Of a stretch of 64,000 bases of DNA, positions 1 through 64,000 are shown in pieces. The notes under the pieces were generated by a model. That model was not told where the DNA came from, searched no databases, and was given only the letters and a program-made list of their open reading frames with translations. How positions within the stretch are numbered: position 1 is the first letter of the stretch; every line of letters starts with the position of its first letter. Location of the stretch: assembly GCA_958295725.1 (NCBI GenBank), contig OY282368.1:2440001-2504000 (forward strand), given 5' to 3'. The translations under genes and the position numbers were made by a program. This DNA comes from an uncultured Alphaproteobacteria bacterium. GTDB lineage: Bacteria; Pseudomonadota; Alphaproteobacteria; UBA2966.

Positions 1-1256
1 GCGCGAAGGGGATTCAGGAAGTGATCCTCGTTGTCCCCCATGCTGTCGCGGATACCCCGGCGGCGGAGGCCCTGGCTGGCGATCCCGATCACCTCGAGCG
101 CGATGTCCCTTACGCGCCGGCCATGGAACTCGGCCTTCAGTGCCCGTCGCGTGACCTCCGCGTGGAGCGACACTACCTCCTCGTGGCTCCAGTCCTTGCA
201 CAGCTCGAACGCCGCGTCCAGGGCCGAAACCTCGTAGAGCAAACCGACCCAGAGCGCGGGTAGCGCGCACAGTCTGCTCCACGGGCCGCCGTCCGCCCCC
301 CGCATCTCCAGGAAGCGCTTCAGCCGGACCTCGGGAAACGCCGTCGACACGTGATCTTCCCAGTCTTGCAGCGTGGGGCGCTCCCCAGGAAGATCTTCCA
401 GCTTTCCGGCGAGGAAATCGCGGAACGATCGGCCGGCGACGTCGATGTAACGGTCCCGATGGACGAAATACATCGGGACGTCCAGCATGTAATCCGTGTA
501 GCGCTCGAACCCCATGCCGTCCTCGAAGGCGAACGGCAGGAACCCCGTGCGGTCGGGATCGGTCTCCGTCCACACGTGACTCCGATAGCTCAGGTAACCA
601 CTGGGCGTTCCCTCCTTGAACGGGGAGTTGGCGAACAACGCGGTGGCGATGGGCTGCAACCTCAGCGCGACCCGCATCTTCTTCACCATGTCGGCTTCGG
701 ACGCGTAATCGAGGTTCACCTGAACCGTGCAGGTGCGGAACATCATGTCGAGCCCGAGCGAACCGCGGGTCGGCATGTACCGGCGCATGATGCCATACCG
801 TCCCTTCGGCATCAGGGGCATGTCCTCGCGCTTCCATTTCGGGTGGTATCCGAGACCGATAAATCCCACGTCCAGTCCGGCGGCGATCTCCTTCACCTGA
901 GCCAGGTGCGTGTTCACTTCGTGACAGGTCTGATGGAGGTTTTCGAGGGGCGCGCCCGAGAGCTCGACGGCGCCGCTCGGCTCCAGCGTCACCGCCTGTC
1001 CGTCCATGGTCAGCGCGATGACGTTCCCGTCCTCGAACACCGGAGCCCAGCCGAACCGCCGCAAGCGCTCCAGGATGACGCGGATGCCGACGTCGCCCTC
1101 GAACGGCAGGGGGCGCAGATCGCCGCGACGGTAGGCGAATTTCTCGTGTTCGGTCCCGATCCGCCATTCCACGGGCCGCTTGCAGCCACGCTCGAAATAG
1201 GAGACGAGGTCGGCCCGATCGTTTATCGGCGGCGACTCGGCGCGCGGATCTGCCAA
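1..1256 (-). CDS. gshA: Glutamate-cysteine ligase, 3' end beyond window
   Basis: This enzyme joins L-glutamate and L-cysteine with ATP, the first step of glutathione synthesis in the cytoplasm. The reverse-strand reading shows the alphaproteobacterial/plant-type (GCS2-like) fold signature WRIGTEHEKFAY near the N-terminus, then VTLEPSGAVELSG, GYHPKW and FRTCTVQVNLDY. The gene runs off the left edge, so its C-terminus is not seen. I chose the TTG at 1256 because GGAGG lies 8 bases upstream and the distance to the conserved GTEHEKF matches relatives. The frame stays open upstream, so a GTG further back is possible. It lies downstream of rsmE on the same strand. Confidence 0.88.
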   Translation of the reverse strand, partial: MADPRAESPPINDRADLVSYFERGCKRPVEWRIGTEHEKFAYRRGDLRPLPFEGDVGIRVILERLRRFGWAPVFEDGNVIALTMDGQAVTLEPSGAVELSGAPLENLHQTCHEVNTHLAQVKEIAAGLDVGFIGLGYHPKWKREDMPLMPKGRYGIMRRYMPTRGSLGLDMMFRTCTVQVNLDYASEADMVKKMRVALRLQPIATALFANSPFKEGTPSGYLSYRSHVWTETDPDRTGFLPFAFEDGMGFERYTDYMLDVPMYFVHRDRYIDVAGRSFRDFLAGKLEDLPGERPTLQDWEDHVSTAFPEVRLKRFLEMRGADGGPWSRLCALPALWVGLLYEVSALDAAFELCKDWSHEEVVSLHAEVTRRALKAEFHGRRVRDIALEVIGIASQGLRRRGIRDSMGDNEDHFLNPLR

Positions 1257-1357
1257 ATCGAGTTCCTCCAACGGGTCGGAAGATTCAGTCGGAAGGATGG
1301 GGGTTCCGCACTCAACTAGCAATCCCGCCCTCTCGCGGCAAGTACCGGCCACGGCCG

Positions 1358-2098
1358 TCACGGCATGGCCAATCGGGACTGGAGAATTCCGAGCGCGACG
1401 GTGGCCGCCGTTTCGCTGCGCAGGAGCCACGGCCCCAGATCGACGCCCAGAACCCGCCCATGACCGGCGATGAGCGTTCGTTCGGCGCGGTCGAAGCCGC
1501 CTTCCGGCCCGATGAGCACGGCCCACGATCTCCGCAGGTCGGGCTCGCGCAGTCCGTCGAGCGCCGCGGCGACAGGCGGGCTGCCGCCCGACTCGTCGCA
1601 CCAGAGGAGCCCGCGGGAAGGGTCCAGAGATCCGAGAAACCGCTCCAGCGTCGCCGGCGCGCCCACGGCCGGAACCGACAACCGGCCGCATTGCTCGGCG
1701 GCCTCCCTGGCGGTGGACAGGAGCCGGCCGACGTTGACGCGCGAAACGGCGGTCCGCCGGGTCACGACCGGCTGAACGCGCGTGACGCCGAGCTCCGCGG
1801 CCTTTTCCACGAGAGCCGTCATGCGCGCCCGCTTGATCGGCGCGGCGGCGATCCAGACATCGGTCTCGGCCGCCTGGGGCCGCAGCATGTCCCGCGCGAC
1901 GATCGCGCAGCTCCGGCGCCCGATCCCGGCGACCGTGGCTCGCCACTCCCCGTCGCGTCCGTTGAAGAGAACCAGCGAGTCTCCGACGCCAAGGCGCATC
2001 ACCGTGGCGACGCGGTGGGCGGCCGCGGGATCGAGGTCGAGCATCGCGCCGCCGGAGAGGGACGTCTCGACGAACAGCCTGACCTTGGCGACCTTCAC
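1358..2098 (-). CDS. rsmE: 16S rRNA (uracil1498-N3)-methyltransferase
   Basis: RsmE methylates N3 of U1498 in 16S rRNA using S-adenosylmethionine and belongs to the SPOUT knot-fold family. The 246-residue product has the usual family length. It shows an N-terminal RNA-binding part (residues 1-70, with HRVATVMRLGVGD) and the SPOUT signature LIGPEGGFDRAE near residue 195, followed by LRSETAATVALGILQ, which forms the cofactor knot. The gene is divergent from ubiA, with about 70 bases between the starts, and is followed by gshA on the same strand. Confidence 0.93.
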   Translation of the reverse strand: MKVAKVRLFVETSLSGGAMLDLDPAAAHRVATVMRLGVGDSLVLFNGRDGEWRATVAGIGRRSCAIVARDMLRPQAAETDVWIAAAPIKRARMTALVEKAAELGVTRVQPVVTRRTAVSRVNVGRLLSTAREAAEQCGRLSVPAVGAPATLERFLGSLDPSRGLLWCDESGGSPPVAAALDGLREPDLRRSWAVLIGPEGGFDRAERTLIAGHGRVLGVDLGPWLLRSETAATVALGILQSRLAMP

Positions 2099-2169
2099 TC
2101 CGTCTTTCCTTCGAGGGCGGGGCCGGGGGAGTCTTGCCGGGAACCCCGAAGCGCGATAGTGCTGAACGA

Positions 2170-3144
2170 ATGGGACGAAATGCCGCCGCGCCGACCTCCG
2201 ACGCCCGGGTCGCCGACGCCAAGCCCGGCAACTGGGTCGACCGTCTCGCCCCGGGGTCCCTGAAGCCGTATCTCGAGCTCGGGCGGTTCGACCGGCCGAT
2301 CGGCTACTGGCTGCTGCTGTGGCCCTGCTGGTGGTCGGTCGCCCTGGCGGCGCGCGAAGTCCCCGACGGCTGGCGCTTCGCGGTCGGCGGCGGGAACGGA
2401 TGGCCCGATCCGGTGTTGCTCGCGCTGTTCTATATCGGGGCCGTCGCCATGCGGGCGGCCGGCTGCGCGTACAACGATATCGTCGACCGCGATATCGACG
2501 GCGCCGTGGAGCGCACCGCCCTGCGTCCCCTGCCCAGCGGCCGGATATCGGTCGCGCGGGCCGTCTCGTTCGGAACGCTGATGGCGCTGCTCGGTCTGGC
2601 CGTCCTCGCGACCTTCAACGGGCTGGCGATCATGCTGGGTGTCGCCTCGCTCGGGATCGTCGCGCTCTACCCGCACATGAAGCGCGTGACCCACTACCCC
2701 CAGTTGGCGCTGGGCCTCGCCTTCAACTGGGGGGCGCTGATGGGTTGGGCGGCGCTGACCGGCGAGCTCGGACCGGCGCCGGTCGCGCTGTACCTCGCGG
2801 GCATCGCCTGGACACTGGGGTATGACACGATTTACGCGCATCAGGACAAGGAAGATGATCTACTCGTCGGCGTGAAGTCCATGGCGATCAGGCTGGGATC
2901 GGCCACGAGACCCTGGCTGGCCGTATTCTACGCCGCCGCGACCGCCGGGATCCTGGCCGCCGGATGGCTGGCGGACACCGGGGTCCCGTTCTACGCCGTC
3001 ATGTCGCTCGTCGCCGCCCAGTTCGCCTGGCAAGTCATCGACATCGACATCGCCTCGCCCGAGGACTGCCTGAACAAGTTCCGGTCGAACCACTTGCTGG
3101 GGGCGGTGGTCTTTCTGGCGATCGCGGCGGGCGGCGTCTTCTGA
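2170..3144 (+). CDS. ubiA: 4-hydroxybenzoate polyprenyltransferase
   Basis: UbiA attaches the polyprenyl tail to 4-hydroxybenzoate in ubiquinone synthesis at the inner membrane. The 324-residue protein shows repeated hydrophobic helices and both aspartate-rich motifs: NDIVDRDID, and DTIYAHQDKEDD in the second half. These bind Mg-diphosphate in this family. RFDRPIGYWLLLWPCWW near the N-terminus is also typical. I chose the ATG at 2170; a TTG at 2134 in the same frame would add 12 residues with no resemblance to the family. It is divergent from rsmE. Confidence 0.92.
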   Translation: MGRNAAAPTSDARVADAKPGNWVDRLAPGSLKPYLELGRFDRPIGYWLLLWPCWWSVALAAREVPDGWRFAVGGGNGWPDPVLLALFYIGAVAMRAAGCAYNDIVDRDIDGAVERTALRPLPSGRISVARAVSFGTLMALLGLAVLATFNGLAIMLGVASLGIVALYPHMKRVTHYPQLALGLAFNWGALMGWAALTGELGPAPVALYLAGIAWTLGYDTIYAHQDKEDDLLVGVKSMAIRLGSATRPWLAVFYAAATAGILAAGWLADTGVPFYAVMSLVAAQFAWQVIDIDIASPEDCLNKFRSNHLLGAVVFLAIAAGGVF

Positions 3145-3337
3145 CGAACCGGGGCCGTTCGCGACGGCGAGCCCCGACGGACGGCGCGGAGAGACGAAAA
3201 TCCCCGCGGACCGCCTCGTCGCGCGTCGACGTCCCATCGGTCGACGACGGGTTCGCGCGTCTCTCGCGCCGCGTTGACTCCGCGCGGGCGGTCGCCTGTA
3301 ATCCCTCGCGAGACGGTTTCAAACCAGGGAGGTCCCC

Positions 3338-4117
3338 GTGGCGAAGAAAAAGAAGGTTCTGGTCATCGTTCCGTTCCCGATGACGGAGGAGCAGCTCGGG
3401 TTCCGGCAACAGCAGCATGCCTCGCTCGATTTCGGCCCCGACATCGAGTTCGACTACCGGCCGGTCCGCGCGGCGGGCGGCAATCTCGTGAGCCCCTACG
3501 ATTGGTGCATCGGCGACGTCGTCGTTCTCGAAGCGGGCCTCTCGGCCCAGGAGGAGGGCTACGACGCGGTGTGCGTCGACACCGTGAGCGACTCCGGCGT
3601 CGCCGCGTTGAGGACCATTCTCGATATCCCCGTGATCGGTCCGGGGCGGGCGTCGTTCCTGCTCGCCATGCTGCTCGGCGACAAGTTCGGCGTGCTGGCG
3701 ATGTGGGAGCGCTGGTCCGGGCTCTACAAGAAGACGCTGGAGGAGCTCGGTATCGGCCACAAGTTCGTGGGCGTGCACAGCATCGACGCCACGGTGGACA
3801 ACCGGAACCTGCTCAGCGGCAAGGAGGAGGAGACCTTCGGGCAGCTGGAGGAGGGCTGCTGGGCCCTGATCAACGACCGCGGCGCCGACGTCATCTGCCT
3901 CGGGTCGACGTCGATGCATCAGGCCCACGTCTACCTTTCCGAGCGGATACCCGCGCCCATCGTCAATCCGGGCCCGGTGTCCTACAAGCTCGCCGAGGCC
4001 GTGCTCGGACTCGGCCTGGCGCACAGCCGCCAGTACTACAAGCCGCCCGTCGTGCGGGCCGACGAGACGCTCCGCGCCATGCTCGACGGCGCGGTCGAGG
4101 CGCGGAAGGACCGGTAG
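3338..4117 (+). CDS. Asp/Glu/hydantoin racemase-family protein, copy 1
   Basis: The 259-residue protein has the Asp/Glu racemase superfamily layout: an N-terminal strand VLVIVPFPM, then AVCVDTVSDSG, and VICLGSTSMHQAHVY in the C-terminal half. Racemases of this family use two cysteines. Here the first remains (C in AVCVDT) but the second position, usually GC in LLGCAGM, reads GS. Enzymes with one cysteine include decarboxylases and isomerases, so racemase activity should not be assumed. It lies 43 bases before a paralogue, probably in one operon. GGGAGG precedes the GTG at 3338. Substrate unknown. Confidence 0.75.
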   Translation: MAKKKKVLVIVPFPMTEEQLGFRQQQHASLDFGPDIEFDYRPVRAAGGNLVSPYDWCIGDVVVLEAGLSAQEEGYDAVCVDTVSDSGVAALRTILDIPVIGPGRASFLLAMLLGDKFGVLAMWERWSGLYKKTLEELGIGHKFVGVHSIDATVDNRNLLSGKEEETFGQLEEGCWALINDRGADVICLGSTSMHQAHVYLSERIPAPIVNPGPVSYKLAEAVLGLGLAHSRQYYKPPVVRADETLRAMLDGAVEARKDR

Positions 4118-4160
4118 GACCGGCCTCCGAAGGACGGGCCGACGGCAAAGGAGAGGAGCC

Positions 4161-4925
4161 ATGACCAAGGCCCTGGTTCTGGTGCCCTTCGCGCTCGACG
4201 AGAGCGGCATCGCCAACCGGCGCGCCCAGCTCGACCACGTCCGCCTCGGCCCGGACATCGAGTTCGACTTCCGCGGCGTCACGGCGGGTCCGAAGAGCTA
4301 CATGAGCCCGCACGATTTCGTGCTCATGGACATGGCGATCTTCGAGGCCGGGATGAGCGCCCAGGACGAGGGTTACGACGCCGTCTGCATCGACACCATG
4401 AGCGATTCGGGCCTCGACGCGCTCCGGTCGGTGCTCGACATTCCGGTGATCGCGCCGGGGAAAGCGGCGATGCTGTTCTGCCTGACGCTCGGCGAGAAGT
4501 TCTCCATCCTCTGTCAGTGGGACTACGCCGTCGCGCGGACCACCAAGATGATCCGGGCGCTCGGGCTCGAGGACTTCTGCGCCGCCGTCGTGAACTACGA
4601 CGCGCCGCCGGACTACGCCGGCCTGCTCGACGGCAAGGAGGACACGATCTTCCCCAGGATGAAGGCGGCGTGCGAGGAGGCGATGGCGGCGGGCGCGGAC
4701 GTGGTCTGCCTGGGATCGACGACCATGCACCAGGCGGCCGAGTACCTGGCCGGGAACCTGCCCATCCCCGTCGTCAATCCGGGTCCGCTGACCTACAAGC
4801 TCGTCGAGTCGGTTCTCGACCTCGGACTGGCGCACAGCCGCAAGGCCTATCCGAAGCCCCTCGACCCGCGGCCCGGCATGATCCACGCCATGCTCGAGGC
4901 CGGAAAGGAGGCGCCGGGCGAGTAG
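4161..4925 (+). CDS. Asp/Glu/hydantoin racemase-family protein, copy 2
   Basis: This 254-residue paralogue of the preceding gene shares PDIEFDFRGV, SAQDEGYDAVCIDTMSDSG, VVCLGSTTMHQAAEYL and PVVNPGPLTYKL. Like copy 1 it keeps the first cysteine and has serine where the second catalytic cysteine is expected. AAAGGAGAGGAGCC before the ATG is a strong ribosome binding site. Two diverged copies in tandem suggest either a heteromeric enzyme or two related substrates; that is inference. Substrate unknown. Confidence 0.75.
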   Translation: MTKALVLVPFALDESGIANRRAQLDHVRLGPDIEFDFRGVTAGPKSYMSPHDFVLMDMAIFEAGMSAQDEGYDAVCIDTMSDSGLDALRSVLDIPVIAPGKAAMLFCLTLGEKFSILCQWDYAVARTTKMIRALGLEDFCAAVVNYDAPPDYAGLLDGKEDTIFPRMKAACEEAMAAGADVVCLGSTTMHQAAEYLAGNLPIPVVNPGPLTYKLVESVLDLGLAHSRKAYPKPLDPRPGMIHAMLEAGKEAPGE

Positions 4926-4981
4926 CCCGGGGTTCCCCGGACGGTCTCGGGGACCGTCGTCGAATCGAGGAGAGCGGCCGG

Positions 4982-7282
4982 ATGAAACGAACCGGGACGA
5001 TCTCGGCGGTCTTCGTGGCGGCGCTGACATGCGCCTTTGCCGCCGGTTGCGGAGGAGGCGGCGGCGGAGCCGGCCCGCAAGAGGCGGCGCACAAAATGGA
5101 ACCGGATGCGGAAGAGGCGGACCGACAAGCGGAGGAGGCGGCGCTCCAGGCGGCGCTGGAAGACATAGACGGCCTGGAGCTGACCCCGAACCTGTCGGCG
5201 GTCGGCGTCCGCGCGGCCTACAAGAACGTCGTCCGCGCGATGGGCGGCGCCACGCGCTTCGGCGCCGGCGTCACCATCGGCTTCATCGACACCGGCATCG
5301 ATCTGGATCACCCCGCGTTCTCCGACGGCGTCAGGACCGTGACCGAGGAGGTACTGGAAACGGGGGCGGGCGATCCGGCCAGCAGTTTCTCCGAAGGCGG
5401 CTCTTCCCACGGGACGGCGGTGGCCAGCGTCGCCGCCGGGGCCGCCCGCGACACGAGCGCCGGGCGGCGGCAGGGCGTGGCCCCCGGCGCCAACGTCAGG
5501 ATGTTCGCGATTACGCTGGGGTCGGGAACCGAGCCGTACAAGGAAACGACCCTGGAGGGTCTGAAAACGTTTTCGGACAGTTTCGGGGAGTACTTGCGCC
5601 GCGCCCTCGAACAGGACGTCGACGTCCTGAACATGAGTCTCAGCGTCAATGGGACCATCGATCACTATTCGAAGGATGACCTGCGGGACCGCATGGCGAC
5701 GCTCGTCCGCGAGGCGGCGCAGTCGGGGGTCGTGGACAAGACGATCCTCGTCTGGGCCGCCGGCAACGAGAACGACAGGAAATGCACGAGCGGCATGAGT
5801 TGCGTCGCCAGGAAAGTCGATGCCCGGTCGGTGACCGTATCCTCGGGACTCCCGCTGCGGTTCCCGGAGCTGCGCGGCCACTGGGTCGCGGCGGCGGCGG
5901 TGGACGGCGACGGCGCCATCGCCGATTTCTCCAACCGCTGCGGGAGCGCCGCCGATTTCTGCATCGTCGCCCCCGGCGTCGCCGTCCCGATCGCCTACTA
6001 TGGGATTAATAATAGAGGCGACCTCGTCCAAGGCTGGGGGACGGGCGGCGGAACGTCGTTCGCCGCGCCCACGGTGGCGGGCGGCCTCGCGGTCATGAAG
6101 CAGCTCTTCCGCGGCCAGCTCGCCAGCACGGCGCTGGTTACCCGGCTGTTCGCGACCGCCGACAAGACCGGCCGCTACGCCGACCGGAGCGTCTACGGCC
6201 AGGGGCTGATGGACCTCGGGGCGGCGACGGCGCCGGTGGGCGCGATGACGGTCGCCGGCGGCGCCTCGGTCGCGGCCGGCGGCGCCGGCCTGCGGGAGAC
6301 CGGCCTCGCGCTCGGGCCGGCGTTCGGCGACGGGCTCGCGGCGTCGCTGACGGGCCGGGAAATCGCCGCCTTCGATTCTCTGGGCGCGCCGTTCTGGTTC
6401 GACCTCGGGGGCCTCGTCGCCGCCACGGACGCGCGCCCCTTCCTGACCCGCCGGCTCCGCGCGCTGACGGCGCCGCCCGCGCGTCGCGCCGCTTCGACGC
6501 CCGGCTGGACGGCGCTGACCTCCGGCACCGACGGGGCCGGACTCCCGCGGATCGGCCTGCTCGGGGCCGGGACGGACGCGCCCCCGGGCGGCCATCTCGC
6601 ACTCGCCGGCACCGTCCTCGCCGCCGCCTTCGATCCCGGCGCGGGGCTCGCCGCGACCGCCTTCACCAACCGGGGCCTGAGCGACCGGCCGCCGGTTTCG
6701 GGCGGCGCGCTGTCGTGGCGTCCAGCGGGCGCGCCGGCGGGCCTCACGGCCGGCTGGCTGACGGAGGGCGCGGAACTGCTCGGGACCGGCGCGGCCGGCG
6801 CCTTCGGAAGGCTGGCGGCCGACACGGCGTTCGTCGGGATCGACGCCGGCTTCGCCGCCGGTCCCTGGTCGGTCTCCGCCGCCGGCGAGGTCGGAGCGGC
6901 GACGCCGCGCCACCGGCGCGGCCGCCTCGTCGCCGGCCTCTCGCCCCTGACGACGAGCGCCTTCACGCTCGACGCGACGCGGCGCCTCGCGGACGGCGGC
7001 GCCCTGCGCCTCGCGTTGACGCAGCCGCTACGGGTCGAGAACGGCCACGCGACGCTCTCCGTTCCCGTCGGCCGCACGCACGGCGGCGCCGTCCTGCGAC
7101 GGTCGGTCGCCGCCGGCCTGGAGCCGTCGGGCCGCCAGATCGACGTCACGGCGCAATGGCGACGGCCGTTCGCGGCGGGCGGCGACGCCGCGCTCGGCGT
7201 CGCCTGGACGCACGCCCCCGGTCACGCGGCCGGCGCGAAGCCGGACCTCGCCGTCATGGCGGGATGGCGGCTCGCCTTCTGA
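4982..7282 (+). CDS. Lipidated S8 (subtilisin-like) serine protease with autotransporter-like C-terminus
   Basis: The 766-residue protein starts with a type II signal peptide: a hydrophobic run ending FAAGC, with C23 the likely lipidated residue, then a run of glycines. Residues about 70-400 form a subtilase domain with the triad D103 (FIDTGIDLDH), H143 (SSHGTAVASV) and S360 (GGGTSFAAPT). An Ala/Gly-rich stretch follows, ending in a C-terminal region with alternating strands and a terminal aromatic (GWRLAF), as in autotransporter barrels. Neisseria NalP has the same combination of lipobox, S8 domain and barrel. The 3' end overlaps the convergent toxin gene by 29 bases. GAGGAGAGCGGCCGG precedes the ATG. 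Confidence 0.82.
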   Translation: MKRTGTISAVFVAALTCAFAAGCGGGGGGAGPQEAAHKMEPDAEEADRQAEEAALQAALEDIDGLELTPNLSAVGVRAAYKNVVRAMGGATRFGAGVTIGFIDTGIDLDHPAFSDGVRTVTEEVLETGAGDPASSFSEGGSSHGTAVASVAAGAARDTSAGRRQGVAPGANVRMFAITLGSGTEPYKETTLEGLKTFSDSFGEYLRRALEQDVDVLNMSLSVNGTIDHYSKDDLRDRMATLVREAAQSGVVDKTILVWAAGNENDRKCTSGMSCVARKVDARSVTVSSGLPLRFPELRGHWVAAAAVDGDGAIADFSNRCGSAADFCIVAPGVAVPIAYYGINNRGDLVQGWGTGGGTSFAAPTVAGGLAVMKQLFRGQLASTALVTRLFATADKTGRYADRSVYGQGLMDLGAATAPVGAMTVAGGASVAAGGAGLRETGLALGPAFGDGLAASLTGREIAAFDSLGAPFWFDLGGLVAATDARPFLTRRLRALTAPPARRAASTPGWTALTSGTDGAGLPRIGLLGAGTDAPPGGHLALAGTVLAAAFDPGAGLAATAFTNRGLSDRPPVSGGALSWRPAGAPAGLTAGWLTEGAELLGTGAAGAFGRLAADTAFVGIDAGFAAGPWSVSAAGEVGAATPRHRRGRLVAGLSPLTTSAFTLDATRRLADGGALRLALTQPLRVENGHATLSVPVGRTHGGAVLRRSVAAGLEPSGRQIDVTAQWRRPFAAGGDAALGVAWTHAPGHAAGAKPDLAVMAGWRLAF

Positions 7283-7826
7283 CCGGGGCCTCCGGGGCGT
7301 CCCGAACCGGCCCCTCCGACCGTCGCCCCGCCTCGGCGACGACCGCGAGCGGGAGGACGAGTTCGAGCGGGTCGTCCAACAGCGCCAAAGCGCCGAACCG
7401 CTCGTACCAGCGCACCGCCCCGTTGTCCTTCGCGTCGATAGCGAGCGCCACGCCACCCACCTCCTTCGCCACCGCCAGGGCCCGCTCGCCAGCCGCCAGA
7501 AACAGTTCACCGCCGATCCCCCGGCCCTGAACGGACCGGTCGACCGCGAGACGACCGAGACGGAAGACCGGTACGTCGTAACGGCCGAGCTTTCCGGTCA
7601 GAGCAGGCGGGACCCGCGCGAACGCGATGGCGCCGGGGCCGATCGTGTAGTAACCCAGAACGCGCGCCGGTTCCGCCGGCAGCACCGCGACGAAGGTCTT
7701 GGCACCCCCGGAGATATGATTCTGCCGGGCAAAACGCCGAAGATATTCGTCGAGAGCCGGTACGCCGCAATCGAAGCTTTCGCGGTCATGGCGCCGGTCT
7801 ATGGACTCCTCGCGCCAGCCCGACAA
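7254..7826 (-). CDS. GNAT acetyltransferase toxin (TacT-like)
   Basis: This is the second gene of a type II toxin-antitoxin pair. TacT-family toxins block translation by acetylating charged tRNAs. Motifs seen: FDCGVPALDEYL near the N-terminus, KTFVAV, the acetyl-CoA loop LAVDRSVQGRGIGGELF near residues 92-108, and IDAKDNGAVRWYERFGAL near the end. It has 190 residues, longer than most relatives (about 160-175); the extra Arg/Pro-rich tail runs over the 3' end of the protease gene. The TTG start lies 5 bases after the antitoxin stop, consistent with translational coupling. Confidence 0.85.
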   Translation of the reverse strand: MSGWREESIDRRHDRESFDCGVPALDEYLRRFARQNHISGGAKTFVAVLPAEPARVLGYYTIGPGAIAFARVPPALTGKLGRYDVPVFRLGRLAVDRSVQGRGIGGELFLAAGERALAVAKEVGGVALAIDAKDNGAVRWYERFGALALLDDPLELVLPLAVVAEAGRRSEGPVRDAPEAPVRRRAAIPP

Positions 7827-7831
7827 CGGAA

Positions 7832-8110
7832 CTACGTCCGCGCGGCGCGACGCCGCGCGGCGGCCAGCAGGGCGGGAGTCGGCTCGGGCGGGTTCTCCAG
7901 TAGTTCCAGGACGCGCGCCGTGTCGCGCTCGGACAGCACGATACGCTCGGCCCGGTCCGTCACTTCGCGCGCGGCGGGCAGCACATTGCGCATGATGAAA
8001 CCGGTGAGGTCCAATCGCTCATGGGCGGCAGCGGCTGCGAGCAGCCGTTTCTCCTCCCTGGTCGCGCGTAATTCGATCCTGCTTTCGCGGCCCGCGGCAG
8101 TCGCCGGCAT
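7832..8110 (-). CDS. DUF1778 (TacA-like) antitoxin
   Basis: This 92-residue protein is the antitoxin partner of the downstream GNAT toxin. The N-terminal half has the ribbon-helix-helix pattern of DUF1778 proteins (RIELRATREEKRLLAAAA, then LTGFIMRNVL), which binds its own promoter. The C-terminal half (LSERDTARVLELLENPPEPTPAL) is the typical segment that neutralises the toxin. I chose the ATG at 8110, which has GGAGGG just upstream; a GTG at 8122 is also possible. Autoregulation by the toxin-antitoxin complex is the family norm. Confidence 0.85.
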   Translation of the reverse strand: MPATAAGRESRIELRATREEKRLLAAAAAHERLDLTGFIMRNVLPAAREVTDRAERIVLSERDTARVLELLENPPEPTPALLAAARRRAART

Positions 8111-8188
8111 GGCACCCTCCACTCCGTCCCGGAAACGTACGGATTGTATCCGTGCACACGGCGAAGGTCAAGATCAATCCGCCGGCCT

Positions 8189-9079
8189 TCACCGGGCGCG
8201 TTCCCGTTCGGGCAGCGCGTACCGTTCCTCGAGCGCGGCGACCTCGTTCATCCCCATGAGGTTCAGCATCTCGTCGAAGGTGGGCAGGTCGGCCTCCATG
8301 TCGGCCCAGGTCCGCTTCTCCTTGAGACGGTCGAGGCAGCCCAGCGCCGCGCGGATCGTCGACAGCAGGAGCAGGCCGGGATAGATCGCGAGCTTGAACC
8401 CGAGCGCCCCCAGCTCCCCGGCGGACAACAGCGGCGTCTTTCGGCTCGACGCCAGGTTGGCGACCTGGGGGACGCCGAAGGCGCTCCCGATCCGTGCCAT
8501 CTGGCGCCTGTCCGTCGGCGCCTCGACGAAGAGCATGTCGGCGCCGGCCTCTTCGTACAGGGCGGCGCGGGCGAGCGCCGCGTCGAACCCTTCCACCGCG
8601 ATGGCGTCGGTGCGGGCGATGACGACGAAATCGGGATCCGTCCTCGCGTCGACCGCCGCCTTGACCTTGGCCACCATCTCTTCCGCCGGAACGAGCTGCT
8701 TGCCGACGAAGTGGCCGCAGCGCTTCGGGATGACCTGGTCCTCGATATGGACGGCGGCGACTCCGGCCCGTTCGTAGCTCCGGATCGCGCGGCGGACGTT
8801 CAGCGGGCCGCCGTAGCCGTTGTCGCAATCGGCGATGACGGGCAGCCCCGAGGCGTCCACGACGCGGGCCGCGTTATCGACCATCTCCGTCATGGTCAGC
8901 AGGCCGACGTCGGGCATGCCGAGGCGCACGGCCGTCGTCCCGGCGCCGGTCATGTAGACGGCCGGGAACCCCTTGTGGGCGACGAGCCGGGCGTAGAAGG
9001 GATCCGGCGCCCCTGGCGCCATGATGACGTCCGGTCCGGCCAGCAACCGGCGAAAGGCGGCGGCAGCACTGTCTGTCAC
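8189..9079 (-). CDS. Isocitrate lyase/PEP mutase-family enzyme
   Basis: The 296-residue protein belongs to the ICL/PEPM superfamily of C-C or P-C bond enzymes. It shows VYMTGAGTTAVRLGMPDVGLLT, the metal-binding segment IADCDNGYGG, and the lid motif EDQVIPKRCGH with the cysteine typical of lyases in this family (for example 2-methylisocitrate lyase or oxaloacetate decarboxylase-like members). ARTDA and FVEAPTD follow. I chose the GTG at 9079, with GGGAG 9 bases upstream, because relatives begin just before RRLLAGPDVIMAPG. Divergent from the hydrolase at 9195. Exact substrate not determinable. Confidence 0.82.
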   Translation of the reverse strand: MTDSAAAAFRRLLAGPDVIMAPGAPDPFYARLVAHKGFPAVYMTGAGTTAVRLGMPDVGLLTMTEMVDNAARVVDASGLPVIADCDNGYGGPLNVRRAIRSYERAGVAAVHIEDQVIPKRCGHFVGKQLVPAEEMVAKVKAAVDARTDPDFVVIARTDAIAVEGFDAALARAALYEEAGADMLFVEAPTDRRQMARIGSAFGVPQVANLASSRKTPLLSAGELGALGFKLAIYPGLLLLSTIRAALGCLDRLKEKRTWADMEADLPTFDEMLNLMGMNEVAALEERYALPERERAR

Positions 9080-9194
9080 GGTCCCGATCTCCCGAAAAGG
9101 CGTTCCGGCGACATGGAGCGACTTTACCACCTCCGTCCCACCCGGTAACGTTGCCGCGTGGCGCGAAGCGGCGCGAAGGGGAAAGAGCCGGCCC

Positions 9195-9884
9195 ATGGAA
9201 CTCTCGGACAAGACAGCCCGCCGGATGTGGGAGGAGCTCAAGGCCGATCCGAAGCCGCGTTTCGGTTTCGGCAGGCGGCTGATGGTCGTGAACGTCGACG
9301 TCCAGAAATCCTTCACGCTGGAGGACGAATACACGTCCGCCTATTCGACGCACCCCGGGCAGATCGACTACATCAACGAGATCTCCGGCATCGCCCGGTC
9401 GAAGAACTTGCCCGTCGTGTGGACCTACGTCGCCTACATGGAGAACGCCGACGACTGCGGCGTCTGGGGAACCCGGAACGATCACGAGGGCGCCCTGCAG
9501 AACATCAAGGTCGGCTCGCGCAAGGCGGAACTCGACGACCGCTGCGATATCGACCGCGACAACGACATCGTCATCAACAAACGGGGCGCGTCGGCATTCT
9601 TCCAGACGCACCTGCCGTCGCTCTGCGTGTGGTACCGGACCGACACCGTCATCGTGACGGGCGGATCGACCTCCGGCTGCGTGCGCGCGACGGTGGTGGA
9701 CAGCCTTCAGAGCGGCTATCGCACCGTCGTCCCCGAGGAGTGCACCTCGGACCGGCACGAGAGCCCGCACTTCGCCAACCTCTACGACATGGCGGCGAAG
9801 TACGCCGACGTGATACCGGCCCAGGAGGTGATCGACCACCTCAACGAATACGCGACGGCGAACGACCGGGGAGGAAGGCTGTGA
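9195..9884 (+). CDS. Isochorismatase-family cysteine hydrolase, copy 1
   Basis: The 229-residue product has the cysteine-hydrolase triad of the isochorismatase-like family: D35 in VVNVDVQKSF, K129 in INKRGASAFF and C162 in GGSTSGCVRAT. N-carbamoylsarcosine and related ureido or amide hydrolases share this layout. Its stop overlaps the GTG of the next gene (GTGA), so the two are coupled. A second copy stands at 11769 at the far end of the same cassette. Substrate unknown; the context of PuuE-like deacetylases suggests a nitrogenous ring or ureide compound (inference). Confidence 0.83.
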   Translation: MELSDKTARRMWEELKADPKPRFGFGRRLMVVNVDVQKSFTLEDEYTSAYSTHPGQIDYINEISGIARSKNLPVVWTYVAYMENADDCGVWGTRNDHEGALQNIKVGSRKAELDDRCDIDRDNDIVINKRGASAFFQTHLPSLCVWYRTDTVIVTGGSTSGCVRATVVDSLQSGYRTVVPEECTSDRHESPHFANLYDMAAKYADVIPAQEVIDHLNEYATANDRGGRL

Positions 9885-10795
9885 CACTCAGCGATCCCGG
9901 CATCTACGCGTATTCGCCGTACAACGACCGGCCCAGGATCACCTGGCCGAACGGCGCCCGCGTCGCCTTCTGGGTGGCGCCCAATATCGAATTCTACGAG
10001 ACCCATCCACCCGCCAACCCGGTTCGCCAGGACATGTCGAGGCCGGCGCCGGACGTCGCCTTCTACGCTCACCGCGACTACGGCAACCGGGTCGGCGTCT
10101 GGCGCATGATGGAGGCGATGGACCGTTACGGCGTGCGCGGCAGCGTGTCGCTCAACGTGGCCGTCTGCGACCATCACCCCGAGATCATCGAGGCGTGCGT
10201 CGAGCGCGGCTGGGAGCTGTTCTCCCACGGCGTCTACAACACCCGCTACCAGTACGGCATGAGCGAGGCGCAGCACCGCGCGCTCATCGAGGACGCGATC
10301 GAGACCATCGACAAGGCGTCCGGCCAGAAGCTGGCCGGCTGGCTGTCGCCGGCGTTGAGCAACACGGAGCAGACGCTCGACCTGCTGGCGGAGTACGGGG
10401 TGCTGTACACCTGCGATCTCTTCCACGACGACCAGCCGCAGCCCGTCAAGGTCGAGCGGGGCCGTCTGATCAGCATCCCCTATTCGCTGGAGATGAACGA
10501 CATCGTGGTCTACCACCAGATCAACTCGAGCCCGCCGCGCCAGTACACCGAGGTGATCAAGCGGCAGTTCGACCAGCTCTACGAGGAAGGGGCGGAGAAC
10601 GGCACCGTCATGTGCATCCCGCTGCATCCGTTCCTCGTCGGCCAGCCGCATCGGGTCGGTCCGTTCGCCGAGGCGCTCGAATACATCACCGGCCACGACG
10701 ACGTCTGGGTGACGACGGGACGCGAGATCGCCGAGTACTACTTCGAACACCACTACGACGCCGTCGTCGCGGCCCAGTCCGCCGCCGGGGAGTGA
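9881..10795 (+). CDS. Polysaccharide deacetylase-family (PuuE-like) hydrolase, copy 1
   Basis: The 304-residue protein resembles the PuuE/allantoinase branch of the polysaccharide deacetylase family: VAFWVAPNIEFYE, HRDYGNRVGVWRMMEAMDRYGVRGSVSLN, GWELFSHGVYNTRY, a central GWLSPALSNTEQTLDLLAEYG and a final HPFLVGQPHRVGPF. The second histidine expected in a canonical metal site (H-x3-H) is absent after SHG, as in metal-independent PuuE. It starts with GTG at 9881, overlapping the previous stop, with GGGGAGGAAGGCT upstream. A paralogue follows 4 bases after its stop. Probably hydrolyses a cyclic amide or ureide; substrate unknown. Confidence 0.8.
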   Translation: MTLSDPGIYAYSPYNDRPRITWPNGARVAFWVAPNIEFYETHPPANPVRQDMSRPAPDVAFYAHRDYGNRVGVWRMMEAMDRYGVRGSVSLNVAVCDHHPEIIEACVERGWELFSHGVYNTRYQYGMSEAQHRALIEDAIETIDKASGQKLAGWLSPALSNTEQTLDLLAEYGVLYTCDLFHDDQPQPVKVERGRLISIPYSLEMNDIVVYHQINSSPPRQYTEVIKRQFDQLYEEGAENGTVMCIPLHPFLVGQPHRVGPFAEALEYITGHDDVWVTTGREIAEYYFEHHYDAVVAAQSAAGE

Positions 10796-10799
10796 CGCC

Positions 10800-11723
10800 A
10801 TGAGCCTGCCCGACGATTATCTCGTGTACCCGATCCGCGGCTACGGGATGGACCACGACCGCTACGGCTGGGATATCCTGTTCCGCAGAAAGCCCGTCGA
10901 ATGGCCGGGCGGCGCGCGCGTGGCGCTGTGGATCACGCCGCTGCTGCAATGGTTCCCGATGGACATGGAGACCAGGCCGGTGGCGCCGCCCGGCGGATTC
11001 AACCGGCCCTATCCCGACTACCGGAACTATTCCCACCGCGACTACAGCCTGCGCGTCGGCATCTTCCGCTTCTTCAGGCTCTTCGACGAGCTCGGGATCA
11101 AGGCGTCGGCGGCGATGAATTCCGCCGTCGGCGAGCGGTACCCGGTCGTCGTCGACGAGATCAACCGGCGGAGCTGGGAGGTCATCGCCCACGGCGCGCA
11201 CATGGGCCGTATGCACTACGGGGGCATGGACGAGAAGCTGGAGGCCGAGCGCGTCGAGAGCTGCATCCGGTCGCTGCGCGAGACCACGGGCCAGCCGGTC
11301 CGGGGCTGGTTGTCCATCGGCAAGTCCGAATCGGACAACACCCCCGACCTTCTGGCGGCGAACGGGATCGAGTACCAGTGCGACTGGTGCAACGACGACA
11401 TGCCGTACCGCTTCAGGACCAGGAACGGCGACCTCTTCGCCATGCCCCACACGGTCGAGCTCGACGACCGGGAGGCGCTGCTGCGCTTCCATCACCGCGA
11501 GGCGGAGTTCGTGCAGCAGATCAAGGACCAGTTCGACGTGCTCCACGCCGAGGCCGAGCGGTACGGCGGGCGGATCCTGTCGATCTCCCTGCATCCGTGG
11601 GTGATGGGACATCCCTACCGGATCGGCTATCTCCGGGAGGCCCTGGAGTACGTTCTCGGACACGACGGCGTCTGGCCCGCCACGGGAGCGGAGATTCTCG
11701 ACGCCTGCAAGGAACAGGCGTAG
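10800..11723 (+). CDS. Polysaccharide deacetylase-family (PuuE-like) hydrolase, copy 2
   Basis: This 307-residue paralogue of the preceding gene carries PGGARVALWITPLLQWFPMD, HRDYSLRVGIFRFFRLFDELGIKASAAMN, VIAHGAHMGRMHYGGM, RGWLSIGKSESDNTPDLLAANG and ISLHPWVMGHPYRIGYL. The two copies have diverged throughout, so this is not a recent duplication. It lies in tight operon spacing with copy 1 and before the second cysteine hydrolase. In the family such proteins act on allantoin-like or N-acetyl substrates. The specific reaction cannot be read from the sequence. Confidence 0.8.
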   Translation: MSLPDDYLVYPIRGYGMDHDRYGWDILFRRKPVEWPGGARVALWITPLLQWFPMDMETRPVAPPGGFNRPYPDYRNYSHRDYSLRVGIFRFFRLFDELGIKASAAMNSAVGERYPVVVDEINRRSWEVIAHGAHMGRMHYGGMDEKLEAERVESCIRSLRETTGQPVRGWLSIGKSESDNTPDLLAANGIEYQCDWCNDDMPYRFRTRNGDLFAMPHTVELDDREALLRFHHREAEFVQQIKDQFDVLHAEAERYGGRILSISLHPWVMGHPYRIGYLREALEYVLGHDGVWPATGAEILDACKEQA

Positions 11724-11768
11724 GCGGCGATCCACGAACGAGGTCGAATCGGCAGGAAAGGCGGAACC

Positions 11769-12446
11769 GTGGAACTCTCGAACAAGACGGCCCGGCAGAT
11801 GTACGAGGACCTGAAGTCGGCGCCGCCGCGGCGCAAGTTCGGCTTCGGCCGCAAGCCCATCATCGTCAACGTCGACGTGCAGAGCGCCTTCACGCTGGAG
11901 GAGGAATACGACTCCGCCTATTCCACCGATCCCGGACAGATGGAGTACATCAACGAGATCTGCGGGATCGCGCGGTCGAAGGGACTGCCGGTCGCGTGGT
12001 GCTACGTCGCCTACACGGAGAACGGACACGATTGCGGCGTGCGCGGCACCCGGAGCGACGGCCCGACCGCCCTGCAGAACATAAAGATCGGATCGAGGAT
12101 GGCCGAGCTCGACCCCCGGCTGACCGTCGACAGGGGCCGCGACGTGATCTATCGCAAGGTCGGCGCGTCGGCCTTCTTCCAGACGCACCTGCCGTCGCTC
12201 TGCGTCTGGTACGGCGTCGACACGGTGATCGTCACCGGCGGCTCGACCTCGGGGTGCATCCGCTCGACGGTGCTCGACAGCGTGCAGCACGGCTACCGCA
12301 CCATCGTGCCCGAGGAGTGCGTCGCCGACGTGCACGAGAGCCCCCACTTCCAGAACCTTTACGACATGGCCAAGAAGTACGCCGACGTCGTCCCCGTCGC
12401 CGAGGTCGCCGACTACCTCGACGGCTACGTCCCCGCGAACGGGTAG
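11769..12446 (+). CDS. Isochorismatase-family cysteine hydrolase, copy 2
   Basis: This 225-residue paralogue of the gene at 9195 shares the N-terminus MELSNKTARQMYEDLK, the triad D36 (IVNVDVQSAF), K130 (IYRKVGASAFF) and C163 (GGSTSGCIRST), and the C-terminal HESPHFQNLYDMAKKYADVV. The start is GTG, aligned with the ATG of copy 1, with CAGGAAAGGCGG upstream. It closes the hydrolase-deacetylase-deacetylase-hydrolase cassette. Substrate unknown. Confidence 0.83.
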   Translation: MELSNKTARQMYEDLKSAPPRRKFGFGRKPIIVNVDVQSAFTLEEEYDSAYSTDPGQMEYINEICGIARSKGLPVAWCYVAYTENGHDCGVRGTRSDGPTALQNIKIGSRMAELDPRLTVDRGRDVIYRKVGASAFFQTHLPSLCVWYGVDTVIVTGGSTSGCIRSTVLDSVQHGYRTIVPEECVADVHESPHFQNLYDMAKKYADVVPVAEVADYLDGYVPANG

Positions 12447-12475
12447 CCGGGTTCGCCGCGCCCCGGCAGGCGGCG

Positions 12476-13423
12476 CTACAGGGAGAGCACGTCCTTCGCG
12501 TATATCTCCATCTTCTCGAGCGCCTCGCCCAGCGTCGGGCTCAGGAAGTTGAAGTTCAGCAAACCGACGCCCAACCCGCGAAAGTATTCGACGTCGCCGG
12601 CGATCTCCTCGGGCGCGCCCATGAACAGTCGCCGGCCGCCGCCGTCGGCGGTCGTCCCCGTGACGCCGGCCCAGTTGGCCCAGAACGCCAGCACGATCGT
12701 CGCCGGGTCACGTCCTTTCTTCTCGGCCATCGCGCGGAGCCGGTCGACGTTGGCCTTGTAGCGCTCGCGCGTGTCCATCCGGTTCCTGGGGTTCGCGCCG
12801 AGGGGATACCAGCCGTCGCCCAACTCGACGGCCCGCCGAAGCGCGGGGCCGCTCTCGCCGCCGACGAATATCGGGGGATGCGGCTTCTGGACCGGCTTGG
12901 GCGCGAAGACGACGTCCGAGAAACTCGCGTAATCGCCCCGCATGGAGGGGCTCTCGCGCGTCCACAGCTCCTTGAAGGCGCGGATGTACTCGTCGGTGAC
13001 CTTGCCACGCTCAGCGTGCGGGGGCGCGCCGAGGGCCTCGAACTCCTCCTTCATCCAGCCGGCGCCGACGCCGACCGCGAGGCGGCCGCCGGACAGCACG
13101 TCGATGGTCGCGAGCATCTTCGCCGTCAACACGGCCGGGCGGTGGGGGACGACGAGCACGGAGGTGAGGAGCCGCGGCCTTGTCGTGACCGCGGCCGCCC
13201 AGGTCAGGACCGTGAGCTGGTCGAGACAGTCGCCCGTTTCGCCGCCGGGCATCTCGCCGGTCTCCGAGTACGGGTACTCGAAGGCGTAGGCGCGCGGGAT
13301 GACGAGGTGGTCGGGAACGGTGAGATAGTGGTATCCGAGCCGCTCGCCGCGCTCGGCCATCGCGCGGACGCCTTCCGGGTTGGCGAGCGGGCCGCGCGTC
13401 GGCAAACCGAATCCGAATTGCAT
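12476..13423 (-). CDS. LLM-class (luciferase-like) oxidoreductase
   Basis: The 315-residue protein has the luciferase-like monooxygenase TIM-barrel pattern of F420/FMN-dependent oxidoreductases: MQFGFGLPTRGPLANPEG, YLTVPDHLVIP, the flavin-region signature DVLSGGRLAVGVGAGWMKEE, PPIFVGGESGPALRRAVELGDGWYP. GGGAGG sits 6 bases before the ATG. It faces the hydrolase cassette convergently, with about 30 bases between stops. Whether it uses F420 or FMN cannot be told from sequence alone. Confidence 0.83.
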   Translation of the reverse strand: MQFGFGLPTRGPLANPEGVRAMAERGERLGYHYLTVPDHLVIPRAYAFEYPYSETGEMPGGETGDCLDQLTVLTWAAAVTTRPRLLTSVLVVPHRPAVLTAKMLATIDVLSGGRLAVGVGAGWMKEEFEALGAPPHAERGKVTDEYIRAFKELWTRESPSMRGDYASFSDVVFAPKPVQKPHPPIFVGGESGPALRRAVELGDGWYPLGANPRNRMDTRERYKANVDRLRAMAEKKGRDPATIVLAFWANWAGVTGTTADGGGRRLFMGAPEEIAGDVEYFRGLGVGLLNFNFLSPTLGEALEKMEIYAKDVLSL

Positions 13424-13643
13424 GGCGATCCTCCCTGAGCCGATCCAGCGCCAGTCTGCCACCGCGTCCGGAGCGGGGCAAACGCGGCGTGCGCGTGGGA
13501 TGCCCGGGGTCGCCGGGGATCGGGCGATATCGGCGCCGCGTTGAAGCGGCTCTCGCGATCGGGTATCAAGCCGAGTCATGGCGCAGACGCCGGAAGGCAT
13601 CGCGTTTCCTCTCGACCGAACCCGACGCGGCGGGACGACGGCC

Positions 13644-14921
13644 ATGAAGCTGAAGCATGTGGAGATCGAGAACTACCGGGCCATCGAGAAGCTCGACCTG
13701 CCGCTCGATCCCGTCCTGACGGTGCTCCACGGCGCCAACGGGCATGGCAAGACCAGCGTCCTGAGCGCCATCGCGACCGGCCTCGGCAGCATCCCCAGGC
13801 TCTTGCCCGACGTTTCCAGCGTCGGGTTCCTCAGGACCGACCGGCGCGGATCGCGGCCCTTGCGGGTCGGCCTGACGACCGTCGACGGAATTTCATGGGA
13901 ACGGCGGGTGCGGGGAGAACGGAGAAGGATCTCCCGGCAAGACTTGAAGAAAGCGATGGAGGCCATCGTCGAGGCGGACCGGGAAGGCGCCGAACCGCGA
14001 GACCTTCCTATCTTCGCCTTCTACGACACCGACCGCGCGGTATTCGACGCGCCGCATCGACGCCGGGGCTTCAAGACAGAGTTTCCGCGTTACGCGGCGC
14101 TGGAAGGGGCGCTCGCCCTCCGCACCAACTTCAGGGAGTTCTTCAAGTGGTTCTACGCACTGGAGAACGAGGAATTGCGAGAAAAGAACGAACGGCGGAA
14201 CTGGGACTACCGGTTGAAGGAGCTGAATGCCGTCCGCGTGGCGATCGAACGCATGGTTCCCGGAGTCTCCGACCCCCGGATCAGACTCCGGCCCCTGCGG
14301 TTCGCCGTGTCCATGAAGTCGGGAGCCGGCAAGACGGAAGAACTCGCGCTCGACCAGTTGAGCGGGGGTTACCGCATCATGCTGGCGCTCGCCGCAGATC
14401 TCGCCCGGCGCATGGCGCAAGGGAACTCGCATCTCGACGACCCGCTCGAGTCGGAAGCGATCGTGTTGATCGACGAAGCCGACCTGCACCTGCATCCCGC
14501 ATGGCAACAGCGCGTGCTGCCCGACCTGACGAGAACCTTCCCGAATACGCAGTTCATCGTCTCCACCCACAGCCCGCAGGTGCTGACCACCGTGCGCCCC
14601 GAGCAGATTGTCGAAATGTGCCGCGAAGACGGCCGCATCGTCGCCGGACAATCGTCCGCGCCGACCTATGGCGCCGAGGCGGGAAGCGTGCTTGAAGTAA
14701 TCATGGGCGTGAGGGAACGGCCAGCCGCCGAATACAACGAATTCGTAGAGAAACTTGAGGAATACATGCGTCTCGTCGATGACGGCCACGGTCGATCCGA
14801 GGATGCCATGTCGCTCAGGGGCGAACTCGAAAACCTTTCTCCCAGGGATTCGGCGCTCGACGCGGCGGATATGGAGATGGAACGGCAGGAAATCTTCGAA
14901 CGGTTGGGCAAGGCTTCTTGA
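13644..14921 (+). CDS. ptuA: AAA-type ATPase of a Septu-like defence system (PtuA-like)
   Basis: The 425-residue protein is an ABC/OLD-class ATPase without membrane segments: Walker A GANGHGKTS at 30-38, signature LSGGYR at 239-244, Walker B IVLIDEADLHLHP at 273-285 and an H-loop STHSP near 309. FYDTDRAVF near 127 is also seen in PtuA-type proteins. It overlaps the next gene, an HNH nuclease, by four bases (TTGA). This ATPase plus HNH pairing defines type I Septu and the effector of some retrons; no reverse transcriptase is near, so Septu is the better call. I prefer the ATG at 13644; an in-frame ATG at 13578 adds 22 residues. Defence role is inferred from family and pairing. Confidence 0.8.
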   Translation: MKLKHVEIENYRAIEKLDLPLDPVLTVLHGANGHGKTSVLSAIATGLGSIPRLLPDVSSVGFLRTDRRGSRPLRVGLTTVDGISWERRVRGERRRISRQDLKKAMEAIVEADREGAEPRDLPIFAFYDTDRAVFDAPHRRRGFKTEFPRYAALEGALALRTNFREFFKWFYALENEELREKNERRNWDYRLKELNAVRVAIERMVPGVSDPRIRLRPLRFAVSMKSGAGKTEELALDQLSGGYRIMLALAADLARRMAQGNSHLDDPLESEAIVLIDEADLHLHPAWQQRVLPDLTRTFPNTQFIVSTHSPQVLTTVRPEQIVEMCREDGRIVAGQSSAPTYGAEAGSVLEVIMGVRERPAAEYNEFVEKLEEYMRLVDDGHGRSEDAMSLRGELENLSPRDSALDAADMEMERQEIFERLGKAS

Positions 14922-15337
14922 AGCGGATACGACAATTTCAGGGCCCCGTACCCGGTCTTGCCAGCTACAGGAAGCGGGTGGGAGCAAACGCCAGTTGGGA
15001 GGGATATCGCAGCCGCCACGCAGGCCAGAAGCGGTATCGAAAACTCATCAAAGAGCTTGCCAGTCTTCAGCACGGGCTCTGCGGTTACTGCGAGATCGAT
15101 CTTCGCAAGGGAGACCGTCAAGTCGAGCACGTCGTTCCGGTAAGCGCCTGCCCGGCCCGCGCTCTCGACGCCGCGAACATGGTCGCTTGTTGCAGGGGCG
15201 GCGCATCGGATGACCCCGACGTTCGGCACGACCGGGAGCGGTTCTCGCCGCGAGAGGAAAGTTGCGGTCATGCGAAAGGTGATAACGACGACCCGGACTT
15301 CGTGGACCCGAGGACGTTGCCGGACCTGCCGTCGTGA
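14918..15337 (+). pseudogene. ptuB: HNH nuclease of Septu-like system (PtuB-like), N-terminal part, cut by IS
   Basis: The N-terminal 139 codons encode an HNH nuclease of the TIGR02646/PtuB type. It has a zinc-binding pair C55-x2-C58 (LCGYC), the active-site VEHVVP with H71, N87 (AANMVACC, C91/C92) and SCGHAKGD (C116 to D122). The TTG start at 14918 overlaps the ptuA stop. The frame ends at 15335-15337 in a TGA that is the first three bases of the inserted IS481-like element. The missing 108 codons lie beyond the IS at 16479-16805 in the matching frame. The HNH and zinc residues are all before the break, so a shortened nuclease may still be made. Confidence 0.82.
15330..15334. repeat. Left target-site duplication of the IS481-like element
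   Basis: CGTCG immediately left of the element, matched by CGTCG immediately right of it at 16474-16478. It lies inside the ptuB frame. Confidence 0.7.
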
Positions 15338-16473
15338 CCTCGTTCAGACAGAAGTGAGACGCGGCCCTTGATGTAAGGGCGGGGGTCTCCGACGCTGTTG
15401 GTGCTGAACAAGCAGCGTGAAGGAGAACCCCCATGCAGACCTTCGGCCTGCCCCGGCAGATTACACGAGGAGCCGCCCTGGCGTCGCGCCTGTGCGGCAA
15501 GGAGCGGAGCGACGAAGCGCACAGGCGCGACGCCCTTGAGCGCTGGCGCCAGGCCAGGGCCGACGGCCTGACCGCACGAGCGGCCGCCAACGCCGTCGGC
15601 GTGCCGAGATCGACCCTCTACCGGTGGCAGAGGCTGGCGGACCGCAACCGCCTCAAGCCGTGCTCGCGACGCCCGCACACCCCGCGCCGGCCCACCTGGT
15701 CGGCGGCGCTGGTGACGGCGGTCCGGGAGACACGCGCCGACTACCCCATGTGGGGCAAGGCCAAGATCGCCGTCCTGCTGCGGCGCCACGGGCACGCGGC
15801 AAGCGAGAGCACCACGGGCCGCATCCTCAAGACCCTCATGGAGCGCGGCGCCGTCACCCCGGTCCCGACCTTGCGCCGCAACGGACCGCGCGCCGCCCGG
15901 CGCCTCAGGCCATACGCCAGACGCCTGCCCAGGGGCCGCAAGCCCACAAGTCCCGGAGAGATCGTCCAACTCGACACCCTCACCGTCTCGCCACACACAG
16001 CCCGGCCCGCCATCAAGCAGTTCACCGCCCATGACCCCGTCACCAAATGGACCTGCGCACAGGCCTGGAGACGCGCAACCGCACACAACGCCAGGCGCTT
16101 CCTCGACAAGCTCCAGGCCGACATGCCCTTCCCCATCCAAGCCATCCAGGTCGATGGAGGCTCCGAGTTCAAGGCCGACTTCGAGACCGAATGCCAGCGC
16201 CGCCGCATCGACCTGTTCGAACTCCCGCCACGCTCGCCCAAGCTCAACGGTCACGTCGAGCGCAACAACGGCGCCTGGAGATACGAGTTCTACGCCTCAT
16301 GGGACCTGCCCGACGACAACCTCGACGACATCAACCGATGGATCGACGCCTTCGCCGACGAATTCAACACCTTCAGACCGCACCAGGCCCTTGGCGGACA
16401 CACCCCCGCCCAGTACCTTCACTCACTGACAGCCAAAGAGACCCCCGTGTCTCATATGTCCTGAACCAGGACA
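15335..16473 (+). mobile_element. IS481-like insertion sequence (1139 bp), intact
   Basis: The element is bounded by imperfect inverted ends: left TGACCTCGTTCAGACAG and, read inward from the right, TGTCCTGGTTCAGGACA. Both continue to a shared TGAGAC. It carries a single transposase gene and is flanked by a 5-bp duplication CGTCG. It interrupts ptuB between codons 139 and 140. The ends were set by the inverted-repeat match, the duplication and the exact restoration of the ptuB frame. Confidence 0.85.
15433..16464 (+). CDS. IS481-like transposase
   Basis: The 343-residue transposase has an N-terminal helix-turn-helix (TARAAANAVGVPRSTLYRWQ, about residues 48-67) and an integrase core with the DDE triad: IVQLDTLTV, AIQVDGGSEF and GHVERNNG. 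A C-terminal FNTFRPHQALGGHTPAQYL is typical of IS481/IS3-like enzymes. The ATG follows GAAGGAGAACCCCC. The frame is intact, so the element may be active. Close relatives of its first 44 codons occur in the truncated copy at 16922-17152. Confidence 0.92.
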   Translation: MQTFGLPRQITRGAALASRLCGKERSDEAHRRDALERWRQARADGLTARAAANAVGVPRSTLYRWQRLADRNRLKPCSRRPHTPRRPTWSAALVTAVRETRADYPMWGKAKIAVLLRRHGHAASESTTGRILKTLMERGAVTPVPTLRRNGPRAARRLRPYARRLPRGRKPTSPGEIVQLDTLTVSPHTARPAIKQFTAHDPVTKWTCAQAWRRATAHNARRFLDKLQADMPFPIQAIQVDGGSEFKADFETECQRRRIDLFELPPRSPKLNGHVERNNGAWRYEFYASWDLPDDNLDDINRWIDAFADEFNTFRPHQALGGHTPAQYLHSLTAKETPVSHMS

Positions 16474-16478
16474 CGTCG
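16474..16478. repeat. Right target-site duplication of the IS481-like element
   Basis: CGTCG directly after the right inverted end ACA at 16473, identical to 15330-15334. Removing the IS and this copy rejoins the two halves of ptuB in frame. Confidence 0.7.
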
Positions 16479-16805
16479 TTGACACGCGTCCACCCGGACG
16501 GTCGAATCGAGGCCGATACAAGCGCCTGCGCGGCCGCCGGGTGGTCCGCCGACCGGGTGGAAAAGACCATCCGGGTTCTGGGTTTGAACGTCCAACGACT
16601 ACAGACGGCCCGGAAGGATTATTGGCGCAACCTCTCCATGAAGATGAGCGCGTATCGCGGCAACCCGAACGCGATGGAAGATTGGGCGCGCAGCCGACTT
16701 TTGCCTCATGGCGGAGTTCTATCGAAGTTTTTCACTACCAATCGCTCGTATTTCGGGGAATTGGGCGAGAGCATCCTGGCGAAACACCCTCGAACCTGGA
16801 TTTGA
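16479..16805 (+). pseudogene. ptuB: PtuB-like HNH nuclease, C-terminal part separated by IS
   Basis: 108 codons plus stop continue ptuB after the IS: LTRVHPDGRIEADTSACAAA, then ADRVEKTIRVLGLNVQRLQTAR, which matches the C-terminal helical region expected in TIGR02646/PtuB proteins (a D-G-x-I-E segment followed by a leucine/asparagine helix). There is no start codon with a ribosome site here. A fusion from the transposase frame is not possible either, because that gene stops at 16464. Rejoined to 14918-15334 it gives a 247-residue protein. Confidence 0.78.
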
Positions 16806-16921
16806 ATCGACGCCCGGCGCGCGCCCGGGAGTGTAGGGAGCCGGCGACCCCCGCCCGCCGGGTCGTGATAGCCTTCGCGAATGTTCGGGGAGCGGCAGCG
16901 GGCGTTCGTGGACGGCCGGCG
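16806..16921. other. Non-coding GC-rich gap after ptuB, possible terminator
   Basis: About 115 bases without a gene. It holds two short GC palindromes: CCCGG/CCGGG around 16817-16834, and CGACCC/GGGTCG around 16850-16866. These could end ptuAB transcription, but there is no clear T-tract. Nothing else recognised. Confidence 0.3.
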
Positions 16922-17152
16922 CGTCGGCCCTGGCTTGGCGCCAGCGCCCGAGGGCATCGCGTCTTGGCGCCGCTTCGCTACGCTCCGCGCCGCCAAGACG
17001 CGATGCCAGGGCGGCGGCTCGTGTAATCTGCCGGGGCAGGCCGAAGGTCTGCATGGGGGTCCTCCTTCACGCTGTCTGTTCAACACCAACAGCGTCGGAG
17101 ACCCCCACCCCTCTTTCAAGGGCCGCGTCTCACATCTGTCTGAACGAGGTCA
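16922..17152 (-). mobile_element. Truncated IS481-like element, left end only, inverted
   Basis: Read on the minus strand, this repeats the left end of the element at 15335: TGACCTCGTTCAGACAG, then the leader and a start codon at 17054. The first 44 transposase codons follow (MQTFGLPRQITRAAALASRL and so on), about 37 of 44 identical to the intact copy. Homology stops near 16922, where unrelated sequence begins, so the transposase is broken. It lies in opposite orientation to the intact copy. Confidence 0.82.
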
Positions 17153-17182
17153 ACGTGTCCAGAACCGAGTCGGCGAATGTGT

Positions 17183-17194
17183 TGAACCAGGACA
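17183..17194 (+). repeat. Possible right-end remnant of an IS481-like element
   Basis: TGAACCAGGACA is identical to the last 12 bases of the intact IS (16462-16473) in the same orientation. It sits 30 bases from the outer end of the truncated copy, between the IS debris and tRNA-Arg. It may be the tip of a lost element; 12 bases is short, so chance is possible. Confidence 0.35.
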
Positions 17195-17236
17195 GCGAAT
17201 TGCACCGCCACGGAGCTTTGGGTAACGTCGGTCCCG

Positions 17237-17313
17237 GCACCCGTAGCTCAGTTGGATAGAGCGCTGCCCTCCGAAGGCAGAGGTCACAGGTTCGAATCCT
17301 GTCGGGTGCGCCA
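17237..17313 (+). tRNA. tRNA-Arg (anticodon CCG)
   Basis: A full cloverleaf of 77 bases: acceptor GCACCCG/CGGGTGC, D-arm GCTCAGTTGGATAGAGC, anticodon stem CTGCC/GGCAG with loop CTCCGAA (anticodon CCG, reading CGG), T-arm ACAGG-TTCGAAT-CCTGT, discriminator G and encoded CCA at 17311-17313. It stands directly beside the IS-rich ptuAB locus. Confidence 0.96.
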
Positions 17314-17349
17314 CGATCCTCCCGGAGATATCGGGACCCGCGTCGGCGG

Positions 17350-18147
17350 TCAGGCGCCCTTGAACACCGGTTTGCGCTTTTCGTGGAAGGCCTCGACGCC
17401 TTCGCGGAAATCTTCGGACTGCCGCAGCCGCGAGTAGCAATGCCCCTCCGTCTGAATGGCGGCCGACAGAAACATGTCCTCCGTTTCGTTGAGCAGGCGC
17501 TTGGCCGTCCGCTGCGCCAGCGGCGCGAATTCGCGAAGTTCGGCGACAAGCGCGTCCGTGGCCGTCTCCAGCTCGTCGTCCCGCACCACCTCGGTGACGA
17601 TGCCCCAATCGAAAGCCTGCCGGGCGGAGATACGCCGGGAGCGCATGACGATGTCCTTGGTCCGCGCGATGCCGATCATCTTCTGCAGGCGCGCCGACCC
17701 GCCCGATCCCGGGATCTGACCCAGCCGCTGCTCGGGAAGGGCGTAGAGCGCCGTCTCGGAGGCGATGCGGAAGTCGCAAGCCAGAGAGAGCTCGAAGCCG
17801 ACGCCGAAGCAGTAGCCACGATTGGCGGCGACGACGGGCTTCTCGCACCGCGCCGGCGCGGCCATGTCGTCGGCGAGCTTCGAGACGCGCTCGGGCGACG
17901 CCTCCATGAACCCCCGGATGTACCCGCCCGAGGAAAAGTTCGGACCAAGAGCGCGAAGCACGATCACGCGAACCCGGTCGTCGCGGTCGAGCGTCTCGAA
18001 CGCCGTTCGCAGTTCCGGTCGCTGGCTCATGAAGATCGTGTTCATGTCGCCACGGTCGAGGACGATATCGCCGCGTTGCCGTCCGGTGTCGACCTCGACC
18101 GTGAAGCCGTCGAAGGCCTCGCCGCGCGGCTCTTTCGTCGTTTCCAT
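17350..18147 (-). CDS. Enoyl-CoA hydratase/isomerase family protein (crotonase) 1
   Basis: The 265-residue protein has the crotonase fold motifs [10 protein letters not shown] (oxyanion region), [29 protein letters not shown] and [19 protein letters not shown]. The family hydrates or isomerises acyl-CoA double bonds or acts on other acyl-CoAs. It is followed upstream on the same strand by an acyl-CoA ligase and a second crotonase, suggesting one catabolic operon for a carboxylic acid. The exact substrate is not readable. Confidence 0.83.
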
Positions 18148-18182
18148 GATCGACGCCCTTTCCTCCGCTTCGGTCCCCGGTC

Positions 18183-19805
18183 TCACGCCGCCAATACCAT
18201 GTCCAGCAACCGCTTCTTGTCGATCTTGTTGCCGCCGACTCGGGGAAACTCGACCAGTTCGACGAATCGCGCCGGTATCTTGTAGGTCGCGAGGCCGCCC
18301 GACCGCAGGACCTCCGCCAGACCTTCCGTGTCGATCGTCCTGCCGTCCCGCGCCTGCACGAAGGCCCACGGCACCTCGCCGTACTCGGCGTCGGGCACCG
18401 CGACGACGGCGCACTGGAACACATCGGGATGCCTGGCGATCTCCCGCTCGACCTCGATCGGCAGCACCTTGTGCCCGCTTCGGTTGACGACCTCCCTGGA
18501 GCGCCCCAACAGCGTCAACCGTCCGTCACCGTCGAGAACGCCCATGTCCCCGGTCGCGTACCAGCCGTCCGACCAGACGGCCCGCGTAGCCTCGGGGTCG
18601 TTCCAGTAGCCGAGCGCGGCGAAGGGCGCGGAGACCCTGACATGACCGACCTCGCCCGCGGGAAGCTCCGCGCCGCCGTCGTCGTCGATCCGCAGACGGC
18701 AACCCGGAAGCGGCAAGCCGGTGCTTCCGTCGAGCCGCAGCGCCACCGGCTCGTCGACGTCCGCATGCCCGAAACCGGGACACTCCATCGCACCCGAAGC
18801 GACCACCACCCGACAGTCGGTCAGGTCCTCGATACGTCGCGCCGCCTCGAGACCCGCGGCCCCCGTGCCGACCCGCAAGGCCCGTAACGAGCTCAGATCG
18901 AACGACCCGAGGTCTTCCCGGGCGAGGCGGGCGAGGACGACCGGCACCGTGGTCGCGACCGTGATCCTCGCGTCCTCCACCAGCCGCAGCAGGGCGCGCG
19001 CCTCGAACGTCGGGGGAAATACGCAGGCGAAGGGCAATGCACCCGTCATCGTCCATGCCAGCACGCCGGCCGCGCCCGACATCGGCGCGAACATGCCGAC
19101 AATATCGTCCTCCCGCATCCCCAACCGTCCGGCGATGCCGCGGCCGATGCAGATTTGCGCCGCCTCCGGCCATTCGTTGAGCTTGGCGAGGCTACTGGTC
19201 CCGCTGGAGGCGGTGATCAGGGACACCTCGTCGAACCGGAACCGCCGCTCGGCGATCCGGTCGCGGCCGTCGCCGCCCTCGGGCGGCGCTACCAGGTCCG
19301 ACCAGCTCGACCATCCGTCCGGCGGCAACTCCGACGCGAGGGCGACGCGCAGCGTCTTCGTCGATCGGCCGACGCCCGTCCCTTCCAGCCATGTCCTTCG
19401 GCCGTCGTCGTCCATGGAGTCGAGAGCGACGAAGACGGCGCTCGGATCGATCCGCTCGAAGGTGTGGTCGAGCTCCCGCCGGCGCCACTGCATCGGCGCG
19501 AAACAGCCCAGAACGCCAGCCTTCTTGAAGGCGATCCGCAGCACCGTCTCGCGGGTCGACGACGGGATCTGCACGAGCGCCCGGCCGTCGCGGGGGATGC
19601 CGCGAGCGATCAGGTTGGCGGCGATCCGGTCGGTAACCTCGTGGAGCCGCCGCCAAGTGAGCCCGATCTCCCGGTCGCGACAGGCGATCCCGTCGGGAAA
19701 GTCCCGCGCGTAGGCGGCATAGCGGCCGACCATGGTGTCCCGGGACCAGTGGCCGGCGGCGAGACGGGTCTCGACCTTCTCCCGGTCGATCCGGGTCGGC
19801 CGCAT
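18183..19805 (-). CDS. Acyl-CoA synthetase/AMP-dependent ligase (ANL family)
   Basis: The 540-residue enzyme activates a carboxylic acid as acyl-AMP and then as a CoA thioester. It has [17 protein letters not shown] (A7/A8 region), [21 protein letters not shown] and a C-terminal NKIDKKRL with the expected A10 lysine. The A3 phosphate loop reads [17 protein letters not shown] rather than the usual TSGTTGxPK, so this is a divergent member. An ATG at 19823 in frame would add six residues; I chose 19805 because GGGGCGA precedes it. It lies between two crotonase genes on the same strand. Confidence 0.82.
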
Positions 19806-19834
19806 GTTCGATCTTCGCCCCATCGGCACCCGCG

Positions 19835-20620
19835 CTACCGGCCCGTGTATTCCGGGGAACGTTTTTCGGCGAAGGCCTTCAAGCCCTCGCGGCCATCCTC
19901 GGTGCCCATGCAAATGGCATAGAGCTTGCGCTCGTAGTCGATGCCGGTCAGGAGGTCGGTTTCCGTCGATCGCAGCACGGCGTCGCGTCCGGCCACGAAC
20001 GCCATCGGCGCTCGGGATCCCAGCTCGCGCGCCAGTTCCTTCGCGCGCGGCAGCAGGTCGACCCGCGGCCTGACCTCGGTAACGAGGCCGATGGACGCCG
20101 CCGTCCGGGCGTCGATGCGCTGCCCGGTCAGCACCATCTGCATGGCCCAGCCGAGACCGACGAAGCGATAGAGGCGTTGTGTCCCGCCGCTACCCGGGAT
20201 CTGGCCCAAGGTGATCTCCGGCTGCCCGAACACGGCGTTGTCACTGGCGATACGGACCGTGCACCCCATGGCGAATTCGAGGCCGGCGCCGAGGCAGTAG
20301 CCGTTGACGGCGGCGACGGTCGGCTTGCCCAGGCGCTCGATCGCGGTCGGCAGATCCTTGCGGAGCGTGGCCGCCGGGCCCATCTCCGAGGCCAGCGTCC
20401 GCCGTTCGAGCTCCGGGATGTTGGCGCCGGCGCTGAACGACTCTTCGCCGTGCCCGGTGAACACGATGGCCCTGACCGCGGCATCGGTCTCCGCGCGGCG
20501 GACGCAATCCAGCAGGTCGACCCGCATCCGGTGGCTCAGGGCGTTGCGCCGTTCGGGCCAGCGCAGCGTGACGATCAGCAGATCGTCATCCGTTTCGGTC
20601 ATCACGTTCTCGTATTCCAT
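19835..20620 (-). CDS. Enoyl-CoA hydratase/isomerase family protein (crotonase) 2
   Basis: The 261-residue crotonase carries [63 protein letters not shown] and a C-terminal REGLKAFAEKRSPEY. The glutamate in GQPEITLG and the GSGGTQRL loop are as in active enoyl-CoA hydratases. It is the first gene of the crotonase-ligase-crotonase set on this strand. I chose the ATG at 20620 with GAAGAGGA upstream. Confidence 0.85.
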   Translation of the reverse strand: MEYENVMTETDDDLLIVTLRWPERRNALSHRMRVDLLDCVRRAETDAAVRAIVFTGHGEESFSAGANIPELERRTLASEMGPAATLRKDLPTAIERLGKPTVAAVNGYCLGAGLEFAMGCTVRIASDNAVFGQPEITLGQIPGSGGTQRLYRFVGLGWAMQMVLTGQRIDARTAASIGLVTEVRPRVDLLPRAKELARELGSRAPMAFVAGRDAVLRSTETDLLTGIDYERKLYAICMGTEDGREGLKAFAEKRSPEYTGR

Positions 20621-20781
20621 CACGGGTCGGTCCTCTTCACTCGTCCGTTCGATGGCGCGTCGATACGCGCCACCCATAACAATCGCGGCGCGAAACCTCA
20701 ATCGGACCGCATCGGGGAATCGGGAAAACCGAGTGACGCGCATGACCCCGAGGCGCTACCCTTCGGGATTGTCCGAGCGGG

Positions 20782-20844
20782 CGCGCCCCGCCCTCCGGGT
20801 TCCCCATCGTGGGGCCGCGGGTTCGAGTCCCGCAGGGCGCGTCC
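20782..20844 (+). other. tRNA-like fragment (T-arm plus acceptor-like ends)
   Basis: GCGGG-TTCGAGT-CCCGC at 20817-20833 is a perfect T-arm. CGCGCCC at 20782-20788 can pair with GGGCGCG at 20835-20841. The 28 bases between hold only small hairpins (CCC-TCC-GGG and CCCCA-TCG-TGGGG), too few for normal D and anticodon arms. The 3' bases are TCC, not CCA. Probably a decayed tRNA or integration scar; not called as a functional tRNA. Confidence 0.35.
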
Positions 20845-20870
20845 GGATACTGGCACAGGGAGTGTGCGTC

Positions 20871-22073
20871 ATGCGTCCGTTCGACGGCATCCGCATCGTC
20901 GATCTCACCCAGATCCTCGCCGGTCCCTACTGCACGTACCAGCTTGGCCTGCTCGGGGCGGAGGTGATCAAGATCGAGCTCCCCGGTCAGGGCGATTGGA
21001 TCCGCGTCACCGGCCTCGACCCGGAACTCCGCGAGGCGCGCATGGGAACGCACTTCCTGTCCCAGAACGCCGGGAAGAGATCGGTCACCGTCAACATGAA
21101 GGACGCGCGCGGCCGGGACATCGTGAGGAAGCTGGTCGAGACGGGCGACGTGTTCGTCGAGAACTTCCGTCCCGGCTCGGCCGAGCGGCTCGGCCTGTCC
21201 TACGAGGATGTGCGCGCCATCAGGCCGGATATCATCTATTGCTCGCTGTCGGCATACGGCCAGGACGGCCCGTGGTCCCACCGCAAGGGCTACGACCACG
21301 TCCTGCAGGGAACGACGGGGGTCATGAGCCTCACGGGCACGCCGGAAACGGGTCCGATCAAGGCGGGCCTGGCGTTCATCGACTACGCCACGGGGCTCAA
21401 CGGCGCCTTCGCCATCTCCGCCGCGCTGCTCGAGCGCCGGAAGACCGGCGAAGGCAAGCGCATCGACGTCGCCATGCTCGATTCGACACTGCTGTTGATG
21501 TCGAACATCGTCGCCGACTACCTGATCACGGGAACCGTACCCGAGCTCGTCGGCAACGAGCCCCAAAGCCGCAGTCCCACCGCCGGCGTCTTCGACGCGA
21601 AGGACCGGCCGATCCTGATCGCGGCCAACTCCGACGTGCAGTGCCGCGCCCTGATGACGGCGCTCGGGCTCGAGGACCTGATCGACGATCCCAGGTTCGC
21701 CGATCATCGGTCACGACTCGCCAACAAGCCCGAACTGCGCCGGATCGTCGACGACGCGCTGAAGGCCAGATCCGGCGAAGAATGGGAGGAGATCCTGGAC
21801 GGCGCGGAGGTGCCCGCCGGGCTGATCCGCAATGTCGCCGAGGTGATGGCGGAGGGTGGCCAAGCCATGTCGCGGGGGATTTCGCGAGAGATGACCCTGC
21901 CCGGTCACGACCGCAAGATCGGCGTACCGACAGCGGGCTTCAAAGTAGACGGCGACGTCATCGGGGCCGACCGTCCGCCGCCCGAGGTCGGCGCCGATAC
22001 GGACGCGGTGCTCACCGGGCTCGGCTACGGCGCCGCCGAAATCTCGAAGCTCCGGGAAGCGGGCGTCGTCTGA
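20871..22073 (+). CDS. CaiB/BaiF (class III) CoA-transferase
   Basis: The 400-residue enzyme moves CoA between carboxylic acids or acts as an acyl-CoA racemase-like protein. It shows the family N-terminus LAGPYCTYQLGLLGAEVIKIE, VFVENFRPGSAERLGL, YCSLSAYGQDGPW, the likely catalytic aspartate D171 in FIDYATGLNGAF, and RRKTGEGKRIDVAMLDS. AGGGAG lies 8 bases before the ATG at 20871. Divergent from the crotonase/ligase set, it probably supplies or recycles the CoA ester for that pathway (inference). Confidence 0.88.
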   Translation: MRPFDGIRIVDLTQILAGPYCTYQLGLLGAEVIKIELPGQGDWIRVTGLDPELREARMGTHFLSQNAGKRSVTVNMKDARGRDIVRKLVETGDVFVENFRPGSAERLGLSYEDVRAIRPDIIYCSLSAYGQDGPWSHRKGYDHVLQGTTGVMSLTGTPETGPIKAGLAFIDYATGLNGAFAISAALLERRKTGEGKRIDVAMLDSTLLLMSNIVADYLITGTVPELVGNEPQSRSPTAGVFDAKDRPILIAANSDVQCRALMTALGLEDLIDDPRFADHRSRLANKPELRRIVDDALKARSGEEWEEILDGAEVPAGLIRNVAEVMAEGGQAMSRGISREMTLPGHDRKIGVPTAGFKVDGDVIGADRPPPEVGADTDAVLTGLGYGAAEISKLREAGVV

Positions 22074-22129
22074 GGTCGGGTGTCTTCCGAGCTCGTCGGC
22101 CCGACGTCGACCCGCGCGCCGGTCGCGTC

Positions 22130-22828
22130 ATGACGCGCCTGATCTCGTGGAACATCCGTCACGGCGGCGGCACCCGTACGGAAGCGATCGCCGAGGCGAT
22201 CGCGGGCCATCGGCCCGACGTCGCGGTGCTCTCGGAATTCCGGCACAACCGCTTCGGCGCCCGCCTGCACGAGCGCCTCGCCGACATGGGCCTCGTGCAC
22301 CGCCGGTCGGGGCGGGCGGCGGCGCCAGCCAACACGGTCTCCGTCGCCTCCCGATATCCCCTGACGCCGCTTCCACGGACCGGATATCTGGGGGAATGGT
22401 CCCATCGGGTGGTCGCGGCGCGGTGCGGGGATTTCCGGCTCGTCGGGCTCTACCTGCCCAACCTGAAGGCGAAGTTGCCGCTGCTCGAATACCTGATCGC
22501 CCTGCCGCGCGCCTACCACCGGGAATCCTCGTTGCTGGTGGGCGATCTCAACGCCGGCAAGCAGGGGATCGACGGCCCCGACACGTTCGTGTTCTTCGAG
22601 GGCGCCTACCTCGAGAAGCTCGAATCCCAAGGCTGGACGGACGGGTTTCGTCATTTCCACGGACTTGAGCGGGACTTCACCTGGTACAGCCACCGGCGAA
22701 ACGGCTACCGGCTGGATTACGCGATGTCGTCGCCCCCGATGACCGGCCGCCTGCGCGGCGCCTGGCACTCCCATCGGGAACGCGAGATCGGCCTGTCGGA
22801 CCATTCGATCCTGATCGTCGACTTCTGA
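22130..22828 (+). CDS. Endonuclease/exonuclease/phosphatase-family protein
   Basis: The 232-residue protein has the EEP fold landmarks: ISWNIRHGGG (metal-site N), DVAVLSEFR (E), SSLLVGDLNAGKQGID (D and N), and a terminal LDYAMSS plus GLSDHSILIVDF (catalytic His). Family members cleave phosphodiesters in DNA, RNA or lipids. Its start lies 56 bases after the CoA-transferase stop. The substrate cannot be told. Confidence 0.8.
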   Translation: MTRLISWNIRHGGGTRTEAIAEAIAGHRPDVAVLSEFRHNRFGARLHERLADMGLVHRRSGRAAAPANTVSVASRYPLTPLPRTGYLGEWSHRVVAARCGDFRLVGLYLPNLKAKLPLLEYLIALPRAYHRESSLLVGDLNAGKQGIDGPDTFVFFEGAYLEKLESQGWTDGFRHFHGLERDFTWYSHRRNGYRLDYAMSSPPMTGRLRGAWHSHREREIGLSDHSILIVDF

Positions 22829-22856
22829 CGGGCGGGCGTCGGAGGCAGGGACCGCG

Positions 22857-23612
22857 CTAAATCATGATCATCCCGCCGTTCACGTCCAGTACCTGCCCGG
22901 TGACCCAGTTGGATTGCGGCGAGGCGAGGAACACGATCGCCTGCGCGATGTCGCCGGGCATTCCGTAACGGCCCAGGGGCACGACGGTCGCCGGATCCGG
23001 CGGGCTGCCGGCATTCACGATGTCGTTCCACATCGTTCCCACGAGGGGGCCGGGCGCCACGGCGTTGGCGTAGATGCCGTCGTCCGTGCTGTTACGGGCG
23101 ATGTTCTTGATCAGGGCGTGGACCGCGCCTTTGGACGCCGCGTAGGCGGCACCGCTGGCCGCTCCGCCGAACCGGCCCGCGGTCGAGCCGATGGCGACGA
23201 TCTTTCCGTAACCCCGCTTCTTCATGACCGGCACGACGGCCCGGGCCACGTTCATGACCCCGTACACGTTGACGTTCATCACCCGGTCCCATTCCTCGTC
23301 CGTCACCGTGTCCACGCGGGCGAGCGTGACGATTCCGGCGGCCAGAATGGCGATGTCGATACGTCCATGCTCCGACATCACGTCGGCCACCAGCGACTCG
23401 GCGGCAGACCTCGACGTGACGTCGAGTCGCCTGTAGACGATCGAGTCGTCCTCCGCGAACGCATCGCTGGAGTCGTGGACGTCGGTTCCCACGACAGCGG
23501 CGCCGCGGTCGGCCAGCGCCCTGGCCGTTACGCGGCCCACGTCTCCGGTCGCCCCCGTGAGGACGGCGACCTGTCCGGAGAGGTTCGGGGGGCCGCTGTC
23601 GGGCATGACCAT
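22857..23612 (-). CDS. Short-chain dehydrogenase/reductase (SDR) 1
   Basis: The 251-residue SDR has TGATGDVGRVTARAL (cofactor glycine motif), the catalytic IGSTAG serine region, Y-x3-K in YAASKGAVHALIKN, and a C-terminal SNWVTGQVLDVNGGMI. It reduces or oxidises a carbonyl/alcohol with NAD(P). The conserved NAG motif reads LAAGIV here. The ATG at 23612 follows GGGAGAGGGAG. It is 35 bases downstream of another SDR gene, so the two are likely cotranscribed. Confidence 0.83.
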   Translation of the reverse strand: MVMPDSGPPNLSGQVAVLTGATGDVGRVTARALADRGAAVVGTDVHDSSDAFAEDDSIVYRRLDVTSRSAAESLVADVMSEHGRIDIAILAAGIVTLARVDTVTDEEWDRVMNVNVYGVMNVARAVVPVMKKRGYGKIVAIGSTAGRFGGAASGAAYAASKGAVHALIKNIARNSTDDGIYANAVAPGPLVGTMWNDIVNAGSPPDPATVVPLGRYGMPGDIAQAIVFLASPQSNWVTGQVLDVNGGMIMI

Positions 23613-23647
23613 GAACGGTTCTCCCTCTCCCTGTTCCGGCCTGTTCT

Positions 23648-24448
23648 CTAGAAGCTCTTCAACGTGACGCCACCGTCGACGACGATCTCCGCGCCCGTGA
23701 CGTATCGCGCCTCGTCCGAGGCGAGGTACAGGGCCGCGTAGGCCACGTCCCAGGCGTCTCCCATCCTGCCGGTCGGGCACATGGCGTCGCGGTCGGCGAT
23801 CGCCTTCGCCACGTCGCCGCCGTAGGCCTGGCCGGCGACGCGGGCCTCGACCAGCGGCGTGTGCATGAGGCCCGGGACTACGCAGTTCGATCGCACGCCC
23901 TTGTCCGCGTACTGGAAGGCGACGGCGTTGCTGAACTGAACGAGACCCGCCTTGGACGCCTGATAGGCGCAGAGTTGCCGGCCGATGTTGGTCCGGCTGG
24001 CGATGGACGAGATGTTGACGATGGCGCCGCCGCCCTGCGCCTCCATGACGGGCAGTACGTACTTGCAGGCCAGGAAGACGGTCTTGAGGTTGAAATCGAT
24101 CTGAAAATTCCAGTCTTCCTCGGAGAGCTCCACGGGTCCTCCGGGGATCGATCCTCCGCAGTTGTTGTGGAGGATGTCGATGCGCCCGTATTCCGCCATG
24201 CAGGCATTCGCCATGGCCGCGACCTGATCGGCCTTCGTGGCGTCGCCCACGTGGGTCGCGCAGACACCACCCTCCTCGTCGATGATCCTCCTGGTCTCAG
24301 CGACGGCGTCGCCGTCGATATCCACGGCGAAGACCCTGGCGCCCTCGCGGGCATAGAGCACGGCGGCCGCCTTGCCGTTGCCGTAGCCCTCGCCGACCGA
24401 GCCGGCGCCGATCACCATCGCGATCTTGCCTTCGACCCGCCCTGTCAT
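23648..24448 (-). CDS. Short-chain dehydrogenase/reductase (SDR) 2
   Basis: The 266-residue SDR has GAGSVGEGYGNGKAAAVLYA (cofactor loop), DIDGDAV, ILHNNCGGS, NISSIAS, the catalytic YQASKAGLVQFS and YVTGAEIVVDGGVTLK at the C-terminus. The acid after the second strand (VDID) suggests NAD preference (inference). Its ATG overlaps the stop of a truncated nuclease gene by TGA/ATG, an unusual junction that looks like a recombination scar. Confidence 0.83.
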   Translation of the reverse strand: MTGRVEGKIAMVIGAGSVGEGYGNGKAAAVLYAREGARVFAVDIDGDAVAETRRIIDEEGGVCATHVGDATKADQVAAMANACMAEYGRIDILHNNCGGSIPGGPVELSEEDWNFQIDFNLKTVFLACKYVLPVMEAQGGGAIVNISSIASRTNIGRQLCAYQASKAGLVQFSNAVAFQYADKGVRSNCVVPGLMHTPLVEARVAGQAYGGDVAKAIADRDAMCPTGRMGDAWDVAYAALYLASDEARYVTGAEIVVDGGVTLKSF

Positions 24449-24732
24449 CGCTGCGTCTTCCCCGCAAATGACGCGCCGCAAGAGTACGCCGCGCCGCCCG
24501 CCCGCCGGCATGACTGGCGACGTTCCGGCGCATCCATTCCCGCCAACCACACCCGTTCGCCGCGCCATCGAAGCGTATCCCCGTCCACGACAGAGGCCGC
24601 CCCGCCCGCCGGTTCCGCGCTCGCCACGCCAACAATGAGGATGATCACAGCCGCCGTCGCCCACAAGAACACGACGAACTTCAGCAACGCGGCAAGCGGT
24701 TCTTCCCAGGGCCGGAATTGGGGTTCAGTCAT
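24445..24732 (-). pseudogene. Truncated membrane-anchored SNase-like nuclease
   Basis: The 95 residues start with one membrane helix (LAALLKFVVFLWATAAVIIL), then the beginning of a staphylococcal-nuclease-like domain: VVDGDTLRWRGERVWLAGMDAPERRQSC and YSCG. A full domain needs about 60-80 more residues, including further catalytic Arg/Glu positions. Instead the frame runs through what looks like the leader of the SDR gene and stops on its start codon. Probably a 3'-deleted gene. It overlaps the upstream small membrane gene by ATGA. Confidence 0.6.
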
Positions 24733-24968
24733 TTGCCCGCCGCCGATACCGCAAGCGCCGCCATCACTTCCTCATGCCGCCGTTGGTCGGCTTCGCGTTG
24801 CTGCTTCATGGCTTCGCCTTGCTGCTCCATCGCCGCAATGCCGCGCCATATCCCAATCGCCGCCACCGTCATCGCCACGGCGTTCACGAACGAGGCCGCC
24901 GCACCGACGGCCGCTATCCACAGCGCCGCATGTTGCATCGTGAGGCTTGCGGCTTCGTAGCCCGTCAT
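24729..24968 (-). CDS. Small membrane protein with coiled-coil tail, unknown function
   Basis: The 79-residue protein has a hydrophobic segment (HAALWIAAVGAAASFVNAVA, continuing MTVAAIGIW) followed by a charged, Gln/Glu/Arg-rich helix (MEQQGEAMKQQREADQRRHEEV) likely to form a coiled coil. GAGGGGGCG precedes the ATG; a GTG at 24986 is also possible. It overlaps the truncated nuclease gene by four bases. Layout and size recall phage or plasmid accessory genes. No function assigned. Confidence 0.5.
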   Translation of the reverse strand: MTGYEAASLTMQHAALWIAAVGAAASFVNAVAMTVAAIGIWRGIAAMEQQGEAMKQQREADQRRHEEVMAALAVSAAGK

Positions 24969-24975
24969 CGCCCCC

Positions 24976-25125
24976 TCACCCGTCACGATACGACTTCACG
25001 CCAAGCCGCGACGCCCGCTTGCGGACCGCCCCATACGTCCGGCCCAAGTCATCCGCCACCGCTCGCAAGCGGTTCGCGTAGCCCCACGTCCGGCGGGTCC
25101 GGTCCGGCGCCGCTACTTCCAGCAT
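24976..25125 (-). CDS. Small helix-turn-helix-like protein, unknown
   Basis: From the ATG at 25125 the product has 49 residues, ending RAVADDLGRTYGAVRKRASRLGVKSYRDG, which resembles a short DNA-binding helix-turn-helix of the kind found in phage or GcrA/SANT-like proteins. It is the first of three closely packed small genes on this strand. The start is uncertain because the frame stays open to 25317. Function not assigned beyond possible DNA binding. Confidence 0.4.
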   Translation of the reverse strand: MLEVAAPDRTRRTWGYANRLRAVADDLGRTYGAVRKRASRLGVKSYRDG

Positions 25126-25283
25126 CCAACCGGACTGTAGCACCGACGTCCGGAAGCGGCGAAAGCCTACGCGGGACGGCTTCTCAACAAACGAGCATGA
25201 AGGGGCGCCGCATACCGTGCGTCGATGGCAAGTGGAATTGTCCGATTTGTAGCGGCGCATCGCGTGTCTCGTCGAGTACGCTG

Positions 25284-25621
25284 ATGCGCATGGTCGCGCC
25301 GTCGGCATCGGTCCCACCCAATCGTCCCCTATTCGACAAATTCGAGAGTGGACACGTCACGAAGTTCCTCGACAACGCCCACGAATTGGACAAGGATGAC
25401 CGTAGACTTCAACGGGGTAACCGCCGGTTCGGGCTCGCCCACACTCTGACAGGTGTTGGTATATTCGTACTCCCGACGGTATCGCTTCTGCCCGGACGAT
25501 CGGACCTGTACCTCGACATAATCTCACGGGCCTTGATCTGTTTGCCGCCGGCACGGCCGGTGGCTACGGTCTCAAGGCGTATCGGGACCAGCGCCGGGAG
25601 GACGGGTCGACAGAGCCGTGA
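25284..25621 (+). pseudogene. Frameshifted small membrane protein
   Basis: Two frames join into a plausible protein. The first encodes HELDKDDRRLQRGNRRFGLA and a hydrophobic HTLTGVGIFVLPTVSLLPG, ending LYLDII. After about 25520-25532 the second frame gives TGLDLFAAGTAGGYGLKAYRD, RREDGSTEP and a stop at 25619. A one-base deletion would explain the break. The stretch from 25126 to 25648 is also visibly richer in A and T than its surroundings, and no other gene is seen in it. Call is tentative. Confidence 0.35.
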
Positions 25622-25648
25622 CGGCCGGTCCGCCCCCGTGGAGGAAAC

Positions 25649-26266
25649 ATGAAGCTTCATATCTCGCCGAGCTCGCCTTACGCGCGCAAGGTTCGGGTCA
25701 CGATTCGCGAGCTCGGTATCGAGGACCGGATCGAGGAGGCGGTCACCATTCCCTGGGACGAGGGCGCCGACGCGGTCATGCACAACCCCACGGGCAAGGT
25801 TCCCGCGTTGATCACGGACGACGGCGACAGCCTGTTCGATTCGCCCGTCATCTGCGAGTACCTCGATTCCCTCGGCGGACGGGTGTCGCTGTTCCCATCG
25901 GCCGGTCCCGCGCGGTGGGCGGCCCTGCGCCGGCAGGCCCTGGCGGACGCCATGCTGGATGCGATGGTCGCGCGGCGCGTGGAGGGCAACCGCCCCGGCG
26001 ATGCCGATTCGGAGTACTGGATCAACCGGCACTGGTCGGCGGTGTGGCGGTGCATCGACGAGATGGAACGCACCTTGCCCAACGGCGACAAGCCCATCGA
26101 CATCGGCGATATCGCGGTCGCCGTGGCGCTCGCCCAGGTCCTGTTTCGTTTCGGCGACCGGGACTGGCGGCCGAGCCGGCCCAAGCTCGCGTCCTGGTTC
26201 GAGGAAATCGCGCGGCGTCCCTCGCTCGCCGCGACCCATCCGGTCGACCACGAACGGTCCCGCTGA
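25649..26266 (+). CDS. Glutathione S-transferase family protein
   Basis: The 205-residue protein has an N-terminal thioredoxin-like glutathione-binding domain: MKLHISPSSPYARKVRVTI, with VPALITDDGDSLFDSPVICEYLD providing the cis-proline and the Glu/Asp-Ser pair that binds glutathione. A helical C-terminal domain with IDIGDIAVAVAL follows. GGAGGAAAC precedes the ATG. Likely detoxification or a catabolic isomerisation; substrate unknown. Confidence 0.88.
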   Translation: MKLHISPSSPYARKVRVTIRELGIEDRIEEAVTIPWDEGADAVMHNPTGKVPALITDDGDSLFDSPVICEYLDSLGGRVSLFPSAGPARWAALRRQALADAMLDAMVARRVEGNRPGDADSEYWINRHWSAVWRCIDEMERTLPNGDKPIDIGDIAVAVALAQVLFRFGDRDWRPSRPKLASWFEEIARRPSLAATHPVDHERSR

Positions 26267-26390
26267 CGGCCCGGACGGGGTGGCCCCGGGCCGGCCGGAC
26301 CGGTTTCCCTCGCGTCGGGCGCTGGACGCGCGGCGCTCGACCGACTAATCGTTGTCGGTGACCCGCAATCGATAACGGAGAGGAAACCCC

Positions 26391-26690
26391 ATGGCTCAAG
26401 TCGCGGTTCTCGCCCAGGTCGACATCGACCCCGCCCGCAAGGAGGCGTTCGACGCCCGCGCCCGCCGTCACTCGGCCGACTCCCAAGCCAACGAAGAAGG
26501 GTGCCTGATGTTCCAGGTGAACACCGTGGATGACAACCCCAACCGTTACGTCATGTACGAGATCTACGTCGACAAGGACGCCATCGAGACGCATATGAAC
26601 TCCGCCCATATGAAGGCCTTCCGTTCGGACACGGCCGACATGGTGAAGGACCGCGTGATCACCGTCCTGAACGTGGTCACGGAAATCTAG
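26391..26690 (+). CDS. Antibiotic biosynthesis monooxygenase (ABM) domain protein
   Basis: The 99-residue protein is a single dimeric alpha/beta-barrel ABM domain: VAVLAQVDIDPARKEAF, SQANEEGCLMFQVN, RYVMYEIYVDKDAIETHMNS. Members include quinol monooxygenase YgiN-like and heme-degrading proteins. GGAGAGGAAACCCC before the ATG is a clear ribosome site. It lies just before an LLM oxidoreductase, suggesting an oxidative catabolic operon. Confidence 0.83.
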   Translation: MAQVAVLAQVDIDPARKEAFDARARRHSADSQANEEGCLMFQVNTVDDNPNRYVMYEIYVDKDAIETHMNSAHMKAFRSDTADMVKDRVITVLNVVTEI

Positions 26691-26771
26691 GGGACGCGAA
26701 CGCGGTCCCCGGCCGGGGGAGAGCCGCCACCGGGCGGGCGCCCCCGGGACCGGTCCCCCGGAGCCAACGCC

Positions 26772-28019
26772 ATGCACCAAGTACGCCTCTACTGCTGGCA
26801 CTTCATGGCCTATCCGCACCTGCCGGCGGACTTCGACGACAGGTACGAGTCGGGCTGGGTGACGGTTCCCAACGCGCTCTGGGACCGCGAGCGGTCCTCC
26901 ACCGTCTATCGAGAATACATCGACCAGCTCGTCTACGCCGAGGAGCTCGGCTTCGACGGCCTCGTGCTCAACGAGCATCACCAGAACGTCTACGGGTTGA
27001 TGCCGGCCCCCAACCTGATCGCGGCGGCCCTGACCCAGCGGACCGAGCGGGCCGAGCTGGTGATCTTGGGGAACATCCTGCCGCTGCATCTCAACCCCCT
27101 GCGGGTGGCGGAGGAATACGCCATGCTCGACAACATGTCGGGCGGCCGCCTCGTTGCCGGCTTCGCCGTCGGCGGCGGACCGGAGGCGTTCAACTACGAC
27201 GTCCCCCAACCCCAGGCCCGCAAGCAGTTCTGGGAGGCGGTGGACCTGATCGCCCGTTCCTGGACGGAGGATGGCCCCTTCCGCCACGAGGGGCGCCATT
27301 ACCCGCTGCGCTACGTCAACCCATGGCCGCGCCCGCTACAGAGGCCGCATCCGCCCATCTGGATTCCCGGCGCCCTCAGCCTCGAGACCATGGACGAGGT
27401 GGCGAAGCGTGGCTACGACTTCTTCCTGTCGTCCCGGCGTCACGACGCCGCGACCCGCATGGCGGTCGAGCGCTTCGCCGACCGTATCGAGGCCCACGGC
27501 GGGGCCTTCCATCCCTATCGCATGGGGATCCTGCTCTCCGTCTACGTCGGCGAGAGCGACGAACGGGCGCGCGCGGAGTCCAGGGAGAGCATCTGGTATT
27601 TCCTGCGGAACTGCGTGAAGGGACATCTCAGAAGCCGCGGGCGCAACCTCACTTTCGGCCCCGGCGTGCCGTCCGCGTCGATGGCGTCGTGGGAGGCCTA
27701 CCTCGGGCGCGCCGACCCGGCGACCAACAACTTTGGCGACGTGGAGACGTGGGAGGAGCTCGACCACTGGAGCTCGGTCATCGTCGGCTCACCCACCACC
27801 GTGCGCGAGCGGCTCTGGCGGATGATCGAGTCGTTCAGGCTCGGCGTCATCCTGATCCAGTTCCATTTCGGCAACCTTCCCGACGACCTGACGCGCAAGA
27901 GCATGAGGTTGTTCGCGACCGAGGTGGCGCCGGGGTTGCGGTCCGACTCGGGCGCGTTGTTCGCCGAGGAGTTTCCCACCCTCGGCGAGATGCTGGAGCG
28001 GCCCGAGGCGGCGGCGTGA
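26772..28019 (+). CDS. LLM-class flavin-dependent oxidoreductase
   Basis: The 415-residue protein has the luciferase-like barrel: YAEELGFDGLVLNEHHQNVYG, LVILGNILPLHLNPLRVAEEYAMLDNMSGGRLVAGFAVGGG, PPIWIPGALSLETM and a late VIVGSPTTVRERL. The longer form with an LNEHHQ motif resembles alkanal and nitrilotriacetate-type monooxygenases. The stop overlaps the GTG of the next gene (GTGA), so the two are coupled. Confidence 0.86.
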   Translation: MHQVRLYCWHFMAYPHLPADFDDRYESGWVTVPNALWDRERSSTVYREYIDQLVYAEELGFDGLVLNEHHQNVYGLMPAPNLIAAALTQRTERAELVILGNILPLHLNPLRVAEEYAMLDNMSGGRLVAGFAVGGGPEAFNYDVPQPQARKQFWEAVDLIARSWTEDGPFRHEGRHYPLRYVNPWPRPLQRPHPPIWIPGALSLETMDEVAKRGYDFFLSSRRHDAATRMAVERFADRIEAHGGAFHPYRMGILLSVYVGESDERARAESRESIWYFLRNCVKGHLRSRGRNLTFGPGVPSASMASWEAYLGRADPATNNFGDVETWEELDHWSSVIVGSPTTVRERLWRMIESFRLGVILIQFHFGNLPDDLTRKSMRLFATEVAPGLRSDSGALFAEEFPTLGEMLERPEAAA

Positions 28020-28828
28020 GCACCCGCGTCGTGGACGTTCGCGGCCGCGCCGTCGGAGTCATCGAGGCCGGCGGTGGTAACGCCCTCGTCTACCTGCACG
28101 ACATCGCCGACGTTCACGCGGCCCGGTCCGGCCTGTTTCCGTTCCACGAGGCTCTGGCGCGCGAGTTCCGCGTCGTCGCGCCGGCCCATCCGGGGTGCGC
28201 GGACAGCGACGAGAACGACGACATCGAGACGATCGAGGACGTCGTGTTCCATCTCCTGGAGGCCCTCGACGTTCTCGGGATCGACGCCTTCGCGCTCGTC
28301 GGCGCCGGCGTCGGGGGCTGGCTCGCCGCCGAGTTCGCGGTCCGCCATCCCGTCCGCGTCTCCCGCCTCGTCCTTCTCGGCGCCACGGGCCTGTACGTGC
28401 CGGACCAGCCGATCGGCGACGTTTTCATGGCGGCGCAGTCGACGGACGGCGGGAAGTATCCGGATTTTCGGAGGATGCTGTTCGCCGACGAGGACGGGGC
28501 CGAGGCCCTCGCCCTGTTTCCCGACGGCCGCGGCGAAATCGCGAACGAGATGCTGCGCTACGGGACGTTCCGCTTCCTGTCGCGTGTCGGCTTCCGGCCG
28601 CCGTATCTCTACAACCGCACCCTGCGGGACCGACTCTACCGCTACGACCGGCCGGCGCTGGTCGTCTGGGGCCGTGAGGACCGCCTCGCGCCCGTCGCCC
28701 ATGCCGACGCCTACGTCGACGGCCTGGGCGACGCCCGGATCGAAATGCTCGAGGGCGCCGGTCACAGCACGTGGATCGAGCGGCCCGGCGAAGTGGCGTC
28801 CCTGGTCGCCGGGTTCCTCAAGGCGTGA
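28016..28828 (+). CDS. Alpha/beta-hydrolase fold protein lacking the usual nucleophile
   Basis: The 270-residue protein has the alpha/beta-hydrolase frame: VVAPAHPGCADSD, the nucleophile-elbow region LVGAGVGGWLAAEFAVRHP, VVWGREDRLAP (acid) and GAGHSTWIERP (His). The elbow normally reads GxSxG; here G96-A97-G98-V99-G100 has glycine where the serine belongs. It may be a non-hydrolytic member, such as a cofactor-free dioxygenase or C-C lyase-like protein, or inactive. The GTG start overlaps the oxidoreductase stop. Confidence 0.8.
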   Translation: MSTRVVDVRGRAVGVIEAGGGNALVYLHDIADVHAARSGLFPFHEALAREFRVVAPAHPGCADSDENDDIETIEDVVFHLLEALDVLGIDAFALVGAGVGGWLAAEFAVRHPVRVSRLVLLGATGLYVPDQPIGDVFMAAQSTDGGKYPDFRRMLFADEDGAEALALFPDGRGEIANEMLRYGTFRFLSRVGFRPPYLYNRTLRDRLYRYDRPALVVWGREDRLAPVAHADAYVDGLGDARIEMLEGAGHSTWIERPGEVASLVAGFLKA

Positions 28829-28964
28829 GGCCATTGTCCGGCGCCGGACGTATCGCGGAGGCGCGCCCGTCTGGCGCGTCCGCGACCCGGCCCCTACAAT
28901 CCGGTTTCGGCGACCGGCCCGGTCCGGTCGGATCGCCGGAACCGGCGAAAGGGAGGCGCGGACA

Positions 28965-29840
28965 ATGAAGAAGAAGTCGGTCGGTGATATCGAGATCTCG
29001 CGCGTCGTCGAGCTTGAGGGCACCGAGTTCCGCTACCAAGGACTGTTCCCCGATCTTTCCCAGGAGGACTTCGACGCCCATCGCGGCTGGCTCGACCCGC
29101 ACTTCTTCGACTACGGCGTCGGCCAGATGAGGTTCAGCTTCCACGCTTTCGTCCTCGGGACCGAACGTCACACCATCGTGGTCGACACCTGCATCGGCAA
29201 TCACAAGAGCCGGGAAGCCCGGCCCATTTTCAACATGCGCGACGACGACCGCTTCCTCCGGGAACTGGCCGCGGCGGAGGTCGTTCCGGAAGAGGTCGAC
29301 TACGTCATGTGTACGCACCTGCACGGGGACCACGTGGGCTGGAACACCAGGCTCAAGAACGGCGAATGGGTGCCGACCTTTCCCAACGCCAAGTACCTGT
29401 TCTCGGAAAAGGACCTGGAATGGTTCTCCGCCATCCCGGAGGACGACGGCAATCACTGGCAGGGATACCGCGACTCGGTGTTGCCGGTGATCGAGGCCGG
29501 CAACGCCGTGAAGGTGACGAGCGACTACGCCCTGGACGACTCCATATGGCTCGAACCCTCGGAGGGGCATACGCCGGGCCACTGCTCGGTGCGCCTCAGG
29601 TCGCGCGGCACCGAGGCGATCCTGACGGGCGACCTTATACACCACCCCATCCAGTGCGCGATGCCCCACGTCAACAGCGCCGCCTGCATCGATCCGCCCA
29701 AATCGGCGGCGACGCGGCAGGCGTTCGTGGAGCGCCACGCGGACACCGGCGTCAAGGTGTTTCCGGCGCACTTCGCGGCTCCGACGGCGGGCTTCGTGAC
29801 CGGGACCGCGGACGGCTACCGCTGGACGCCCGACCTGTGA
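28965..29840 (+). CDS. MBL-fold metallo-hydrolase
   Basis: The 291-residue protein carries the zinc-binding HLHGDH at 118-123, the later TPGHCS histidine, LTGDLIHHP (Asp ligand) and a final FPAHF histidine. The layout is that of metallo-beta-lactamase-fold lactonase/hydrolases. GGGAGGCGCGGACA precedes the ATG. It probably acts in the same catabolic group as the oxidoreductase and ABM gene upstream; substrate unknown. Confidence 0.87.
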   Translation: MKKKSVGDIEISRVVELEGTEFRYQGLFPDLSQEDFDAHRGWLDPHFFDYGVGQMRFSFHAFVLGTERHTIVVDTCIGNHKSREARPIFNMRDDDRFLRELAAAEVVPEEVDYVMCTHLHGDHVGWNTRLKNGEWVPTFPNAKYLFSEKDLEWFSAIPEDDGNHWQGYRDSVLPVIEAGNAVKVTSDYALDDSIWLEPSEGHTPGHCSVRLRSRGTEAILTGDLIHHPIQCAMPHVNSAACIDPPKSAATRQAFVERHADTGVKVFPAHFAAPTAGFVTGTADGYRWTPDL

Positions 29841-29853
29841 GACCGGAACCGCT

Positions 29854-30612
29854 TCAGTTCAGGCCGACCGCGGCCGAGAGGGTCGGGCCGATCTCGTCGT
29901 TGATGACGAGGTCGGCGAAGGCGTCGAGGTCGGTCGGCTCGCGGTTGAGGATGACCAAGGTCGATCCGTTGTCCTTGGCCATGACGGGGAAACCGGCGGC
30001 CGGATAGACCACGAGCGACGACCCGGCGGCGAGGAAGAGATCGCAGTCCAGGATCGCCTCCCGCGCCCGCCGCATGGCGTCCGCCGGCATCGCCTGCCCG
30101 AACGAGATCGTGGCCTGCTTGACGATCCCGCCGCAGAACGCGCACGTCGGCGGCGTCTCGTCCATCTCGAACGCCGCCTCGATGGCGTCCAGCTCGTACC
30201 GGGTGCCGCAGTCGAGGCAAGTGGCGTAGGTGCCATTGCCGTGCAGTTCGACGACTCGCTCGTCGGGAACGCCGGACTTCTGGTGCAGGCCGTCGATGTT
30301 CTGGGTGATGACGGTGGTCGCCAGTCCGCGGTGGACGAGCGCGGCCACGGCGAGATGGCCGCGGTTGGGCTCCGCCGGTCGTATCGTCTTGTCCACCTCG
30401 ATCTTGCGGCGCCAATTCTCGCGGCGCATCTCCTCCGAGGCCAGGAAGTCTCCGAACTCGATCGGCTCGTTCCGGGTCCACAGCCCTCCGGGGCTGCGGA
30501 AATCGGGAATCCCCGACTCGGTGCTGATGCCCGCCCCGGTGAAGACGACCAGACGGCGCGCCCCGCGCAGGAGATCGCGCAACCGGTCCGCCGTTTGTCG
30601 GTCCGGAGCCAT
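29854..30612 (-). CDS. NAD-dependent protein deacylase (sirtuin, CobB-like)
   Basis: The 252-residue SIR2-family enzyme removes acyl groups from protein lysines using NAD. Motifs: GAGIS at 26-30, [24 protein letters not shown] near 103-114, active-site H124 (ELHGNG), zinc cysteines C132/C135 and C157/C160, and the NAD-loop [10 protein letters not shown]. The ATG at 30612 is preceded by GGGAAGAG; a GTG at 30639 is an alternative. Convergent with the MBL gene. Confidence 0.9.
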
Positions 30613-30661
30613 CGGGTCTCTTCCCGGCTGGATGGTCACGCCGTCGAAGTCAGCCGCGCGC

Positions 30662-31321
30662 TCAGCGCGCCTCGCCGACGACCGCCCGGTTGTACTTCGG
30701 CGGAACGATCTTCAGGCCGTTGAGGAAGGCTTCGACGTCGTCCACCGTCCGCGTTCTGGAGCAATCCCGGAAATCAACGATCGTGTCGTAGTGTTCGTCC
30801 GCCGAGACCTCTGTCCACAATCTGCTATTGGACTCGTCGAGGAACCCGATGCCAGCGAAGATGCATCCCCGGACCACATGGAGCCACCCGCCGCGCGTGC
30901 CGCGGCTGTATATCCTCCTCGACTCCTCGTAGTCGGCATCCCGGACGGTCTTTCCGTAGAACTCGTCGATCCTGTCCTTGATGGAGCCTGGATCGTTGAC
31001 GTACCGGGTCGATGCGTAATCGAAGAAGGCGGTGGTATGCTCGACTCCGATATAGCCCGTCATTACATCAAAATAGATTCGCTGTTGGACAAGCTCTTTA
31101 TCCCGAACCCGGCGTTCCGTTCGCAACCGAAACCGGGGCTCCGAAGCTCCCTTCAGATCGGCGATGTTGATGATCGCCTCGCGGGGTGCGACGGTGCGCC
31201 ATTCGGTGTGATGCGTGGTAGCACCGTGAATATCCTTGCCTGTCATCGCCGGGTTCGTGACGCAAGCCGCAAGGGTCGCCGCCATGCCCATGGCTGCAGA
31301 CGTTGAAAGCAGCATTTTCAT
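30662..31321 (-). CDS. Predicted lipoprotein of unknown function
   Basis: The 219-residue protein has a type II signal peptide: [20 protein letters not shown], with a lipobox LAAC at residues 17-20, so it should be anchored to a membrane. The rest ([40 protein letters not shown]) is mixed alpha/beta and not a family I recognise. GAAGGGTG precedes the ATG. A perfect 21-bp tandem repeat lies 38 bases upstream of the start. Confidence 0.65.
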
Positions 31322-31358
31322 AGCGAACACCCTTCTCGTTGGCCGACGCATGGCCGCG

Positions 31359-31400
31359 TTCCCCATTCTCCGTGGACTCTTCCCCATTCTCCGTGGACTC
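31359..31400. repeat. Perfect 21-bp tandem duplication
   Basis: Two exact 21-bp units, 31359-31379 and 31380-31400, each containing CCCCATTCTCCGTGGACTC, lie between the lipoprotein start and the hldD stop. Likely a slippage duplication in a leader or promoter. Confidence 0.9.
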
Positions 31401-31433
31401 TAAAGACCGAGAGACGAACGCGAAAGGGCGGTA

Positions 31434-32420
31434 TCAGCGGTACGGATCGCTCTCGACGAGGTAGTCCCGCACGTACGAGGCGACCGCGTCCTCGAGCGGG
31501 CGGAACCGGCGCCCGCACCCGGCGGCGCGGAGCTTCTCCATGCGGGCCTCGGTGAAATACTGATACCTGTCGCGGAGGCGCGCCGGCGTGTCGACGAACT
31601 CGATCCGGGGTTCCGCGTCCATCGCGGCGCACACGGCCTGGGCCAGGTCGGAGAAGGATCGCGCCGTCCCCGTACCGAGATTGAACAGGCCGGAAACGTC
31701 GGGGCGGTCGTGAAACCACATCATCACCTCGACGCAATCGTCGACCGGGATGAAATCGCGCTTCTGGCCGCCGTCCTCGTAGTCCGGTCGGTGCGAGCGG
31801 AACAAGCGGACGGGGTCTCCGGCGGCGACCCGCTCGTAAATCTGGTGGGCGACGCTGCGCATGGGTCCCTTGTGGTACTCGTTGGGACCGAACACGTTGA
31901 AGAATTTGAGTCCGACCCATTGCGGCGGCGCCGGGCCTCCCTCGGCGGACAAGCGGGCGACGCGGCGGTCGAACAGGTGCTTGCTCCAGCCGTAGAGGTT
32001 GAGCGGCCGGAGCCCGCGCAAGCCGTCGACCGAGCCGTCGTCGTCGAAACCGGCGGCGCCGTCCCCGTAGGTCGCCGCGGACGAGGCGTAGATCAGGCGT
32101 GCGCCGGCGCGCGCGCACCATTCCCAGAGCCCGAGGGAAAAGCCGAAGTTGTTGGCGACGACGAGATCGGCGTCCGTCGCCGTGGTCGACGAGACGGCTC
32201 CCATATGGAAGACCGCATCGACGGCGCCGCGCCGTTCTTCCAGGAACCCGAACAGGGAGTCCGGCGCCACGATGCCCGCCAGCTCGCGTTTGGCGACGTT
32301 TCGCCACTTGTTCCCCTCGCCGAGCGTGTCGCAGACCACGATCCCGGTCTCTCCCCGCGCCTCCAGCGCGGCGACGACGTTCGAGCCGATGAAGCCGGCC
32401 CCGCCGGTGACGACGATCAC
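31434..32420 (-). CDS. hldD: ADP-glyceromanno-heptose 6-epimerase
   Basis: HldD converts ADP-D-glycero-D-manno-heptose to the L-glycero form for the LPS inner core. The 328-residue extended SDR has the N-terminal VTGGAGFIGSNVVAALEARGE, GNKWRNVAKRELA, the catalytic region YASSAATYGDGAAGF and Y-x3-K in YGWSKHLFDRRV, and FFNVFGPNEYHKG. The ATG overlaps the stop of the preceding hldE gene (ATGA), so the two LPS genes are coupled. Confidence 0.93.
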   Translation of the reverse strand: MIVVTGGAGFIGSNVVAALEARGETGIVVCDTLGEGNKWRNVAKRELAGIVAPDSLFGFLEERRGAVDAVFHMGAVSSTTATDADLVVANNFGFSLGLWEWCARAGARLIYASSAATYGDGAAGFDDDGSVDGLRGLRPLNLYGWSKHLFDRRVARLSAEGGPAPPQWVGLKFFNVFGPNEYHKGPMRSVAHQIYERVAAGDPVRLFRSHRPDYEDGGQKRDFIPVDDCVEVMMWFHDRPDVSGLFNLGTGTARSFSDLAQAVCAAMDAEPRIEFVDTPARLRDRYQYFTEARMEKLRAAGCGRRFRPLEDAVASYVRDYLVESDPYR

Positions 32421-33907
32421 GTATCGCCTCCGGCGCGCCGCTCGATCCGGCCGATGGTGCCGCTCGTGCTGTGACCCTCGGCGAGCTCGGCCAGCACGAC
32501 GCGGCCGCCGTAGGACTTCACGAGGTCACCGCCGACGACGTTTTCCCCGGCGTAGTCGGCACCCTTGACGAGAACGTCCGGCCTGATGGCCTCGATCAAC
32601 GACAGCGGCGTGTCCTCGCCGAACTCGACGACCAGATCGACGGCGGAGAGGCTCGCGAGGATGGAGGCGCGGGCCGCCGCCGGCTGGACGGGCCGACCGG
32701 CGCCCTTGAGACGACGCGCGGAGGCATCCGAGTTGAGGCCCACGATCAGGGCGTCTCCGGCCGCGCGGGCCTGCTCGAGAAGGGAAACGTGCCCCGGGTG
32801 TATGAGGTCGAAACAGCCGTTGGTGAACACCACGCGCTTGTCGCGACGGCGCCACCGGGCGATTCGGTCGCGCGCCGTGTGCCGCGACACGACCTTACCC
32901 CCCGGTCCCTCCCGGTCCGGGGGGACATCGGCCTGGAGAGCGGTGGCGAGTTCGCCGGCGTCGACCGTCGCCGTCCCGACCTTTCCGACCACGATCCCGG
33001 CGCACACGTTGGCGAGGGCCGCAGCCTCCTCGAGTCCGTGCCCGGCGGCGAGGGCCGTGGCGACGGTCGCGACCGCCGTGTCGCCGGCGCCGGAGACGTC
33101 GAAGACCTGCCGCGACCGGGTACGCAAGTGCAGCGGCTTCTCGCCGGCTACGACCAGCGTCATGCCCTGGGCGCCGCGCGTCACCAGGACGGCGCCGACG
33201 CCGGCCTCCGTCACGGCCTTGCCCGCCGCGGCGGCCGCGCTCCGGTCGTCCTCGATCGCCGTTCCGGTGGCCCGGGACAGTTCATCCCGGTTGGGGCTCA
33301 CCAGGAACGCCCCCCGGTAGCGCGCGAGGTTCGGGCTCTTCGGATCGACGACGACCGGCGCGTTCGCGGACGCCGCCGCGGCGACGAGCTCCGCGATAAC
33401 TCCGTCGCTCAGGACGCCCTTGGCGTAATCGGACAGCACCACGACGTCCGCCCCCGGCAGTTCGGCGCGGGCCAGATCCACGACCCGCGACAGGATATCC
33501 GGCGGCGGCGCGGCAGCGCCCTCGACATCGGCACGGAGGAGCTGCTGGCCGGATGCCAGATACCGGGTCTTCACCGTCGTCGGCGCGTCCGGGCGGACCA
33601 CGGCGCGGAGGGTCAGACCCTCCTCGTCCGCCAGCAGTTCCGTCAGGCGCGCGCCGGCCGCATCGTCGCCGATCAACCCCACCAAGGTGGCCTGCCCGCC
33701 CAGGCTCGCGACGTTGCGCGCCACGTTGCCCGCGCCGCCCGGCATTTCCGTCTCGCGGTCGACGCGCATGATGGGGACCGGCGCTTCCGGCGAGACGCGG
33801 TCGACCGTACCCACGATGTAGCGGTCCAGCATCAGGTCGCCGACGACAAGAACCTGGCCCTCGCCGAGCGTCGGCGAAATTTCGAGAAGGCGGGAGAGAT
33901 CGGGCAC
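32417..33907 (-). CDS. hldE: Bifunctional heptose-7-phosphate kinase / heptose-1-phosphate adenylyltransferase
   Basis: The 496-residue fusion makes ADP-heptose for LPS. Residues 1 to about 330 are a PfkB-family kinase: PGGAGNVARNVASLGG and the ATP/catalytic DVSGAGDTAVATVA. Residues from about 355 are a nucleotidyltransferase: VFTNGCFDLIHPGHVSLLEQA with the HxGH motif, then LIVGLNSDASARRLKG. Both halves look complete. It overlaps hldD by four bases and follows the phosphatase gene on the same strand. Confidence 0.93.
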   Translation of the reverse strand: MPDLSRLLEISPTLGEGQVLVVGDLMLDRYIVGTVDRVSPEAPVPIMRVDRETEMPGGAGNVARNVASLGGQATLVGLIGDDAAGARLTELLADEEGLTLRAVVRPDAPTTVKTRYLASGQQLLRADVEGAAAPPPDILSRVVDLARAELPGADVVVLSDYAKGVLSDGVIAELVAAAASANAPVVVDPKSPNLARYRGAFLVSPNRDELSRATGTAIEDDRSAAAAAGKAVTEAGVGAVLVTRGAQGMTLVVAGEKPLHLRTRSRQVFDVSGAGDTAVATVATALAAGHGLEEAAALANVCAGIVVGKVGTATVDAGELATALQADVPPDREGPGGKVVSRHTARDRIARWRRRDKRVVFTNGCFDLIHPGHVSLLEQARAAGDALIVGLNSDASARRLKGAGRPVQPAAARASILASLSAVDLVVEFGEDTPLSLIEAIRPDVLVKGADYAGENVVGGDLVKSYGGRVVLAELAEGHSTSGTIGRIERRAGGDT

Positions 33908-33928
33908 GCTGGCGGTCGGGCTTGGCGA

Positions 33929-34669
33929 TCAGGTCTGGATGAACGCGCGTTCGCCGTCGTGGAGGACGACGCAGGTAAGGGTATCCGACATCCATGCGCC
34001 GGTGTCGATACCGATGCGGTTCGGGCGGACCTGAATCCCCTTGGAAGGCGTATGTCCGTGCACGACCACCTTGCCAAGATCGTCCTCGCAGTCGAGGAAA
34101 CCCTCCCGGATCCACAGCAGATCGCGCCGTTCCTGTTTCTCCAGGGGGACGCCGGGCCGGATTCCGGCGTGAACGAAGACGTAGTCGCCCTCGATATGCG
34201 TCAGGGGAAGACCGCGCAGGAAGTCGAGGTGGCGTTCGGGGAGGACCTCGAGAAATCGGTCCCGCAACCCCTTCCATCCACCGGCGCGGAATTCCGGGTT
34301 CTCCGGGTCGACGCCGTAGTCGCGCAGCGTCGCGTCGCCGCCGTTGTAGACCCAGATGTCGCCGCGCGCCGGATCATCCAGGAACTCCAGCAGGAACGCC
34401 TCGTGGTTGCCGAGGAGACGGACGGTCTCGAACCCGGGGATGGGGTCCTCGATCAGGCAGTCGAGGACGTCGCGGCTGCACGCGCCGCGGTCTACGTAAT
34501 CGCCGAGGTAGACGACGGCGCTGGAATCGGCCCGCGCCGCGTCGGCGTCGGCGCGGATCCGGGCGTTGAGGCGTCGGAGAAGGTCGATGCGGCCGTGGAT
34601 GTCCCCGACCGCGTAGACGCGCCGGCCGGGCGGCACGCGCACCAAGGAACGGGCCGAGCGCTCCGTCAT
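33929..34669 (-). CDS. PPP-family metallophosphoesterase (Ser/Thr phosphatase-like)
   Basis: The 246-residue protein has all metal-site motifs of PPP phosphatases: GDIHGR at 22-27, GDYVDRG at 56-62, LLGNHE at 85-90, FVHAGIRPG and VVHGHTP. Bacterial relatives dephosphorylate proteins or diadenosine polyphosphates. The ATG at 34669 is preferred; an ATG at 34711 in frame adds 14 residues. It stands 21 bases before hldE on the same strand. Confidence 0.86.
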   Translation of the reverse strand: MTERSARSLVRVPPGRRVYAVGDIHGRIDLLRRLNARIRADADAARADSSAVVYLGDYVDRGACSRDVLDCLIEDPIPGFETVRLLGNHEAFLLEFLDDPARGDIWVYNGGDATLRDYGVDPENPEFRAGGWKGLRDRFLEVLPERHLDFLRGLPLTHIEGDYVFVHAGIRPGVPLEKQERRDLLWIREGFLDCEDDLGKVVVHGHTPSKGIQVRPNRIGIDTGAWMSDTLTCVVLHDGERAFIQT

Positions 34670-34824
34670 GCCGCCTTGGAGACCGTCGCGCGTTTCGCCA
34701 TTGCCGCGAGACATTAGCATCCGGCGAGAGGGCGAGAAACCGTGGCCGCAGGAACGCGCGATCCGGTCGCGGATCGCCCCCGCGCCACTGGCGACGGAAG
34801 CGCGAAGACCCCATAGTGGACCGC

Positions 34825-35586
34825 ATGTCCGAGTCGGCCATCGAGGTGAGGAATCTGGCGAAGCGTTTCGGCCCCGTCGTCGCCGTCGACGATGTCGATT
34901 TCAGCGTGCCGACGGGCGGCGCGACGGCGCTGCTCGGGGGCAACGGCGCGGGCAAGACGACCACGATTTCCATGCTTCTGGGCCTTTTGCTGCCCACGGC
35001 AGGGTCCGTCTCCGTGCTCGGCGAGGACATGCTGCGGCATCGCTATCGGGTGCTGCCCCGAATGAATTTCTCCTCGCCCTACGTCGATCTGCCGAGGCGC
35101 CTGACCGCGGCCGAAAACCTGCAAGTCTATGCCCGGCTCTATGGCCTGTCCGATATCGGACGGCGCTTGCGCGAGGTCGCCGACGCCTTCGATCTCGGCG
35201 ATGTCATGGACCGGCGGGTCGCCAGCCTCTCCGCGGGACAGAAGACCCGCGTGGCCCTGGCCAAGGCCCTGATCAACACGCCCGACCTGTTGCTGCTCGA
35301 CGAGCCCACGGCGTCGCTCGACCCCGACACGGCGGACTGGGTGCGCGGCTATCTCCAGGATTACCGGATGGAGAGGGGAGCGACGATCCTGCTGGCCTCT
35401 CAGAACATGGGCGAGGTGGAACGCATGTGCGACGACGCGATCATGATGCGCGCCGGACGAATCGTGGATCGCGGCGCGCCGACGGAGCTCGTCGACCGCT
35501 ACGGCCGCGACACCCTCGAGGAAGTCTTTCTGGATATCGCCCGCGGACGGGACCGGGACGGCGACGAGCGGAGGGCGGCGCGATGA
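34825..35586 (+). CDS. ABC transporter ATP-binding protein
   Basis: The 253-residue ATPase has Walker A GGNGAGKTT at 38-46, a signature LSAGQ at 135-139, Walker B LLLLDEP at 155-161 and the H-loop region replaced by LASQNMGEVERM. The switch histidine is Q/N here, as in some ABC-2 exporters. Its stop overlaps the permease start (ATGA). Together they form an ABC-2-type exporter. An in-frame GTG at 34816 is possible. Cargo unknown. Confidence 0.87.
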   Translation: MSESAIEVRNLAKRFGPVVAVDDVDFSVPTGGATALLGGNGAGKTTTISMLLGLLLPTAGSVSVLGEDMLRHRYRVLPRMNFSSPYVDLPRRLTAAENLQVYARLYGLSDIGRRLREVADAFDLGDVMDRRVASLSAGQKTRVALAKALINTPDLLLLDEPTASLDPDTADWVRGYLQDYRMERGATILLASQNMGEVERMCDDAIMMRAGRIVDRGAPTELVDRYGRDTLEEVFLDIARGRDRDGDERRAAR

Positions 35587-36407
35587 GCGCCGCGCCAGCG
35601 CGGCGGGATCCGCCGTTCTCGTCCCGGCGTATCGGCGCCATGGTCCTCCGTTATGCCTTCCTGGTCCGCGGCTCCTGGCCGCGCATCGTCGAAATGGCCT
35701 ATTGGCCCACGGTGCAGATGGTCCTCTGGGGGTTCATCACGCTGTTCCTGATCGGGCATTCGAGCTTCATCGCGCAGGCCTTCGGCGTCCTCATCTCCGG
35801 CGTGCTGCTGTGGGACGTGTTGTTCCGGGGGCAACTGGGCGTTTCCATGTCGTTCTTCGAGGAGATGTGGTCGCGCAATCTCGGGCATCTGTTCGTCAGC
35901 CCCCTGCGGCCATACGAAATGCTGGTCAGCCTCATGGTGGTCAGTCTGATCCGCACGCTGATCGGTCTGATCCCGGCGTCATTGCTGGCGCTGATGTTCT
36001 TCGGCTTCTCCTTGTACTCCCTCGGGGTTCCCCTGATCGGGTTCTTCTTCAACCTGATCGTCATGGGCTGGTCGATCGGGTTCGCGGTCTCGGGTCTGGT
36101 GCTGCGGGTCGGTCTCGGGGCCGAAAGCATGGCCTGGGCGGCGATCTTCGCCATCGCGCCGATCTGCGGTATCTACTATCCCGTCGCGGTGTTGCCCGAC
36201 TGGCTGCAATCGGTCGCGTTCTTCCTGCCCGCCAGCCACGTATTCGAGGGCATGAGGGCGATCCTCGTCGATGGCGCCTTCCGGTCCGACCTGATGATCA
36301 ACGCGATCCTGCTGAATATCGCCTACCTCGGGGTCGGCATGGCGGCGTTCCTGGCCTTCTTCAGATCGGCCCGCAGCAGCGGCGTGATCCTGCAAGTCGG
36401 AGAATGA
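35583..36407 (+). CDS. ABC-2-type transporter permease
   Basis: The 274-residue membrane protein has about six hydrophobic segments (WPTVQMVLWGFITLFLIG, GVLISGVLLWDVLFRGQ, LIGLIPASLLALMFFGF and others) and the ABC-2 family's YPVAVLPDWLQSVAFFLPASHVFEGMR near residue 200-230. It starts inside the stop of the ATPase gene. Exports an unidentified molecule, possibly a lipid or polysaccharide given nearby LPS genes (inference). Confidence 0.85.
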   Translation: MSAAPARRDPPFSSRRIGAMVLRYAFLVRGSWPRIVEMAYWPTVQMVLWGFITLFLIGHSSFIAQAFGVLISGVLLWDVLFRGQLGVSMSFFEEMWSRNLGHLFVSPLRPYEMLVSLMVVSLIRTLIGLIPASLLALMFFGFSLYSLGVPLIGFFFNLIVMGWSIGFAVSGLVLRVGLGAESMAWAAIFAIAPICGIYYPVAVLPDWLQSVAFFLPASHVFEGMRAILVDGAFRSDLMINAILLNIAYLGVGMAAFLAFFRSARSSGVILQVGE

Positions 36408-36506
36408 CGGCGCTCCGCGAAGGGCGAGAGGCGAGCGGACACGGCGAGGAATCGGGCATATATTCGGGGAAGACGGGATCCGCCGGAAGCTGGAAAGGAG
36501 GCGCCG

Positions 36507-37130
36507 TTGTTCGATTCCGCGGCCAAACGGACGTTCGCGCTCGTTTGCGTCGGCACCGCCGTCGTCCTGGCGGCTCTGGCCGGTTGGCACTGGGCGGGGA
36601 ACGGCGGCGCGGGCATCCCCGGGAGCCCGAAGTCGACGGGTCGGGCGCTGATCGGCGGCCCCTTCACGCTCACGGACCACGAGGGGAATGCCGTGACCGA
36701 GGCGGACTTCCTCGGGCGTCATACGCTCGTCTACTTCGGCTATACGTTCTGCCCCGACATTTGCCCGATGGAGCTGCAATCCATCACAGAGGCGCTGGAG
36801 CAGCTGGGGCCGAAGGCGGACGGCATCGTGCCGCTGTTCATCACCGTGGATCCGGAGCGCGATACGGTGGCGGTGATGGCGGAGTACGCCCGGCACTTCC
36901 ATCCGAGCCTGCGGGCCCTCACGGGAACGCCCGAGAAGGTCCGCGACGCGACGCGCGCCTACCGGGTCTATTTCAAGAAGACCGACGGTCCGGAGGAAGA
37001 CGACGACTATCTCGTGGACCATACGTCGCTGATCTACGTCATGGGGCCCGACGGCGCCTACGTCGCCCATTTCACGTTCGGCACGCCGCCGGACGAGATA
37101 GCCGCGCGCCTTTCGGAACTCCTGAGTTGA
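36507..37130 (+). CDS. SCO1/SenC-family copper protein
   Basis: The 207-residue protein has one N-terminal membrane anchor (FALVCVGTAVVLAALAGW) and a thioredoxin-fold domain with copper ligands C82 and C86 (FCPDICP) and H172 (VDHTSLIYV). SCO proteins deliver copper to the CuA site of cytochrome oxidase or act as thiol reductants in the periplasm. The start is TTG at 36507, supported by AAGGAGG 5 bases upstream. Confidence 0.9.
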   Translation: MFDSAAKRTFALVCVGTAVVLAALAGWHWAGNGGAGIPGSPKSTGRALIGGPFTLTDHEGNAVTEADFLGRHTLVYFGYTFCPDICPMELQSITEALEQLGPKADGIVPLFITVDPERDTVAVMAEYARHFHPSLRALTGTPEKVRDATRAYRVYFKKTDGPEEDDDYLVDHTSLIYVMGPDGAYVAHFTFGTPPDEIAARLSELLS

Positions 37131-37137
37131 CGGGGCC

Positions 37138-37611
37138 ATGACGACCGGAACCCGAAACCCGACGGCGAAGGCGGACACGGAGCCCCCGTTCTGGCGCCGG
37201 AAATCGCTCGGCGAGATGTCTCGCGAGGAGTGGGAGTCGCTGTGCGACGGTTGCGGCAAATGCTGTCTCAACAAGGTGGAGTGGGTGGACACGGGAGAGA
37301 TCGAATACACGGACGTGGCCTGCCGTCTGCTCGACCTGCGGACCTGCCGCTGTCGACGCTACGCCGAGCGGACGAGGCACGTGCCCGACTGCCTGGTGCT
37401 GTCGCCGGAGACGGTCGGCGCGCTCACGTGGTTGCCGTCCACCTGCGCGTACCGGCTGATCTCGGAGGGGCGTGATCTCCACTGGTGGCACCCGCTGGTC
37501 TCGGGCGATCCGGAAACGGTTCACCTTGCTGGCGTTTCGGTCCGGGACAGGGCAATCTCCGAGGACGAACCCCACGATCTCGGCGCCCGGGTCGTAAACT
37601 GGCCCGCGTAG
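37138..37611 (+). CDS. YcgN-family cysteine-cluster protein
   Basis: The 157-residue protein of the UPF0260/YcgN group has WESLCDGCGKCCLNKVE near 32-48, CRLLDLRTCRCRRYAERTRHVPDC, and TWLPSTCAYRLI. The eight or so cysteines suggest binding of Zn or an Fe-S cluster (family view). It starts 7 bases after the SCO stop. Function unknown. Confidence 0.86.
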   Translation: MTTGTRNPTAKADTEPPFWRRKSLGEMSREEWESLCDGCGKCCLNKVEWVDTGEIEYTDVACRLLDLRTCRCRRYAERTRHVPDCLVLSPETVGALTWLPSTCAYRLISEGRDLHWWHPLVSGDPETVHLAGVSVRDRAISEDEPHDLGARVVNWPA

Positions 37612-37667
37612 AGGTCCCGCGCGGCGGCGGCGCGGCGAATCCGGACAAACGGGGAAGCGCGACGACG

Positions 37668-38627
37668 ATGACCGGTTCCGGACCCGTGCGCGGCGTTCTC
37701 GCCGCCGCGTTGACACCCATGACGGCGGACCTCACGCCCGACCTGCCGGCCATGATCGCGCATTTCCAGTGGCTGCTCGGTCGCGGATGCGACGGCCTCG
37801 GGATCCTGGGGACGACGGGCGAGGCCAACTCGTTCAGCGTCGCCGAGCGCTTGTCGATCATCGACGCGGTGGGAGAGAGCGGCTTGCCGAAAGACCGATT
37901 GGTGGTGGGGACCGGGACGTGCGCAGAGCCGGATACGCTGGAGCTTACGCGTGCCGCCCTCGCCGCAGGCGTCAAGTCGGTGTTGATGCTACCGCCATTC
38001 TACTACAAGGGCATTGCCGACCGGGGTCTGGCCGAGTCCTTCGCGCGGATCATCGACCGCGTGGCGGATGGCGACCTGCGCGTGATCCTGTACCATTTTC
38101 CCAGGATGACCGGCGTGCCGATCACCGCGGGCGCCATCGAGATCCTGCGCCGGGATTATCCCGACATCGTCGTCGGCCTCAAGGACAGTTCCGGCGACCT
38201 CGGCAACACGGCGTCCCTGCTGGAGGCTTTCCCCGGGTTCGGCGTCTACACGGGAACGGAGCGATATCTGTTGCCGGCCCTGCGGGCCGGCGGACCCGGC
38301 TGCATCTCGGCGACCGCCAACGTGACCAGTCCGATGGCGTCCGACGTATTCCGCGCCCATGAACGATCCGACGGCGACGCGGACGCCCGGCAGGAGCAGC
38401 TCACGGCGGTGCGACGGGTGCTCGACGGCTTTCCCCTCGTCGCGGCCCTCAAGGAAGCGATGACGACGATCACGGGCCGGGCCGGCTGGCGGGCGATTCG
38501 CCCGCCGCTGACGCCGCTGGAACCCGCCCGGGAGCGGGAGCTCCGGGACTCCCTGGCCGCCGAGGGGTTCGACCTCGATGCCGTGGATCCGGAATCGAGT
38601 CCCCGGAGCGCACTCGCCAAACCATGA
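37668..38627 (+). CDS. Dihydrodipicolinate synthase-family aldolase/lyase
   Basis: The 319-residue TIM-barrel lyase has GILGTTGEANSFS near 46-57, the catalytic tyrosine Y142 (VILYHFPRM) and the Schiff-base lysine K172 (VGLKDSSGD). The family includes DapA, N-acetylneuraminate lyase and keto-sugar-acid aldolases. PRMTGV in place of the DapA-typical NVPSRT/NIPxRT suggests a catabolic 2-oxo acid aldolase rather than lysine synthesis (inference). Its stop overlaps the next start (ATGA). Confidence 0.82.
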   Translation: MTGSGPVRGVLAAALTPMTADLTPDLPAMIAHFQWLLGRGCDGLGILGTTGEANSFSVAERLSIIDAVGESGLPKDRLVVGTGTCAEPDTLELTRAALAAGVKSVLMLPPFYYKGIADRGLAESFARIIDRVADGDLRVILYHFPRMTGVPITAGAIEILRRDYPDIVVGLKDSSGDLGNTASLLEAFPGFGVYTGTERYLLPALRAGGPGCISATANVTSPMASDVFRAHERSDGDADARQEQLTAVRRVLDGFPLVAALKEAMTTITGRAGWRAIRPPLTPLEPARERELRDSLAAEGFDLDAVDPESSPRSALAKP

Positions 38628-39325
38628 GTCGTCGCGTCCGACTCGACGTCGATGGTGTCGTCGTGGATCTCGACGTCCGGCGGAGTCCGCGAGCGCGCCG
38701 GATCTTGCTGAAAGTTGATCCGAGGCTGGGGGCGCAACTCGTCATCCCACGGGGCGTCTCCCGTCGGGAAGCCCTGTCGTTCGCCGCCGGAAAGGCGATG
38801 TGGCTCCGGGACCGGATGGCCCTCCTGCCACCCCGGATCCCGTTCCGCGACGGCGCTGTCGTTCCGATCCTCGGGCGACCGCACCGTATCCGGCAAACCG
38901 TCGGGACCGATCTCTTCCACGCCGAGGTCCGGCGGGAGGCCGGCGAACTGCTCGTCGCCTGTCATCCGGACGACGTACCGGCCCGCGTGGGCGGATGGTT
39001 CCGCGATCGCGCTCACGACACCCTCGCGCGTCGGGCCGTGGCGGCGGCGGACCGCATCGGCGCCGAGGTCGCCCGCGTCGGCATCCGGGACCCGCGGACC
39101 CGGTGGGGAAGCTGCTCGGCGGCGGGCGCGCTGTCGTTCTCCTGGCGCCTCTTCATGGCGCCCGAATGGGTCATGGACTACGTGGTCGCCCACGAGGTTG
39201 CTCATCTGATCGAGATGAACCACGGCGAGGCCTTCTGGCGTCGCGTCGAGCGCCTCGTCGACCGGGTCGACGAAGCCAGATCCTGGCTTCGCCAATCCGG
39301 ACCCGACCTCCACCGTTACGGTTGA
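38624..39325 (+). CDS. YgjP-like (DUF45) M48-type metallopeptidase
   Basis: The 233-residue protein has RTRWGSCSAAGALSFSWRLFMAPEWVMDYVVAHEVAHLIEMNH at its C-terminal half, only the key parts of which matter: WGSC, zinc HEVAH at 190-194 and NH at 199-200, followed by GEAFW. This is the UTP-pyrophosphatase/metalloprotease YgjP-like family. It overlaps the preceding lyase by four bases and is convergent with gyrB. Confidence 0.86.
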   Translation: MSRRVRLDVDGVVVDLDVRRSPRARRILLKVDPRLGAQLVIPRGVSRREALSFAAGKAMWLRDRMALLPPRIPFRDGAVVPILGRPHRIRQTVGTDLFHAEVRREAGELLVACHPDDVPARVGGWFRDRAHDTLARRAVAAADRIGAEVARVGIRDPRTRWGSCSAAGALSFSWRLFMAPEWVMDYVVAHEVAHLIEMNHGEAFWRRVERLVDRVDEARSWLRQSGPDLHRYG

Positions 39326-39337
39326 GAGCGTTTCGGC

Positions 39338-41794
<2,457 letters not shown>

Positions 41795-43024
41795 TTATTC
41801 GGGACTCGCCGAAATTCGGCCGTCGTCCACGCCGAATCTCCGCGCGGCCGATCCCAGCCGGTCGAACAGCGAGCGGTCCGTTCCCGTGATCCAGGTCTGG
41901 GCGGGCCGGTCGATCAGCAACTCGAACAGCGCCTCCCGTCTTGTCGCGTCCAGGTGAGCGACGATCTCGTCGAACAGCAGAAGCGGTGCCCGCCCCAGCC
42001 GGGCTTCCTGCAACCGCGCGTCGGCGAGCACGATCGACACCAGAAGCGCCTTTTGCTCGCCGGTCGAGCAGTCTTCGGCGGGCATGTCCTTCCCGGCATG
42101 ACACACGGCGAGGTCGGTGCGATGAGGACCCACGGCCGCGCCGCCGGACCGCGCGTCGCAATCTCGCGCCGCCTCGAGGGCGGCTCGGAACCGGCCCTCG
42201 GCATCGATCGCCGGCATGACGTCGAGCCAGCGTTCCACGTCCCCGTCCGCGGCGACCGTGGCGGCGGGAAACGGCGAGACGCCAGCCTTCATGCCGCTCC
42301 GCAATCGGCAAATGGTCTCCCGGCGCGCCGCCGCCACGGCGATACCGCAGGCAGCCATGGTCTCCTCCAGCGCGCCGAGCCAAGCCGCGTCGCTCCGGCC
42401 GTCCCGCAGGAGCCGGGAACGTTCCCGCAGCGCGCGGTCGTAGGCCGATACGCGTGCGGCATGGTCCACGTCGAACCCGTAGACGAGCCGGTCGAGAAAC
42501 CTCCGGCGGGGGCTTGGTCCGTCGATGAACAACCGGTCCATCGGCGGCGTCAACCAGTTCACCGTCAACGCGCGACCGAGGGCCGCCGTTCCCCGCGCCA
42601 CTTGACCGTCGATCCTCACGAGGCGGCGTTCCCCGACCCGCTGGTCCGGGGCCACCCCGGTTCCGATCTCGATCACCCCCCGCGGATACCGGACCCGCGC
42701 GGCCACGGCCCAAACTCCCGTGCCGCCACGACGCGGGACGTCGGCCAATCGCGCGCGGCGCAGTCCTCGCCCCGGAGACAGGAAGGACAGCGCCTCGAGG
42801 ACGTTCGTCTTGCCGGCCCCGTTGGGCCCCGACAGAACCACCACCTTCGCCTCGGTTTCCAGCCGGAGATGGCGGATGTTGCGATAGTTCGTCAGGTTGA
42901 GTCGCGTCACCGCGACGGCCGGCGACTCGCCCGCAAGCCACTCCGTCCCCTCGGAACCGGAGTCGCGAGACACCGGTCCCTGGAACGGTCGGTCGGACGC
43001 CGCGACAGCGATCCTCACCGCCAA
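41795..43024 (-). CDS. recF: DNA replication and repair protein RecF
   Basis: RecF helps load RecA at gapped DNA. The protein has Walker A GPNGAGKTN, RGLRRARLADVPR, the signature STGEQKALL, and Walker B PLLLFDEIVAHLDATRR. From the TTG at 43024 it has 409 residues, about 35 more than usual before TRLNLTNYRNIR. A GTG at 42910 would start close to that motif but lacks a clear ribosome site, so the start is uncertain. It follows dnaN by 7 bases. Confidence 0.93.
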   Translation of the reverse strand: MAVRIAVAASDRPFQGPVSRDSGSEGTEWLAGESPAVAVTRLNLTNYRNIRHLRLETEAKVVVLSGPNGAGKTNVLEALSFLSPGRGLRRARLADVPRRGGTGVWAVAARVRYPRGVIEIGTGVAPDQRVGERRLVRIDGQVARGTAALGRALTVNWLTPPMDRLFIDGPSPRRRFLDRLVYGFDVDHAARVSAYDRALRERSRLLRDGRSDAAWLGALEETMAACGIAVAAARRETICRLRSGMKAGVSPFPAATVAADGDVERWLDVMPAIDAEGRFRAALEAARDCDARSGGAAVGPHRTDLAVCHAGKDMPAEDCSTGEQKALLVSIVLADARLQEARLGRAPLLLFDEIVAHLDATRREALFELLIDRPAQTWITGTDRSLFDRLGSAARRFGVDDGRISASPE

Positions 43025-43031
43025 GCGCGCC

Positions 43032-44156
43032 TCACACCCTCATGGGCATCAAGACGTAGAGGGCATCGGCATTCCCGCCGTCCCGGATCAGAGTAGGGGA
43101 TACCGCGTCGGCGAGGAAGAACCGCGCCGTATCGCCGTCGATCTGGGAGGCGATGTCCAGCAGGTATCGAGAATTGAATCCGATCTCCAGACCGTCCGAA
43201 CTGTACTCGACGGCGATCTCCTCGGACGCGCTGGCGTTGTCGGGACTGTGGGCGGCGATCGTGGCCTTTCCTCCTTCCAGCGACATCTTCACGGCCCGGG
43301 ACTTCTCGGTGGATACCGTGGACACACGGTCGATCGACTCGGCGAACACCTTGGTGTCGACCTCCATGACCTTGTCGTTCCCATCGGGGATGACCCGCTG
43401 GTAGTCGGGAAAGGTGCCGTCGATCAACTTGGAGGTCAGAACGGACTCGCCAACGGAGAAGCGGATTTTCGATTCGGAAAGGGAAATCTCGATATCCTGT
43501 CCGCCTTCATCGATGAGCTTCCGGACCTCCGCGACCGCCTTTCGCGGCACGATGACCCCGGGCATCCCGTCCGCGCCGTCGGGTAACGGCGCGTTGACCT
43601 GGGCCAGCCTATGGCCATCGGTGGCCACGGCCCGCAGCACCGGTCGGCCGTCGACTTCGGCCGTATGCAGATAGATCCCGTTGAGGTAGTATCTGGTTTC
43701 TTCCGTCGAGACGGCGAAGCGTGTCTTGTCGATGATGTTGCCGAGAAGCTCTGTCGGCAAAGTGAATTCGTGGGGAAGCTCCCCTTCGGCCATGACCGGA
43801 AAATCCTCTTTCGGCAAACATGGCAACAGGAAGGACGACCGTCCCGCCGTGAGCGACACCCGAGGCTCGTCCGCCTCCTCGGCGAACGTCAGCTCTATCT
43901 GGGCGCCCTCCGGCAGCTTCCGGACGATATCGTACAAGGTGTGCGCGGTCGTCGTCGTCGACCCTGGAACCGCGATATCCGCCGCCGCGAGATCGACGAT
44001 CGCGAGATCAAGGTCCGTCGCCGTCAGCCGCAGTTGCCCGCCGTCGGCGTCCACCAGAACGTTGGACAGGATGGGAATGGTGTTGCGTCGCTCGACGACG
44101 CTCTGCGCATGCGTCAACGCGGTCAGCAAAGCGGCGCGTTCGATGGTCAGTTTCAT
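43032..44156 (-). CDS. dnaN: DNA polymerase III beta sliding clamp
   Basis: The clamp encircles DNA and tethers polymerase III. The 374-residue protein begins MKLTIERAALLTALTHAQSVVERRNTIPILSNVLV and ends DALYVLMPMRV, both characteristic, with three repeated clamp domains between. It is the first gene of dnaN-recF-gyrB on this strand. dnaA is not upstream; the neighbour there is a divergent macrodomain gene. Confidence 0.97.
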   Translation of the reverse strand: MKLTIERAALLTALTHAQSVVERRNTIPILSNVLVDADGGQLRLTATDLDLAIVDLAAADIAVPGSTTTTAHTLYDIVRKLPEGAQIELTFAEEADEPRVSLTAGRSSFLLPCLPKEDFPVMAEGELPHEFTLPTELLGNIIDKTRFAVSTEETRYYLNGIYLHTAEVDGRPVLRAVATDGHRLAQVNAPLPDGADGMPGVIVPRKAVAEVRKLIDEGGQDIEISLSESKIRFSVGESVLTSKLIDGTFPDYQRVIPDGNDKVMEVDTKVFAESIDRVSTVSTEKSRAVKMSLEGGKATIAAHSPDNASASEEIAVEYSSDGLEIGFNSRYLLDIASQIDGDTARFFLADAVSPTLIRDGGNADALYVLMPMRV

Positions 44157-44406
44157 GTCGTATGCAGGTCCAAATGGCGATTGAATCGAGAACCGTTTCC
44201 CGATCCCGACATGCGTCGCCGCGGATCGTCATCGACGATCATGGACCGGTCCGAAACTATAACAGAATCCGTCCGACCCCGCACGGTTTCCCAGCGGATT
44301 TTTCGACGAAACTTCGAAAGTCTCGCGAGCCCCGCCTTCTTCACGCGGCCCGATGGTGGCACTACCCTTGATCCGGGATCACAGGAACCCCCGCGGAAAG
44401 GACGTC

Positions 44407-44928
44407 ATGCGCGAGCGACTGGAGATACTCCGGGGCGACATCACTACGCTGCCGGTCGATGCCATCGTCAATGCGGCGAACAACGCGCTGTCGGGCGGCG
44501 GCGGCGTGGATGGCGCGATCCACAGGGCCGCGGGTCCCCGGCTCCTGGAGGCCTGCCATGTTCTCGGCGGCTGCGAGACGGGAGACGCCAAGATCACCGA
44601 CGGCTACGACCTGCCGGCCAAGTACGTGATCCATGCCGTCGGGCCGGTATGGCGGGGCGGCGGGCACGGCGAGGCGGGCCTGCTGGCGAGTTGCTATCGC
44701 CGATGCCTGGAGATCGCCGACGGCAAGAGGCTCGCGTCGATCGCGTTTCCCGCCATCAGCACGGGCGTGTACGGCTACCCGCTGGACTTGGCCACCCGCA
44801 TCGCCGTCACCGAAACCAAGGACTATCTCGCGCGGGGAAGTTCCCTCGCCAAGGTCACGTTCGCGTGTTTCGGTGCGGAGGCGGTGGACATGTACACGGC
44901 CGCGGTCGGCGACATCATCTCGGGTTGA
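44407..44928 (+). CDS. Macrodomain protein, O-acetyl-ADP-ribose deacetylase-like
   Basis: The 173-residue product is one macrodomain of the YmdB/MacroD type: [40 protein letters not shown] with the catalytic asparagines, then [25 protein letters not shown] and [13 protein letters not shown]. Such enzymes hydrolyse O-acetyl-ADP-ribose or remove ADP-ribose from proteins. GGAAAGGACGTC precedes the ATG at 44407. A sirtuin that makes O-acetyl-ADP-ribose lies at 29854, but not adjacent. Confidence 0.92.
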
Positions 44929-44945
44929 CGGCCGGGTCGCCGTTC

Positions 44946-45758
44946 TCAAGCCCTCAGGTCCAGAACGTCGGCCATCGAGTACAACCCCGGTGGCTTGCCC
45001 CGCAGCCAGACCGCGGCGGCGAGGGCGCCGCGCGCGAAGATCTCCCGGTCCGTCGCCTTGTGAACGAGCTCCACGCGCTCGTCATCGGCGGCGAAGATCA
45101 CGGCGTGCTCGCCCGCGACGTTGCCGCCGCGCAGCGCGGCATACCCGATAGCGCCGCGCCGACGCTCGCCGGAGATGCCGTCGCGTCCCCGGTCGGCCAT
45201 GTCGTCGTGATCGACGCCACGGCCCGACGCCGCCGCGCGGCCGAGCGCCAGCGCGGTGCCCGACGGCGCGTCCACCTTGTGCCGGTGGTGCATCTCGAGG
45301 ACTTCGATGTCGAAGTCGGGTCCGAGCGTAGCGGCGACGCGCCGGGTCAGGGCGAGCAGGAGATTGACGCCGACGCTCATGTTCGCGGCGCGCACGATGG
45401 CTGTCTTGGCGGACGCGTCGCCGATGGCCTTCTCCTGTTCGCCATCCAGTCCCGTGGTCCCGGCTACCAGCGCGGCGCCGGTTGCCGCCGCCAGCCCGGC
45501 ATGGCAGGCCGTCGCCGCCGGCGACGTGAAATCGAGGACCACGTCCGCCGCCTCGAACACGGGCCCGGGGTCCCGCCCGACGGCGAGTCCCAAGGATCCG
45601 ATGCCGGCGAGCTCGCCCAGGTCGCGGCCGATGGTGTCGCTGTCCTCGCGCTCGCTGCCGCCGACGACGACGCATCTCCCGTGTCCGACGGTCTGCCGCA
45701 GCAGCATCCGTCCCATGCGTCCCGCACAGCCGGCGATTCCGACCCTGATCTCGTTCAT
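44946..45758 (-). CDS. dapB: 4-hydroxy-tetrahydrodipicolinate reductase
   Basis: DapB reduces hydroxy-tetrahydrodipicolinate with NAD(P)H in lysine and diaminopimelate synthesis. The 270-residue protein has VGIAGCAGRMGRMLL (cofactor loop), VVLDFTSPAAT, AGTTGL, the catalytic EVLEMHHRHKVDAPSGTAL, and EHAVIFAADDERVELVHKATDREIFARGAL. I chose the ATG at 45758; an ATG at 45773 overlaps the dnaJ stop. It is the third gene after dnaK and dnaJ. Confidence 0.94.
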   Translation of the reverse strand: MNEIRVGIAGCAGRMGRMLLRQTVGHGRCVVVGGSEREDSDTIGRDLGELAGIGSLGLAVGRDPGPVFEAADVVLDFTSPAATACHAGLAAATGAALVAGTTGLDGEQEKAIGDASAKTAIVRAANMSVGVNLLLALTRRVAATLGPDFDIEVLEMHHRHKVDAPSGTALALGRAAASGRGVDHDDMADRGRDGISGERRRGAIGYAALRGGNVAGEHAVIFAADDERVELVHKATDREIFARGALAAAVWLRGKPPGLYSMADVLDLRA

Positions 45759-45772
45759 CGCCCCAGCGGTCA

Positions 45773-46909
45773 TTATTCGGTGAGGTCCTCCCACATATCC
45801 TTCACCTTGGACAGAAAGCTCGCGGAATCGGGACTGGTCTTCTCGCTGCCTCCTTGCTCGAACTGGCGCAGCAGTTCCTTCTGACGCGAGGTCAGGTTGC
45901 GGGGCGTCTCGATGGTGGCCTGAATATAAAGGTCACCCACGCCGCGTCCGCGCAAGGCCGGCATACCCTTGCTCCTGAGTCGGAACTGCGTGCCCGTCTG
46001 CGTGCCTGCGGGGATGGATACCCGGGAGCGCTTGCCGTCGAGGGTCGGCACCTCGACGTCGCCGCCGAGGGTGGCGGTGGTCATCGGGATCGGCACCCGG
46101 CAATGAAGGTTCATGCCGTCGCGCTGGAACAGGCCGTGCGGCCGGACGGAGACGAAGACGTAGAGATCGCCCGGCGTTGCGCCGCGTACGCCTGCCTCTC
46201 CCTCGCCGGAGAGCCGGATCCGTGTCCCGTCCTCGACGCCCCGGGGGATGTCGACGCTGAGGGTCCTCGTCTTGGCCGTCCGGCCGCCGCCGCGGCAGGT
46301 CGGGCAAGGATCCTCGATGACGTAACCGGCGCCCTGACAGACCGGACAGGTGCGTTCGATGGTGAAGAAACCCTGCTGGGCGCGGACCTTGCCGACGCCC
46401 TGGCAGGTGTCGCACGACGTCGGTTCCGCGGCGTCGCGTGCTCCGGTGCCGCGGCAGTCGTCGCAGGACACGGTGGAGGGCACGTTGAGCTCGGCCTTGC
46501 GACCCCTGAAAGCGTCTTCGAGAGATATCTCCAGGTTGTAACGGAGGTCGGATCCGCGCGTACCGGCGCCCTGGGACCGCCGCTGGCCACCCATGAACTC
46601 GCCGAACAAATCGTCGAAGACGTCGGTGAACGACCCGCCGCCGAAGGAGAACTCGAAGCCACCGGGCCGCCCCCCCCCGGTCTGGTCGAAGGCGGCATGG
46701 CCGAACTGGTCGTAAGCGGCGCGCTTCCGCTCGTCGGACAGAACGTCGTAGGCCTCGTTGATTTCCTTGAACTTCCGCTCGGCGTCGACGTCGCCCGGAT
46801 TCTGGTCCGGGTGATACTTCATCGCCAGCTTGCGATAAGCCTTCTTGAGGTCGTCCGGCGCCGTGCCGCGCTGGACGCCGAGCAGATCGTAGTAGTCCGG
46901 CTTGGCCAT
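45773..46909 (-). CDS. dnaJ: Chaperone DnaJ (Hsp40)
   Basis: DnaJ stimulates the ATPase of DnaK and hands it substrates. The 378-residue protein has a J-domain with the HPD motif ([10 protein letters not shown] near 31-40), a Gly/Phe-rich stretch ([11 protein letters not shown]), four CxxCxGxG zinc repeats ([32 protein letters not shown]) and the C-terminal substrate domains. It is 79 bases downstream of dnaK on the same strand. Confidence 0.97.
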
Positions 46910-46988
46910 GCGTCAGGTTTCGACAAACGGCGGTTCGCGATCCGAACACGGTCCGGACGGATGCATTGCCGGCGCGGTCCGCGGGACG

Positions 46989-48953
<1,965 letters not shown>

Positions 48954-49035
48954 GACAAACTCCTTTCGCGGCGAGCCCGACAGGCCCCGCCCGAGGTTCC
49001 CGAGCCGTTCGGCGTCCCGTGGCCCGCGCCGAAAC

Positions 49036-49077
49036 GTCGTTGGCCTGTGGCGTATAGTCGTTGGCCTATGGCGTATA
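49036..49077. repeat. Near-perfect 21-bp tandem duplication upstream of dnaK
   Basis: Two 21-bp units, 49036-49056 and 49057-49077, differing at one base, share GTCGTTGGCCT and TGGCGTATA. The second unit overlaps the proposed -10 of the dnaK promoter, so the other unit falls in the dnaK leader. Confidence 0.88.
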
Positions 49078-49103
49078 TAGGTACAGAGGCATGGCCTCGC
49101 AAG
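49074..49103 (-). promoter_or_regulatory. Probable heat-shock (RpoH) promoter of dnaK
   Basis: On the minus strand CTTGCGA (49103-49097), 15 bases, then CCTATATA (49081-49074). This matches the alphaproteobacterial sigma-32 pattern of CTTG plus a CYTATNT-type -10. The start codon is about 120 bases downstream. Seen by eye only. Confidence 0.5.
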
Positions 49104-49204
49104 GACTTGGAACGCCGATTTCGCCCGGATATCCGCCGCTTTAAGCCTCGCGAGCGCCCGGACTCGAATGAACGGACTCGCACCCCGGGCACGGACCTAC
49201 GGCA

Positions 49205-50092
49205 ATGATCGTCTCCGCCAGCTACCGCACGGACATACCGGCGTTCTACGGCGACTGGTTCATGAAGCGCCTCGCCACCGGCGCGTGCGTGGTAACGAAT
49301 CCCTACGGCGGGCCTCGATACAGGGTGTCCCTGGCGATCGAGGATGTCGACGGGTTCGTGTTCTGGACGCGCAACCCGGCCCCGTTTCTGCCCCATCTGG
49401 AGCGCGTGCGCGACCTCGGCTACCCGTTCGCCATCCAGTTCACCGTGCTGGGCTATCCGGCGGCCATCGACCGTTCCGTACCGCCCGTTGAGTTCCAGGT
49501 CGAGACCTTCCGGCGGCTCGCTCGCGCATACGGACCCGACACCCTCGTCTGGCGCTACGACCCGGTGCTCCTGAGCTCGCTGACGCCTCCCGCGTTCCAT
49601 CGCGACAACTTCGCGGCCCTCTGTCAGCGACTGGTCGGCCTGACCGACGAGGCGGTGATCTCCTTCGTCACTCCCTACCGCAAATCCCGGCGGAACCTGG
49701 ACGCGGCGTCGCGGAAGCACGGCTTCCGCTGGCGGGAGGTCAGGGCGTCCGAGGCGACGGACCTCGCCGGGGAGTTCGCGCGCCTCGCCGCCGCCAGCGG
49801 GGTGAAGGTCACCGTCTGCTCCCAGCCCGGGTTCCGGATCCCGTCCGTCCGTGCCGCCCGCTGCATCGACGCGGAACGACTGTCCCGAGTCGCCGGCTTC
49901 CGCATCGCCGCCCGGCACAAGGGCAACCGGCCGGGATGCCTCTGTCACGAATCGCGCGACATTGGAGCCTACGACACGTGTCCCCACGGCTGCGCGTACT
50001 GCTACGCCGTGAGCGACAGGGACAAGGCGGCGAGGCGGTTCAAGCGGCACGACGCGGACGCCGACATTCTGGGGACGTCCGGGTCCCGTTGA
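49205..50092 (+). CDS. DUF1848 family protein with C-terminal cysteine cluster
   Basis: The 295-residue protein matches the DUF1848 layout: IVSASYRTDIPAFYGDWFMKRL, VFWTRNPAPFLPHL, LVWRYDPVLLS, and near the end CLCHESRDIGAYDTCPHGCAYCYAV. The C-x3-C-x2-C run resembles a radical-SAM or other Fe-S cluster ligand set. Biochemical role not established. It sits between the dnaK promoter (divergent) and grpE (convergent). Confidence 0.82.
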   Translation: MIVSASYRTDIPAFYGDWFMKRLATGACVVTNPYGGPRYRVSLAIEDVDGFVFWTRNPAPFLPHLERVRDLGYPFAIQFTVLGYPAAIDRSVPPVEFQVETFRRLARAYGPDTLVWRYDPVLLSSLTPPAFHRDNFAALCQRLVGLTDEAVISFVTPYRKSRRNLDAASRKHGFRWREVRASEATDLAGEFARLAAASGVKVTVCSQPGFRIPSVRAARCIDAERLSRVAGFRIAARHKGNRPGCLCHESRDIGAYDTCPHGCAYCYAVSDRDKAARRFKRHDADADILGTSGSR

Positions 50093-50131
50093 ATCCCGAT
50101 GAATCCCGACCCGTCCCGGGAATGACCGCCT

Positions 50132-50884
50132 TCAGGAGGACTCGCCGTCCGTATCCTCCGTACTCTCCGATTTCTTCGCCACCCCGACCATCGCGGGACG
50201 CAACAGCCGCTCGCCGATGACATAGCCGAGCTGCGCGACCTCGACCACCGTGCCCGGCTCGGCGTCCGGGCTCTCGACCTGGAACATCGCCTGATGGAAG
50301 TTGTGGTCGAACTTCTCGCCGAGGGGGTCCACCGGCCGTATCCCGTGGCGCTCCATCGCGGTCCGCAGCTCCCGTTGCGTCAACTCGACGCCCTGGTACA
50401 GGGTTTCCATGACGTCGTTGCCCGCGCGCGCGTCTTCCGGCACGGCCTCGAGAGCCCGGGCGAGATTGTCGCCCACGGCAAGAACGTCGCGGGCGAAATT
50501 GGCGATCGCGTACCTGGCGGTGTCCTCCTTCTCCCGTCTTGCGCGGCGGCGCGTGTTCTCTGCCTCGGCAAGTGCCCGCAGCAGCTGATCTTTGAGGTCA
50601 CGGATACGATCCCCGGACGATGCGTCCGCTTCGGTCGCTTCCGTCTCGATTTCCGACTCGGGTCCCGTGTCTCCGTCCCCGACGTCCGCGCTCCCGGATT
50701 GGGAAACGGCCTCCTCCACGGAGCCCTCTTCGGGTCCCGAGATATTCTCTCCGTTCGCTCCGGTGTCCGATTTCTCGTCTTTCAAGCGTTCGACCTCCGT
50801 GTTGTCGTTTACGCCGTTCGCCACGGCCTCGTGCATTTCCGAACCCTGCCATAACAGGTCGGGCCCGGAAGGGTTAGACATCAT
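50132..50884 (-). CDS. grpE: Nucleotide exchange factor GrpE
   Basis: GrpE releases ADP from DnaK. The 250-residue protein has a long acidic N-terminal region (about residues 20-85), a coiled coil with LRALAEAENTRRRARREKEDT and YAIANFARDVLAVGDNLARAL, and the C-terminal beta domain GEKFDHNFHQAMFQVES and GYVIGERLLRPAMVGVAK. The ATG at 50884 is chosen with GGAGGGCAGG upstream; an ATG at 50836 is a real alternative. It lies downstream of hrcA. Confidence 0.94.
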   Translation of the reverse strand: MMSNPSGPDLLWQGSEMHEAVANGVNDNTEVERLKDEKSDTGANGENISGPEEGSVEEAVSQSGSADVGDGDTGPESEIETEATEADASSGDRIRDLKDQLLRALAEAENTRRRARREKEDTARYAIANFARDVLAVGDNLARALEAVPEDARAGNDVMETLYQGVELTQRELRTAMERHGIRPVDPLGEKFDHNFHQAMFQVESPDAEPGTVVEVAQLGYVIGERLLRPAMVGVAKKSESTEDTDGESS

Positions 50885-50981
50885 GGATTGGCCTGCCCTC
50901 CTCGATATCGCTCCGTGCCCGATCGTCACCCGACCCCGAGCGCAACCCACGATACTCGAGGCCAGGGCAGGTCGAGCCACA

Positions 50982-52019
50982 TCAGCCCACGAGATCTCCC
51001 ACGACCTTCGCCGTATAATCCACCATCGGGACGATGCGGGCGTAATTGAGGCGTTTCGGCCCGATAACCCCGATCGCGCCGACCACCGTGTTCCGGGAGT
51101 CGTGATAGGGGGCGACAACCAGCGAACAGCCCGCCATGTTGAAGAGCTTGTTCTCCGCCCCTATGTAAATCTGGACACCCTCGCCGCCTTCCGTCAGCTC
51201 GAGCAACCGAATGACCTCCTTCTTGGTTTCCAGGGCGTCGTACAGCTCGCGCACGCGTTCGAGGTCCTCTGTCGCGCTGACGTCCTCCAGCAGGCGCGCC
51301 TGTCCCCGGACGATGAGTGTCTCGCGGCTCGAGTCCCCGCCCCACATGGCGAGCCCCGCCTCCACGATCCGTGCCGTGAGCTCGTTGAGTTCGGCACGAT
51401 CGGCCTCCAGCTCCTCGGAGATGTTGGCGCGGACCTCGTCGAGGGTCCGGCCCAGCAGACGCGCGCTCAGATAGTTCGAGGCCTCGACCAGCACCGACGG
51501 TGGCAGGTCGAGCGGCGTCTCGATCACGCGGTTCTCCACGAGTCCGTCGCCGCCCACGAGAACGACCAGCGCGCGTCCCGGTGAGAGGCTGACGAACTCG
51601 GCGTGCTTGAGGGCGGGATCCTTGCGCTTGGGCGCCACGACGAGGCCCGTATAGTGGGAAAGACCGGACAGAATCTGGGTCGCCTCGGTCAGGACGTCGT
51701 CCGTCCCCCGTCCGGACGCTGCGCACCGCGCCTCGATGTCCGAACGTTCCCGCTCGGTGAGATTGCCGACTTCCAGGAGGCCGTCGACGAAAAACCGCAG
51801 GCCCGCCTCGGTAGGCAGGCGGCCCGACGAGGTATGCGGCGAAAACAGCAGGCCGAAGCGCTCCAGATCGGCCATCACATGCCGGATCGACGCCGGAGAC
51901 AGCGTGATAGGCAGACGGTTGGCGATCGTTTTCGATCCCACCGGCTCGCCGGTCTCGACATAGACTTCGACGATCTGGCGCAGGATCTCGCGGGAGCGTT
52001 CGCTGAGCTCCGTGATCAT
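50982..52019 (-). CDS. hrcA: Heat-inducible transcription repressor HrcA
   Basis: HrcA represses chaperone operons by binding CIRCE sites. The 345-residue protein starts with a winged-helix domain (EVYVETGEPVGSKTIANRLPITLSPASIRHVMADLE) and has GLLFSPHTSSGRLPTEAGLRFFVD, LVVLVGGDGLVENRVIETP and a C-terminal GAIGVIGPKRLNYARIVPMVDYTAKVV. It precedes grpE by about 97 bases. No CIRCE repeat was found in this window. Confidence 0.95.
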   Translation of the reverse strand: MITELSERSREILRQIVEVYVETGEPVGSKTIANRLPITLSPASIRHVMADLERFGLLFSPHTSSGRLPTEAGLRFFVDGLLEVGNLTERERSDIEARCAASGRGTDDVLTEATQILSGLSHYTGLVVAPKRKDPALKHAEFVSLSPGRALVVLVGGDGLVENRVIETPLDLPPSVLVEASNYLSARLLGRTLDEVRANISEELEADRAELNELTARIVEAGLAMWGGDSSRETLIVRGQARLLEDVSATEDLERVRELYDALETKKEVIRLLELTEGGEGVQIYIGAENKLFNMAGCSLVVAPYHDSRNTVVGAIGVIGPKRLNYARIVPMVDYTAKVVGDLVG

Positions 52020-52075
52020 CTTCGTCGCGAACCCCGGATGACAGGCGGTATATGTCTTCGCCTCGCGAGAAAACG

Positions 52076-52104
52076 AATGTAGTAATGGGGTTCCGGTCCG
52101 TCAA
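52076..52104 (-). promoter_or_regulatory. Probable sigma-70 promoter of hrcA
   Basis: On the minus strand TTGACG (52104-52099), a 17-base spacer, then TACATT (52081-52076). The match is 5/6 and 4/6 to the housekeeping consensus with ideal spacing; the predicted leader is about 50 bases. Confidence 0.5.
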
Positions 52105-52171
52105 CGCGGAGCGCGATCGATAACGCTCGCGCCGCACGCGATTTGTTCGGCCGGCGCGAGCACGCGTTCAC

Positions 52172-52185
52172 GGAGAGGAACCCTG
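52172..52185 (+). promoter_or_regulatory. Strong ribosome binding site before an in-frame CTG
   Basis: GGAGAGG at 52172-52178 is followed after AACC by CTG at 52183, in frame with the amidase gene. The only in-frame ATG, at 52225, has no Shine-Dalgarno match nearby. Confidence 0.4.
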
Positions 52186-52224
52186 TCTCGATCACACGAT
52201 CCATCCGCGCTGTCGATCACCGAG

Positions 52225-53592
52225 ATGGGGCGGGCGCTCGCATCGGGCGACTTGACCGCGCGGGCCCTGACCGACGCGCATCTAGAGCGTATCGAGCGTC
52301 TCCAACCGACAATCAATTGTTTCATCTCGTGGGACGCGGCGGGCGCGCGTGCCGCCGCGACGCGATCGGACCGCGACAGGTCCGACGGGCGCCGCCGGGG
52401 AGAGTTGCAGGGTGTCCCGCTCGCGCACAAGGACGTCTTTCACCGCGAAGGCGTTCCCGTCACCTCGGGCATGCGCGTCCTCGACGCGCCGGCGACCTTT
52501 ACGGCGACGGCGATCAACCGCCTGGAACGGTTGGGAGCCGTCAATCTCGGGCGCCTGAACCTCGACGAATTCGCCGGGCTCGGGACCAACGAGCATTTCG
52601 GTCGTTGCATCAATCCGTGGAACCCGGAGCACATCTGCGGCGGCTCCTCCAGTGGACCGGGGGCCGCAGTCGCCGCACGGCTGGCGGCTGGCGCGCTCGG
52701 CTCCGATGCCGGCGGCTCCATACGCCTGCCGGCGGCGATGTGCGGGGTTGTCGGCCTCAAGCCTACGTTCGGCCTGGTCAGTCGCCGCGGTAACGTGCAT
52801 ACCACTTGGTCCGTCGACTGCCTGGGTCCGCTGGTCCGTTCAGTCGAGGATTGCGCGCTGGTGCTTCAGGCGATCGCGGGCCCGGATCCGGAAGACCCGA
52901 CGACGGCGGGGGTCGAGATCCCGGACTATGGTCGGGCGCTCGTCGGCGACCTGCGGGGCATCACCGTCGCGCGCGCGACGGGATCTCTCCTTTCCGTCGT
53001 CGATGGCGAGGTTGTCGAGGCCATGGATGCGGCACTCGGGCGGTTGAGAGATCTCGGGGCCGAGGTTGTCGACGTCGCCGTCCCCAACGTGGAGCGGCTC
53101 AACGACCTCCAGCAGGTGCTGACCAAGGCCGAGCGCGCGACGATCTACAGCCGCGCGCTCAGAACCAGACCCGACCGGGTCTCCTTCGTCGCACGTAGCG
53201 TTCTCTACGAAGGGTTCCTGATACCGGCCACGCGCTATCTGGAAGCCCTGTCCCTTCGCGAAGCCCTGTTGCGCGATCACCTTGCCGCCGTTCACGCCGA
53301 AGCCGACGTGCTGTTCGCCCCTGTGATCGCAACTCCGGTGCCCGAGGTCGCCGAAATCGAGACCGCCGACGCGGACGAGTTGGAGCGGACTTTCACCAAG
53401 TCGGCCGGATGCGTTCGCTTCGCCAGCTATCTGGGAATCCCGGGAATGTCGGTACCTTGCGGGTTCACGAAAAACGGCCTGCCGACAGCCTTCCAGCTTC
53501 TTGGGCCGCCGTTCTCCGAAGCCCTGTTGTTCCGCGTGGGCCATGCGTACCAGCAGACGACGGACTGGCATCGTTCGGCGCCGTCGCTGTGA
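52225..53592 (+). CDS. Amidase signature-family enzyme
   Basis: The 455-residue hydrolase has the Ser-cisSer-Lys triad of the amidase signature family: the lysine in PLAHKDVF, the cis-serine in CGGSSSGPGAAVAARL and the nucleophile in DAGGSIRLPAAMCG, followed by VGLKPTFGLVSR. Family members cleave amides, including GatA-type and aryl amides; the absence of gatC and gatB nearby argues against GatA. The true start may be the CTG at 52183, which would restore 14 N-terminal residues (SALSITE) typical of relatives. Divergent from hrcA. Confidence 0.88.
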   Translation: MGRALASGDLTARALTDAHLERIERLQPTINCFISWDAAGARAAATRSDRDRSDGRRRGELQGVPLAHKDVFHREGVPVTSGMRVLDAPATFTATAINRLERLGAVNLGRLNLDEFAGLGTNEHFGRCINPWNPEHICGGSSSGPGAAVAARLAAGALGSDAGGSIRLPAAMCGVVGLKPTFGLVSRRGNVHTTWSVDCLGPLVRSVEDCALVLQAIAGPDPEDPTTAGVEIPDYGRALVGDLRGITVARATGSLLSVVDGEVVEAMDAALGRLRDLGAEVVDVAVPNVERLNDLQQVLTKAERATIYSRALRTRPDRVSFVARSVLYEGFLIPATRYLEALSLREALLRDHLAAVHAEADVLFAPVIATPVPEVAEIETADADELERTFTKSAGCVRFASYLGIPGMSVPCGFTKNGLPTAFQLLGPPFSEALLFRVGHAYQQTTDWHRSAPSL

Positions 53593-53701
53593 CGTTGCGG
53601 CGCCTCCGGTCTGGATCGTCCGTCGTCCGATCCATGGCATTCCGGGCTCCGGGCACCGGTCGTCCGGGGTATTCCCGGTCCGCGGTTCCAGGGGATTTAG
53701 A

Positions 53702-54058
53702 GTGACTTACGACGAGTTCAACGCCTTCTGCGAGTCGCTTCCCGCCACCACGTACGTGATACAGTGGGGCGGCTCGCATGTCTGGAAGGTCGGCGGCAAG
53801 GTATTCGCCATCGGCGGCTGGGCCGACGACCAGGAAGCGTACACGTTCAAGGTGAGCGAGATCGCGTACGAAATGCTCAGGGATCGTCCGGGCCTGCGTC
53901 CGGCGCCTTACCTCGCGTCGCGTGGGATGAAGTGGATCCAGCACTATTCCGAGCCGGGACTGTCCGACGCGGACTTGGAGGACTATCTGAGGCAGTCTCA
54001 CCGGATCGTCGCTCGGGGTCTCAGCAAGAAAAAGCAAAGGGAATTGGGTCTCGCGTAA
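53702..54058 (+). CDS. MmcQ/YjbR-family protein
   Basis: The 118-residue protein matches the YjbR/CyaY-like fold: MTYDEFNAFCESLPATTY, GSHVWKVGGKVFAIGGWA, TFKVSEIAYEMLRDRPGLRPAPYLASRGMKW and a C-terminal DLEDYLRQSHRIVARGL. The start is GTG at 53702. Members are small DNA-binding-like proteins of unproven role. It lies 110 bases after the amidase. Confidence 0.85.
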   Translation: MTYDEFNAFCESLPATTYVIQWGGSHVWKVGGKVFAIGGWADDQEAYTFKVSEIAYEMLRDRPGLRPAPYLASRGMKWIQHYSEPGLSDADLEDYLRQSHRIVARGLSKKKQRELGLA

Positions 54059-54129
54059 GGGTCGGCGTGGTCCGGTTTGTGAATTCTGCGCCGAGGCAGA
54101 TCCGGCAGTCGTCTACGCAGCAATCTGAC

Positions 54130-54480
54130 ATGGCCGTCCACACCATCGTTATCCCGGACATGGCGCGCGGCGACGAACCGCGCAGCATCGTCTGGGACGA
54201 CGAGGCCGGAACGGTCGAGGGGAACCACAGCCACATCCGTTATCTGAAGTGGGCTATCGACGCGCCGAAGCCGGTCACCGTCGGCGTGGGCCAGATTTGG
54301 CACCTCCGCGATCCGGGCCACGATCCCACCGAGTTCTTCACGCTCCTGTGCACCGCTTACAACCCCATCGTCCTTGAGCCGCTCCGCTCGACCCTCCCGC
54401 CCGTCTTCGACGGCATCGAGGCCCCCGAAGGCGAACCCGGGGAGTACCTCTACGACGAGAACGGCGACCTGATGGTGTGA
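54130..54480 (+). CDS. Conserved-looking hypothetical protein
   Basis: The 116-residue acidic protein (AVHTIVIPDMARGDEPRSIV, VEGNHSHIRYLKWAIDAP, GEYLYDENGDLMV) is not a family I recognise. Codon use is like its neighbours, which supports a real gene. The ATG at 54130 is the first good start. It ends 74 bases before the convergent methyltransferase. Confidence 0.5.
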   Translation: MAVHTIVIPDMARGDEPRSIVWDDEAGTVEGNHSHIRYLKWAIDAPKPVTVGVGQIWHLRDPGHDPTEFFTLLCTAYNPIVLEPLRSTLPPVFDGIEAPEGEPGEYLYDENGDLMV

Positions 54481-54553
54481 CGCGAAAGTCACGATTCGGC
54501 CCGGATTTACAGCTTGTAAAATTGTTCGCGATCTTTTGCCTCCTACACGGTTC

Positions 54554-55375
54554 CTACTTCGTGCCCCAGGAGACCATATCGGCCGATTCGAGCTCGTAAC
54601 GGTCTCCGGCAAGGTGCGCGGCGAACGCTTCCTCGACAGCTGCGTCCAGACGAGACCTGTCCTCGGCGTCGAGCGTTTCCAGCCACGACCCATATCGCCG
54701 TTCCAGCAGGCTCCGCCAGAACCGAGAGCCGGCTTCCCGGGTCACGACCCGCAGGATTTCTCGCTCCCCGACCTCGTCGAACCCGGCGGCGTCGAACCCG
54801 GCCCTCAGCGAACCCGGTTCGCGGAACCGGAGCCGCTTCGGCTTCGCCGCGCCCACCCTCTCCGGGAACATGCCGCAGACCACGTTCGCCAGCACGGCCG
54901 AGAGGGTGTTCCGTTCCTCGACTCCGTGGGTCATGAAACCCGCCCTGCCTCCCGGTTTCAGGACCCGCCTTGCTTCACGGAGGGTTTGCGCCGCGTCTTC
55001 CGAGGACTGAAGTCCGAAGCGGCACGTCACCGCGTCGAACGTATCGTCGGCGAATGGCAGATATTCCATCCGCGCGATCTGGAACTTCATGTTGTTCAAC
55101 TCGAGCGTCGCCGCCCGACGCCGCGCACCCGCGAGCATTTCGCCGTGCGCGTCCAGCGCCGTTACCGAGCCGCCGGCCCCCACCCTCAGGGCGATACTGA
55201 TGGCAGGCTCGCCGCTGCCGGAGGCGAGGTCGAGCACATCGTCCCCCGATCCGATACCGGCGAGATCGATGAGAATCCGGTTGAGCTCGTCGGTGACCGA
55301 CTCGCCTTCGGGCGCGTGCTTGTCCCAGAAGACGGCGCGAGCCGTCCACTCTTCCCGCGACGGGGATGCGCTCAC
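54554..55375 (-). CDS. Class I SAM-dependent methyltransferase
   Basis: The 273-residue protein has motif I VLDLASGSGEPAISIALRVG near 46-65, ALDAHGEMLAGAR, YLPFADDTFDAVTCRFGLQ (motif IV-like) and LREARRVLKPGGRAGFM. This is the UbiE/COQ5-like methyltransferase layout. Substrate unknown. It sits between the hypothetical gene (convergent) and tRNA-Ala. Confidence 0.86.
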   Translation of the reverse strand: MSASPSREEWTARAVFWDKHAPEGESVTDELNRILIDLAGIGSGDDVLDLASGSGEPAISIALRVGAGGSVTALDAHGEMLAGARRRAATLELNNMKFQIARMEYLPFADDTFDAVTCRFGLQSSEDAAQTLREARRVLKPGGRAGFMTHGVEERNTLSAVLANVVCGMFPERVGAAKPKRLRFREPGSLRAGFDAAGFDEVGEREILRVVTREAGSRFWRSLLERRYGSWLETLDAEDRSRLDAAVEEAFAAHLAGDRYELESADMVSWGTK

Positions 55376-55453
55376 CGGGTATCTACCTTCACGCCCCGCG
55401 ATCCGACATCGGGAGCATATTTACCGTCTTGCCGAGCGGAAGCCCGCGAAGGC

Positions 55454-55529
55454 TGGTGGAGCCGAGGGGAGTCGAACCCCTGACCTCGACATTGCGAACG
55501 TCGCGCTCTCCCAACTGAGCTACGGCCCC
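55454..55529 (-). tRNA. tRNA-Ala (anticodon CGC)
   Basis: A 76-base cloverleaf on the minus strand: acceptor GGGGCCG/CGGCTCC with the G3-U70 wobble that marks alanine tRNAs, D-arm GCTCAGTTGGGAGAGC, anticodon loop TTCGCAA (CGC, reading GCG), T-arm AGGGG-TTCGACT-CCCCT, discriminator A and encoded CCA at 55456-55454. Confidence 0.95.
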
Positions 55530-55674
55530 GAACGTCACGCGTTCACCCGCCGGGCGACGGGAAGCGCGCGGATAATGGGTGCGCCCCCGACCGGTGTCAA
55601 GGCGTGCGACATCCGCGCGGCGAGGTGTTATAGATGGAGTCCATCGTCGGGACGCGGAGGCTCGGAGCGGGGTC

Positions 55675-55968
55675 ATGTATTCGCTTCTCCAACTCATCAG
55701 CACCGTCATTACGCTTTATATCTGGGCGCTCATCGTTTTCGCGGTGTTGAGCTGGCTGGTGGCGTTCAACGTGGTCAACACTCAGAACCGTTTGGTCTAC
55801 ATGGTGGGTGATTTCCTGTATCGCATCACCGAGCCGGCCCTGAGACCCATCCGCCGATTCATCCCCCTCCTGGGCGGTATCGATATCTCGCCCGTCGTGC
55901 TTATCCTCGCCTTGATCTTCGCGCGCAATATCCTGTTCGAGATATTCCTGGGACAGGGTGGCCTCTGA
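55675..55968 (+). CDS. YggT-family membrane protein
   Basis: The 97-residue protein has two hydrophobic helices ([21 protein letters not shown] and [21 protein letters not shown]) and the family's [23 protein letters not shown] between them. YggT proteins are small inner-membrane proteins tied to osmotic stress in some reports. It is followed 1 base later by folD. Confidence 0.9.
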
Positions 55969-55969
55969 C

Positions 55970-56860
55970 ATGGACATGGCCCGCATCATCGACGGCAAAG
56001 CGCTCGCCGCAGGGATTCGCGAGAAAGTGGCGCGCCGCGTCGCGCTCTTGAAGGCCGAGCACGGCGTGACCCCGGGCCTCGCGGTCATGCAGGTGGGCGA
56101 CGACCCCGCCAGCCGGGTCTATACGCGCAACAAGGCGAAACAGACCGTCGAAGCGGAGATGGCGTCGTTCAAGTTCGACTTGGCCGCGGAAACGACCCAA
56201 AAGGATCTGCTTCGCAAGATCTCCGAACTCAACGAGGATTCGAGGGTCAACGGCATCCTCGTCCAGCTCCCGCTTCCCGACCGGATCGAGGAACACGCCG
56301 TCATCAACGCCATCGATCCCGCCAAGGACGTGGACGGTTTCCATACGATCAACACCGGACTGCTGGCGACGGGCCAGGACGCGCTCGTGCCCTGTACCCC
56401 GCTTGGCTGCCTGATGATGCTCAGGGATGCCCTCGGGGATCTGGGAGGGCAGAAGGCATTGGTCCTGGGCCGCTCCAACATCGTCGGCAAGCCGATGGCC
56501 ATGTTGCTTATCAAGGAGAACTGCACCGTCACCGTGGCGCACTCCCGGACGCGGGACCTTGCGGCGGAAGTCCGGCAGGCGGATGTTCTCGTCGCCGCGG
56601 CCGGCCGTCCCCGGATGGTCAAGGGAGACTGGATCAAACCCGGCGCCACGGTGATCGATGTCGGCATCAACCGGGTGCCCATCGGGGAGGATGAGAAGAC
56701 CCGGCTCGTCGGCGACGTCGATTTCGATGAAGCGGTGACGGTGGCGGGCGCCATTACGCCGGTTCCCGGCGGGGTCGGCCCCATGACCATCGCCTGCCTG
56801 CTGCACAATACCGTGGCGGCCTGCTGCCGTCAGAGCGGGATCGATCTCCCCGAGGATTAG
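55970..56860 (+). CDS. folD: Bifunctional methylene-THF dehydrogenase/cyclohydrolase FolD
   Basis: FolD interconverts methylene-, methenyl- and formyl-tetrahydrofolate. The 296 residues include [17 protein letters not shown] (with the catalytic Y and K), [33 protein letters not shown], the cofactor loop [16 protein letters not shown] and the end [19 protein letters not shown]. The first ATG at 55970 is preferred; GTG at 55958 overlaps YggT. Confidence 0.96.
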
Positions 56861-56936
56861 GTGAGGATTAGGTAAGGTCAGATCAAGCTGCTTCGCTATG
56901 CGGAGGGGGTATTCCCGATACCCGATGGAACGTGGC

Positions 56937-57077
56937 GATCTCGATAATGCTCGCGTCCACGATGGTCCCTCCCCGAAGCCGCAGGCCCCGCGACGCCAGG
57001 TGCGCGCCGACCTCTTCCAACAGCGCCTCGCCCAGGTCGTGCCCCTCCAACAGATGCCGGAACTTGAGAGGGGCTGT
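56937..57077 (-). pseudogene. IS5-type transposase fragment
   Basis: About 45 residues on the minus strand, LKFRHLLEGHDLGEALLEEV continuing to GLRLRGGTIVDASIIEI, match the central part of IS5/IS903-like transposases, including the first DDE aspartate in TIVDAS. Both ends are unrelated, so it is a remnant. It differs in orientation from the intact IS427-group element 36 bases away. Confidence 0.7.
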
Positions 57078-57112
57078 TACGACACGACCCCGAACTCGAT
57101 CAGACCTTCCTA

Positions 57113-57980
57113 GGCCGTGTTGGCGAATTGTTGGAATTTCTGGACGATAGTTCTCCGTCGATGGTCCTGGGAGAACAAGCATGGCGTTACGCTTGCTCAT
57201 CAGCGATGCCCTGTGGTCGAAGATCGAACCCGTGCTTCAGGAGCTCAAGCACGCCGCCGGCAGCCCGCCGGCGCTCAGCGACCGGATGTTCATCGAGGCC
57301 GTCCTGTACCAGGCCCGCACCGGGACCCCGTGGCGGGACCTGCCCGATGAGTTCGGCAACTGGAATGCCGTCTATCACCGCTTCCGCCGTTGGGAAAAGC
57401 GCGACCTGTGGAAACGGCTCTGGCAGCGGTTCCAGACCCTCGACGATGAACGGCTCGGCGCGTTGTTCATCGATTCGACCATTGTACGGGCGCATCAGCA
57501 CGCGGCCGGAGCGTCAAAAAAAACGGCGGACAACAGGCCCAGGCTCTGGGTCGCTCTCGGGGTGGGTTCTCCACCAAGTTGCACGCGGCCTGCATTGACG
57601 AGCGCACCGGGGTGTCGTTCGTGTTGACTGGCGGACAACGCAATGACGCGGTGGCGTTCGAAACGGTGTGGGAGGGGGCGCCGGTGTTGCCCGCCCCGGT
57701 GGCCGTAGTGATGGACAAGGCGTATGACAGCAACGCCATTCGTCGGTTCCTGGCCGTGCGGGAGATTGAAGCCGTCATCCCGTCGAAAGCGAACCGGACC
57801 GAGCCGATTCCTCACGATGCGCGGAAGTACGGGTCGCGGGAGAAGGTCGAACGGTTCTTCAACAAGCTCAAGCAGTTCCGCCGCATTGCCACCCGCTATG
57901 AGAAGCTCGGTCGGACGTTCCTGGCGTTTGTTCATATCGTGTCCGCATGGATCGGACTCCGATAATTCATCAACACAGCC
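57113..57980 (+). mobile_element. IS5-family (IS427-group) insertion sequence, 868 bp
   Basis: Inverted ends GGCCGTGTTG (57113) and CAACACAGCC (57980) with one mismatch, flanked on both sides by TA (57111-57112 and 57981-57982), the usual duplication of this group. It carries one transposase in two overlapping frames. The right TA is also the left TA of the neighbouring IS630 element. Confidence 0.87.
57181..57965 (+). CDS. IS427-group transposase, two frames joined by -1 frameshift
   Basis: The first frame (57181-57627) gives the N-terminal domain and the first catalytic aspartate in ALFIDSTIVRAHQHAAGASKK. The second frame ends at 57965 with GGFSTKLHAACIDERTG, VVMDKAYDSNAIR (second Asp) and EKVERFFNKLKQFRRIATRYEK (Glu). 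They meet at a run of eight A at 57516-57523; slipping back one base there gives about 261 residues with a complete DDE set. Programmed frameshifting at such runs is known in this group. Confidence 0.85.
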
Positions 57981-57982
57981 TA

Positions 57983-59201
57983 GTGTTCTGTCATTCATCG
58001 AGTGTCGGATAAAGGCGTTTGAGGTTCACGCGGGCATCGTCCATAGTGAACTGCCAGTTGACCTTGGCCTGGATGCGGTCTCGGGACGCCTGCCAGGCTG
58101 CGACCTCGTTGCGCAGGACCTTGAGGGAGGCGATGCGGCGGTTGAGGCACTGACGGATCATGACGTTGAGTTCGACCTCGGCGACGTTGAGCCAACTGCC
58201 GTGTTTGGGCGTGTAGACGAACTCGAAGCGGTCCCACAGGGCCTTGGCCTCGGCCGGCGGAAAGGCCTCGTACAAGGCACCGGGGCGGTGGGTGTTCAGG
58301 TTGTCCATCACCAGTGTGATTCTCTTGGCGCCGGGGTGGCGCTCGGCAATGTCGTTGAGGAAGAGCGCCCAGTCGGTTTTGGTTCTGCGCGCCGTCACCT
58401 TGGTCATGCGCCGCCCGGCCAGGGGTTCGGTTGCCATGAACACGTTGCAGCTTCCGCAGCGCCGATACTCGTAGTCTTCGCGCGTCGGCCGCCCCGGTGC
58501 TGCCGGAACCGGTTTCCGCGTCTCGCCGATCAGTTGCCGGGGCGTCTCGTCCATGCACACCACGGGAAAGGCCGCATCGTAGGGACGCCGGTAGACGTCG
58601 AGAACCCTCTCCATCGCCGCCGCGAAGTCCGCGTTGCCCTGTGGGGGGATCACCCAGCCGACGCGCCGCCACGGCTTGATTGCGTTTTTTTTAGAACCCG
58701 GCGCACCGTCTCGTGCGACACACTGTCGATGTGGCCGAGTTCCACGACGCGGTCCGCCAGCAACCGCAGCGACCACTGCGAGCGGCCCTCCGGCGGCAAG
58801 GCGCAACTCAGCGCCACCAAGCGCGCCTCGAACGCGCCGTCTGCCTTGCGCACGTAGCTGGGACGGCGACCCTGCCGACCGCCGAGCGCCGCCTCCATGC
58901 CCTCCTCGACGAAACGCTTCTTGACCCGATCCACCTTGCGCGCACTGATGCGCAGGATCCCGGCAATGGCCTCCCCGCGCGCCCGGTGCTCGTTGAACTC
59001 GCCTTCGTCGCAGTTGAGCAGGACCAGCGCGTTGATCACCCTCTGAGATTGATGCGAACCCTTGCGCGTGATCCCCGCGAGCTCGTCCCGCTCCTCCTTC
59101 TCCAAAGTCACCACGTAACGCTTCATGCCGACCTCCTCGCCGTCGCTGGACGACGAGAAAGCTACCATCAAAAATACGACGTATCATGTGTGACACGACA
59201 C
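57983..59201 (-). mobile_element. IS630-family insertion sequence, 1219 bp
   Basis: Ends GTGTTCTGTCA (57983) and, read from the other side, GTGTCGTGTCA (59201) are inverted repeats, flanked by TA at 57981-57982 and 59202-59203, the known target of this family. It carries a transposase on the minus strand in two frames. Its outer end forms part of the stop codon of the MFS gene. Confidence 0.85.
57991..59126 (-). CDS. IS630-family transposase, two frames joined by -1 frameshift
   Basis: The first frame starts MKRYVVTLEKEERDELAGIT and holds a helix-turn-helix (AGILRISARKVDRVKKRF) up to HETVRRVLKK. The second frame continues NAIKPWRRVGWVIPP, then FPVVCMDETPRQLIGE (Asp-Glu), RITLVMDNLNTHRP (Asp) and TPKHGSWLNVAEVELN (Glu), and ends at 57991. 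The join is at eight A (T on the plus strand, 58685-58692), where a -1 slip fuses both parts. All DDE residues are present. Confidence 0.85.
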
Positions 59202-60448
59202 TAGCGCGAATCGCGCCGGGGTAGCAGGAAGACCAGGATGTTGGCGACCAGCATCGTACCGGCGAGGAAGTAGAACACCGATGTCAGGCCCCAGGTGTCA
59301 GCGACGAGTCCACCGATGGCGGGCGTCAGGGTGGAGAGACCGGCTTGGGCGCCGAACAGCAGACTCGTCGCCGAACCGCCAAGCCGCGGCGGAGTCAGGT
59401 CCAGTAGCCAGCTATGGATCACCGGCCGCATGGCGAACATGGCGAAACCCAGAACCGAAACACCGGCGATGAAGAGGGTTTCGCTGTCGATGAACGTGAG
59501 CATCGCGATGAGCGCCGTCGAGGCGCTCAGCGCGACGACGATGACCGGCCGGCGGCCGACCCGGTCGGAAGTGGTTCCCGCGACGGGAGCGGCGATCAGT
59601 CCGCCCACCTGCAGCGCCGAGAGGGCGAACCCGAGGGCCAGCGGGCTCGCGCCGACCACGTCGGCGAGATAGAGCGGCAGGAACACGAACAGGCCGTTCT
59701 GGGTCATGGTTCGGAAAGCGGCCATGATGCAGAGACCGAGCACCGCCTTGTCGCGAATCACGCCTTTCACCCGGGTGACGTATTCGCCGATCGACATGCC
59801 GTAGTCGCGCGGCGCGCGTCCAGTGCCCTTCTCCCGCAGCAGGATGGCAGCCACGGCCAGCGAGGCGACGAACACCGGTACCGCGTTGACCATCGCCGCG
59901 CCCTGCCAGGTGAACCAGGCCAGGGCCGCGCCCGCCATCAGGGGCGCCAGGCTGTCGCCGACGTTGGCGCCGAGCGCGTGGATGGAGAGCGTATAGCCCC
60001 GATTGTCGGGGAAGCGGCTGGATAGATAGGCGATCGCCGCCGGATGCCAAAGGTTTGCGCCCGCGCCGATAAAGACGATCATCGCGCCGATGATCAGGAA
60101 TTCGTCCGTCATACCGAGTGCCAGCAGCCCCCCGGCGCCCAACAAGAGGGCGACGATCTGGAACACGACCTGCCGCCCGACCACGTCGACCAAGGCGCCG
60201 CTGCCGATCGAGGCGGTGAACCCGCTGGCGTGATAGATGGCCACGAGCAGGCCGGCCTCGGCATAGCTCAGCCCCAGTTGCCGCGCGATGAACGGCAACA
60301 GGACATAGAAGGTGCCGAAGGCCCAGTGCGTACCGCCGTGACCCATCGCCAGGGTCACGACCGGTGTCTGATCGCGCCAGGAAATCCCGGTAAGTCGTTC
60401 GGAGAGGGACAAATTCCCGATCTCCGCTGGTTTGGGCCAGTCAGACAC
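59201..60448 (-). CDS. MFS transporter
   Basis: The 415-residue protein has about 12 hydrophobic segments and the MFS loop GALVDVVGRQVV after helix 2, plus TTSDRVGRRPVIVV in the second half. The start MGHGGTHWAFGTFYVLLPFIARQLGLSYAEAGL resembles the fosmidomycin-resistance (Fsr)-like branch; substrate unknown. The stop TAG is made from the IS630 target TA plus the first base of the IS, so the original C-terminus may have been longer. Its start overlaps the TauE/SafE gene end by 8 bases. Confidence 0.86.
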   Translation of the reverse strand: MSDWPKPAEIGNLSLSERLTGISWRDQTPVVTLAMGHGGTHWAFGTFYVLLPFIARQLGLSYAEAGLLVAIYHASGFTASIGSGALVDVVGRQVVFQIVALLLGAGGLLALGMTDEFLIIGAMIVFIGAGANLWHPAAIAYLSSRFPDNRGYTLSIHALGANVGDSLAPLMAGAALAWFTWQGAAMVNAVPVFVASLAVAAILLREKGTGRAPRDYGMSIGEYVTRVKGVIRDKAVLGLCIMAAFRTMTQNGLFVFLPLYLADVVGASPLALGFALSALQVGGLIAAPVAGTTSDRVGRRPVIVVALSASTALIAMLTFIDSETLFIAGVSVLGFAMFAMRPVIHSWLLDLTPPRLGGSATSLLFGAQAGLSTLTPAIGGLVADTWGLTSVFYFLAGTMLVANILVFLLPRRDSR

Positions 60449-61451
60449 TATACGCGGCAGCCCGTCTGGCGCAACGCGCCGAGGGCGCCAGGCAGTCGAG
60501 TTCCGTCTCCGATTCGCCCCTCAAAGGCGTATTCAGAGAGAGAGCGCCGCCGAGCCGCGACATAGCCCCCGAACTCGCCGGACGAGCCGTGCCGGCCGGT
60601 GCCGCCATGACGTTCCGGTCGGAAACGTCGAAGAAATCCCGCACTCCATTGGCGGATTTGTCATCCTGACCTCCTCGATCCGCGAGGACGTTGTTCGCGA
60701 CGAGCCACGTGCCCGAGGCCAGCAGCAGGATCAGAACCGTCCTGCGGAATCCGCTCTCGTCCACCCGCCTGTAGGCCATGAGACCGAGCTGCACCCCGAC
60801 CAGAAGCGCCGGGACGCTGATCAGGGTCAGGAGGCCGACCTCGCGGGTCAACAGCTCCTGGGAGGCGTAGGCCGCGACGACCAGCGTCAGGACGGAGAGG
60901 TTGTAGGGCTGCCACGTCGCCCGCTGCGCGTCCCCGGCCCACCCCCGCAGCCCGCACCAGACGGTGACCAGGGGGCCCGAAAGCCCGGCGATGCCGCCGA
61001 ATATCCCGCCGCCGAACCCCACCGCACCGTCGCCGAACGGGCCGGCGTCCGCGAACACCGCTCCGGGCCTCGCGACGAGACCGAACAGGCTGTAGGCGAT
61101 CAGGAACATGCCGAGGCCGACCTTGAGATCCGCCGCGTCGATGAAGTTCAGAAGAAATACGCCCAGGGGAATTCCCATCGCGCCGCCGATGACGAAGGGC
61201 AGCACGCGCCGGACGGAGATGGCGCGGCGGACGTGGACGATGGACCGGACCTGGCCCGCGACGGAGCAGATGGCAACCAGCGGTCCGGCGACGACGGGCT
61301 CCATGACGTGCAGCCAGAAGCCGAGCGCCACGATCCCCACGCCGAAACCCGCGAGCCCGGTGACGAAACCGGCCGCGAGGGCTCCCGCCGCCACCCAGAG
61401 AAATGCCGCGTCCACGTGACCACCGCGCCGACCGACGACCGCGCCAATCAT
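60441..61451 (-). CDS. TauE/SafE-family sulfite exporter-like permease
   Basis: The protein has 8 or so hydrophobic segments and the family's LAAGFVTGLAGFGVGIVALGFWL and GFGGGIFGGIAGLSGPLVTVWCGLRGW repeats. TauE/SafE proteins export sulfite or organosulfonates. From the ATG at 61451 it has 336 residues; a GTG at 61415 fits the family N-terminus better but has a weaker start. About 70 residues at the C-terminus (after LVANNVLADRGG) do not look like membrane sequence and are unlike the family, which usually ends near there. Confidence 0.8.
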   Translation of the reverse strand: MIGAVVGRRGGHVDAAFLWVAAGALAAGFVTGLAGFGVGIVALGFWLHVMEPVVAGPLVAICSVAGQVRSIVHVRRAISVRRVLPFVIGGAMGIPLGVFLLNFIDAADLKVGLGMFLIAYSLFGLVARPGAVFADAGPFGDGAVGFGGGIFGGIAGLSGPLVTVWCGLRGWAGDAQRATWQPYNLSVLTLVVAAYASQELLTREVGLLTLISVPALLVGVQLGLMAYRRVDESGFRRTVLILLLASGTWLVANNVLADRGGQDDKSANGVRDFFDVSDRNVMAAPAGTARPASSGAMSRLGGALSLNTPLRGESETELDCLAPSARCARRAAAYSV

Positions 61452-61553
61452 GCGCCGTCCGTGGCGGCGGAACAACCGGCCTTCGTCGAATTACAAAAAA
61501 TTTACTGGAATAGATATTCTTTTCTTACACGTATTGCACGATCCGGTGCGGTT

Positions 61554-61586
61554 CCAGGATAGAATAGGGGCCAGGATGGAATAGGG
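61554..61586. repeat. Tandem 17-bp repeat in the promoter of the enolase-superfamily gene
   Basis: CCAGGATAGAATAGGGG (61554-61570) is followed directly by CCAGGATGGAATAGGG (61571-61586), with one mismatch. It lies about 105 bases before the start at 61691, just after an unusually AT-rich stretch at 61490-61530. It could be an operator pair. Confidence 0.6.
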
Positions 61587-61690
61587 TTATGTGTGGCCAG
61601 TGTCCGTCTTCGACCGGGTCCGCGCGGCCCGGACCGTCATGGCAGGTCGAGTCGCCCTGTTCGGGCAGCGACCGATCCGGGAGACGCGGG

Positions 61691-62833
61691 ATGAGCGAGA
61701 TAGATATCCGCCGCGTGGATTGTTACGTGTTTCGTGCGCCCATCGACGTGCCGGTGGTGGCCGCTTTCGGAGCGTTCCGTGACCGGTCCGTCGTTCTCGT
61801 CCGCGTCGAGGACCGGGATGGCGCGTTCGGCTGGGGCGAGGTCTGGTGCAATTTTCCCAACTTCGGCGCCGAACACCGCGTCCGCTGGCTGGAGACGCTT
61901 CTGGCGCCCCGGATCATCGACCGTTCTTTCGAGTCGCCCGAAAGCGCATTCGTCGCGCTGACGGCGGAGTCGCACGTCTGGGCGCTCCAGTCCGGCGAGC
62001 CGGGCGCCGTCGCGCAGTGCGTGGCGGGAATCGACATCGCGTTGTGGGACATGGTCGCCCGGCACCGGGGCATACCTCTTCGCCACCTGTTGTCGCCCTC
62101 GGCCCTGGAGGCGGTGCCCGCCTACGCGAGCGGGATCAATCCGGACGGCGCGTCGGACACGGTGGAACGCGCCCGCGCGGCAGGATTCCGGAACTTCAAA
62201 CTCAAGATCGGTTTCGGCGAGAATCGGGATCTCGGCAACATGAGGGAGATCGCCGACGGACTCGCCGACGGCGAGCGTTTCATGGTCGACGCCAATCAGG
62301 CATGGGATCTGCCGACGGCGGCCGACATGGTAGACCGGATGGCGGGGCTGCCTCTCACGTGGCTGGAAGAGCCGTTGCCGGCGGACCGGCCGGCGGAGGA
62401 ATGGCGGGCGCTGCGCGAGGCCTCGGAGTTCGCGCTGGCCGGCGGCGAGAATCTGCGCGGCGAAGAGGCCTACCGGAGCCTCGTCGAGGCGGGTTGGTGC
62501 CGTTTCGTGCAACCGGATGTCTGCAAATGGGGCGGAGTCACCGCTTGCCGACGTGTCGCGCGGATGATCGCCGACGCGGGCCTGACCTATTGTCCCCATT
62601 TCCTGGCGGGTGGCATCGGCCTCCTGGCCTCGGCGCACCTGCTCGCGGCGGCCAACGGCGATGGGCTGCTCGAAGTGGACTTCAATGCCAATCCGCTGCG
62701 GGAAGGACTGGCCACGCCGTATCCGGAACTCGTCGACGGCGCGTTGACGCTCGACGATGCCCCGGGGCTCGGCGTCGCGCCCGATCTGGCCGCGGTGCGC
62801 GACATGCAGGTGATGCACGTCGAGATCTCATAG
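61691..62833 (+). CDS. Mandelate racemase/muconate-lactonizing enzyme-family protein
   Basis: The 380-residue enolase-superfamily enzyme abstracts a proton next to a carboxylate with Mg. It has the KxK pair K170/K172 (FKLKIGFG), metal ligands D200 (VDANQAW), E226 (WLEEP) and E253 (GGENL), and H303 (CPHFLAGG). Most sugar-acid dehydratases or racemases share this set. The ATG follows GAGACGCGGG. It overlaps the convergent CMD gene by 6 bases. Substrate unknown. Confidence 0.88.
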   Translation: MSEIDIRRVDCYVFRAPIDVPVVAAFGAFRDRSVVLVRVEDRDGAFGWGEVWCNFPNFGAEHRVRWLETLLAPRIIDRSFESPESAFVALTAESHVWALQSGEPGAVAQCVAGIDIALWDMVARHRGIPLRHLLSPSALEAVPAYASGINPDGASDTVERARAAGFRNFKLKIGFGENRDLGNMREIADGLADGERFMVDANQAWDLPTAADMVDRMAGLPLTWLEEPLPADRPAEEWRALREASEFALAGGENLRGEEAYRSLVEAGWCRFVQPDVCKWGGVTACRRVARMIADAGLTYCPHFLAGGIGLLASAHLLAAANGDGLLEVDFNANPLREGLATPYPELVDGALTLDDAPGLGVAPDLAAVRDMQVMHVEIS

Positions 62834-63394
62834 GCCATGACGCCGGTTCGACAGGGACGGCGGCGCACCGTCGGGGACCGGAACCTCGAAACCGTTCAAG
62901 GTCAGCGCCACCAGGACGTAGTAGCCGACGATGCCCACCAGATCGACAACGCCCCGCTCGCCGAGCGGCGCCAGCACGTCGGCATAGGCTTCGTCCGACA
63001 GGCGGTGCGTTTCCAGCAGCTCCGTGACCGCCGCGTGGACCGCGCGTTCGTCCTCGCGGGCGAACTCGGGCGGTCGGTCGTTCCTGATGGCTTCGATCGC
63101 GTCGTCCGAAATGCCGGCGTCGCGGGCAACCGGTTCGTGCAGGTGCCATTCCACCTGGCATGTCGTGTGGCGCGCGACGGTCAGGATCGCGAGCTCGGAG
63201 AGACGCGGCGGCAGCGACGAGCCGAAGCGACAGAAGGCGCCCAGCTTCTGGGCCCGCCCACACAGCTCGGGGCTCCTCAGCCAGGCGTGGAAGGGTCCCT
63301 GGACCTTGCCGCGCGGGCCTCCGGCTATCTCGTCGTAGACTTGGCGTTGCTCCGGCGACATGGCGTCGAGGTCGAGTTCCGGAAGGCGGGTCAT
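62828..63394 (-). CDS. Carboxymuconolactone decarboxylase/AhpD-like protein
   Basis: The 188-residue helical protein has the CMD/AhpD core SELAILTVARHTTCQVEWHLHEPVARDAGI near 67-96, with a cysteine and histidine in the usual active-site region, and ERGVVDLVGIVGYYVLVALTLNGFEV. Members act as decarboxylases or peroxidase-like proteins. It follows a dehydrogenase gene on the same strand by about 11 bases. Confidence 0.83.
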   Translation of the reverse strand: MTRLPELDLDAMSPEQRQVYDEIAGGPRGKVQGPFHAWLRSPELCGRAQKLGAFCRFGSSLPPRLSELAILTVARHTTCQVEWHLHEPVARDAGISDDAIEAIRNDRPPEFAREDERAVHAAVTELLETHRLSDEAYADVLAPLGERGVVDLVGIVGYYVLVALTLNGFEVPVPDGAPPSLSNRRHGL

Positions 63395-63405
63395 CGCGGG
63401 TTCCG

Positions 63406-64000
63406 TTACGCGGGCCGGGGGTTCAGAACACGAATCGGGCTACCGGCCAGCCATGACTCGATATTCTCCACGGTCTCCCCGTAGAACAGCCGGTAACTTT
63501 CCTCGGTGACGTAGCCGATGTGCGGCGTGAGCACCACGTTGGACAGGCTCCGATACGGATGGTCCGCCGGCAACGGCTCGATGTCGTACACGTCGAGGCC
63601 GGCGCCCGCGATGGTGCCTTGCCGGATGGCGTCGACCAAGTCCGATTCCCGAACGATCGGTCCGCGCGAGGTGTTGATCAGGAAGGCGCTCGCCTTCATG
63701 CGGGCGAGTTCCTCGGCGCCGATCAGGTCGCGGGTGCGCTCGCTCAATACCAGGTGGATCGTGACGAAATCGGACCGGGTCAGGAGCTCGTCCTTGCCGA
63801 CCCGCGCGGCGCCGCATTCATCGGCTCGTTCGTCGGTCAGGTTCCGGCTCCAGGCGATGACGGACATCCCGAACGCGGTCGCCACGCGCGCGACCCGGGA
63901 ACCGAGCCTGCCGAGACCCAGAATGCCGAGGGTCCTCCCCGCGAGGTCCGCGCCTACAGTGGTCTGCCACCGTCCGTCGCGCATGTTCGCGAACTCGAGC
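63406..64000 (-). CDS. D-2-hydroxyacid dehydrogenase, 5' end beyond window
   Basis: The visible 198 residues cover the NAD-binding and C-terminal part: LGILGLGRLGSRVARVA (Rossmann loop), INTSRGPIVRESDLVDA, GAGLDVYDIEPLP (catalytic Glu) and LTPHIGYVTEES (catalytic His). The family reduces 2-oxo acids such as glyoxylate, hydroxypyruvate or phosphoglycerate. The reading continues past 64000, so the N-terminal substrate domain is not seen. Confidence 0.88.
   Translation of the reverse strand, partial: LEFANMRDGRWQTTVGADLAGRTLGILGLGRLGSRVARVATAFGMSVIAWSRNLTDERADECGAARVGKDELLTRSDFVTIHLVLSERTRDLIGAEELARMKASAFLINTSRGPIVRESDLVDAIRQGTIAGAGLDVYDIEPLPADHPYRSLSNVVLTPHIGYVTEESYRLFYGETVENIESWLAGSPIRVLNPRPA

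Follow-up and report, generated by a model that had tools for sequence, protein, structure and literature searches.

Two isochorismatase-like cysteine hydrolase genes flank two genes for PuuE-like deacetylases in a 64,000-nucleotide stretch of DNA (the window) from an uncultured alphaproteobacterium. Does this arrangement represent a symmetric duplication of a two-enzyme module acting on cyclic amides or ureides, as a first-pass annotation had proposed, or a unit of another kind? ORF and Pfam analysis confirmed the arrangement itself: the four ORFs are real, and their order, strand (all +) and spacing matched the earlier description.

Layout of the cassette and its neighbours

The outer genes, H1 (9195-9884, +) and H2 (11769-12446, +; GTG start at 11769), both matched Pfam Isochorismatase (E 1e-25 and 2e-25). 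The inner genes, PD1 (9881-10795, +) and PD2 (10800-11723, +), both matched Polysacc_deac_1 (E 3.5e-9 and 3.5e-4, the second just under the gathering score). PD1 starts with a GTG at 9881 inside the end of H1, creating a GTGA overlap (9881-9884), and gaps of 4 nt and 45 nt separate PD1 from PD2 and PD2 from H2. Comparison of the window with its near relative, locus L050, gave dN/dS values of 0.09-0.18 across all four genes, indicating that all are under purifying selection. Scanning the cassette for promoters and terminators detected nothing above chance, and a PHROGs search returned no useful match.

Profile matches established that the PEP-mutase-family and luciferase-like genes beside the cassette are also real. 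The former (8189-9079, -; GTG start at 9079 assumed) encodes a member of the isocitrate/methylisocitrate-lyase (PEP-mutase) family with the catalytic KRCGH motif; it is oriented divergently to H1, from which 115 nt separate it. The luciferase-like oxidoreductase gene (12476-13645, -), convergent with H2, belongs to the F420-dependent class TIGR03619 (237 bits vs a cut-off of 167). Its true start is probably near 13430, and it is conserved in L050 over 12460-13430; among the loci compared, this luciferase-like cluster was present only in the window and L050. Further upstream lie two genes of the hydantoin-racemase fold, copy a (3338-4117, +; best PDB match 3qvk; syntenic in L050) and copy b (4161-4925, +), both matching Pfam Asp_Glu_race. 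The catalytic Cys positions of the pair are occupied by Thr and Ser, and a role as hydantoin racemase or maleate isomerase was rejected because both Cys are missing.

A widespread three-gene unit

Genome-neighbourhood comparison recovered the four-gene order H-PD1-PD2-H only in the window and L050; what is conserved is the three-gene order H-PD1-PD2. This triad was found, always in one order, at 73 of 88 loci from several phyla, on chromosomes and plasmids alike (PD2 is visible in 71 of the 73; the other two stop at a contig edge). In an evenly drawn class sample, 18 places had close H homologues, and 16 of them had the triad. Cultured hosts include Microvirga brassicacearum, Allopusillimonas ginsengisoli and Comamonas endophytica. 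Nearly all other loci carry PD2 beside PD1 without a second H; Comamonadaceae loci have an extra PD1-type gene and a second isochorismatase. Independent occurrence of the genes in most genomes, which the first-pass annotation had named as telling against a cassette, was not the pattern for three of the four genes.

The first-pass annotation had also described both pairs as diverged paralogues. Paralogues they are, but they are not equally diverged: H1 and H2 are 70% identical, PD1 and PD2 only 36%. In a tree of H relatives, H1 and H2 form one clade (support 100/99), and no locus other than the window and L050 has the pair; the duplication is confined to the window lineage. The PD tree assigns PD1 and PD2 to two ancient, distinct PuuE-like clades that travel together. 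A local duplication in one tree, ancient clades in the other and the absence of H2 elsewhere led us to reject a symmetric doubling of a two-enzyme module. The cassette is a widespread three-gene unit, H-PD1-PD2, to whose end a local copy of the first gene has been added.

The proposed involvement of the PEP-mutase-family neighbour gained support from the same comparison. In 12 of 18 genomes, vs 0.23 expected, genes of the isocitrate/methylisocitrate-lyase family lay no more than 5 kb from the triad, and all 23 clustered triad-linked members carry a KRCGH or KKCGH motif (KRCGH in the window). The window lyase scored 272 bits against the methylisocitrate lyase PrpB model (TIGR02317), below the equivalog cut-off of 354; dimethylmalate lyase 3fa3 was among its PDB matches. 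LeuC was found in 23/73 and PrpD in 21/73 triad loci, and at least one of LeuC, PrpD, lyase or HMGL in 53/73, vs none of the 15 loci with H only. Recurrent triad neighbours belong to kinds of enzyme that form and cleave alkylmalates. A search of the window genome for a dedicated LeuCD or PrpD found neither (a single LeuC-type protein at 54%; the best PrpD remote, at 26%), which counts against the route proposed below.

Closest relatives and catalytic residues

Residues D35, K129 and C162 of H are invariant in 86 relatives, and T159-S160-G161 precede C162, giving a D-K-C triad with the TSGC nucleophile motif. By both sequence and fold, the best PDB match of H was the maleamate amidase Ami of P. 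putida S16 (4l07/4l08; profile E 2.6e-45; fold Z 27.8 over 197 residues), to which it is ~37% identical. N-carbamoylsarcosine amidohydrolase (1nba, 26st), of the same superfamily and with the same catalytic triad, came a close second (1nba, Z 26.6), ahead of NicF. H shares its fold, D-K-C triad and TSGCVRA motif with Ami and with NicF of B. bronchiseptica (3ot4/3uao), but differs from both systems in having PD1 and PD2 beside it in place of a dioxygenase and a deformylase, and in unusual residues at conserved positions in H1 and H2. Scores against the biuret hydrolase BiuH and RutB equivalog models were 27-31 bits, far from the cut-offs of 370 and 378.

H2 keeps the catalytic triad and has changed at several otherwise invariant or conserved positions (W91 to R, K/R187 to V and R130 to V, in H1 numbering). 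Position 187 aligns with Arg202 of N-carbamoylsarcosine amidohydrolase, which is Arg in Ami too; it is Arg in H1, Lys or Arg in the family and Val in H2, and the alignment suggests its role in H. In the window lineage, H2 may have shifted to a second, related substrate.

The best match of both PD1 and PD2 was the PuuE allantoinase model TIGR03212, at 141 and 116 bits vs an equivalog cut-off of 424.6. The NodB-type PuuE fold was assigned to PD1 by sequence and to PD2 from an AlphaFold model, whose best structural match was PuuE allantoinase 3cl6 (Z 32.5, 283 residues, rmsd 2.5); its first match outside the PuuE/HpPgdA group was at Z 20.5. PD1 and PD2 resemble PuuE (3cl6, 1z7a) in fold and in the positions of the S-H-G and L-H motifs, which are strict in PD1; unlike PuuE, they come as two distinct types encoded in tandem, and no allantoin-pathway genes were noticed among annotated recurrent triad neighbours. 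PD1 matched HpPgdA (3qbu), a structural relative of cyclic imide hydrolase, more weakly than PuuE (41 bits for the HpPgdA/imidase branch vs 121).

Both His116 and His249 were kept in 71/71 PD1 orthologues. The PD2 family does not keep both: where PD1 has His116, 37/69 PD2 orthologues have Asn and 26/69 have His, and the gene is retained even where one or both His are absent, as in many orthologues. The window PD2 has both (His131 and His265), which suggests that it could be an active enzyme, and we dropped the idea that this copy is a pseudoenzyme. PD2 also has a conserved Lys/Arg175. Tandem pairs of PD1-type and PD2-type genes were detected in 9 further loci outside the triad, which suggests an undescribed two-component type of PuuE-like enzyme. 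That both His are kept in PD1 and not in the PD2 family, and that the pairing recurs in these loci, argue for PD1 as the catalytic subunit and PD2 as its partner.

A candidate route for cyclic imides

From the gene content, conservation, co-occurrence, catalytic residues and closest relatives observed here, we infer a substrate, a heteromer and an order of steps. With moderate confidence, we propose that the triad is a catabolic unit for a five-membered cyclic imide, most likely a substituted maleimide. PD1 would open the ring of the imide (probably an alkylmaleimide), and the half-amide formed would be a substituted maleamate. PD2, the ancient paralogue whose gene nearly always adjoins that of PD1, would probably be a second subunit; and H would strip the amide as ammonia, leaving a substituted maleate. 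A hydratase of LeuCD or PrpD type would then, in many lineages, form an alkylmalate. The adjacent isocitrate/methylisocitrate-lyase-family enzyme or, alternatively, a CoA transferase with an HMG-CoA-lyase-type enzyme would cleave this to a 2-oxo acid plus a carboxylic acid. In the window lineage, H2 would probably serve the second substrate suggested above.

This reading draws on the closeness of H to Ami, ahead of N-carbamoylsarcosine amidohydrolase and NicF, on the enrichment of lyase-family and LeuC/PrpD neighbours at triads, and on an imidase precedent within the PuuE superfamily. Dimethylmaleate hydratase and 2,3-dimethylmalate lyase form the end of anaerobic nicotinate fermentation, and a LeuCD-type hydratase with an isocitrate-lyase-family lyase likewise lies beside the triad in other lineages. 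Unlike that system, these genes are coupled at the triad to ones for imide and amide hydrolysis, and the window cluster lacks the hydratase. The PuuE superfamily includes a cyclic imidase lineage, in which A. nidulans HxnM is put forward as the enzyme that opens 3-hydroxypiperidine-2,6-dione before an amidase acts (PMC9304392). By that description, HxnM and the P. putida cyclic imide hydrolase share with the triad a superfamily and an imidase-then-amidase logic; PD1 and PD2 are two genes, HxnM a single gene product. The earlier suggestion that a PuuE-like protein opens the ring and an isochorismatase-type hydrolase then removes the amide is supported as a reading. The ureide or hydantoin substrates suggested with it became less likely, given the nearest solved relative of H, the alkylmalate-type neighbours and the Cys-less racemase-like pair.

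In a hydantoin or ureide route, a racemase-like protein would take part, PD1/PD2 would open the ring in the manner of a hydantoinase or allantoinase, and H would serve as an N-carbamoyl amidohydrolase. We regard this route as rather unlikely, although several observations favour it. Among characterised proteins, PuuE is the one nearest to PD1/PD2, and their greater distance from the HpPgdA/imidase branch leaves room for a ureide; N-carbamoylsarcosine amidohydrolase is second only to Ami as a relative of H; and genes of the hydantoin-racemase fold occur in the window as well as near the triad in 20/73 loci. Moreover, 9 of the 15 H-only loci have a dihydropyrimidinase/hydantoinase (D-hydantoinase) beside H; the products of such enzymes can be carbamoyl acids or half-amides, a point against the imide reading. 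Against the hydantoin route, the racemase-like pair lacks both catalytic Cys, and the PuuE equivalog cut-off is missed by a wide margin. Nor do isocitrate-lyase-type and LeuCD/PrpD neighbours have an evident role in converting hydantoins to amino acids. The best match of H is a maleamate amidase, by a small margin in fold. In 2/15 H-only loci, the neighbours of H include a homologue of 2,5-dihydroxypyridine dioxygenase (7cn3, E 5e-67) and a gene for an HpaB-type monooxygenase, an arrangement that action of H on maleamate would predict; in the window, no NicX-type dioxygenase lies beside H.

It is also unlikely that PD1 and PD2 are independent ring openers for different substrates, paired as PD1-H1 and PD2-H2 with no heteromer. 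The two His of the window PD2, the differences between H1 and H2 and the doubled genes of Comamonadaceae would fit such pairs, but this scheme sits poorly with the lack of a second H at nearly all other loci, the retention of PD2 genes without one or both His, and the tandem pairs outside the triad. Similarly improbable, in our view, is a saturated or six-membered cyclic imide (succinimide- or glutarimide-type) or other N-heterocycle as substrate, with the lyase in a later general acid pathway. HxnM offers a precedent on piperidine-2,6-dione (PMC9304392), and the FAD_binding_2 oxidoreductase family found in 9 loci could desaturate the product; yet maleamate, the substrate of the closest H relative, is an unsaturated C4 half-amide, and hydratase and lyase neighbours fit an alkylmaleate directly.

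An extension of the substituted-maleimide proposal, which we consider very unlikely as a whole, is that PD1 and PD2 together make up a PuuE-type imide hydrolase of two subunits, an enzyme architecture not described before that would recur in many tandem gene pairs, and that the triad consumes alkylmaleimides from tetrapyrrole (heme, chlorophyll, bilin) breakdown. Hematinic acid would yield, by the same steps, a methylisocitrate homologue, which a PrpB-like lyase would cleave to pyruvate and glutarate. Among the papers searched, we found no pathway with the cassette layout, in line with the first-pass annotation, which knew of none; searches on the triad gene combination, on imidases with maleimide and on bacterial hematinic acid catabolism likewise turned up nothing on the triad.

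The triad genes are generically annotated as 'polysaccharide deacetylase' and 'isochorismatase'; a unit spread across several phyla can now be assigned a chemistry open to experiment. Should PD1 and PD2 prove to be one enzyme, many tandem 'polysaccharide deacetylase' pairs in genome databases bear the wrong name and make up a family of two-component hydrolases. With alkylmaleimides as substrates, the triad would provide a bacterial route for ring compounds left by pigment decay.

Cassette layout and age of the gene pairs

Coordinates and domain matches confirmed the hydrolase-deacetylase-deacetylase-hydrolase order on a single strand described in the first-pass annotation. Two Isochorismatase-domain proteins, H1 (9195-9884, + strand) and H2 (11769-12446, +), flank two polysaccharide-deacetylase (NodB) proteins of PuuE type, PD1 (9881-10795, +) and PD2 (10800-11723, +). 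H1 and PD1 overlap by GTGA (9881-9884), and gaps of 4 nt and 45 nt precede PD2 and H2, respectively. Comparison with the near relative L050 indicated purifying selection on all four genes (dN/dS 0.09-0.18).

The same annotation had read this layout as symmetric and as a likely duplicated module. This was not borne out, as the two pairs differ in age: sequence identity is 70% for H1/H2 and 36% for PD1/PD2. A tree of 38 H (isochorismatase-family) proteins united the H1 and H2 copies from the window and L050 in a single clade (support 100/99), so their duplication is lineage-specific. A second tree, of 40 PD proteins, placed the PD1s belonging to H-PD1-PD2 units (triads) in one group (99/98), separate from PD2s; an own-genome paralogue (C1:188043) fell with the PD1 side, not PD2, albeit on a long branch. 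The apparent symmetry thus comes from a late duplicate of the first gene, set behind an old triad.

Close H homologues were collected at 88 loci, comprising the window, 7 loci on plasmids and 80 genome contigs. Among these, the four-gene order was found solely in the window and L050, whereas the triad was widely kept. PD1 adjoined H in 73/88 loci, a sample biased by the choice of the 80 contigs as best matches to H, and PD2 was also present in 71 of these 73, the remaining two stopping at a contig edge. A second sample, drawn evenly, covered 289 genomes from the class; in it, the PD1-PD2 pair was adjacent at 16/18 H places (at least 54% identity) outside the window genome, as counted by hand from the tables. 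The taxonomic range of the triad covers Alpha-, Beta- and Gammaproteobacteria plus a single contig each of Actinomycetota and Thermomicrobiota, and some triads are carried on plasmids. The enzyme folds are already known; no description of the triad, the PD1/PD2 pairing or the pathway proposed below was found in the literature searched, whose coverage excluded most subscription journals.

The hydrolase and the PuuE-like pair

By profile and by fold, the nearest solved relative of H was the maleamate amidase Ami of Pseudomonas putida S16 (4l07; E 2.6e-45; Z 27.8 over 197 residues, rmsd 2.5), ahead of N-carbamoylsarcosine amidohydrolase (1nba, Z 26.6) and then NicF (3uao, Z 25.4). The ami product acts late in nicotine degradation in that strain (PMC3812094). 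D35, K129 and C162 of H are invariant in 86/86 relatives. H1 and H2 both carry Gly131, as does Ami, where 86/86 relatives have Met; both also have Gln137 in place of an almost universal Glu. These changes are older than the duplication. H2 alone shows W91->R and R130->V, and has Val where others have Lys/Arg at the position matching Arg202 of N-carbamoylsarcosine amidohydrolase, a substrate-binding residue. A substrate shift in H2 is likely.

Of 15 loci where H occurs without PD1/PD2 (H-only loci), 9 have a dihydropyrimidinase/hydantoinase in place of the pair, and 2 have a homologue of 2,5-dihydroxypyridine dioxygenase alongside an HpaB-type oxygenase. Because ring-opening enzymes are thus exchanged, H looks like the second step behind various such enzymes. 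The D-hydantoinase/dihydropyrimidinase gene adjoins H in L064, L068, L071, L075, L080, L081, L085, L102 and L106; that of L075 scores above the cut-off for this class, and its counterparts in the other eight loci are 92-99% identical to it.

PD1 shares two His positions with PuuE, residues 116 and 249. Both are kept in 71/71 PD1s and, given this conservation and the NodB motifs, are probably catalytic. Across 69 PD2s, the first position holds Asn in 37 sequences and His in 26, and the second is His in 54; the window PD2 has His at both. PD2 has conserved residues of its own (Lys/Arg at 175, Trp196, Asn198) and is therefore specialised, not decaying. The predicted PD2 model has PuuE allantoinase as its nearest match (Z 32.5). 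Tandem PD1-type/PD2-type pairs recur in at least nine further loci (L134-L142), whose examined stretches hold no close H gene, and keep the signature DHDD (PD1-type) versus DNDD/DNDE (PD2-type). This recurrence outside the triad supports PD1 and PD2 as a candidate two-subunit enzyme.

Genes around the triad

An isocitrate/methylisocitrate-lyase (PEP-mutase) family gene (8189-9079, - strand) diverges from H1, with 115 nt between them. In 12/18 triad-bearing genomes, a member of this family is found no more than 5 kb from the triad, against 0.23 expected by chance (71 family genes in the 18 genomes, counted by hand from the table), and the catalytic KRCGH/KKCGH motif is retained in 23/23 triad-clustered members. 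LeuC-type hydratases are found near 23/73 triads and PrpD-type hydratases near 21/73. Overall, a LeuC, PrpD, lyase or HMG-CoA-lyase-type gene is near 53/73 triads versus 0/15 H-only loci (Fisher value 1e-7, indicative only since the two groups differ in taxonomy). Four loci (L041, L043, L108, L127) have an HMG-CoA-lyase-type gene with a CoA transferase, which could be an alternative means of splitting an alkylmalate.

Two tandem hydantoin-racemase-fold genes (3338-4925) have Thr and Ser instead of both catalytic Cys; judging by these residues, their activity must be other than two-Cys racemisation. Members of the family accompany the triad at 20/73 loci. The pair and the luciferase-like gene are both syntenic in L050. 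Between the pair and the lyase gene lies a subtilase (Peptidase_S8) gene (4940-7282); as it is missing from the L050 syntenic block, it was either inserted in the window lineage or lost in L050. Just past the luciferase-like gene, and outside the L050-conserved block, is an AAA/SMC-type ATPase ORF (13578-14921; Pfam AAA_15, AAA_21). Downstream of its cassette, L050 has two more stretches (17213-18655) that resemble the luciferase-like gene, at about 70% on the DNA level.

In Comamonadaceae-type loci (L077, L096, L098, L115, L118 and similar), a second PD1-type gene follows the triad, together with a second RutB/BiuH-like isochorismatase, a Cys-less racemase-fold gene, a PhyH-type oxygenase and a PrpD-type protein. 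Here both enzyme types have been doubled independently.

A putative maleimide route

We propose a maleimide as triad substrate, because of the kinship of H to maleamate amidase and the hydratase-lyase neighbours. PD1, perhaps with PD2, would open the imide and H would take off the amide; hydration and retro-aldol cleavage would follow. The imidase-then-amidase order has a precedent in Aspergillus nidulans, where HxnM, a PuuE-superfamily cyclic imidase, is followed by an amidase (PMC9304392).

There are two main gaps. Against imide opening, PD1 and PD2 are nearer to PuuE allantoinase than to the HpPgdA/imidase branch. Against the full pathway in the window lineage, no dedicated hydratase was found near the cluster and no obvious one elsewhere in the window genome.

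Tetrapyrrole oxidation products include alkylmaleimides, e.g., hematinic acid and 2-ethyl-3-methylmaleimide. That such compounds may be the triad substrates is a hypothetical idea only. Hydrolysed and hydrated, hematinic acid would give a methylisocitrate homologue longer by one carbon, which would fit a PrpB-like lyase.
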